In this document: positions 1 to 33,443 of the stretch, piece by piece
Position numbering within the stretch: the first letter of the stretch is position 1
Layout of the letters: the number at the start of each line of letters is the position of its first letter
Origin: Caenibius sp.
GTDB taxonomy: Bacteria; Pseudomonadota; Alphaproteobacteria; Sphingomonadales; Sphingomonadaceae
DNA length: 33,443 nucleotides
Assembly: GCA_030830695.1 (NCBI GenBank)
Contig: JAURML010000183.1
Span: 1-33,443, forward strand
Direction of reading: 5' to 3'
Program-made: the position numbers and the translations under genes
Notes under the pieces: generated by a model
What the model was told of the DNA's origin: nothing
Seen by the model: the letters and a program-made list of their open reading frames with translations, nothing else
Databases searched by the model: none

Positions 1-106
1 GATCGAAGATCCGCCGGGCGTGCGCGAAGGCAGCTTCGGCAAGCTTTACCTTGCCTATCTGCGTGATCCTGACGGCAACAAGCTGTGTGCCCTGCACCGC
101 ATGTAA
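1..106 (+). CDS. VOC (glyoxalase/bleomycin-resistance) family protein, C-terminal fragment
   Basis: Only the last 34 residues and the TAA stop are inside the window; the gene begins upstream of base 1. The visible tail contains YLRDPDGNKLCALH, which matches the closing beta-strand signature of VOC-superfamily proteins (DPDGN followed by a hydrophobic strand). In that family the fold is a metal-binding or ligand-binding paired beta-alpha-beta-beta-beta module. With so little sequence the substrate cannot be named and it could be a lyase, a dioxygenase-like or a binding protein. The next gene starts about 80 bases downstream on the same strand, so co-transcription is possible. Confidence 0.75.
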   Translation, partial: IEDPPGVREGSFGKLYLAYLRDPDGNKLCALHRM

Positions 107-183
107 TCGACGCTCTGCGGAAGGGCCGCTCCGTATGACCGGCGCGGCCCTTGCCCATTATGCACTCCATGAAGCGGGAGGCC

Positions 184-903
184 ATGACCGAACGCCCGCA
201 ACTTGATCTGACGCCTTCGCGCGGGCAACGCATAACGACCATGGTTGTGGTTGCCCTGCTGCATCTGCTGGTCTTCGCCGGGCTGATCCGGGCCTTCGCC
301 CCCGACCTTTCGGCAATCGTCGTCGACCAGGTCATCTCCACCTTCAGTGTCACCGTGGCGACCACGGAGCCGGAACCCCCGCCGCAGGCCAGCACGGAAC
401 CGGAGGGCGCATCCGCCGAGAAAGGCCGCAAGGCGAAGCCAAAAGAGGTTTCCGCGCCGCGTCGCACGCTCCCCAAAAAGCCCGAGCCGACACCGCCGGT
501 TTCCTCGACCGGCAATGAAAACGCATCAGGTGCGGCGGATGCGGGCGCAGGCACCGGCGGCGGCGGTGACGGGATCGGCACGGGCAGCGGGCGCAGCGGC
601 ACCGGGCAGGGCGGCGGCGCGGCGGCACGGCTGGAAAAGATTGCGGGCGATATCAGCTCCGCCAAGGATTATCCCAAAAAGACGCGCAACCTGCGCATCG
701 GACAGAGCGTGACCATCCTGCTCACCGTCGATCCGGACGGGCGGGTGCGCGATTGCCGCGTCACTCAGCCCAGCCCCGATGCAGAGGCTGACGCGATTAC
801 CTGCCGTCTCGCAAGCGAACGGTTCCGCTTCCGCCCTGCGCGCAATGCGGCGGGTGAGGCGGTGACCGGCAAATATGCCTGGCGCCAGCGCTGGTTTTAT
901 TAG
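184..903 (+). CDS. TonB family protein (energy transducer)
   Basis: The 239-residue protein has the TonB layout. It has a short cytoplasmic N-terminus, one hydrophobic segment at about residues 18-38, a Pro/Lys/Glu-rich stretch at about 55-110, a Gly-rich spacer at about 120-155 and a C-terminal TonB-like domain ending in a Tyr. In known TonB proteins the N-terminal helix sits with ExbB/ExbD in the inner membrane and the C-terminal domain contacts TonB-dependent receptors. No exbB or exbD is adjacent, so this is probably one of several TonB paralogues, or a TonB-domain protein with its own role. I chose ATG 184 because GGGAG lies just before it; an in-frame ATG at 151 would add 11 residues without a better ribosome site. 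Confidence 0.82.
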   Translation: MTERPQLDLTPSRGQRITTMVVVALLHLLVFAGLIRAFAPDLSAIVVDQVISTFSVTVATTEPEPPPQASTEPEGASAEKGRKAKPKEVSAPRRTLPKKPEPTPPVSSTGNENASGAADAGAGTGGGGDGIGTGSGRSGTGQGGGAAARLEKIAGDISSAKDYPKKTRNLRIGQSVTILLTVDPDGRVRDCRVTQPSPDAEADAITCRLASERFRFRPARNAAGEAVTGKYAWRQRWFY

Positions 904-925
904 GACCAAGACTCTTTGGTCGTTT
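904..925. terminator. Possible weak bidirectional terminator
   Basis: GACCAA (904-909) and TTGGTC (916-921) form a 6-bp stem with a 6-base loop, directly after the TonB-family stop codon and against the stop codon of fdsD on the other strand. The position between convergent genes is right for a terminator, but the stem is short and is followed by only three T residues. Confidence 0.35.
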
Positions 926-1146
926 CAGCCCGAACGCAGTGTGCCGCGAAGCCTGGCAATCGCCCCTGCTGCAATATCCGACAGACCTGCATCTTCGCCA
1001 GCCATGATCGCGTCGCGCATGCGCGGATCCCAGAAATCGTGAATATGCCGGGCGGTTGCCGCAATCGCGGCCGTCTCCCCCTGGACCGCGAAATTGCGCG
1101 CGATCTGGTTCGCCATATAGACCAGCCGGTCATGCGTCCCGCTCAT
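925..1146 (-). CDS. fdsD: Formate dehydrogenase delta subunit (FdsD)
   Basis: This 73-residue protein matches the small FdsD family of NAD-dependent formate dehydrogenases. It has an N-terminal helix beginning with LVYMANQIARNF and the characteristic HIHDFWDPRMR motif at about residues 34-44. In systems such as Cupriavidus and Rhodobacter capsulatus, FdsD is an accessory subunit needed for full activity of the FdsGBA enzyme; it carries no cofactor motif. Its ATG (1144-1146) overlaps the fdsA stop in an ATGA arrangement, so translation is probably coupled. It is the last gene of the fds operon, and a small inverted repeat follows it. Confidence 0.9.
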   Translation of the reverse strand: MSGTHDRLVYMANQIARNFAVQGETAAIAATARHIHDFWDPRMRDAIMAGEDAGLSDIAAGAIARLRGTLRSG

Positions 1147-3986
1147 TCACCAGGCTCCGCCGCGATGCGCCGGGAACGCGCGGTCAGCCCGGCATAATCT
1201 TCCTGCCAGTCGCTGGGACCGTTGGAGGGGGTCACCTGCACCGCAGTAACCTTGTATTCGGGGCAGTTGGTGGCCCAGTCCGAATAATCGGTGGTGACCA
1301 CATTGGCCTGCGTTTCGGGGTGATGGAAGGTCGTGTAGACGACCCCCGGCGCGACCCGGTCAGTCACTGACACGCGCAGGCTCGTCTCACCCGTGCGGCT
1401 GGCAAGGCGCGCCCAGTCGCCCTCCTTGAGTCCGCGATTTTCGGCATCCAGCGGATGGATTTCCAGCACATCTTCGGGATGCCAGGCGGTGTTGGCGGTG
1501 CGGCGGGTCTGCGCACCGACGTTGTACTGGCTGAGGATGCGGCCCGTGGTCAGCAGCAGCGGATAGCGAGGCCCGGTCTTTTCATCCGTGGGCATATAAT
1601 CCGTCACCACGAAGTGTCCCTTGCCGCGCACGAAGCCATCGACATGCATAACCGGCGCGCCATCGGGGAATTGGTCATTGACCGGCCATTGCAGCGATGC
1701 TTCGCGCTCCAGCCGGTCCCAGCTGACCCCGGCGAAGGTGGGGGTAAGCCGCGCGATCTCGTCAAGAATTTGTGCTGGATGCGTATAGGCCCAGCCCAGA
1801 CCCAGCGCATTGGCCAGCGCCTGCGTGACCTGCCAGTCCTCCAGCCCGTTGGCCGTTTCCATCACCTTGCGCACCGGTTGAATCCGGCGTTCGGCATTAG
1901 TGAAGGTGCCGTTCTTTTCCAGGAAGGTCGAACCGGGCAGGAACACATGCGCGAAATTGGCGGTTTCGTTGAGAAACAGGTCATGCACGATCACGCAATC
2001 CATCGCCGCCAGCCCCGCCGCCACATGACGGGTATTGGGATCTGACTGGAGGATGTCCTCGCCCTGGATGTAGAGCGCGCGGAACGAACCATCGATTGCC
2101 GCATCCAGCATGTTGGGAATGCGCAGCCCCGGTTCGGGATCCAGCGCGACCCCCCAATCCTGCTCGAACATCCTGCGCGTCGCCGCGTCGGAAATATGGC
2201 GATAGCCCGACAGTTCGTGCGGGAAGCTGCCCATGTCGCAGGCACCCTGCACGTTGTTCTGGCCGCGCAGCGGATTCACGCCCACACCGGCCCGCCCGAT
2301 ATTGCCCGTGGCCATGGCAAGGTTGGCGATTGCCATCACGGTTGAGGAACCCTGCGAATGTTCGGTTACGCCAAGGCCATAGTAAATTGCAGCGTTCCCG
2401 CCGGTGGCATAAAGCCGGGCGGCGGCGCGCAGTTCGGCCGCCGGGACTTTCGTCACTGCTTCGAGGAATTTGGGGCTGTGCTGCGAAGCAGACACGAACC
2501 GCGCCCAGTCCTGATATTCGTCCCAATCGCAGCGCGCACGCACGAAATCCTCATCCGCCAGTCCTTCGGTGACGATGACATGCGCCATGGCCGTCATCAC
2601 TGCGACATTGGTACCGGGCTGGAGCGGCAGGTGATGCGCCGCCTTCACATGCGGCGAACGCACCAGATCAATCCGGCGCGGATCAATGACGATCAGCTGC
2701 GCGCCCTGCCTCAGCCTGCGCTTCATGCGGCTGGCGAACACCGGGTGCGCATCCGTCGGATTGGCGCCGATCACCACGATCACGTCCGCATCCATCACGC
2801 TGTCGAAATCCTGCGTGCCCGCGCTGGTTCCGAACGTCGTTTTCAGGCCATAGCCGGTGGGCGAATGGCACACGCGCGCGCAGGTATCGACATTGTTGCT
2901 GCCAAACCCGGCCCGGACCAGTTTCTGGACCAGAAAGGTTTCCTCATTGGTGCAACGACTGGAGGTAATCCCACCCAGCGCACGCGCGCCGTGCTGCGCC
3001 TTGACCGCGCTGATGCGACCGGCGGTGAAGGCCAGCGCTTCGTCCCACGATACTTCGCGCCAGGGCTGATCGATCGACTCGCGGATCATCGGGGTGGTGA
3101 TGCGGTCCTGATGATGCGCATAGCCCCAGGCGAAGCGGCCCTTGACGCAGGAATGGCCCCGGTTGGCCTTGCCATCCTTCCATGGCACCATGCGCACCAG
3201 CTGTTCCCCGCGCATCTCAGCCCGAAAGGTGCAACCGACGCCGCAGTAGGCGCAGGTGGTGATGACCGCCCGTTCAGGCTTGCCGTGTGCCTTCACGCTT
3301 TTTTCCATCAGGGCGCTGGTCGGACAGGCCTGCACGCAGGCGCCGCATGACACGCAATCGCTGGAAAGAAAGTCGTCCGCGCGCTGCCCGGCGCTGATCT
3401 TCGAGGCGAAGCCGCGCGCTTCCACGCTCAGTGCCAGCGTGCCCTGCACCTCGTCGCAGGCTCGCACGCAGCGCGAACAGACGATGCATTTGTCAGGGGC
3501 GAAGAGAAAATAGGGATTGGAGAGATCCGGTTGCTGGCCGAGATGATGAGCCCCCGCATAGCCATAGCGTACATCGCGCAGGCCGACTTCGGCTGCAGTG
3601 TCCTGCAATTCGCAATCATTGTTGGCGCTGCAGGTCAGACAGTCGAGCGGATGGTCGGAGATATACAGCTCCATCACCCCGCGCCGCAGCTTTTCGAGCC
3701 GGGGGGTCTGGGTCCGCACGATCATGTCCTGCGCGACCGGCGTGGTGCAACTGGCGGTCGTGCCGCGCATGCCGTCGACCTCAACTAGGCACAGACGGCA
3801 AGAACCGAAGGCGGCAAGGCTGTCAGTGGCGCACAGGCTGGGGATCGCACCGCCGCATTCCGCCGCCGCGCGCATCACGCTGGTTCCTTCGGGCACCGTC
3901 ACGCGTCGCCCGTCAATCGTCAGCGTTACCTGCGTGTCCGCCCGCACTTCGGGCGTGCCGAAATCGGCCTGAGGTTCATAGGCCAT
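1143..3986 (-). CDS. fdsA: NAD-dependent formate dehydrogenase alpha subunit (FdsA), molybdenum catalytic subunit
   Basis: The 947-residue protein oxidises formate to CO2 at a bis-MGD molybdenum centre and passes electrons through iron-sulfur clusters to FdsB. Domains in order are an N-terminal [2Fe-2S] ferredoxin domain with spaced Cys, a His/Cys cluster segment (HPLDCLTCSANNDC), two ferredoxin [4Fe-4S] motifs (CIVCSRCVRAC and CVSCGACVQACP), the molybdopterin-oxidoreductase cluster site (CAYCGVGC), the large molybdopterin domain, and a C-terminal dinucleotide-binding domain. The molybdenum ligand is Cys in the motif ARVCHSPTG, not selenocysteine. The start at 3986 is preceded by GGGAG; an in-frame start at 4025 would add 13 residues. 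The start overlaps the end of fdhD by 11 bases. Confidence 0.95.
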   Translation of the reverse strand: MAYEPQADFGTPEVRADTQVTLTIDGRRVTVPEGTSVMRAAAECGGAIPSLCATDSLAAFGSCRLCLVEVDGMRGTTASCTTPVAQDMIVRTQTPRLEKLRRGVMELYISDHPLDCLTCSANNDCELQDTAAEVGLRDVRYGYAGAHHLGQQPDLSNPYFLFAPDKCIVCSRCVRACDEVQGTLALSVEARGFASKISAGQRADDFLSSDCVSCGACVQACPTSALMEKSVKAHGKPERAVITTCAYCGVGCTFRAEMRGEQLVRMVPWKDGKANRGHSCVKGRFAWGYAHHQDRITTPMIRESIDQPWREVSWDEALAFTAGRISAVKAQHGARALGGITSSRCTNEETFLVQKLVRAGFGSNNVDTCARVCHSPTGYGLKTTFGTSAGTQDFDSVMDADVIVVIGANPTDAHPVFASRMKRRLRQGAQLIVIDPRRIDLVRSPHVKAAHHLPLQPGTNVAVMTAMAHVIVTEGLADEDFVRARCDWDEYQDWARFVSASQHSPKFLEAVTKVPAAELRAAARLYATGGNAAIYYGLGVTEHSQGSSTVMAIANLAMATGNIGRAGVGVNPLRGQNNVQGACDMGSFPHELSGYRHISDAATRRMFEQDWGVALDPEPGLRIPNMLDAAIDGSFRALYIQGEDILQSDPNTRHVAAGLAAMDCVIVHDLFLNETANFAHVFLPGSTFLEKNGTFTNAERRIQPVRKVMETANGLEDWQVTQALANALGLGWAYTHPAQILDEIARLTPTFAGVSWDRLEREASLQWPVNDQFPDGAPVMHVDGFVRGKGHFVVTDYMPTDEKTGPRYPLLLTTGRILSQYNVGAQTRRTANTAWHPEDVLEIHPLDAENRGLKEGDWARLASRTGETSLRVSVTDRVAPGVVYTTFHHPETQANVVTTDYSDWATNCPEYKVTAVQVTPSNGPSDWQEDYAGLTARSRRIAAEPGE

Positions 3987-4800
3987 CGCAATCTCCCGCA
4001 GCGTCCACAATAGCATGCGGATCACAGAAAATCAGCGCGTTGTCGGGCCGGGCCAACGCCACCAGCGCCAGCCCCGCCTGTGTTGCCCGTTCCACCGCCA
4101 GGCTGGTTGGCGCGGAAATTGTCACCAGCAGCGGGCAGCCGGCGCGCGCGGTCTTTTCCACCAGTTCGAAGCTGCACCGCGCCGACAGCAGGATGAAGCC
4201 GCGGCGCGGATCGCGCCCGGTACGCGCCAGCCGGCCGATCAGCTTGTCCAGCGCATTGTGGCGGCCGACATCCTCCGCCGCCTCCACGATGGTGCCGTCT
4301 GTTGCACAGAACGCGGCGGCATGCATCGCGCCGCTGGTCCGGCCCATTGGCTGATGCGCATCCAGCGCGGCCAGCGCGCGCGCAATCGCCGCCCGGGCAA
4401 TTCTGATGCGCGCCGTGATCGCCGGAAGCGGGCGCAGCACCTGCTCGATATTCTCCATGCCGCACAGCCCGCAGGAACTTTCCGAAACGCGCACCCGGGC
4501 CCGCGCGATCACCGGTTCCATCGCCGCATCAGGCAGGGTAATGCGCACCACCTGCCCTCCGGCAACTGCATGCACGTCGACCTCCTCGATCTCGTGGCTG
4601 GCGCGCACCAGTCCTTCGGAGAGGGTAAAGCCGATGGCGAATGCCTCCAGATCGGCGGGCGTCGCCATCATCACCGCGTAACCCAGCCCGTTGTATTCGA
4701 TCGCCACCGGCGCCTCGAGCGCGAGACTGCGCTCAATCACCCGGTCGCCAGGCTCGGCCAGGCCCAGCCTGCGGGCGGGAGCCGTCACAACCCCGCTCAT
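3976..4800 (-). CDS. fdhD: FdhD/FdsC formate dehydrogenase accessory sulfurtransferase
   Basis: The 274-residue protein belongs to the FdhD family. In E. coli FdhD transfers sulfur from IscS to the molybdenum cofactor, an essential maturation step for formate dehydrogenase. The conserved CxxC loop is present as SSCGLCG with Cys110 and Cys113, followed by the typical block GRHNALDKLIG. Its ATG at 4798-4800 overlaps the fdsB stop in an ATGA junction, which fixes the start; an upstream in-frame start would run back into fdsB. It lies between fdsB and fdsA, whereas in the described fdsGBACD operons the homologue (fdsC) follows fdsA. The embedded position points to strictly stoichiometric co-expression with the enzyme. 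Confidence 0.93.
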   Translation of the reverse strand: MSGVVTAPARRLGLAEPGDRVIERSLALEAPVAIEYNGLGYAVMMATPADLEAFAIGFTLSEGLVRASHEIEEVDVHAVAGGQVVRITLPDAAMEPVIARARVRVSESSCGLCGMENIEQVLRPLPAITARIRIARAAIARALAALDAHQPMGRTSGAMHAAAFCATDGTIVEAAEDVGRHNALDKLIGRLARTGRDPRRGFILLSARCSFELVEKTARAGCPLLVTISAPTSLAVERATQAGLALVALARPDNALIFCDPHAIVDAAGDCDGL

Positions 4801-6320
4801 CGCGCGCTCAGCCCGAAATCCGCGGGCCAGTGGCGCAGCGCGGACATGACCGGATAGGGCGTGAAGCCGCCCAGCGCGCACAGCGAGGCGTCCTTCATCA
4901 CCGCGCATAATTCTTCGAGCAGCTGCACTTCTTCCGCCTGGCTGCGCTCTGCCAGTCGCGCATTATGCATCTGCGGCAACAATTCGACTGCATCGGCCTG
5001 CCGCCCGCCGGACAGGATGCGATCAATGATCTCCTGCCCGCGCACCGAACCGATCCGGCAAGGGGTGCATTTGCCACAACTTTCCACCGCGCAGAATTCC
5101 ATCGCGAAACGCGCCATCGCCGCCATGTCTGCCGTATCGTCGAACACCGTGATGCCGCCATGGCCGATCAGGGCGTCCGCCGCCGCATAGGCTTCGTAAT
5201 CGAAAGGAATGTCGAACTGGCCGGGATGCAGATAGGCGCCCAGCGGGCCGCCCACCTGCACCGCCTTCACCGGGCGGCCCGAGGCAGTCCCCCCGCCAAT
5301 CTCGAAAATCAGCTGGTTCAGCGTGACACCAAAGGGTGTTTCATAAAGCCCGCCGTGCCGGATATTGCCCGCCAGCTGGATCGGCATGGTGCCTTTTGAA
5401 CGGCCCGCGCCCCTTGCTTCATAGTCCTGCGCCCCGCCCTCAGCCAGGATGTGCGGCACTGCGGCCAGGGTCAGCACATTGTTGACCACGGTCGGGCAGC
5501 CGAACAGGCCCTGCAGCGCGGGCAGCGGCGGTTTGCCCCGCACCTCGCCGCGCTTGCCTTCAAGGCTGTTGAGCAGCGAGGTTTCCTCTCCGCAGACATA
5601 GGCCCCCGCGCCCACCCGCACGTCGATGTTGAAGGGCGCGATGATATCGGCACAGAGTTTGAGCGCGTCGCGCAGCTTGCGGATCGCATGCGGATATTCA
5701 CTGCGGATGTAGATATAGCCCTGCGCCGCACCGACGGCATGGGCGGCAATCGCCATGCCTTCGATCAGCTGGAGCGGGTCGCCTTCCATAAGCATCCGGT
5801 CGGCAAAAGTGCCGCTGTCGCCTTCGTCCGCATTGCACACGATGAACTTCCTCGCGCCCGGCGCCTTGGCCACGGTTCGCCACTTGACGCCTGCGGGAAA
5901 CCCGGCCCCGCCGCGCCCGCGCAAGCCCGATCGGGCAACTTCATCGAGCACATGTTCGGGCCCGATCCGGCGGGCCCGTTCCAGCCCGGCCCAGCCGCCT
6001 GTGCGCTCATAATCCTCAAGGCTGAGGGCTCGCGTCCTGCCCGCCCGGGCGAAAGTCAGTCGCTGCTGCCCGGCGATGAAGGGATGAGTCGCAATCGGCC
6101 CGATTGCCTTGGCGCTCTTGCCGGAAAGGATGGCATCGACATCTTCCGGCGTGGCGGGGCCAAAGCCCATGCCGTCGATCTCCACCAGCGGTTCCAGCCA
6201 GTGCATCCCCCAGCTCGACGCGCGTTCGACCGTGCACCCTGCCGCCTCGAACGCGGCAGCGAGCGCATCGGCGCCACAGGCAAGCGCCAGCGCGTCGTCG
6301 GAAATGCGCACCGCCGTCAT
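4797..6320 (-). CDS. fdsB: NAD-dependent formate dehydrogenase beta subunit (FdsB), NuoF-like diaphorase
   Basis: The 507-residue protein is the flavin subunit that reduces NAD+ with electrons from FdsA. The first ~120 residues form a NuoE-like thioredoxin domain that lacks an obvious four-Cys [2Fe-2S] set. The NuoF core follows with the FMN/NAD loop GLRGRGGAGFPAG, a Gly-rich NAD segment around VGAGAYVCGEETSLLNSLEG, and the [4Fe-4S] motif ESCGKCTPCRIGS near residue 425. This fusion is typical of FdsB in Rhodobacter- and Cupriavidus-type enzymes. The ATG at 6318-6320 shares an ATGA overlap with the fdsG stop, which supports this start over the longer reading frame. Confidence 0.94.
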   Translation of the reverse strand: MTAVRISDDALALACGADALAAAFEAAGCTVERASSWGMHWLEPLVEIDGMGFGPATPEDVDAILSGKSAKAIGPIATHPFIAGQQRLTFARAGRTRALSLEDYERTGGWAGLERARRIGPEHVLDEVARSGLRGRGGAGFPAGVKWRTVAKAPGARKFIVCNADEGDSGTFADRMLMEGDPLQLIEGMAIAAHAVGAAQGYIYIRSEYPHAIRKLRDALKLCADIIAPFNIDVRVGAGAYVCGEETSLLNSLEGKRGEVRGKPPLPALQGLFGCPTVVNNVLTLAAVPHILAEGGAQDYEARGAGRSKGTMPIQLAGNIRHGGLYETPFGVTLNQLIFEIGGGTASGRPVKAVQVGGPLGAYLHPGQFDIPFDYEAYAAADALIGHGGITVFDDTADMAAMARFAMEFCAVESCGKCTPCRIGSVRGQEIIDRILSGGRQADAVELLPQMHNARLAERSQAEEVQLLEELCAVMKDASLCALGGFTPYPVMSALRHWPADFGLSAR

Positions 6321-6742
6321 TGCGCCGTGACCAGGCTGACCAGCTGCGCCTCGTCCAGCCGCGCATGCAGCCGATCGCCGACCCGCGCATTCGGCCCCAC
6401 GCTGCACAGGCCAAGGCAATAGACCGGCGCAAGCCGCACCCGCTCCCCGGCAGCGTCCCGCGCCGCCTGCATCAACATGTCAATCCCGCGCGCCTTGCAG
6501 GACTCAGCCTGACAGATCTGGACCGCCGGACGCGGATCGGGCGCGGAACGAAAATCATGGTAGAAGCTCACCACCCCATGCACCTCGGCCCGGCTGAGGT
6601 TCAGCGCATCGGCAATGATCCGCTCAGCCGCGGCATCCACGTAGCCGAATTCGGCCTGCACATCATGAAGGATTGGCAGGAGTGCGGACTGTTCGCGCGG
6701 GTGCGCGGCAAGGATTTCCGCAATCACGGCGTCAGTCGTCAT
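6317..6742 (-). CDS. fdsG: NAD-dependent formate dehydrogenase gamma subunit (FdsG), NuoE-like [2Fe-2S] protein
   Basis: The 141-residue protein has a helical N-terminus and a thioredoxin-fold [2Fe-2S] domain. The cluster ligands are visible as ICQAESC followed about 35 residues later by YCLGLC, the C-x4-C...C-x3-C pattern of NuoE and FdsG. It relays electrons in the diaphorase half of the complex. It is the first gene of the fds operon. I chose ATG 6742; a GTG four codons upstream (6754) is also possible and neither has a strong ribosome site. No fdsR-type LysR regulator lies next to it; pyruvate kinase is upstream. Confidence 0.92.
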   Translation of the reverse strand: MTTDAVIAEILAAHPREQSALLPILHDVQAEFGYVDAAAERIIADALNLSRAEVHGVVSFYHDFRSAPDPRPAVQICQAESCKARGIDMLMQAARDAAGERVRLAPVYCLGLCSVGPNARVGDRLHARLDEAQLVSLVTAQ

Positions 6743-6822
6743 ATCATAGTCCACAACCCGCCAGCCCGATCGCCATAGCGCTGCGGTAATGGGGGCACCG
6801 CGCCATGAAGGTGAAAAAGCGG

Positions 6823-6850
6823 AACATATAGCGCCGCATTAGGCCGTCAA
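6823..6850 (-). promoter_or_regulatory. Candidate sigma-70 promoter of the fds operon
   Basis: On the minus strand TTGACG (6845-6850) is followed after 16 bases by TATGTT (6823-6828). The elements lie in the 118-base gap between the pyruvate kinase stop and the fdsG start, about 80 bases before fdsG. The match is good for a -35/-10 pair, but no transcript evidence is available. Confidence 0.5.
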
Positions 6851-6860
6851 AGCGCCCTGT

Positions 6861-8357
6861 TCAATACTGGCCTGACGCTGCCCGCTTGCCGTGCCGGACC
6901 ACGCCTTCTTGCCTCCTGCCCAGCTCATCGCCGCTCAGCGTCACCACATGCAGCAGGTTGGTCGCGCCGGGGGTTCCAAATGGCACCCCCGCCAGCGCGA
7001 TCAGTTTCGATCCCGCCGTACCAAATCCATGGCGCAGCGCCATCCGCTTGCCCTTGGCGATCATCTCCTCAAAGCTGCCGATATCCCTGGTGGTCACGGC
7101 ATGCGCGCCCCACAACAGCGCCAGGCGCCGCGCCGTGCGCACCGATGGCGTCAGCACCAGCACCGGCACGCCAGGCCGTTCGCGCGCTACCCGCCGGGCC
7201 GTGCTGCCAGAGCCGGTGAACACGGTGATCGCGCTGATCGGCACCGTGTCGGCAATCGTCATGCAAGCATGGCTGAGTGCATCCGCGGTGGTGGGATCAG
7301 GTGGCGTGTCCAGCAGGCGCACCCGCGCCCGGTAGCCTTCGTCCCGTTCCACCTGCCGGGCTATGCGGTCCATGATCGTCACCGCTTCTTCGGGCCATTC
7401 CCCGGCCGCCGTTTCGGCCGACAGCATCACCGCATCGGCCCCGTCATAGACTGCGTTGGCGACGTCCGACACTTCGGCGCGGGTCGGGGTGGGCGCGGAA
7501 ATCATCGATTCCAGCATCTGCGTCGCCACGATCACGGGCTTGCCCAGCATGCGCGCCGCATTGACGATGCGCTTTTGCAGCGGCGGCACCTCTTCCGGGT
7601 TCAGTTCCACGCCCAGATCGCCGCGCGCCACCATCACCCCGTCAGCCAGTTCCAGGATTTCGGGCAGGCGGTTGACCGCACCGGGCTTCTCGATCTTGGC
7701 GCACAGCGCGCCATGGCCGCTCATCAGCCGCCGCGCTTCCGCCAGGTCTTCGGGGCGCTGGACGAACGACAGGCCGATCCAGTCCGCACCATGTGCGATG
7801 GCGAAGGCAAGATCGCGCCGGTCCTTGTCAGTCAGTGCCGGGATGGGGATTTCCGCATCAGGCACGTTCACGCCCTTGCGGTCGGAAATCATCCCGCCAA
7901 CTTCGACGGAACAGAGGATTTCATCCGGTCCGGCGCGACTCACCCGCAGGCGAATCTTGCCGTCATCGACCAGCAAACGCTGCCCCTTGTCCAGAATGCC
8001 GAACAGTTCGGGGTGCGGCAGGCAGACGCGGCTTTCATCGCCGGGTTCAGGACTGGCATCGAATGTGAAGTGCGAGGAATGGCGGAGCACCGCCTTGCCG
8101 CCCCTGAATGCGCCCACGCGCAACTTCGGCCCTTGCAGATCGGCCAGAATCGCGATCGGGCGGGCGAATTCCTTTTCCATCTCGCGGATGCAGGCGATGG
8201 CGGCAGCATGATCTTCATGCGCCCCATGGCTCATGTTGACGCGGAAGGCATCGACACCGGCACGAAACAGGCGACGCAACATCTCGGGATCGCGGCTGGC
8301 GGGGCCGACCGTGGCCAGTATCTTGACCTTGCGAGCGCGCGGTTCAAGCTTCGACAA
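6861..8357 (-). CDS. pyk: Pyruvate kinase
   Basis: The 498-residue protein converts phosphoenolpyruvate and ADP to pyruvate and ATP. Diagnostic motifs are VKILATVGPAS at the N-terminus, FRVNMSHG, ILADLQGPKLRVG, and the active-site/signature block with ATQMLESM, TRAEVSDVANAVYDGADAVMLS and ETA around residues 270-320. The C-terminal allosteric domain is present, with a TGSGSTAR phosphate-binding-like loop. The start is a TTG at 8357 preceded by AAGGAG (8368-8373) ten bases upstream. There is no ATG that would keep the conserved N-terminal strand, so TTG is probably the true start. The gene stands alone, upstream of fdsG and on the same strand, with a separate fds promoter likely. Confidence 0.95.
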   Translation of the reverse strand: MSKLEPRARKVKILATVGPASRDPEMLRRLFRAGVDAFRVNMSHGAHEDHAAAIACIREMEKEFARPIAILADLQGPKLRVGAFRGGKAVLRHSSHFTFDASPEPGDESRVCLPHPELFGILDKGQRLLVDDGKIRLRVSRAGPDEILCSVEVGGMISDRKGVNVPDAEIPIPALTDKDRRDLAFAIAHGADWIGLSFVQRPEDLAEARRLMSGHGALCAKIEKPGAVNRLPEILELADGVMVARGDLGVELNPEEVPPLQKRIVNAARMLGKPVIVATQMLESMISAPTPTRAEVSDVANAVYDGADAVMLSAETAAGEWPEEAVTIMDRIARQVERDEGYRARVRLLDTPPDPTTADALSHACMTIADTVPISAITVFTGSGSTARRVARERPGVPVLVLTPSVRTARRLALLWGAHAVTTRDIGSFEEMIAKGKRMALRHGFGTAGSKLIALAGVPFGTPGATNLLHVVTLSGDELGRRQEGVVRHGKRAASGQY

Positions 8358-8434
8358 GATGCTCTGGCTCCTTGGAAATGATGAATGCGCGTCCTATGGC
8401 AGAGCCTTGTGACAAAGCAAGGGAAGGTCAGGCG

Positions 8435-8740
8435 ATGAGCGATCCGATTGACGAGCTGGCGGACGATGTGGCGGCTGCCGCGTTCCGTCGGCTGGTGCGG
8501 CATCTGCGCCAGCGCCACGATGCACAGAATATCGAGCTGATGGGGCTGGCCGGATTTTGCCGCAATTGCCTGGCCGACTGGATCAATGATGCGGGCGCTG
8601 GACTGGACAAATCGGCGGCGCGCGCAGCGATTCACGGCATGCAAATGGATGAATGGAAAGCCAGCTACCAGACCGAAGCAACACCCGAACAGCTCGCCCG
8701 CATGGAAGCGAGCTTGCGGAAAAACGCCTCTGGCCACTAA
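8435..8740 (+). CDS. DUF1244 family protein
   Basis: A 101-residue soluble protein of the DUF1244 family, which is widespread in Alphaproteobacteria and has no established function. The family block is clear: FRRLVRHLRQRHDAQNIELMGLAGFCRNCLADW at residues ~16-48, with the conserved GFCRNCL pair of Cys, and HGMQMDEWKA further on. The start at 8435 follows a GGAAGG-like site; an in-frame ATG at 8372 would add 21 poorly conserved residues. It is divergent from pyk, whose TTG start lies 77 bases away on the other strand, and gapR follows after 45 bases. Confidence 0.85.
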   Translation: MSDPIDELADDVAAAAFRRLVRHLRQRHDAQNIELMGLAGFCRNCLADWINDAGAGLDKSAARAAIHGMQMDEWKASYQTEATPEQLARMEASLRKNASGH

Positions 8741-8785
8741 GAGGGCGCCCTGACTGATTCACCCGCTTATTAACCGGAGTAATTC

Positions 8786-9022
8786 ATGGCCGAAGCCACT
8801 GACGACCGCCTGCGCCTGCTGATTGAACGGATCGAACGTCTGGAAGAAGAAAAGAAAGGCATCGCTGACGATATCCGTGACGTCTATTCGGAGGCCAAGG
8901 CGGTCGGCTATGACGCCAAGATCATGCGCCAGATCGTGCGCCTGCGCAAAATGAAGCCCGATGACCGGGCGGAGATGGAAATGGTGCTGGATACCTACAA
9001 GGCGGCCTTGGGATTGGGGTGA
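8786..9022 (+). CDS. gapR: GapR family DNA-binding protein (DUF2312)
   Basis: The 78-residue protein matches the DUF2312/GapR family over its whole length. It has a long N-terminal helix ([22 protein letters not shown]), then [21 protein letters not shown], then a short C-terminal helix. In Caulobacter, GapR is a nucleoid-associated protein that clamps over-twisted DNA ahead of polymerases and assists topoisomerases; it binds AT-rich DNA. That role is inferred here by family membership. Length and Arg/Lys content fit. A GGAG (8776-8779) sits before the ATG. The following hydrolase gene starts only 7 bases after the stop, so the two are probably co-transcribed. Confidence 0.9.
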
Positions 9023-9029
9023 CGGGATA

Positions 9030-9875
9030 ATGCTCAGCCGCAGGGAATACCGGACGGCCGATGGCCTTGCGCTCGTGGCGGACACGGGCGGGCCTGAAGA
9101 CGCACCGGTGGTCCTGCTGCTGCATGGCGGCGGGCAGACGCGCCACAGCTGGTCAGGCGCAACGCGCAGCCTGGCCGGGCGCGGCTACCGCGTGATCAAC
9201 ATCGATGCGCGCGGCCATGGTGAGAGCGACTGGTCGCCTGACAGTTCCTACAGCTTCGATGATCTGGTGCTGGATGTGGAGGCAGTGCTGGCCGACGTGA
9301 CCGCGCCTTTCGCCCTGGTCGGCGCATCGATGGGCGGCGGTACATCCATTCACGCAGTGGCCAGAGGGCTGCGGCCCAGTGCGGTCGTGCTGGTCGATAT
9401 CGTGCCCGAACTGGAGGACGAAGGCGTGCACCGCATCCGCGACTTCATGGCCCGCAATGCGAATGGCTTTGCCGATCTCGATGAAGCCGCCGGTGCCGTG
9501 GCGCTGTACCATCCGGAGCGTCCCCGGCCCGATGACCCGAGCGGGCTGATGAAGAACCTGCGCCAGCGCGATGACGGGCGGCTCTACTGGCATTGGGATC
9601 CGGAAATCCTGGTGGCCAACATCTCCACCGCCGTGGTCGAGACGATCCAGCAATCGGCCCGGGCGCTGGGCCAGCAGCCCGATCTGCCGGTGCTGCTGGT
9701 GCGCGGATTGCTCAGCGATGTGGTGAGCGACAAGGGCATTGCCGCGTTTCGCGAGCAGGTTCCGCATCTGGAAGTGGCCGATGTTGCGGCAGCCGGCCAT
9801 ATGGTCGCCGGTGACAAGAATGACGCGTTCAATTCCGCCGTGCTGGACTTCCTGACCCGCCACATGCCTGCCTGA
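9030..9875 (+). CDS. Alpha/beta hydrolase
   Basis: The 281-residue protein has an alpha/beta-hydrolase fold. It has an oxyanion-hole strand LLLHGGG at residues 29-35, the nucleophile elbow GASMGG with Ser100, and a C-terminal AAGHMVAGD with His257 as the likely catalytic base. The block NIDARGHGESDW is typical of peroxidase/esterase-type members, so a carboxylesterase, lactonase or C-C hydrolase activity is possible. The substrate cannot be read from the sequence. The start at 9030 lies 7 bases after gapR, which suggests an operon; a longer in-frame start would overlap gapR. Confidence 0.85.
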   Translation: MLSRREYRTADGLALVADTGGPEDAPVVLLLHGGGQTRHSWSGATRSLAGRGYRVINIDARGHGESDWSPDSSYSFDDLVLDVEAVLADVTAPFALVGASMGGGTSIHAVARGLRPSAVVLVDIVPELEDEGVHRIRDFMARNANGFADLDEAAGAVALYHPERPRPDDPSGLMKNLRQRDDGRLYWHWDPEILVANISTAVVETIQQSARALGQQPDLPVLLVRGLLSDVVSDKGIAAFREQVPHLEVADVAAAGHMVAGDKNDAFNSAVLDFLTRHMPA

Positions 9876-9957
9876 ACCCGCGCCGGGGTGATTGCCCGCA
9901 GGCTTCGCTTGGGTTAGGGGGCGCCATCTTTCCACCAATCGTTGCAGACCGAAGACC

Positions 9958-10701
9958 ATGGCAGGCCATTCCAAATTCAAGAACATCATGCACCGCAAGG
10001 GCGCGCAGGACAAAAAGCGTTCGGCAATGTTTTCCAAGCTTTCGCGCGAAATCACGGTTGCGGCCAAGATGGGCACGCCCGATCCCGACATGAACCCGCG
10101 CCTGCGTCTGGCGGTCAACAACGCCAAGGCGCAGTCCATGCCCAAGGACAATATCCAGCGCGCGATTGACAAGGCATCGGCCAATGAAGGCGATGATTAT
10201 GAGGAAGTGCGTTATGAAGGCTATGGCCCGGGCGGGGTCGCGCTGATCGTCGAAGCGCTGACGGACAATCGCAACCGCACCGCCACCAATGTGCGCACGG
10301 CCTTTTCCAAGAACGGCGGCAATCTGGGCGCCAGCGGCGCGGTCAGCCATGGCTTCGAGCGGTTGGGCCTGATCGAATATCCCGCCTCTGCCGGGGACGA
10401 GGAAAAAGTGCTGGAAGCGGCGATCGAAGCCGGCGCTGACGATGTCGAATCGGGCGAGGACGGCCATTCGATCTGGGCCGGCATGGAAAGCCTGCATGAA
10501 GTGGCCAGCGCGCTGGAACAGGCGCTGGGCGAAGCGGAAAGCGTCAAGCTGGCGTGGAAGCCCAATCTGTCAGTGGAAGTGGACGAAGCAACCGCGCAGA
10601 CGCTGTTCAAGCTGATCGACACGCTGGACGATGATGACGATGTTCAGACTGTGTGGGGCAATTACGACGTCTCGGACGAGGTGATGGCCAAGCTGGGCTG
10701 A
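9958..10701 (+). CDS. yebC: YebC/PmpR family protein
   Basis: The 247-residue protein is a full-length YebC-family member. It opens with the invariant [21 protein letters not shown] and contains [32 protein letters not shown] and [13 protein letters not shown]. The family has been described both as transcriptional regulators (PmpR) and, more recently, as ribosome-associated factors that relieve stalling at proline runs, as with the mitochondrial TACO1. The sequence does not decide between these. In many bacteria yebC is close to ruvC; here ruvC lies 1.2 kb downstream, with a desaturase gene in between. The start is fixed by the conserved MAGHSK. Confidence 0.95.
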
Positions 10702-10810
10702 TCGACCCCGTCCCGCTTCGGGACGCCGGATTGCATGATTTCAGCCTCTTACGACGGTTAAAAATTGGTTTACGTTCCGCCCGGTGCCTTGGCATTGGGG
10801 TGGAACGGAT

Positions 10811-11857
10811 ATGGCTGATCGCATTGGCGAAACTGACGAACCGCAGTTTGCGGCAACCGCACTGCGTAAACCGCAGGAAGTCCGCCCGCGTCCATCCACC
10901 GCCAGGCCTTACGAAGAACTGATAATCGAGCGCTGGCGCAATGCTGTGCGCTATGGCGGGCCAGACGCGGCGGGCCGACGGCGTGAACACATGCTCTATG
11001 CCGCGATCAAGCAAGGCGGCGCGCTGCTGGCCGTGGTCTGGGCGGTGATGATGCCGACTGGCTGGGTCGAATGGTCGGGCTTTGCCTTTTTCTATGTGCT
11101 CAACATTCTGGCGATGTCGATCGGCTATCATCGCTATTTCACGCACAAGGCTTTCGAAACTTCCACGCCAATGCGTTATGCGCTGGCAATCCTGGCGCAG
11201 ATGGGCGTCTACGGCTCGCTCAAGCGGTGGTGCATGGATCACCGGCGCCATCACGCGCTGTCCGACAAGCCCGGCGATATTCACAGCCCCTTCGTCGACG
11301 ATTACGGCCGTCCGCTGAGCGGGCTCAAAGGCATCAAGCATGCGCATCTGGGCTGGGCCTATGGCGAGGCGATGACCAACCCCGACCTTTGCGGCAAGGG
11401 CATCGTCGGCGATCCGGTGATCGAATGGGCGCACAAGACGCGTTACCTCTGGTTTGCTGTTGGACTGGTGGTGGCGCCGGGCCTGTGGGGACTGGCACTG
11501 GGTGGCCCGCAAGCGGTTGCAGGCACGATCATGATCGCTGGCTTCCTGCGCATGGCGCTGGCGCTGCATGCGATTGCAGCGGTCAACAGCTTCGGTCACC
11601 GTTACGGCTATCAGAACTTCAAGAATCTGGACGAAGCGCGCAACAATCTGTTCCTCGGCTACATCACGCTGGGTGAAGGCTGGCACAACAATCACCACGC
11701 TCATGCCCGCGCCGCCAGCACCGGACTGCGCTGGTGGGAAGTGGACATGTCGATGTGGGTCATCGTCACGCTGGAAAAGCTCGGACTGGTCTGGAACGTG
11801 CAGCGCCCGAACCTTGAAGCGCAGCCCCGGCAGCGGAAACTTCCGGCAAAGGGTTGA
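10811..11857 (+). CDS. Acyl-CoA/fatty acid desaturase (membrane di-iron)
   Basis: The 348-residue integral membrane protein carries the three histidine boxes of delta-9-type desaturases: HRYFTH at residues 107-112, HRRHH at 144-148 and HNNHH near residue 295. These bind the di-iron centre that inserts a cis double bond with O2. Hydrophobic segments at about 70-105, 120-140, 210-235 and 240-260 fit the usual four-helix topology. The first ~50 residues are a hydrophilic extension. It is probably involved in adjusting membrane fluidity. It sits between yebC and ruvC with about 109 bases of upstream spacer, so it likely has its own promoter. Specificity for chain length or position cannot be told. 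Confidence 0.93.
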   Translation: MADRIGETDEPQFAATALRKPQEVRPRPSTARPYEELIIERWRNAVRYGGPDAAGRRREHMLYAAIKQGGALLAVVWAVMMPTGWVEWSGFAFFYVLNILAMSIGYHRYFTHKAFETSTPMRYALAILAQMGVYGSLKRWCMDHRRHHALSDKPGDIHSPFVDDYGRPLSGLKGIKHAHLGWAYGEAMTNPDLCGKGIVGDPVIEWAHKTRYLWFAVGLVVAPGLWGLALGGPQAVAGTIMIAGFLRMALALHAIAAVNSFGHRYGYQNFKNLDEARNNLFLGYITLGEGWHNNHHAHARAASTGLRWWEVDMSMWVIVTLEKLGLVWNVQRPNLEAQPRQRKLPAKG

Positions 11858-11900
11858 CCCTGCCCTTTGCGCGGCGGACCATTCCGGTTAGGTCCGCTCC

Positions 11901-12374
11901 ATGCTGATTCTCGGCCTCGATCCTTCGCTCTCCTGCACCGGCTGGGGCCTCATCCGCAGTGAAGGCGCGCGGATCAGCCATGTCGCAAATGGCCAGATCC
12001 AGACTGACGCCAAGGCACCCTTGCCCCAACGGCTGCTGCATCTGCTCGATGCCGTCGTTGCGGTGATTGGCCAATATGGCCCGGGCCGGGCGGCGGTGGA
12101 GGAAATCTACGTCAACAAGAACCCGCAAAGCACGCTGAAGCTGGCGCAGGCGCGCGGGGCGGTGCTGGCGGCTTGCGGCCGGGCGAACCTGGTGGTCTCG
12201 GAACATGCCGCGCGCAGAGTGAAGAAGAGCGTGGTCGGAACCGGCGCGGCGGACAAGGTGCAGGTCCAAGCGATGCTGAAAGTGCTTCTGCCAGGCGTTC
12301 AGGTGGAAGGGCCGGATGCGGCAGACGCGCTGGCGGTAGCCATCGCCGATGCGCATCTTGCAGGCAGGCGGTAG
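11901..12374 (+). CDS. ruvC: Crossover junction endodeoxyribonuclease RuvC
   Basis: The 157-residue protein is a RuvC Holliday-junction resolvase. It shows the catalytic acidic residues in their usual settings: Asp7 in ILGLDPSL, Glu67 in AVEEIYVNKNPQS, and Asp139 and Asp142 in GPDAADALAVAI. The core fold is RNase H-like and the enzyme works as a dimer with the RuvAB motor. ruvA and ruvB are not downstream in this window, so the usual ruvCAB cluster is broken. The stop overlaps the ribosome site of the next gene, suggesting co-transcription with it. Confidence 0.95.
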   Translation: MLILGLDPSLSCTGWGLIRSEGARISHVANGQIQTDAKAPLPQRLLHLLDAVVAVIGQYGPGRAAVEEIYVNKNPQSTLKLAQARGAVLAACGRANLVVSEHAARRVKKSVVGTGAADKVQVQAMLKVLLPGVQVEGPDAADALAVAIADAHLAGRR

Positions 12375-12383
12375 GAGCTGAAA

Positions 12384-12731
12384 TTGGACATTGTTGTTTA
12401 CGGCATCCCCAATTGCGACACCGTGAAGAAAGCCCGTGCGTGGCTTGATGCGCGGGGCGTCGCATACACGTTCCATGACTACAAGAAACTGGGCATCGAG
12501 GCGGCAAGGCTGCGCGATTGGGTGAATGTGCTGGGCTGGGAAGCCTTGCTGAACAGGCGCGGCACCGCATTTCGCAAGCTGCCGGATGCGGCCAGGGAAG
12601 GCCTTGATGCAGACCGCGCCATTGCAATCATGGTGGAACATTGCTCCACCATCAAACGGCCCGTGGTGGAATATGCGGGCGGATTGCTGCTGGGATTCAG
12701 GGACGATGAATGGGCCGCAGCCCTTGGGTGA
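12384..12731 (+). CDS. ArsC/Spx-family protein, YffB-like
   Basis: The 115-residue protein has the thioredoxin-like ArsC/Spx fold with one Cys in VYGIPNCDTVKKARAWL (Cys11), and the blocks LGWEALLNRRGTAFRKL and IKRPVVEY. These match E. coli YffB closely. YffB-like proteins are often called arsenate reductase-like but lack clear evidence of that activity; a GSH-dependent thiol reductase role has been suggested. The start is TTG at 12384 with TAGGAG (12372-12377) six bases upstream. No ATG exists before the active-site strand, so TTG must be used. The ribosome site overlaps the ruvC stop. Confidence 0.88.
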   Translation: MDIVVYGIPNCDTVKKARAWLDARGVAYTFHDYKKLGIEAARLRDWVNVLGWEALLNRRGTAFRKLPDAAREGLDADRAIAIMVEHCSTIKRPVVEYAGGLLLGFRDDEWAAALG

Positions 12732-12743
12732 GGAGCAATACAG

Positions 12744-13724
12744 ATGAACTGGCAGGAACTGGTAGCCACGAACACCCGCTATTTCGAAGGGGCGGCGGGG
12801 CCGATCGCGGCGATTGTCGCAGGCGACGGGCCTTTGGTCATCCTTATGCATGGCTGGCCTGAACTGGGCTTTTCCTACCGCCATCAGGTCGGGCCGCTGA
12901 TGGACGCAGGCTACACCGTCGCTGTCCCCGACATGCGCGGCTATGGCCGCAGCGTGAAGCCGGACGATCCAGCGCTTTATACGATGGATCACCATGCCGA
13001 TGACATGGCGGCGATCGCTCGGGGGCTGGGGCGCGAACGATGGGTTTCAGTGGGGCATGACTGGGGTTCGCCCGTGGCCTGGCGTTGCGGTCTGCGCTTC
13101 CCCGACGAAGTGGCGGCGGTATTTTCCTACAGCGTGCCGCATCGCCTGGCTGCGGACATTGGCGCGCATGAATGGTTCGACACCGCCTATCCGAACCGCT
13201 TCTATTACATGCGCTATTTCGATCCGGTCGGCCCCGCCGAAGCGGAACTGGACGCGGACCCCCGCGATTCGCTGAAACGGATCTATTTCGCTCTGTCAGG
13301 CGATGCCCCGCTGTTCGAATGGACGAAAGAGCGGCCGATGGGTGACAGGTTGCTGCCGGGCATGACGCCGCCAGCGCCCGGCCCGCTGAGCTTCATGAGC
13401 GAATCGGAACTGGACGTCTATGCCGCCGCGTTCAAGGAAGGGGGCTTTCACGGGCCGCTCAACTGGTATCGCAACTGGGATGAAAATGAACGTCAGGTGC
13501 GCGCCTATGGCGATCAGCACATCCGCCAGCCCGCCGGTTTTTTCTGCGGCGACCGGGAGATCGTGCTGGCGATGTTCCCCGGCTGCGTTGAACATCAACG
13601 CGAGGTATGCGACGATCTGCGCATGGAACGGATCGTGCCGGGGGCCGGGCACTGGATCCAGCAGGAACGGCCCGCAGAGGCCAGTGCGGCGCTGCTGGAA
13701 TTTCTGGCCACGCTGAAGCTGTAA
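12744..13724 (+). CDS. Epoxide hydrolase-like alpha/beta hydrolase
   Basis: The 326-residue protein has the alpha/beta-hydrolase fold with features of epoxide hydrolases and haloalkane dehalogenases. These are the HGWPE oxyanion motif at residues 36-40, the DMRGYGRS block, a nucleophile that is Asp106 in GHDWGS rather than Ser, and GHW with His303 near the C-terminus. HGWPE plus an Asp nucleophile favours soluble epoxide hydrolase over a dehalogenase. The reaction would be hydrolysis of an epoxide to a diol through an alkyl-enzyme ester. The substrate is unknown. It begins 12 bases after the YffB-like gene with GAGGAG before the ATG, and is probably in the same transcript. Confidence 0.86.
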   Translation: MNWQELVATNTRYFEGAAGPIAAIVAGDGPLVILMHGWPELGFSYRHQVGPLMDAGYTVAVPDMRGYGRSVKPDDPALYTMDHHADDMAAIARGLGRERWVSVGHDWGSPVAWRCGLRFPDEVAAVFSYSVPHRLAADIGAHEWFDTAYPNRFYYMRYFDPVGPAEAELDADPRDSLKRIYFALSGDAPLFEWTKERPMGDRLLPGMTPPAPGPLSFMSESELDVYAAAFKEGGFHGPLNWYRNWDENERQVRAYGDQHIRQPAGFFCGDREIVLAMFPGCVEHQREVCDDLRMERIVPGAGHWIQQERPAEASAALLEFLATLKL

Positions 13725-13747
13725 TGCATCGAAAGGGGATCTGAAGC

Positions 13748-14164
13748 ATGCGCACCGTCACCATCAGCGAAGCGGCTCTGGCAGAACTTGAACGGCAGGT
13801 GCCGCAGGGCGTGCCGGTCACCATGCTCAACCTGCTGCGGTTTCGCGACACGGCGGATTACGGTCCGAACGATGCGCTGCCGCCATGCAGCGGCAGAGCG
13901 GCCTATTACGAACGCTATGCCCCGGCGGTAACGCCCATGGTCATGGCCCTGGGTGGCCGGGTGATCTGGGCTGGTTCTGTGCTGGGCCATCCCGTCTGCC
14001 CGGATGATGAACGCTGGGACGACATGCTGGTCGTCGAATATCCCGATATCGAATCGATTCTCGGCATGTTCCGAAGCCCCGAATATCAGGCACAGGTGAT
14101 GCACCGCACTGCGGCCCTGGCCGATTCGAGGCTGATCGCCACGCGCGAGGGCGAAAAGCCCTGA
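13748..14164 (+). CDS. DUF1330-like small protein
   Basis: The 138-residue protein resembles the DUF1330 group of dimeric alpha-beta barrel proteins. It has an early VTMLNLLRFRDTADY strand-helix, AYYERYAPAVTPMVMALGGRVIWAG, then a block with WDDMLVVEYPDIESILGMFRSPEYQ. In DUF1330 this last block (a bulk residue, Pro and FxxSPEY) is the hallmark. Function of the family is not established. It starts 23 bases after the epoxide-hydrolase-like gene and is likely the last gene of that plus-strand run. It converges with ubiG only 3 bases away, with no room for a separate terminator. Confidence 0.75.
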   Translation: MRTVTISEAALAELERQVPQGVPVTMLNLLRFRDTADYGPNDALPPCSGRAAYYERYAPAVTPMVMALGGRVIWAGSVLGHPVCPDDERWDDMLVVEYPDIESILGMFRSPEYQAQVMHRTAALADSRLIATREGEKP

Positions 14165-14167
14165 GGA

Positions 14168-14890
14168 TCAGGCGCGGACCGCAGTCACCAGATAGTTGAG
14201 TGAAAGATCGGCTGACAGATGCAGCCCCTTGCCGGGTGAGAATGCGATACCGACCGGCGCGCTCATGCACAGTCCGGCTGCGCCGAGAATGTCATCCAGC
14301 TCGTCCGGGGTGATGAAAGCGTCCCAGTCATGTGTTCCTGCAGGAATCGCGCCGAGCCGTTCGGCCAGCCCGACCATCACCAGGCGCGAGGCAGGCGTGC
14401 GGTTGGGGGTCGACAGCACCATCAGCCCGCCCGGCGCAAGGCAATCCGCCAGCTGATTCGCGAAACTTTGTGTGTCGGCGACATGTTCGATCACTTCCAT
14501 CGCGCAAACCAGATCGAACTGCCCGAGGCCGAGCGCGGCCAGCTCGCCATGGCGGTAGCGGATGTCCAGCCCGCCGCCCCGGGCATGCGCCGTGGCCACC
14601 GCGATGTTTTCAGGCGCTGCATCCACCCCGGTCACCGCCGCGCCCAGCCGGGCCAGCGGTTCGGCCAGCAACCCGGCGCCGCACCCCACGTCGAGCGCGG
14701 ATTTCCCGGCCAGCGGCCGCCCCCCTTGTGGGTCAAGGTGCCAATGCGCGTCCAGCGCATCGCGCAGGAAGGCAAGCCGCACGGGGTTGAGCCGGTGCAG
14801 CATGGCGGAAGCCCCCCTGGGGTCCCACCAGTCCTGCGCCAGCCTGCCGAAATGATCTGCCTCGTCAGGGCGAATGGTTGCATTGGCCAT
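14168..14890 (-). CDS. ubiG: Ubiquinone biosynthesis O-methyltransferase UbiG
   Basis: The 240-residue class I SAM-dependent methyltransferase carries motif I LDVGCGAGLLAEPLARLGA at residues ~65-83 and the UbiG-typical opening DEADHFGRLAQDWWDPRGASAMLHRLNPVRL. It also has VCAMEVIEHV and FITPDELDDIL. UbiG performs both O-methylations of the ubiquinone ring. The WWDP motif and the FITPDEL block separate it from general methyltransferases. It is divergent from lysC with a 54-base gap and converges with the DUF1330-like gene. The ATG at 14888-14890 gives the usual family N-terminus. Confidence 0.93.
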   Translation of the reverse strand: MANATIRPDEADHFGRLAQDWWDPRGASAMLHRLNPVRLAFLRDALDAHWHLDPQGGRPLAGKSALDVGCGAGLLAEPLARLGAAVTGVDAAPENIAVATAHARGGGLDIRYRHGELAALGLGQFDLVCAMEVIEHVADTQSFANQLADCLAPGGLMVLSTPNRTPASRLVMVGLAERLGAIPAGTHDWDAFITPDELDDILGAAGLCMSAPVGIAFSPGKGLHLSADLSLNYLVTAVRA

Positions 14891-14944
14891 GATGGTCCAC
14901 TAGCAGCGCGCGGAACGTGATTCCAGCAGGGGAGCGCAGACAGC

Positions 14945-16216
14945 TTGGCTCGGATTGTGATGAAATTCGGCGGCACCTCGATGGCCGGTACGGAGCGCAT
15001 CCGGCGGGTGGCCAATATCGTGCGCCGCCAGCAGGAAGCAGGGCATGAAGTGGCGGTGGTGGTTTCGGCCATAGCCGGCGAGGCTGACCGGCTGGTGGGC
15101 TTCGCGCGCGAGGCCAATCCGCTTTACGACCCGGCGGAATATGACGTGGTGGTGGCCAGCGGCGAACAGGTGACCTCGGGCCTGCTGGCGATGACGCTGC
15201 AGGCAATGGGCTGCAAGGCGCGCAGCTGGCTGGGCTGGCAGCTGCCCATCCGCACTGACAATGCGCATGCCAAGGCGCGCATCGAAACCATCGATTCGCA
15301 GGCCGTACTGGCCTCGATGGCCTCAGGCGAGATTGCCGTGATCCCCGGTTTTCAGGGCATGGGCCACGATGGCCGCGTGACCACGCTGGGGCGGGGCGGA
15401 TCGGACACCTCGGCGGTCGCGGTGGCCGCGGCGGTCAAGGCTGACCGCTGCGACATCTATACCGATGTCGACGGGGTCTACACCACTGATCCGCGCATCG
15501 TGGCCAAGGCCCGCAAGCTCAAGCATGTGACTTATGAGGAAATGCTGGAGCTGGCCTCGGTCGGATCCAAGGTGCTGCAGACCCGTTCGGTCAGCCTCGC
15601 CATGAAAGAAGGTGTGCGCGTACAGGTGCTGTCATCCTTCATCGATGACGATGCGCCGCTTGCCGATGAAATTCCCGGCACCATGATCGTGTCCGACGAA
15701 GAACTGGCCAAGGAAATGGAGAATCTGGAAATGGAAAGCCAGCTGATCACCGGCATCGCCGCTGACAAGAACGAGGCCAAGGTGACGCTTACGCGCATTG
15801 CGGACCGCCCCGGCGCGGTGGCCGCGATTTTCGGGCCGCTGGCTCAGGCCAACATCAATGTCGACATGATCATCCAGAACATCGCCAAGGACAAGGGCGA
15901 GACTGATGTGACCTTCACCGTGCCCGCCGCCGATCTGGACCGGACCATGGCGCTGCTCGAAGATCGCAAGGATGCAATCGGCTTCTACCGTTTGATTTCG
16001 GACAGCAAGGTGTCGAAGATCAGCGTGGTGGGCGTGGGCATGCGCAGCCATGCAGGCATTGCCGCCACCATGTTCCGCACGCTGGCCGAACGCGGCATCA
16101 ATATTCAGGCCATCTCGACCAGCGAAATCAAGGTTTCCGTGCTGATCGATGCGGACGAGACGGAACTGGCCGTGCGCGTGCTGCACACCGCCTATGGGCT
16201 GGACGCAAAGGGCTGA
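14945..16216 (+). CDS. lysC: Aspartate kinase
   Basis: The 423-residue protein phosphorylates L-aspartate, the first step towards lysine, threonine, methionine and diaminopimelate. The kinase domain has KFGGTSMAG near the N-terminus, VVSAIAGEADRL, LGRGGSDTSAVAVA and DVDGVYTTDPR. Two ACT domains follow from about residue 265 and would bind lysine or threonine for feedback control. The size fits the single-function alpha-type enzyme. The start is TTG at 14945 with GGGGAG (14929-14934) ten bases upstream; the first possible ATG falls at residue 6 and would remove part of the first strand. Confidence 0.95.
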   Translation: MARIVMKFGGTSMAGTERIRRVANIVRRQQEAGHEVAVVVSAIAGEADRLVGFAREANPLYDPAEYDVVVASGEQVTSGLLAMTLQAMGCKARSWLGWQLPIRTDNAHAKARIETIDSQAVLASMASGEIAVIPGFQGMGHDGRVTTLGRGGSDTSAVAVAAAVKADRCDIYTDVDGVYTTDPRIVAKARKLKHVTYEEMLELASVGSKVLQTRSVSLAMKEGVRVQVLSSFIDDDAPLADEIPGTMIVSDEELAKEMENLEMESQLITGIAADKNEAKVTLTRIADRPGAVAAIFGPLAQANINVDMIIQNIAKDKGETDVTFTVPAADLDRTMALLEDRKDAIGFYRLISDSKVSKISVVGVGMRSHAGIAATMFRTLAERGINIQAISTSEIKVSVLIDADETELAVRVLHTAYGLDAKG

Positions 16217-16224
16217 GGCCACGG

Positions 16225-16446
16225 TCAGGCCGCTTGCGAGCGCCTGCCCCCCGGCATGGCGACCGTGGCTTCCATGAATTTGGGTTTGCTGGCCGGCCCG
16301 CCGCCGATCAGCTGCATCGGATAATTGCCCTGCGGCAGGGATTCCAGCTGCATGCCTGCCGCCGCCAGCGCATAGGGAGACACGCGATGGCGGGTACACA
16401 ATCCGCCAGCCCCGAAACGGCTGGAAACCAAGGCGTAGCGAGACAT
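16225..16446 (-). CDS. Hypothetical small protein (73 residues)
   Basis: A small open frame between lysC and katG. The third codon positions are strongly G/C-rich like the real genes around it, and AGGA lies upstream of the ATG at 16446, which favours a true gene. The protein has no membrane segment and no family I recognise; the middle contains YPMQLIGGGPASKPKFMEATV. It converges with lysC (8 bases between stops) and lies downstream of katG on the same strand, separated from it by a terminator, so it likely has its own promoter. It could be a chance frame. Confidence 0.5.
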   Translation of the reverse strand: MSRYALVSSRFGAGGLCTRHRVSPYALAAAGMQLESLPQGNYPMQLIGGGPASKPKFMEATVAMPGGRRSQAA

Positions 16447-16514
16447 GCTTTACATCGTCCTAATGGCGGCGCGGAAATTTGCGATGTCCTGACTGCCTCA
16501 TGAGGGCGCGCAAT

Positions 16515-16562
16515 GTGCAAAAGAAGCGGGCCTCCCCGCCGGAGGGGAAGGCGGGAAGGCCC
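16515..16562 (-). terminator. Rho-independent terminator of katG
   Basis: Read on the minus strand, a GC-rich stem with arms at 16550-16562 and 16528-16540 (GGGCCT/AGGCCC outer, CCCGCC/GGCGGG inner, one mismatch, 9-base loop) is followed shortly by CTTCTTTTG. It lies about 36 bases after the katG stop and points the right way. Confidence 0.8.
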
Positions 16563-16598
16563 GGGTCATCGGGCGGACTGGGGATCCGCCCGGAAAGC

Positions 16599-18770
<2,172 letters not shown>

Positions 18771-18825
18771 TTATGGTGAGGCCTGTTTGACCGGGCCAAT
18801 GAAAGTCAAGCTACACCAGCAGAAT

Positions 18826-18875
18826 TGATCATTACACTCGATTATATTTAAGACAGTGATCGATATTAGCGATAA
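18826..18875. promoter_or_regulatory. AT-rich regulatory region upstream of katG
   Basis: The 253-base gap between katG and the divergent flavoprotein gene contains an AT-rich stretch that stands out from the GC-rich surroundings. It holds TGATCA (18826-18831) and three CGATTA/CGATAT/CGATAA units. On the minus strand TATAAT (18841-18846) is a perfect -10 about 88 bases before katG, with only a poor -35 partner. A weak -35 with a good -10 fits an activator-dependent promoter such as an OxyR target, but I do not see a convincing OxyR consensus. Confidence 0.4.
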
Positions 18876-19005
18876 TTGCGCGGCCGTGCGGCCATGGCCG
18901 CGCCATGTGGTTGATCGCCCGGTCTTTTACGTCGCAGCTTGTCGGGGGGAAGCGGGCCATCTAAGGCTCTCGCGCCTGACAGACGATCAAACCGGCGGAG
19001 CATTG

Positions 19006-20016
19006 ATGAGCGCATATCCCAAGACTTCACAGCTGATGGCGCGTGGCGCTGCATTCCTGGGCAGCGAGTATGCGATCCTGTGCGGGGCGATGAGCTGGGT
19101 TTCCGAACGGCACCTCGTTTCGGCCATTTCCAATGCGGGCGGCTTTGGCGTGATCGCCTGCGGTGCGATGACGCCCGAACTGCTGGATGGGGAAATCGCC
19201 GGGACGCGGGCGCTGACCGGCAAGCCGTTCGGCGTGAACCTCATCACCATGCACCCGCAGCTGTTCGAGCTGATCGCCGTATGCGAAAAACACGGGGTCG
19301 GCCACGTGGTGCTGGCAGGCGGCATTCCGCCCAAGGGCAGCGTGGAGGCGATCAAGGCGTTCGGTGCAAAAGTGATCGTCTTCGCACCCACCCTGGCGCT
19401 GGCCAAAAAGCTGCTGCGCTCCGGCGCGGACGCGCTGGTGATCGAAGGGATGGAGGCAGGCGGCCATATCGGCCCTGTCGCAACCAGCGTTCTGGCGCAG
19501 GAATTTCTGCCCGAACTGGCCGATGAATACCTGGTCTTCGTGGCCGGCGGGATCGGCCGGGGCGAAAGCATGGCCGGCTATCTGGAGATGGGCGCGGCGG
19601 GCGTGCAGTTGGGCACCCGTTTTGCCTGCGCCAGCGAATCCATCGCGCACCCCGCCTTCAAGCAGGCCTTCTTCCGCGCCAATGCCCGCGATGCGGTGGC
19701 CAGCGTGCAGGTCGATGCGCGCCTGCCGGTGATTCCGGTGCGCGCGCTCAAGAACAAGGGCACGGAAGAATTCACCGCCAAGCAGCGCGAAGTCGCGCAG
19801 CTGCTGGACGATGGTGCGGTGGAAATGGGCGAAGCCCAGCTCCGGATCGAACATTACTGGGCGGGCGCGCTGCGCCGCGCGGTGATTGATGGCGACGTTG
19901 AAAACGGATCGTTGATGGCCGGTCAGTCGGTCGGCATGGTCAGGCAGGAAGAACCGGTGGCGGAGATCATCGGCGCGCTGATGACGCAGTGCGAGGCGGC
20001 GCTGAACCGCCGCTGA
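19006..20016 (+). CDS. NAD(P)H-dependent flavin oxidoreductase, nitronate monooxygenase-like
   Basis: The 336-residue TIM-barrel FMN protein resembles nitronate monooxygenase (2-nitropropane dioxygenase) and related enoyl reductases. Visible blocks are the barrel start with ILCGAMSWVS, NAGGFGVIACGAM, PFGVNLITMHP, ADALVIEGMEAGGHIG, FVAGGIGRGESMAGYLEMGAAGVQLGTRFACASES. The GGHxG and GGIG phosphate-binding loops are typical of this family. The family oxidises alkyl nitronates or uses NAD(P)H; the specific substrate is not readable. The start at 19006 has GGCGGAG just upstream; the frame stays open back to 18856, but that extension lacks family similarity and crosses the katG promoter region. Confidence 0.85.
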   Translation: MSAYPKTSQLMARGAAFLGSEYAILCGAMSWVSERHLVSAISNAGGFGVIACGAMTPELLDGEIAGTRALTGKPFGVNLITMHPQLFELIAVCEKHGVGHVVLAGGIPPKGSVEAIKAFGAKVIVFAPTLALAKKLLRSGADALVIEGMEAGGHIGPVATSVLAQEFLPELADEYLVFVAGGIGRGESMAGYLEMGAAGVQLGTRFACASESIAHPAFKQAFFRANARDAVASVQVDARLPVIPVRALKNKGTEEFTAKQREVAQLLDDGAVEMGEAQLRIEHYWAGALRRAVIDGDVENGSLMAGQSVGMVRQEEPVAEIIGALMTQCEAALNRR

Positions 20017-20065
20017 GCGCGGGCGCGACAAACAGCCGGTCGGCCTTGCCCGTTCAGCGCCCGGT

Positions 20066-21079
20066 TCAGCCCAGTTCGATCACGGTCTTGGCGAAGGCAT
20101 CCTTCGACACCGCATGCGCATAGGCGGCCCTGGCATCTTCAAACGCGAAGCGCGCGCCCACCACTGGCTGGATGCCATTGGCCTCGATCCCGGCATTGAG
20201 CCGACGGGCCATGCCCGCGGACCCCACGAAGATACCGCGCAGGCTTGACTGGCGCAGGATCAGCCAGACCGGGTTGGGCCCGCCTTCGGGCTGGAGCACG
20301 CCGATCATCGCCACTTCGCCATTGGGCGCGGCAGCCATCAGCGAGGTTTCGAGCGTGCCTGCCCCGCCGACTTCCACCACCTTGTCCGCCCCGCCGAAGC
20401 GGGCAAACACCTCGTTACCCCAATCGGGCGTGTCACGATAATTGATCGTATGCGTGGCGCCCAGCGCCTTCGCCCGCGCCAGCTTTTCGTCAGAGGACGA
20501 GGTGATGATGGTCACCGCGCCCGCCGCTGCGGCCAGTTGCAGGGCCAGGATCGAGACGCCGCCGGTGCCGAGCAGCAACACCTTCTGCCCCGGCTTGGCC
20601 GGCTGCGGGCCTTCGAACAGCGCGTTCCACGCGGTCACGCCCGCGCAGGGGAGCGTCGCCGCTTGCGCATAATCGAGATTCGCCGCCAAATGGATGACGC
20701 CGCGCTCGGGCAGGGTGACGAGTTCGGCCAGCATGCCGCTGGCGATGCCATCACCCAGCGACGGGCCGGGATCGGCGGGAACGGGGCCGTCTTCCCAGTT
20801 CTGGTGAAAGGTTCCGGCCACCCGGTCCCCCGGCTTGAACGCGGTCACGCCCGCACCCACCGCCACCACTTCGCCCACGCCGTCGGACAGCGGGATCGCA
20901 TCCTCGCTGAGCGCGCCGGAGATATACGCCCCGCCCAGGACCATCTGGTCACGATAGTTGAGCGACCAGGCACGCGGGCGAATCAGCACTTCGCCCGGGC
21001 CGGGCCGGGGATCAGGCAGCTCGCGCAGCTCAAGACTGTCAATGCCGGTCTTGCCGCCCGGCAGCACCCATGCACGCAT
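20066..21079 (-). CDS. Zinc-less MDR-family NAD(P)-dependent oxidoreductase
   Basis: The 337-residue protein is a medium-chain dehydrogenase/reductase of the quinone oxidoreductase-like group. The N-terminal GroES-like domain has LNYRDQMVLGG where zinc alcohol dehydrogenases have their catalytic Cys, so a catalytic zinc is probably absent. The Rossmann part has LLLGTGGVSILALQLAAAAGA, then LGATHTINYRD and VEVGGAGTLETSL. An alkene, quinone or enal reduction is likely, but the substrate is unknown. The start at 21079 follows GGGAG. Its stop is 49 bases from the convergent flavoprotein gene. Confidence 0.88.
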   Translation of the reverse strand: MRAWVLPGGKTGIDSLELRELPDPRPGPGEVLIRPRAWSLNYRDQMVLGGAYISGALSEDAIPLSDGVGEVVAVGAGVTAFKPGDRVAGTFHQNWEDGPVPADPGPSLGDGIASGMLAELVTLPERGVIHLAANLDYAQAATLPCAGVTAWNALFEGPQPAKPGQKVLLLGTGGVSILALQLAAAAGAVTIITSSSDEKLARAKALGATHTINYRDTPDWGNEVFARFGGADKVVEVGGAGTLETSLMAAAPNGEVAMIGVLQPEGGPNPVWLILRQSSLRGIFVGSAGMARRLNAGIEANGIQPVVGARFAFEDARAAYAHAVSKDAFAKTVIELG

Positions 21080-21224
21080 ATCATTCTCCCGATTGATGAT
21101 CACGCGCCGCGCGCGGAACTGATTGAAATTCGGCTTTTCCTAGCTGTGCTGCTCGGGCTGCGCAAGCGAACAGGCCGGCGCAAAAAGTGGTGGCGCGGCA
21201 AACGGCTGTTTTCGGGAGTTGGCC

Positions 21225-21300
21225 ATGATCGGGCTTGGGGCCGGAATATTGGGGGGAGCGGACGGTCTGGTTCTGGTCAGCCCGCTTGGATATCTGACGT
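21225..21300 (+). pseudogene. Possible 5' remnant of an interrupted gene
   Basis: In the 230-base space between the MDR gene and the phzF-like gene there is an ATG at 21225 with GGGAG (21214-21218) six bases upstream. The first residues, MIGLGAGILGGADGLVLVSP, read like the start of a real protein. The composition changes near 21290-21310, and beyond that point the frame runs antisense to the phzF-like gene without looking like a protein. This could be a gene cut off by the insertion of the lower-GC segment, or a chance frame. Confidence 0.3.
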
Positions 21301-21309
21301 TCCTATCAA

Positions 21310-22161
21310 CTACTTCATCATCCGCACGGCACCGCGCACTTCAGCGCGGCGACCGACTTTGGTTGGCGCTCGCGCGTAGAGCACGCAAGGGATCCCCATG
21401 TCGTAACCTTGCTGAACCTCGATTCCATCGACCGGATGACCGCGCTCTGAAAGATACGCGGCAAGTGCGGCGGCGGCGGCCCATGTGGCGGGATCCTCGT
21501 AAACTCCTCCAACAGCGAAAGCGTTTCTCGAATGGAACCGGCTGTCAGTCTCTTGTTGCACTAAGCTGATAGTTGTGAGGTGCCATTCACGCATGAGCAC
21601 CGCCCCGGACTCCATTTCGTAGTTCATACTAGCCAACTGAGAGCGATCTCGCAGACAAAGGAGGAGGTGCCGCGCACCTGCCTCGATTATCGCTGGGGGA
21701 TAGCGGTCATCTAAGTCGGTCGGTGTCATACTAAATAACTCTAACGCCCGATTGAGAAGCTCCGGTTGCGCGGGCTGGTGGCGAGTGGGTGCAGACCACA
21801 AACTGGCGCTCAGGCCATCCGCATCCTCTGTGCCTTGCACCACGGCAGAGCCGTCATTTAGCTCTAGGTCGACCGGTTTGGTTATACCCGCCTTGGCAAG
21901 CGCGGCACCGAGCGCGATGGTTGCATGGCCGCAAAAGGGAATTTCCGCACTCGGTGCGAAAAATCGAACTCTGTATCCCTCTTCCGATGGCGCGGCGAAA
22001 ACGGTTTCCGAAAATCCTACCATTGTAGCGACCTGCTGCATGGCTTCGGATACAGGGAGTTCATCGCAGATCACCACTCCGGCAGGATTGCCGCCGCGAC
22101 CTTCAACAGAGAAGGCCGCCAATCTCTGGACCGAAGACTCAAGTGCATGCGCGTCAATCAT
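21310..22161 (-). CDS. PhzF family isomerase/epimerase
   Basis: The 283-residue protein belongs to the PhzF (diaminopimelate epimerase-like) family. It has an early VEGRGGNPAGVVI, the catalytic-type Glu52 in GFSETVFAAP, and GHATIALGAAL at about residues 78-88. PhzF itself isomerises a phenazine precursor, but most genomic members are not in phenazine clusters and have unknown substrates; no phz genes are nearby. Length fits the family. G+C and codon use are lower than in the genes on both sides, which suggests later acquisition. The start at 22161 has a weak GGAAG site. The frame happens to stay open upstream to 22797 across the aldo/keto reductase, which is not coding in that frame. Confidence 0.85.
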   Translation of the reverse strand: MIDAHALESSVQRLAAFSVEGRGGNPAGVVICDELPVSEAMQQVATMVGFSETVFAAPSEEGYRVRFFAPSAEIPFCGHATIALGAALAKAGITKPVDLELNDGSAVVQGTEDADGLSASLWSAPTRHQPAQPELLNRALELFSMTPTDLDDRYPPAIIEAGARHLLLCLRDRSQLASMNYEMESGAVLMREWHLTTISLVQQETDSRFHSRNAFAVGGVYEDPATWAAAAALAAYLSERGHPVDGIEVQQGYDMGIPCVLYARAPTKVGRRAEVRGAVRMMK

Positions 22162-22224
22162 CACTTCCGCTTTTAAGCATGGAAGTTGGCCGCAGCAACG
22201 TCCGCAATGGCGTCGTATCGGACA

Positions 22225-22258
22225 GGCAGCTTCCGGAGCGAAATGCCCGAAAGCTGCC
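22225..22258. repeat. Strong hairpin between phzF-like and aldo/keto reductase genes
   Basis: GGCAGCTTCCGG (22225-22236) pairs with CCGAAAGCTGCC (22247-22258) with one mismatch and a 10-base loop. It lies 24 bases beyond the aldo/keto reductase stop. There is no T run on either side, so it is not a classical intrinsic terminator, but it may slow or end that transcript. It also lies at the edge of the lower-GC phzF segment. Confidence 0.5.
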
Positions 22259-22282
22259 GCCAGCGCCGGTGCCTGAAACCGC

Positions 22283-23299
22283 TTACCCCGTCTCGGCCAG
22301 TTGCTCCGTATCGATGCCCACGCGCATCTGCGCGGGATAGCGCGGCCCGGCGGTGGTCTGCGGGCTGATCGCCTCGCCTGCGCGGGCGATGATGTCCGGC
22401 GGGATCGCCCGGTCGAGCGTGGCGAAATTTTCTTCCATATGCGCGATCCGGCCCGTGCCCGGGATCGCGTGCACATGGTCCCCGCGCGACAGCACCCAGG
22501 CCAGCGCCAGCTGCGCAGGGGTGACGCCCGCCTCGCCCGCCAGCGCGGCCAGCCGGTCTGCCAGCAGGCGATTATGCGCCCAGTTTTCCGGCGTGAATCG
22601 GGGCATTCCGTTACGAATATCCCTGTCATCGAACTGGGCCGGATCGGCGGGCGTGCCCACCAGCGGCCCGCGGCAAAGCGGCGAAAAGGCGACCAGCGCG
22701 ACACCCAGTTCGCTGCAGGCGTCCAACACCGCGATTTCCACATCGCGCGTCCACAGCGAATATTCGGTCTGCATGGCGGTGACGGGATGCACCGCATGCG
22801 CGCGGCGCAGCGTCGGCGCGCTCATTTCAGACAGGCCGATCCCGCCAATCTTCCCCTCCTTGACCAGATCGCCCAGCGCGCCGACCGATTCCTCGATCGG
22901 CACATTCACGTCGAAGCGGTGCAGGTAGTAGAGATCGATATGATCCGTGCGCAGCAGGCGCAGGCTTTCTTCAAGCGCAGCGCGGATGAATTCCGGCCGG
23001 CAATCGATCCAGCGCTGGTCCCCGTCGACCAGAATGCCGGTCTTGGACGCCAGCACGAACCGATCCCGCCGCCCGTGCAGCGTCTCACCGATCAGGCTCT
23101 CGCTCTTGCCCAGCCCATAGACCCGCGCTGTGTCGAGATGTTCATAGCCAAGGTCGATCGCCTGATCGAGCAGCCGCGCCGCCTCTGCCGCGCCGGGCGG
23201 ACGGCCATAGGCCCAGGCGATGTTCATGCAGCCGAGGCCGACGGGGCGCACCGCGCGCGTGCCGATCATGCGGCGGTCATCAGCTGGTAAATCTTTCAT
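22283..23299 (-). CDS. Aldo/keto reductase
   Basis: The 338-residue TIM-barrel NADPH-dependent reductase has the full catalytic tetrad: Asp56 and Tyr61 in DTARVYGLGKSE, Lys86 in LASKTGIL, and His127 in YYLHRFD. Further family blocks are GKIGGIGLSE, QTEYSLW, VAFSPLCRGPLVG and AIPGTGRIAHMEEN. It resembles the AKR11-13 type enzymes that reduce broad aldehydes and ketones. A physiological substrate cannot be assigned. The start at 23299 keeps AGGA directly upstream; an ATG at 23269 is possible. It is divergent from qmcA with an 81-base gap. Confidence 0.92.
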   Translation of the reverse strand: MKDLPADDRRMIGTRAVRPVGLGCMNIAWAYGRPPGAAEAARLLDQAIDLGYEHLDTARVYGLGKSESLIGETLHGRRDRFVLASKTGILVDGDQRWIDCRPEFIRAALEESLRLLRTDHIDLYYLHRFDVNVPIEESVGALGDLVKEGKIGGIGLSEMSAPTLRRAHAVHPVTAMQTEYSLWTRDVEIAVLDACSELGVALVAFSPLCRGPLVGTPADPAQFDDRDIRNGMPRFTPENWAHNRLLADRLAALAGEAGVTPAQLALAWVLSRGDHVHAIPGTGRIAHMEENFATLDRAIPPDIIARAGEAISPQTTAGPRYPAQMRVGIDTEQLAETG

Positions 23300-23380
23300 C
23301 CTATGTGCATCTTTCTGCTAAGAGGGGGTTCCGCGCCGAATAGTGCGGCGGATCGGCTCCGGATGAAAGGGGAAGTAATC

Positions 23381-24382
23381 ATGGGTGGTTTCCTGATAGC
23401 GCTGCTGGGCCTGGTCATCATATTCCTGATGATGGGTGTGCGGGTGGTGCGACAAGGCTTCGTCTACACGATCGAACGGCTGGGCAAGTTCACCCTGGCG
23501 GCCGAACCCGGCCTGCATCTGATCATCCCGTTCATTGACCGCGTGGGCCAGAAGGTCAACGTGATGGAACAGGTGCTGGATATTCCGGGCCAGGAAATCA
23601 TCACCAAGGACAACGCCATGGTCGGCGTGGATGCGGTGGTGTTCTTCCAGGTGCTGGATGCGGGCAAGGCCGCTTACGAAGTCCATAACCTCTACGCCTC
23701 GATCATGGCGCTGACCACCACCAACCTGCGCACGGTGATGGGATCGATGGATCTGGACGAAACCCTGTCCAAGCGTGACGAAATCAACGCCCGCCTGCTG
23801 TCTGTCGTCGATCATGCGACCTCGCCCTGGGGGGTCAAGATTACCCGCGTGGAAATCAAGGATATCCGCCCGCCGCTGGATATTTCCGAAGCCATGGCCC
23901 GGCAGATGAAGGCCGAACGGCTCAAACGCGCGGAAATTCTTGAGGCTGAGGGCGAACGCGCCTCGAAGATCCTGCGCGCCGAAGGTGAAAAGCAATCGCA
24001 GATCCTGGCCGCCGAAGGGCGACGCGAATCCGCCTTTCGCGATGCCGAGGCGCGTGAACGCGAAGCCGAGGCGGAAGCGCGCGCCACGCAGATGGTCAGC
24101 CAGGCCATTGCCGAATCCGGCGCGCAGGCAATCAATTACTTCGTGGCCCAGAAATATACCGAAGCGGTCGGCAAATTCGCTACATCGCCTAACGCCAAGA
24201 CGATCCTGTTCCCGGTCGAGGCGACTCAGCTGATGGGCACGCTGGGCGGGATCGGCGAACTGGCCCGCGAAGCGTTGAGCGGCGGCACCGGTGGCGATGG
24301 CGGGGCCAGCCCGACTGCGCCCGCATCGCGCGGGCCCTTTGCCGGCCGCACCGGCATGCCACCCGCGGCAGGGCGCGAATGA
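23381..24382 (+). CDS. qmcA: SPFH/Band 7 protein, QmcA-like
   Basis: The 333-residue stomatin/prohibitin-type membrane protein has one N-terminal transmembrane segment (about residues 3-20), an SPFH domain with VRVVRQGFVYTIERLGKF, and a long charged coiled coil at about 185-265 rich in Ala, Glu and Arg (EAEGERASKILRAEGEKQ). Such proteins form large oligomers in membrane microdomains and support protease or membrane quality control. The neighbour nfeD overlaps its stop (ATGA), which is the conserved qmcA-nfeD pairing. AAAGGGGAA precedes the ATG at 23381; the frame is open back to 23303 but that part lacks similarity. Confidence 0.93.
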   Translation: MGGFLIALLGLVIIFLMMGVRVVRQGFVYTIERLGKFTLAAEPGLHLIIPFIDRVGQKVNVMEQVLDIPGQEIITKDNAMVGVDAVVFFQVLDAGKAAYEVHNLYASIMALTTTNLRTVMGSMDLDETLSKRDEINARLLSVVDHATSPWGVKITRVEIKDIRPPLDISEAMARQMKAERLKRAEILEAEGERASKILRAEGEKQSQILAAEGRRESAFRDAEAREREAEAEARATQMVSQAIAESGAQAINYFVAQKYTEAVGKFATSPNAKTILFPVEATQLMGTLGGIGELAREALSGGTGGDGGASPTAPASRGPFAGRTGMPPAAGRE

Positions 24383-24828
24383 TGAACGAGCTCAACAATC
24401 TCGATCCGCACTGGGCCTGGCTGGCGATCGGGCTGGTGCTGGGCGCCGCCGAAATGGCCGTGCCCAGCGTGTTCCTGATCTGGCTGGCGGGCGCGGCGAT
24501 CATTACCGGACTGCTGACCTGGGTGTTGCCGATCGGCCTGCCCGTGCAGATCGTGATATTCGCGGTGCTTGCGATCGTGGCCGTATTTGCCGGGCGCAAT
24601 TATCTGCGCCGCAATCCGGTGGCAGCGGCAGACCCCAACATGAACCGGCGCGGGGCGCGGCTGGTAGGCGAAACCGTGGTGGTCACTCAGGCCATTGAAG
24701 GCGGGACGGGCCGCGTCCACCATGGCGACAGCGAGTGGCTGGCGCGCGGGCCGGACGCCGTGCCCGGCACCCGCATGCGGATTGCCGGCAGCGACGGCGC
24801 CGTGCTGATCGTGGAGCCAGTTGCCTGA
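24379..24828 (+). CDS. NfeD family membrane protein
   Basis: The 149-residue protein is the short NfeD form. It has two or three hydrophobic segments at about residues 13-30, 33-50 and 54-72, then a soluble C-terminal OB-fold domain starting near residue 92 (RGARLVGETVVVTQAIEGGTGRV) and ending at DGAVLIVEPV. NfeD proteins work with SPFH proteins of the QmcA type in membrane microdomains, and here its ATG overlaps the qmcA stop. It lacks the serine protease domain of long NfeD proteins. Confidence 0.9.
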   Translation: MMNELNNLDPHWAWLAIGLVLGAAEMAVPSVFLIWLAGAAIITGLLTWVLPIGLPVQIVIFAVLAIVAVFAGRNYLRRNPVAAADPNMNRRGARLVGETVVVTQAIEGGTGRVHHGDSEWLARGPDAVPGTRMRIAGSDGAVLIVEPVA

Positions 24829-24837
24829 GGGATCAGC

Positions 24838-25794
24838 TCAGGCGCTGGCGGAGGCGCCGAAACGGCCGTGCTTGCGATAGCGGACCATCCAGCGATCGAG
24901 AAACAGGCCAAGCGGCCTGGGCTTGATGCCAAGCTGGGCGAGGCCGGGATAATCGCCCGAGGGAACATTGCCCGCTTTCAGCAGCTTCCACTGATCAAGG
25001 CTGATCGGCGCGCCGGGCAGCCAGCCGGTCAGCGCCGCAAAGCCCGCAGAGGCGAAATCGGGCAGGTCCGCGAACAGCGTCTTGCGCTGCTGGGCCTTGG
25101 CGATGGCGCGGTTGATCTGGCCCATGGTCAGCACTTCAGGCCCGGCAATTTCGTATGTCTTGCCGCCATGGCTCGCCGGATCGGACAGAGCCGCAACGAT
25201 CGCATTGGCTGCATCGTCGACATGCACTGGCTGCATCTGCGCATCCGGCCCGAACACCGGCAGGACGGGCAGCATCGCAATCAGCCCCGCGAACATGTTG
25301 ATGAACTGATCATCCTCGCCGAAGATCACTGACGGCCGCAGGATCGTCGCCCGGGGGAACGCCGCGCGCACCGCCGCTTCACCTTCGCCCTTGGTGCGCG
25401 CATAGCGCACTTCGGATTCAGCATCCGCGCCGATCGCGGAGACATGCACGAAAGCACCGGCCCCGGCGGCCTTCGCGGCCTGCGCCGCCACGCCAGGTCC
25501 GCGCGCCTGCACGGCATCCGCATCCGGCCCGAATGTCCCGGCCAGATAGACCGCAGCGTCCGCCCCGGCCATTGCAGCTGCCAGCGTTTCGGGCTTGCCA
25601 ACGTCGCAATAGGCGAACTGGATCTGGCCAAGATTGCCCAGCGGCTTCAGGCGATAGGCGCGTTCGGGGCGCCGCGCGGCCACCCGCAGCCGGGCACCGC
25701 GGCTCAGCAGTTCCTGCGCGACCCGCGTACCAAGAAAGCCGCTGCCGCCCACCAGCACCACCAGCCTGCCGTCCAGATCCTTTATCTTGGCCAT
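24838..25794 (-). CDS. NAD(P)-binding protein, complex I NDUFA9-like (atypical SDR)
   Basis: The 318-residue protein begins with a Rossmann strand LVVLVGGSGFLGTRVAQELL and continues with RVAARRPERA, AYCDVGKPETLAAAMAGADAAVYLAG, VHVSAIGADAESEVRYARTKGEGE and RPSVIFGEDDQFINMFA. This is the pattern of the NDUFA9-like atypical short-chain dehydrogenases. In alphaproteobacteria such proteins are often annotated as complex I NDUFA9 subunit family; a structural or assembly role in complex I is possible, but enzymatic activity is not shown. It converges with nfeD (9 bases between stops). I chose ATG 25794 because the longer upstream frame has no family sequence. Confidence 0.87.
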   Translation of the reverse strand: MAKIKDLDGRLVVLVGGSGFLGTRVAQELLSRGARLRVAARRPERAYRLKPLGNLGQIQFAYCDVGKPETLAAAMAGADAAVYLAGTFGPDADAVQARGPGVAAQAAKAAGAGAFVHVSAIGADAESEVRYARTKGEGEAAVRAAFPRATILRPSVIFGEDDQFINMFAGLIAMLPVLPVFGPDAQMQPVHVDDAANAIVAALSDPASHGGKTYEIAGPEVLTMGQINRAIAKAQQRKTLFADLPDFASAGFAALTGWLPGAPISLDQWKLLKAGNVPSGDYPGLAQLGIKPRPLGLFLDRWMVRYRKHGRFGASASA

Positions 25795-25890
25795 AAATCC
25801 TGCATTCCGCGCGAGAGAGTTTCTATCGGCTGCCCATGCCGCAAGCGCGCGCGGGCCGCAACCGGTTTGGCGGCAATCCACGCCACACTG

Positions 25891-26964
25891 TCAGCGTTCT
25901 GCGCCGTTCCTGAATTCGGTCACGATCTGCCACACGGTGATAAACAGGGCCGCGATCATCGGGCCGACGATGAAGCCGTTGAGCCCCATGGTCTCCAGCC
26001 CGGCAATCGTCGCGATCAGCACCACGAAATCGGGCATGCGGGTTTCATGCCCGACCAGTACCGGGCGCAGCAGATTGTCGATCAGGCCGATCACGAAGAA
26101 CCCCGTCAGGATCAGCGCCACGCCTTCCCAGATCGCCCCGGTCGCCAGCAGGTAAAGCGCAACCGGAAGCCACACGATCCCCGTCCCGACAGCCGGAACC
26201 AGTGAAAACAGGCCCATCAGCAGGCCCCACAGGAGAGCGCCTTCGATGCCCAGCAGCCAGAAGGTCACTCCGCCGACAAGCCCCTGCAGCACGGCGACAA
26301 CCACGGACCCCTTGATCGTGGCGCGCACCACGATGATGAAGCGTTCCGCCAGCGCATCGCGCAGTTCCGGGGCCAGCGGCACCGCTTCCTTCACCTTCTG
26401 GCCAATCACATCCCCGTCGCGCAGCAGGAAGAAAGTGAGATAGAGCATGAGGCCGAGCGCCGCGATGAAGCGCAGCGCTCCCTGCCCGAAGATCAGCGCG
26501 CGCGAGGCGACATTCTGCAAGCCGGTAGCGACGACTGAATCCGGCAGACTGCGCGCCGTGGCCAGTTCGCCCCATTGCGATGCGCCGATCCAGCGGTCCA
26601 CCCGGTCGGGCAGGATCGCGCGGAAATCGTTGATCGCCCGGGCGATGTCGATCTGGCCGGTTTCCAGCCGTTCATACAGCGTCGCCGCCTCCTGAATCAG
26701 GCTGATCCCTAGCAGAATGCCAGGCAGGATGATCAGCAGCATGATCAGGGCCAGGGTCAGCCCGGCGGCCAGGTTGGGCCGTCCGCCGAGCCGGGCAGTC
26801 AGCCGGTGATTGAGCGGCATGAACAGGATGCCCGCCACTAGCCCCCACAGGATCGCACCGAAAAACGGCGCAACCAGCCAGGCAAAGGCGAAAGTGATGA
26901 AAAGGACGATTGCGAGAAAACCCGCATTCTCGATCCTGAGGGCACCTGAATCGCGCTGGAACAT
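25891..26964 (-). CDS. AI-2E family transporter (PerM-like permease)
   Basis: The 357-residue polytopic membrane protein has hydrophobic segments in a pattern typical of the AI-2E exporter/PerM family: pairs near residues 17-55 and 70-100, a hydrophilic stretch at about 105-150, then four to five helices to the C-terminus. The family signature region around PAVGTGIVWLPVALYLLA and GNDLLRP-like LIDNLLRPVLVG is present. Some members export autoinducer-2, others act as Na+/H+ antiporters; the substrate here is unknown. I chose ATG 26964; there is no strong ribosome site and a TTG at 27042 would be an alternative. The tRNA-Gly 3' fragment ends 107 bases upstream, so the island insertion may have changed its promoter. 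Confidence 0.88.
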   Translation of the reverse strand: MFQRDSGALRIENAGFLAIVLFITFAFAWLVAPFFGAILWGLVAGILFMPLNHRLTARLGGRPNLAAGLTLALIMLLIILPGILLGISLIQEAATLYERLETGQIDIARAINDFRAILPDRVDRWIGASQWGELATARSLPDSVVATGLQNVASRALIFGQGALRFIAALGLMLYLTFFLLRDGDVIGQKVKEAVPLAPELRDALAERFIIVVRATIKGSVVVAVLQGLVGGVTFWLLGIEGALLWGLLMGLFSLVPAVGTGIVWLPVALYLLATGAIWEGVALILTGFFVIGLIDNLLRPVLVGHETRMPDFVVLIATIAGLETMGLNGFIVGPMIAALFITVWQIVTEFRNGAER

Positions 26965-27066
26965 GCGCGGTTGATGGCATTGTTTCGGCCGGAAACCAAC
27001 ATCTGACTGCGCGCGGGCGTGGCGCGGAAAAAACCGCATCAATGGGCTGCGGCACCAGGCAGAAGC

Positions 27067-27116
27067 AAACTGGAGCGGGCGAAGGGATTCGAACCCTCGA
27101 CCCCAACCTTGGCAAG
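27067..27116 (-). repeat. Left attachment repeat (tRNA-Gly 3' fragment)
   Basis: A 50-bp exact copy of 31055-31104. On the minus strand it contains the tRNA-Gly 3' part from the anticodon loop through the T arm, acceptor stem and CCA. It is not a functional tRNA because the 5' half is missing. It is the outer att site left by integration. Confidence 0.93.
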
Positions 27117-27168
27117 TGACGGGGCTAGAGAAACGTATTTTATTTCAGCGCTTAAAAGCGCCTTCGAA

Positions 27169-27204
27169 AATCCGTTTATGATCCGTTTATATCAAATCCG
27201 TTTA
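27169..27204 (+). repeat. Left arm repeats (ATCCGTTTAT x3)
   Basis: Two tandem ATCCGTTTAT-type units fill 27169-27190 and a third AATCCGTTTA is at 27195-27204. The 22-bp double unit occurs identically at 30975-30996. Each is 52-58 bp inside an attachment core, which is where arm-type binding sites of tyrosine integrases are found. Confidence 0.75.
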
Positions 27205-27312
27205 AGGCATGCATCGAGAAAGCAGAAAAGCAGCAGCCTTTGAAGGCGATTGTATTCAGGCTGAGAGGGGCTGGAGAAGAAGCTTAAGTTTCTCAAATCT
27301 CTATAACGGTCA

Positions 27313-27582
27313 TCAATCAAGCTGCTGGCGCAGATTGGTCAAGACCTGATCCACGTCTAACCCGACAACTCGTGCATAGGCTTTTGCAAAACCCAAGACA
27401 TAGACCCGGCTTAGGAAAACAGAGAAATCATCTTCCTCTAGCGCCGTAAGGAAGCGAGATGAAACCTTGCTCGTCTCGGCAACATCCTGAATTGACATGC
27501 CTCTCGAAAGACGCGCAGCCGCTAGGCTCGCGCCCACACTTTCTGGATGCGCCAATAGGCTTCCGAAATCCTCGACACCCAT
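27313..27582 (-). CDS. RodZ-type helix-turn-helix protein, small
   Basis: The protein (89 residues from ATG 27582) carries a HTH domain of the RodZ/HTH_25 type. The residues SVGASLAAARLSRGMSIQDVAETSKVSSRFLTALEEDD form the usual helix-turn-helix, followed by FLSRVYVLGFAKAYARVVGLD. In RodZ this domain is joined to a membrane anchor; here there is none, so it is more likely a DNA-binding regulator. As the first gene from the left end of the element, it could be the repressor of the element. A TTG at 27657 would add 25 residues and would lie close to the DnaA-box match; I could not decide which start is used. Confidence 0.75.
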   Translation of the reverse strand: MGVEDFGSLLAHPESVGASLAAARLSRGMSIQDVAETSKVSSRFLTALEEDDFSVFLSRVYVLGFAKAYARVVGLDVDQVLTNLRQQLD

Positions 27583-27660
27583 ACGCCGCCCCCAAATAGC
27601 GGCTAGAGGAACTTGGGCCTCACTAAGCCGCTTCCGAATCGGATCCCATAATAACAAAAG

Positions 27661-27669
27661 TTATCCACA
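27661..27669 (+). promoter_or_regulatory. DnaA-box match
   Basis: TTATCCACA is an exact match to the DnaA box consensus. It lies upstream of the HTH gene and 30 bases before an AT-rich run (27697-27720). A single box proves little, but one beside AT-rich DNA in an element with an HUH-like protein is suggestive of a replication origin. Confidence 0.4.
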
Positions 27670-27713
27670 AGGTCGAATCTGGCTACTGGCGACAGGAAAA
27701 ATATTAAAATCAA

Positions 27714-27730
27714 ACTTTACCCGGTAAAGT
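27714..27730. promoter_or_regulatory. Palindromic operator candidate
   Basis: ACTTTACC (27714-27721) and GGTAAAGT (27723-27730) are perfect inverted 8-bp arms around one C. The site lies between the minus-strand HTH gene and a short plus-strand region that ends in a terminator. It overlaps a weak minus-strand -35/-10 pair (TTTACC, 16-17 bases, TAATAT). It fits an operator for a dimeric HTH repressor, probably the gene beside it. Confidence 0.5.
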
Positions 27731-27852
27731 GCCGCCGATTGATCTGCGTCAAAGTGCGCATCAAGCAATGGCTGTATCAAGATCAGGCGACCCGAGGAGC
27801 CCCTGGCTCCGCACTGACCCCGAGCGCCTCACACAGCAGCTCGGGGTCTTTT
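27731..27852 (+). ncRNA. Possible small RNA of about 100-120 bases ending at the terminator
   Basis: Between the palindrome at 27714-27730 and the terminator at 27816-27852 there is no convincing gene on the plus strand; the only frame has no family likeness and runs through the terminator stem. A promoter near the palindrome would therefore give a short RNA. The start point is a guess and no conserved RNA family is recognised. Confidence 0.3.
27816..27852 (+). terminator. Rho-independent terminator
   Basis: GACCCCGAGC (27816-27825) pairs perfectly with GCTCGGGGTC (27839-27848) around a 13-base loop and is followed by TTTTAT. This is a strong intrinsic terminator on the plus strand. No plus-strand protein gene is visible upstream of it inside the element. 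Confidence 0.85.
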
Positions 27853-27855
27853 ATA

Positions 27856-27978
27856 TCAAGCCCGACTTGCTTTGGCTTTTAGCACCCGAACATCCGCCTC
27901 TTTGTCGAGCAAATGCATTTTGCGATGGCAGTTCGGGCAGAGCGCGACTGTGTTCTCGATGCGGTCTACGTCCTTCAT
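27856..27978 (-). pseudogene. HNH endonuclease C-terminal remnant
   Basis: A 40-residue frame reads MKDVDRIENTVALCPNC followed by HRKMHLLDK. This is the second half of an HNH nuclease motif: the Asn/His of the metal site with CPNCH and a following His. The preceding part with the first CxxC and the HH pair is missing, and an in-frame TAA lies four codons before the ATG. It is therefore a truncated or frameshifted remnant. An AAGGAG is present about 20 bases upstream, so a short peptide could still be made. Confidence 0.6.
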
Positions 27979-28101
27979 GAAACCAGCTTAGCTTGAGCTC
28001 CTTGGTTGCCTATAGGAAAAAATTCCCGTCTGCGCCGATCCCAAGCGTTGAACTTTTATAAATACCCTTGAGCGCCGTTTAACGCAGCAAGGGAAAGTTC
28101 A

Positions 28102-28614
28102 ATGAAGGGCAAAGCCTACAAAGACAGGATCGCAGAAGAGCTTACCAGAAGGGTGAACCCCACCCACTTTGTGACCCTCTCTCTGATACAGTCGCGGTCG
28201 ATTGCCTCCGGCAAAGCCGAAGCTTGGGCAAAAGGCGATGATGTCATTTATCAGGCTGCCTATGATGGCTTTGTTCGTTCGCTATCCAAGCGCTCGGTCT
28301 CCCCGCGAGTTTGGAAGCGACATAAACCAATCCTGCCGAGCTATGGTTCGATCGAAGGCGACGGCAGCAACACCCTTCATCACCTTCATCTGGCAATTTC
28401 CAAGCCATCTTGCTGGACTGAATTCGAGTGGGAGAATGCCCTGAGGCTGACTGCCCTTGGCAACCCATGGATCAAGAGCGGTTCCTATGCCGTTAACATA
28501 GAAAAGCTGCCCGATTCCGCGGCTAAATTCCGAGCGGGCAGATACATATTGAAAGGTGGAGCTGACAGACTTTGCCTTACCGGAACATTCCAAGGCGCAG
28601 CCACCTCGCATTGA
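28102..28614 (+). CDS. HUH-endonuclease-like protein, possible rolling-circle replication initiator
   Basis: I do not recognise an exact family, but the 170-residue protein shows three motifs in the order found in HUH endonucleases. Motif 1 is FVTLSL (23-28, like the strand before the active site), motif 2 is HHLHLAIS with His94-x-His96 (His-hydrophobic-His metal ligands), and motif 3 is RYILK with Tyr148 and Lys151 (nucleophile and helper Lys). Spacing of 70 and 50 residues fits single-Tyr Rep or transposase proteins. AAGGGA lies 7 bases before the ATG. The C-terminus is short and may be cut. A rolling-circle initiator for the excised element is the inference; a REP-type transposase or relaxase fragment is the alternative. 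Confidence 0.6.
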   Translation: MKGKAYKDRIAEELTRRVNPTHFVTLSLIQSRSIASGKAEAWAKGDDVIYQAAYDGFVRSLSKRSVSPRVWKRHKPILPSYGSIEGDGSNTLHHLHLAISKPSCWTEFEWENALRLTALGNPWIKSGSYAVNIEKLPDSAAKFRAGRYILKGGADRLCLTGTFQGAATSH

Positions 28615-29007
28615 GGTCCCGCCAGACTGGATGATCCGTTTCTCGTGATGCTGGAAGCGAACAAGGCTGAGCCGATGGTTGGAGCCTTTAGACCCGTATA
28701 CCAGCAGCCAAGGTAGTGGATTGAAGCTGTTAGCTCGAGCTTCCAGCTGGATAATCACGGCTTGGATCTGACCTTGCTGCTGGTGAAGCTGTTTGATTGC
28801 TTCCTCCATCGTCTCGTTCTCGACATAGGAGGCGCTATCTTCAGCCAGCAGCTCGGTGTCTTCCAACAGCTTCAGAGCCTTCTTCAGTCTTGGTAATGGA
28901 TTGTCATGCGGCGAGTGAAGCTCACCCAGGGCAGCCTTATGAAGCCTTGTAGCTTCAGCCAGCATAGCCGATACGTGTGCTTCTGTTGGGTCAGTCGATT
29001 TGGGCAT
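28282..29007 (-). CDS. Hypothetical coiled-coil protein, C-terminus doubtful
   Basis: From ATG 29007 the first ~110 residues look like a real helical protein with coiled-coil features (LLEDTELLAEDSA, then EEAIKQLHQQQGQIQAVIIQ). The ATG shares one base with the stop of the nuclease gene upstream (TGATG), so it is translated after it. The second half of the frame runs antisense to the HUH-like gene over 333 bases, which is unusual. It is probably a chance extension past a deletion point near 28615. No family is recognised. Confidence 0.5.
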   Translation of the reverse strand: MPKSTDPTEAHVSAMLAEATRLHKAALGELHSPHDNPLPRLKKALKLLEDTELLAEDSASYVENETMEEAIKQLHQQQGQIQAVIIQLEARANSFNPLPWLLVYGSKGSNHRLSLVRFQHHEKRIIQSGGTSMRGGCALECSGKAKSVSSTFQYVSARSEFSRGIGQLFYVNGIGTALDPWVAKGSQPQGILPLEFSPARWLGNCQMKVMKGVAAVAFDRTIARQDWFMSLPNSRGDRALG

Positions 29008-29456
29008 CAACGCTCTTTCGAAGAGCGCCAAATCCAAGGTTCGACAAATTGAGATTGCCATAACCCAACACGCGATATCCGCGCTTGATCTTCCTCAGCA
29101 ACGTAGGCGTCAGAATAACGTCTATAGGCAAGTGCCCAGCCAGATTTGACCATCCAGCTATTTATTTCCCAGTCATCAAGCCAGCACCGGGCAAGATACC
29201 GACCATAACGGTCTTTGCCGCTGATTTCACACCTCACATTTTTGGCGTCGATGAACTCTTGGAGAGCATCAGCTGCCGCAGCGCCACAATGCCAATTTTC
29301 TCCACTTATTTGACACGACTGCCCAATCTCTGGCGCATCGAGCCCTTCCAGCCTGATGCGAGTATCACCGATACGCAGACTATCACCGTCTGTCACTGTG
29401 GGCACGCCGACAATAATATTAACAAACGCTAAGAACGGCAGCATCACAATCGTCAT
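29007..29456 (-). CDS. Thermonuclease (SNase-like) family protein
   Basis: The 149-residue protein has a hydrophobic N-terminus (MLPFLAFVNIIVG, likely a signal peptide) and a staphylococcal-nuclease-like OB-fold. It has VTDGDSLRIG, then IRLEGLDAPE with Arg35, Asp40 and Glu43, and KDRYGRYLARC with Arg83/Arg86. These match the catalytic Arg, Asp, Glu and Arg of SNase. Cys48, Cys57, Cys76 and Cys91 may form disulfides, in line with export. It would cut DNA or RNA in the periplasm or outside the cell. It is the first gene of a two-gene minus-strand unit, divergent from the 59-residue gene at 29521. Confidence 0.87.
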   Translation of the reverse strand: MTIVMLPFLAFVNIIVGVPTVTDGDSLRIGDTRIRLEGLDAPEIGQSCQISGENWHCGAAAADALQEFIDAKNVRCEISGKDRYGRYLARCWLDDWEINSWMVKSGWALAYRRYSDAYVAEEDQARISRVGLWQSQFVEPWIWRSSKER

Positions 29457-29520
29457 TCAGGACCTTGCTCCAAATACAGATACCAGCTAGAAAGCCTTAC
29501 AGCTAAGGGGCAGCTAATCC

Positions 29521-29700
29521 ATGGTAAATTGGCTGAGGGCAATCAAGGGATGCAACTCAAAAACGTTATGTCGCCAACAGACCGGTGACAATTCGATTGT
29601 AGAAATTTGCGCCGGATGTGGAGTCAAGCTATTTCGCAACCAGCAAGGACATTGGACGCCTGCCCAATTACAAACCTGCCCATTCGGAGAGTGGCCTTGA
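29521..29700 (+). CDS. 59-residue Cys-rich protein, zinc-ribbon-like
   Basis: A short frame with AGGGG (29506-29510) ten bases before the ATG. The protein starts MVNWLRAIKGC and has Cys at 11, 17, 30, 33 and 53; CAGCGVKLF is a zinc-knuckle-like CxxCG, and the end is CPFGEWP. This looks like a small zinc-binding domain. Its TGA stop overlaps the TTG start of the next gene (TTGA at 29697-29700), the same arrangement as an ATGA junction, which supports both genes being real and coupled. Function is unknown; no known family is recognised. Confidence 0.6.
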   Translation: MVNWLRAIKGCNSKTLCRQQTGDNSIVEICAGCGVKLFRNQQGHWTPAQLQTCPFGEWP

Positions 29701-30257
29701 AGATCTCTAAACGCTCAGCTTTCGCATTAACCGCATGCATTTTAAGCTCGGGGTGCGCAAGCGGCTCTGCCCTGCAGCCTGATCGGTCAATATTTAGCTT
29801 AGATAACAACTACCAGCGCTATTCCTATGCTATGTCTATCGAAGACACCTTCGAGCAGACGGTCTCCGTCTTCAAAGATGCAGGATACAAACTCGATGTA
29901 ACCGATCGAGCAACAGGTCAGATCAGTGGTCGCCGAGGAGCGAGTGGTGATAAAGGATCGGCAATCGACAAGGATCTCAAATTTTACGCTCTCGTCTTGC
30001 CGAAAGGGAACGGCAGCGAACTGAGCATTAAGATTGTACAAGTCATAAAGAATGGAGCCTTAGGTACTTCCAGAGCCGAGCTGATCGTCAATGACCCACA
30101 AATGTATCAGTATGCTTTTAAACGTATCGAAAATTCTGCACCAGAACCCTCGACCAAACCGGCAAGCTCGAACACCAATCCCGGTTATACGGAGCTGCCT
30201 GCGACAAACGGTTACATGCCTGAGCAAGGATCATATAACAGACCGCAAGATTGGTAA
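29697..30257 (+). CDS. Lipoprotein-like protein, function unknown
   Basis: The 186-residue protein starts with a basic, hydrophobic signal (MKISKRSAFALTACILSSGC) with Cys at residue 20 as a possible lipidation site; the residue at -3 is Ser, so the lipobox is imperfect. The body has a beta-rich domain with FKDAGYKLDVTDRATGQISG and LSIKIVQVI, then a Pro/Ser/Asn-rich tail. The start is TTG 29697, with GGAGAG at 29686-29691, overlapping the stop of the 59-residue gene. A lipoprotein on a mobile element could serve in surface exclusion or entry, but no family is recognised. The longer frame back to 29607 overlaps the 59-residue gene. Confidence 0.7.
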   Translation: MKISKRSAFALTACILSSGCASGSALQPDRSIFSLDNNYQRYSYAMSIEDTFEQTVSVFKDAGYKLDVTDRATGQISGRRGASGDKGSAIDKDLKFYALVLPKGNGSELSIKIVQVIKNGALGTSRAELIVNDPQMYQYAFKRIENSAPEPSTKPASSNTNPGYTELPATNGYMPEQGSYNRPQDW

Positions 30258-30307
30258 GTCGGCGTTCGGGCTCGATTATAAAACTTTCCTTTCATAATGA
30301 CCCATTC

Positions 30308-30369
30308 CGAACCCCTTGGGATCGCTAGGGTTTCGACCAACCAGCGGATTTGGCTTTATTTTTTTTCAT
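30308..30369 (+). terminator. Possible terminator after the lipoprotein-like gene
   Basis: AACCC (30309-30313) and GGGTTT (30328-30333) can pair, then a weak CCAA/TTGG stem (30339-30355) runs into CTTTATTTTTTTTC. The long T run is clear, but the stems are weak. Confidence 0.45.
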
Positions 30370-30386
30370 TATGTTATTTATCGAGA

Positions 30387-30414
30387 GGGCTCCTTTCTAA
30401 TCAAGCAGGAGCCC
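30387..30414 (+). promoter_or_regulatory. Hairpin covering the ribosome site of the recombinase fragment
   Basis: GGGCTCCT (30387-30394) pairs perfectly with AGGAGCCC (30407-30414). The GGAG (30408-30411) in the right arm is the ribosome site for the ATG at 30419. The hairpin would hide it, or act as a terminator (TTTC follows). Confidence 0.55.
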
Positions 30415-30418
30415 TTTC

Positions 30419-30667
30419 ATGTCCCTGACCAAGCAAGCCAAGACCCTCACAGAAGCCCAGCAGCGCACGGTTCTTTCCTATGTGAAAGATACTCGGCACC
30501 CCTCCCGCAATGAGCTGATGTTCCTGCTATCGGTAGACGCAGGTCTCAGAGCCAAAGAGATTGCAGCGCTGGAATGGTCTATGGTGACCGATGCTACAGG
30601 TGAGCTGACTGATGCCATCCGCCTTCAAGACAAAGCCTCAAAGGGCAGCTCTGGCGGTGTGGTCTAG
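30419..30667 (+). pseudogene. Tyrosine recombinase/integrase, N-terminal part only
   Basis: The 82-residue frame matches the start of short Xer-like tyrosine recombinases that I associate with sphingomonad genomes (MSLTKQAKTLTEAQQRTVL). It reaches the first catalytic Arg in DAGLRAKEIAALEW and continues to KASKGSSGG before a TAG. The Lys, His, Arg, His and Tyr of the rest of the active site are absent. A complete member would be about twice as long. The stop codon lies in CTAG, which also supplies the stop of the opposite-strand integrase fragment. It is a broken gene and cannot cut DNA on its own. Confidence 0.8.
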
Positions 30668-30951
30668 GCAAGTAGTCCATCAGAGATCCGCTTGGAGGTC
30701 AGCTTGCCTCCGCTAAGCACCTTGACCAGCGACTGATTGTAAAGCTCTTCAGCTATCCGATAGGCTTCGAACTCATCCGTGCTTCTGCTCGAGCGCCAGA
30801 CGTAGCCCTTGGCTCCTGGCACTTTGATTCTGATGAACCAGATGGGCTTTTTGTAGTCGGCTCGGCGATAAAGATAGATCGCACCGTCCTTGAAAGTCTT
30901 GCTCTCTAGGACCTTGGGCTCGGCACGTTTGCGAGCGGTTTCTTCAGCCAT
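30664..30951 (-). pseudogene. Phage-type integrase, N-terminal arm-binding part only
   Basis: The 95-residue frame looks like the N-terminus of a phage-type tyrosine integrase (FKDGAIYLYRRADY, WFIRIKVPGAKGY, then STDEFEAYRIAEELYNQSL). Full proteins of this type are several times longer and carry the catalytic domain at the C-terminus; here translation ends at the CTAG shared with the opposing recombinase fragment. GAGG lies 8 bases before the ATG. Its position, just inside the tRNA end and reading away from it, is that expected of the integrase that placed the element in tRNA-Gly. The arm repeats at 30975-30996 lie directly upstream. Confidence 0.75.
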
Positions 30952-30974
30952 AAACGCAACCTCAAAAACGGCTA

Positions 30975-30996
30975 AATCCGTTTATGATCCGTTTAT
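30975..30996 (+). repeat. Right arm repeats (ATCCGTTTAT x2)
   Basis: The same 22-bp double unit as at 27169-27190, in the same orientation, 58 bp from the right attachment core and 23 bp upstream of the integrase fragment. Likely integrase arm sites that could also repress the integrase promoter. Confidence 0.75.
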
Positions 30997-31054
30997 GGGG
31001 TTTTTGGCGAAAATAAATAAACCAGTAATTTATAAATCACTGGAATATATAGGA

Positions 31055-31104
31055 AAACTGGAGCGGGCGAAGGGATTCGAACCCTCGACCCCAACCTTGG
31101 CAAG
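31055..31104 (-). repeat. Right attachment repeat (inside tRNA-Gly)
   Basis: A 50-bp exact copy of 27067-27116, overlapping the 3' part of the intact tRNA-Gly gene. It restores the tRNA end after integration. Confidence 0.93.
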
Positions 31105-31133
31105 GTTGTGCTCTACCCCTGAGCTACGCCCGC
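31059..31133 (-). tRNA. tRNA-Gly (anticodon GCC)
   Basis: On the minus strand the acceptor stem GCGGGCG pairs with CGCCCGC. The D arm (GTAGCTCAGGGGTAGAGCA), anticodon stem CAACC/GGTTG with loop TTGCCAA (anticodon GCC) and T arm with GGTTCGAATCC are all intact, and CCA is encoded (31059-31061). It is 75 bases long. The 3' part was rebuilt by the integrated element. A weak TTGCGG/GCTAAC pair (31179-31205) may be its promoter. Confidence 0.97.
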
Positions 31134-31294
31134 TCACTGGCGTGTCCGGGCGCGAATGGCCCGGTGAGGAGGCGCGCGGTTAGCATCGCCCCTGCCGCCC
31201 CGCAAGAGGAAAATCGTTCGCTTTGATTGGCCCTTCACAATCAGCGCCAACACCCCACATTGTGATTTCACACGGCAGCGACGGGAGCAGCACT

Positions 31295-32188
31295 TTGGCC
31301 AGCATGGGATTGAGCGTCGAGGAAGAGAGAGCGGTCGAGCGCTTCCGCAAGGATGTGGTCGAACCGTCAATGACCAGCCTGGTCATTCTCGATTTCTGGG
31401 CCGAATGGTGCGGCCCGTGCAAGCAGCTTACCCCCGTGCTGGAAAAGATCGCCGCCGAATATGCCGATAAGGGCGTGATTCTGGCCAAGATCAATGTGGA
31501 CGAGGAACGCTTCATCGCCGCCCAGTTCCAGGTCCAGTCAATCCCCACCGTCTACGCGCTGTTCCAGGGCAAGCCCGTGGCCAATCTCACCAATGCCCGC
31601 AGCGAATCGCAACTGCGCCAGGTGCTGGACCAGCTGCTGGCGCAATTGCCGGTGGAACCGGGCGCCGGCGCGCAGCAGGATATCGCCCCCTTGCTGACAA
31701 TGGGCGAGGATGTGCTGGCGTCGGGCGACGGGCCGCGCGCCGCAACCATTTTCAGCCAGATCGTGGAGATCGCGCCTGACAGCGCAGCAGCTCATGCCGG
31801 CTTGATTCGCGCGCTGACCATGGCCGGGGAACTGGCCGAGGCGCGCGCGGTGATTGACGCACTGCCTGCGGAAATCGCCGCCGATCCGCTGGTCTGCCAG
31901 GCCCAGTCCGCCCTGGCGCTGGCACAGGATGCGCCTGACGATGCCGAGCTGGCCGGTCTGCGCGATGCGGCACGGGCCAATCCCGCTGACATGGATGCGC
32001 AGCTGGCCTTTGCCGCCGGACAGCGCGACGAGGCGGCAGACACGCTGCTGGCGATGGTGGCGGCTGACCCCGCCTGGAATGAGGGCGCGGCGCGGGCCAA
32101 GCTGCTGCAGATCTTCGAGGCGATCGGGCTGGAGGATCCTTGGGTTTCCGCCACGCGCCGCCGCCTGTCGACGATCCTGTTCGGTTGA
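31295..32188 (+). CDS. cnoX: Thioredoxin/TPR protein, CnoX (YbbN)-like chaperedoxin
   Basis: The 297-residue protein has an N-terminal thioredoxin domain with the active site WCGPC (Cys39 and Cys42) and a C-terminal TPR region from about residue 130 with repeating Ala-rich helices. This matches CnoX/YbbN. In E. coli CnoX lacks the redox Cys pair and guards substrates for GroEL; forms with WCGPC, as here, are redox-active in other bacteria such as Caulobacter. The start at TTG 31295 has GGGAG seven bases upstream; the ATG at 31304 is the alternative. The Lon-domain gene starts 10 bases after its stop. Confidence 0.88.
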   Translation: MASMGLSVEEERAVERFRKDVVEPSMTSLVILDFWAEWCGPCKQLTPVLEKIAAEYADKGVILAKINVDEERFIAAQFQVQSIPTVYALFQGKPVANLTNARSESQLRQVLDQLLAQLPVEPGAGAQQDIAPLLTMGEDVLASGDGPRAATIFSQIVEIAPDSAAAHAGLIRALTMAGELAEARAVIDALPAEIAADPLVCQAQSALALAQDAPDDAELAGLRDAARANPADMDAQLAFAAGQRDEAADTLLAMVAADPAWNEGAARAKLLQIFEAIGLEDPWVSATRRRLSTILFG

Positions 32189-32198
32189 GCGTCGGCCG

Positions 32199-32816
32199 GT
32201 GGCCCTCACCCGCCTTTCCATCTTTCCCCTGACCGGCGCGATCCTGTTTCCCGGTTTGCATCTGCCACTGCATATTTTCGAACCCCGCTATCGCGCGATG
32301 GTCAGCGATGCGCTGGCGCGCGACCGCCGGATCGCAATGATCCAGCCGCAGACGCCGGGCGAAGGCGCGCCACTGTTCAGCATCGGCTGTGTCGGCAGGA
32401 TTGATGAGGTCGAGGCGCTCGACGATGGCCGCTACAATATCGTGCTGGAAGGGGAGAGCCGCTTTCGCATCGGGCGCGAACTGGATGTGGCCACGCCCTT
32501 CCGCCAGATCGAGGCTGAACTGATCGACGATCCCGAACATGAAGCGCTGAGCGCGGTGGAACGCGCCGGGTTCGAGCGGGAGGCGATGCATTTCGCAGAT
32601 GCGCAGGGGTACAGCGTGGACTGGACCTCGGTTTCGCGGCTGGACGATCTCTCGCTCATCAACGGGGTGTCGCAGATCGCGCCCTTCGATGCCGCCGCCA
32701 AGCAGGCCTTGCTGGAAGCGCCCGATCTGGCCACACGCTGCGAATTGCTGATCCAGCTGATGCAGTTTTTCGCCCGCCGCGACGGTGATGACGACGGGCG
32801 GGTGACGCTGCAATAG
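32199..32816 (+). CDS. LON substrate-binding domain protein
   Basis: The 205-residue protein resembles the N-terminal substrate-binding domain of Lon without ATPase or protease parts. It opens with LSIFPLTGAILFPGLHLPLHIFEPRYRAMV and has IGCVGRIDEVEALDDGRYNIVLEGESRFRI, the usual PUA-like fold. Free LON-domain proteins of this size are common in alphaproteobacteria; a role as a substrate adaptor is proposed but not shown. The start is GTG 32199; no ATG would keep the conserved first strand. It follows cnoX by 10 bases, so both are likely co-transcribed, which fits a protein quality-control theme. Confidence 0.88.
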   Translation: MALTRLSIFPLTGAILFPGLHLPLHIFEPRYRAMVSDALARDRRIAMIQPQTPGEGAPLFSIGCVGRIDEVEALDDGRYNIVLEGESRFRIGRELDVATPFRQIEAELIDDPEHEALSAVERAGFEREAMHFADAQGYSVDWTSVSRLDDLSLINGVSQIAPFDAAAKQALLEAPDLATRCELLIQLMQFFARRDGDDDGRVTLQ

Positions 32817-32835
32817 CGATCAAACGCCCGGCCGC

Positions 32836-33443
32836 TCAGATAGCGGCGGAATCCAGCTCAAGCCCTTCGTTGCGATAGGCCGCGACCAGTGCATTGCGCA
32901 GCAGCACGGCGATGGTCATCGGGCCGACCCCGCCCGGAACCGGGGTAATCGCGCCTGCCACCTCGCTGGCCGAGGCGAAATGAACATCGCCCACCAGCCG
33001 GGCCTTGCCCGGTTCCGCGCTAGGCACGCGGTTGATCCCCACATCGATCACTGTCGCGCCCGGCCTGATCCATTCCCCGCGCACCATTTCCGGGCGGCCC
33101 ACCGCGGCCACCACAATATCGGCCCGGCGCAAGACAGCGGGCAGGTCGCGAGTGCGGCTGTGCGCCACGGTGACAGTGCAGCTTTCGGCCAGCAGCAGTT
33201 GCGCCATCGGCTTGCCGACGATGTTGGAACGCCCGATCACCACCGCATCAAGGCCCGACAGATCGCCCAGCCGGTCTTTCAGCAGCATCAGGCAGCCAAG
33301 CGGCGTACAGGGAACGAAACCGGGCTGGCCCACCGCCAGCCGGCCGGCATTGATAATGTGAAACCCGTCCACATCCTTGTCCGGCGCAATTGCGGCGATC
33401 ACTTCCTGTTCGTCAAGATGCGCGGGCAGTGGCAGCTGGACCA
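32836..33443 (-). CDS. folD: Bifunctional methylene-THF dehydrogenase/cyclohydrolase FolD, C-terminal part
   Basis: The last 201 residues are present; the 5' end lies beyond 33443. The sequence has [52 protein letters not shown], the NADP-binding segment through [12 protein letters not shown], and the C-terminal signature [17 protein letters not shown]. FolD interconverts 5,10-methylene-THF and 10-formyl-THF, supplying formyl groups for purine and initiator tRNA synthesis. It converges with the Lon-domain gene (19 bases apart). Confidence 0.95.

Follow-up and report, generated by a model that had tools for sequence, protein, structure and literature searches.

A repeat-bounded segment at tRNA-Gly(GCC)

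The window analyzed here, a 33,443-nucleotide stretch of Caenibius sp. (contig JAURML010000183.1), contains a 50-bp direct repeat at 27067-27116 and 31055-31104 (spacing 3988), which is exact and cannot be extended. ARAGORN and Rfam each detected one tRNA, tRNA-Gly(GCC) on the minus strand (31059-31133 and 31062-31133, respectively). The right copy of the repeat corresponds to positions 30-75 of this tRNA (anticodon at 33) plus 4 bp past the CCA end, which confirmed the first-pass annotation in equating the repeat with the part of the gene from the anticodon loop to CCA. Its observation of lower G+C content between the repeats also held (0.505 in 27117-31054 versus 0.643 in the left flank and 0.655 in the right flank). 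When the own genome was searched with the 4-kb segment, only two matches were found, the segment itself and a 30-bp match in a tRNA-Gly(CCC) gene; among the matches listed from 59 relatives, none lay inside 27117-30983. Features of the segment are shown in Table 1.

Table 1. Features of the repeat-bounded segment and its tRNA target, by position in the window
Feature	Position	Strand	Basis or remark
Distal attachment-site copy, 50 bp (tRNA-Gly 3' part + 4 bp)	27067-27116		Exact repeat of 31055-31104
Left arm-type repeats, three ATCCGTTTA	27168-27204		G230 island has similar repeats at each end
Stand-alone HTH_25 (RodZ-type helix-turn-helix) protein, 114 aa	27313-27657	-	Pfam HTH_25, 8.6e-20; stretch without counterpart in the G230 island
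Fusion remnant: start of NUDIX gene joined to end of HNH endonuclease gene	27856-27978	-	~1.1 kb missing relative to G230
170-aa ORF with one H-L-H motif ("HUH-like")	28102-28614	+	Stretch without G230 match; one distant relative
Gene with its first ~97 codons similar to a 113-aa protein of the G230 island	28282-29007	-	tblastn 88% over 97 aa; blastn 28702-28992, 89%
Staphylococcal-nuclease-like (SNase) protein, 149 aa, cargo	29007-29456	-	Pfam SNase, 8.8e-17
ORF with lipobox-like stretch (by eye), cargo	29607-30257	+	No Pfam family
Truncated stand-alone tyrosine recombinase int2, 82 aa versus 192 aa in G230	30419-30667	+	PHROG, G230 comparison
Truncated island integrase int1, N-terminal 95 aa versus 407 aa in G230	30664-30951	-	No catalytic domain remaining
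Deletion junction, two bases common to both flanking G230 segments	30665-30666		~12.85 kb of G230 missing between
Right arm-type repeats, two ATCCGTTTA	30974-30996		Repeat scan, G230 comparison
Proximal attachment-site copy within tRNA-Gly	31055-31104		Exact direct repeat
tRNA-Gly(GCC), complete, integration target	31059-31133	-	ARAGORN, Rfam

The two broken integrases reported by the first-pass annotation were both confirmed. The int1 fragment lies directly beside the tRNA and has no second match in the own genome, and int1 was present in 18 of 296 genomes of the order, including this one. Features by which tRNA-targeted islands are recognized were found in the window: a repeat formed by the 3' part of a tRNA gene that is itself whole, an adjoining integrase (here only as the 95-aa fragment), and patchy presence together with foreign composition. 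The remaining cargo comprises the SNase protein, a putative lipoprotein and two small ORFs with no assigned family, and recognizable defense genes are gone. The putative lipoprotein gene, which probably starts near 29692-29698, had matches in three others of 108 order genomes.

Five copies of ATCCGTTTA were detected in the window (27170, 27181 and 27196; 30976 and 30987), all at the ends of the segment. The expected number was 0.09, and five copies were reached in none of 100 shuffles. These arm-type repeats had been missed in the first-pass annotation. A script pattern for the tandem motif matched two of six relative islands, and looser versions were seen, by eye only, in the other four.

An intact counterpart in another genus

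The first-pass annotation had proposed a search for complete relatives beside tRNA-Gly, and such relatives do exist. In G230, a genome from another genus of the same family, an island in tRNA-Gly(GCC) (G230:C1:233319-252841) is bounded by exact 47-bp repeats 19,477 bp apart. It shares with the window the tRNA, the ends, the arm-type repeats, the HNH/NUDIX genes, the 113-aa gene, int2 and int1. Colinear window segments were 27071-27285 (77% DNA identity), 27923-27967 (89%), 27960-28064 (84%), 28702-28992 (89%), 30275-30666 (91%) and 30665-31139 (90.5%). In G230 the full-length 407-aa integrase beside the tRNA and the 192-aa stand-alone recombinase are ~12.85 kb apart, whereas both window fragments end at 30665-30666. 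The DNA absent at this breakpoint includes, in G230, a type I restriction-modification system. A second gap relative to G230 fuses the ends of the HNH and NUDIX genes. In the gene matching the 113-aa protein, which has a C-terminal hydrophobic stretch in G230, similarity ends at 28702 and the remaining frame is unrelated.

Identity over the shared island segments was 77-92% (89-91% for the longest; 88.8-91.3% for int1, int2 and the 113-aa gene), and core DNA of the two genomes was mostly 66-76% identical (66-82% over ten matches; 69% in the thioredoxin region). Because island identity exceeds core identity, these sequence comparisons suggest that the island was transferred between genera. However, approximately half of the window segment (27286-27711, 28065-28701 and 28993-30274) was not matched by DNA of the G230 island, which carries different genes in place of these three modules. 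Thus, the ancestor of the window segment was not the G230 island itself.

The agreement with an independent island also bears on a possible assembly artefact, i.e., a draft contig misjoined at the 50-bp repeat or at 30665. The assembly is a 200-contig draft with 2.74% contamination, and the gene order of the left flank is unlike that of all relatives examined. However, the ends, arm repeats and segment order agree with G230, and a misjoin would have to account separately for the two integrase truncations and for the fused HNH and NUDIX genes. We regard such an artefact as very improbable.

Other relatives at the tRNA-Gly locus

Relatives of int1 sit at tRNA-Gly(GCC): of eight fetched loci (at least 48% identity over most of the fragment), six include the tRNA-Gly gene and one more has a 50-bp copy of its 3' part. 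In G033 and G167, this tRNA holds related islands arranged in tandem. Nine repeat-bounded intervals were measured at tRNA-Gly(GCC), and the window segment is the smallest. Genes of defense type were found in the islands of G230 (type I restriction-modification, GIY-YIG (PDC-S57) and SLFN_AlbA_2) and G207 (TIR, SIR2_2 and AAA_21).

It had also been predicted that genomes lacking the segment would have tRNA-Gly followed by the AI-2E permease gene. This arrangement was not found: the AI-2E gene was never beside tRNA-Gly in the fetched flanks of 18 relatives (the G010 contig ended after 1.8 kb), nor in a search of 298 family genomes. The only AI-2E match in the fetched flanks was in G033, ~16 kb past the outer copy of the repeat. 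An empty site with the flanks of the window was likewise not found among the compared relatives, all of which belong to other genera. In G014 and G008, a block starting with the pyruvate kinase gene (~6.9-25.8 kb of the window) runs away from the tRNA-Gly side in the opposite order to that in the window; G033, G230 and G019 have this block far off or on another contig. The literature that we found, judged by titles, does not describe this tRNA-Gly site, although this does not prove absence of a description.

The 170-aa protein and the small size of the segment

The first-pass annotation raised the possibility of a small replicating integrative element with an HUH-like protein and a DnaA box. 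The 170-aa ORF does contain one H-x-H motif (H-L-H) and, by eye, a later Y-x-x-K, and a perfect DnaA box is present at 27661-27669. However, this box was the single site in our scan and was equalled in 8 of 100 window shuffles, i.e., within chance, and H-hydrophobic-H occurred in 13 of 64 window ORFs of at least 150 aa. No HUH/Rep family was matched in Pfam, PHROGs or NCBIfam, and the one plausible relative, an open frame in G144, has H-L-N and so lacks the second histidine. Both integrases have lost their catalytic parts. A single-sequence AlphaFold model of the 170-aa protein was unusable (mean pLDDT 30.6). A compact autonomous element is therefore hardly probable, and the small size of the segment is probably due to internal deletion rather than to compact autonomous design.

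The 170-aa protein matched no family in Pfam, PHROGs, NCBIfam or PADLOC at E<=0.01 (best PDB E-value 0.53). At E<=0.001 it had no relative other than itself in 296 genomes of the order or 385 of the class, and searches of plasmids, phages and viral contigs found none. One match of 25 residues, in a Kiritimatiellae MAG, came from a search of genome contigs. At E<=10, weak matches appeared in 53 of 246 order genomes, including its own. The best of these, in G082 (E 0.0014), was interrupted by four stops, and the G207 match was not a convincing homolog. The G144 protein had no Pfam match and no significant PHROG match, and two further weak matches to it were unconvincing.

The phage satellite suggested in the first-pass annotation fared no better. 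An integrase at a tRNA gene together with HTH and HNH genes is known from phages and satellites too. However, all PHROG matches of the nine ORFs scanned were of regulator, HNH, nuclease or integrase type, with no structural, packaging, capsid-size or phage-replication match, and the phage-hijacking, packaging or capsid genes expected of a satellite were not found among these ORFs. None of 50,697 phage records matched the segment at the DNA level; the full-length G230 integrase had no relative in viral contigs and was less than 60% identical to those in phages; and the G230 island holds restriction-modification and other defense-type genes. We consider an origin as a phage satellite or prophage remnant to be highly unlikely. 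Of the earlier idea of an integrative element in decay, site-specific integration at tRNA-Gly and the decay itself stand, whereas the satellite and replication parts are not supported.

Probable origin as a collapsed island

Segment 27067-31104 is very probably what remains of a genomic island in tRNA-Gly(GCC) after collapse. The repeats, the truncations, the common breakpoint and the relatives are observed; from the anatomy of the segment and its relatives we infer the following order of events, direction of change and loss of mobility. At the tRNA end of a full-length ancestor there would have been int1, a tyrosine integrase of ~400 aa. Int-mediated recombination of the island's own tRNA-Gly 3' half with the chromosomal gene would have rebuilt the tRNA and left the 50-bp copy at the far end. 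Internal deletions may then have taken away most of the island: one would have put the fifth gene group (int2) against the N-terminal third of int1, truncating both, and another would have fused the NUDIX and HNH genes. Since both recombinases are truncated and the attachment sites and arm-type repeats are kept, the remnant should be unable to excise with its own genes, and mobilization by others is conceivable. In principle, a related integrase could move the remnant in trans, or an island integrating beside it could do so in cis.

It may be asked whether the remnant is kept as a useful resident, in which the 95-aa int1 piece would still bind arm-type sites and prevent related tRNA-Gly islands from excising or entering, and the SNase protein, the lipoprotein and the 170-aa protein would be selected cargo. 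The int1 piece adjoins the promoter side and the arm repeats. In such a resident, the 170-aa protein might be a diverged HUH enzyme tied to int2-type recombinases; its G144 relative is located 6.8 kb from an int2-type recombinase. We give this proposal very little weight.

Relation to known systems

Set beside its intact counterpart, the segment shows how an island is worn to its ends by internal deletion with the attachment sites remaining, and in this bacterial family tRNA-Gly(GCC) appears to receive islands with defense-type genes repeatedly, at times in tandem. The case also advises against reading a mini-replicon into every short segment that lies between repeats and has an H-x-H ORF and a DnaA box.

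A cis-mobilizable element (CIME) is a decayed ICE or IME that keeps attL and attR (PMC5704250). Relative to that description, the window holds a non-autonomous, CIME-like collapsed island with intact ends: the integration genes are lost (both recombinases truncated) and both attachment sites are kept as exact 50-bp repeats. The tandem islands of G033 and G167 provide a setting for accretion, a further likeness. In contrast, no relaxase or transfer gene was present among the Pfam matches of 15 scanned G230 island proteins, and descent from an ICE or IME is putative. The window segment also resembles tRNA-integrated islands with a tyrosine integrase and defense cargo (defense-island hotspots), in the integrase by the tRNA 3' end, the direct repeats and the defense genes of the G230 and G207 islands; it differs from them in that the window copy has no recognizable defense genes and has lost both integrases. 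The G230 island differs from the window copy in its size of 19.5 kb and its full-length genes.

Ends of the element

The element is very probably a decayed, non-autonomous tRNA-Gly genomic island. As the first-pass annotation held, its 50-bp repeat is exact and interior G+C is low (50.5%, versus 64.3% and 65.5% on either side). The repeat cannot be extended, and its right copy corresponds to positions 30–75 of a complete minus-strand tRNA-Gly(GCC) plus 4 bp. The genome itself carries no second full copy of the element, which beyond itself matches only a tRNA-Gly(CCC) gene. By gene content the host would be an alphaproteobacterium, probably one of the Sphingomonadales. The ATCCGTTTA motif occurs five times in the window, all at the two ends and none elsewhere (0/100 shuffles). 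A tandem pair akin to ATCCGnnnATG was recognized by eye in the att-int spacers of the six relative islands compared, two of which were caught by a strict script pattern for the tandem arm pair. The element's ends look functional.

Comparison with an intact relative

The N-terminal fragment of int1, the tyrosine integrase at the tRNA end, had matches in 18 of 296 genomes of the order (its own included, where no second int1 match was found). The nearest was in G230, a genome of the same family and a different genus. The suggested check for complete relatives beside tRNA-Gly succeeded here: a full-length 407-aa integrase adjoins tRNA-Gly(GCC), and exact 47-bp repeats 19,477 bp apart bound the island. 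It encodes HNH, NUDIX, 113-aa, endonuclease/exonuclease-family and T5orf172 (GIY-YIG type, PADLOC PDC-S57) proteins, the 192-aa stand-alone recombinase int2, AAA and SLFN_AlbA_2 proteins, the restriction, specificity and methylation subunits of a type I system, a protein with a methyltransferase domain, and int1. The 212-aa AAA protein (L044 3884-4522), which adjoins int2, is clamp-loader-like, with weak matches to DNA polymerase III delta-prime and Rad17-like proteins. To the left lies a further low-GC stretch (0.44–0.49; G230:C1 228001-233319) whose ATCCGTATATGATCCGTATAT repeat, at its end, lies just beyond the outer attachment copy, suggesting that two islands stand in tandem here.

Segments of the element compared with the G230 island
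Feature	Position	DNA identity
Left repeat copy	27067-27116	
Left end	27071-27285	77%
Stretch with HTH_25 gene	27286-27711	no match
HNH end	27923-27967	89%
NUDIX start and upstream	27960-28064	84%
Stretch with 170-aa ORF	28065-28701	no match
113-aa gene	28702-28992	89%
Stretch with SNase and putative lipoprotein	28993-30274	no match
int2 and upstream	30275-30666	91%
int1 N-terminal fragment	30664-30951	
int1 to tRNA	30665-31139	90.5%
Right repeat copy	31055-31104	

The shared segments are colinear. In the window, those of int2 and int1 have two bases in common; in G230 about 12.85 kb, holding the type I system and the remainder of both recombinases, separates them. Both integrases are indeed broken, as had been proposed: int1 stops ahead of the Phage_integrase domain, which spans residues 219-393 of the 407-aa G230 protein, and int2 retains 82 of 192 residues. 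HNH and NUDIX are joined in a fusion that lacks about 1.1 kb relative to G230. Given the three unmatched stretches, the two islands would share a common skeleton with differing modules, the window ancestor being a sister of the G230 island.

DNA identity between the two genomes was 88.8–91.3% for int1, int2 and the 113-aa gene, compared with 66–82% for ten core matches (eight within 66–76%) and 69% for the thioredoxin region. This difference supports recent movement between genera rather than shared descent.

tRNA-Gly(GCC) as insertion site

Outside the window, 19 int1-related loci were fetched (three further matches lacked a locus): tRNA-Gly(GCC) was present in seven, tRNA-Arg in six and no tRNA in six. 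In one of the last six, L042, the tRNA-Gly end is present as a 50-bp copy. The eight loci at least 48% identical over most of the int1 fragment comprised six with tRNA-Gly, L042, and L030, which has neither tRNA-Gly nor a copy of its end.

Repeat-bounded intervals at tRNA-Gly spanned 4.0 kb in the window, 8.2 and 44.7 kb in G033, 10.7 and 28.3 kb in G167, 11.2 kb in G207, 15.2 kb in G014, 19.5 kb in G230 and 29.9 kb in G208, those of G033 and G014 being counted by repeats alone, whatever the integrase type. G033 and G167 contain tandem arrays; in G033, tRNA prediction calls the middle attachment copy (L121 2639-2711) a tRNA-Gly(GCC) gene too. Genes for TIR, SIR2_2 and AAA_21 proteins lie in the G207 island, and that of G181, from reading its ORFs, looks like a type I restriction-modification island. 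A short int1 remnant adjoining tRNA-Gly (G054:C184 1350-1644), with a single attachment copy in the first 4 kb, is possibly another decayed island of the window type.

The predicted empty site, tRNA-Gly followed by AI-2E, could not be demonstrated because AI-2E was never beside tRNA-Gly in flanks from 18 genomes and the neighbouring block was inverted (G014, G008) or displaced (G033, G230, G019). Thioredoxin, on the right flank, borders tRNA-Gly in many relatives; the left flank does not. Compared with G014 and G008, the core block that starts at pyruvate kinase and reaches about 25.8 kb (window 6861-27042) has an inverted orientation relative to tRNA-Gly (31059)/thioredoxin; in G014, about 0.9 kb separates the pyruvate kinase gene from the outer tRNA-Gly repeat.

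Replication functions and state of the element

An HUH-like protein and a DnaA box had also been proposed. The 170-aa ORF had no match in protein-family searches, and its one plausible relative (G144; 27% identity over 136 residues) has N in place of the second histidine. The H-hydrophobic-H pattern is found in 13 of the 64 ORFs in the window that reach 150 aa. The DnaA box was not beyond chance in the shuffled window. In G144, this relative and an int2-type stand-alone tyrosine recombinase, which shares 57% identity with the G230 enzyme, lie 6.8 kb apart (L135 10071-10637 and 17486-18070), a nearness that is no more than a lead.

The window element resembles a cis-mobilizable element (CIME), a decayed ICE or IME that keeps attL and attR; the likeness concerns its state, and strict membership would call for conjugative or mobilizable ancestry.
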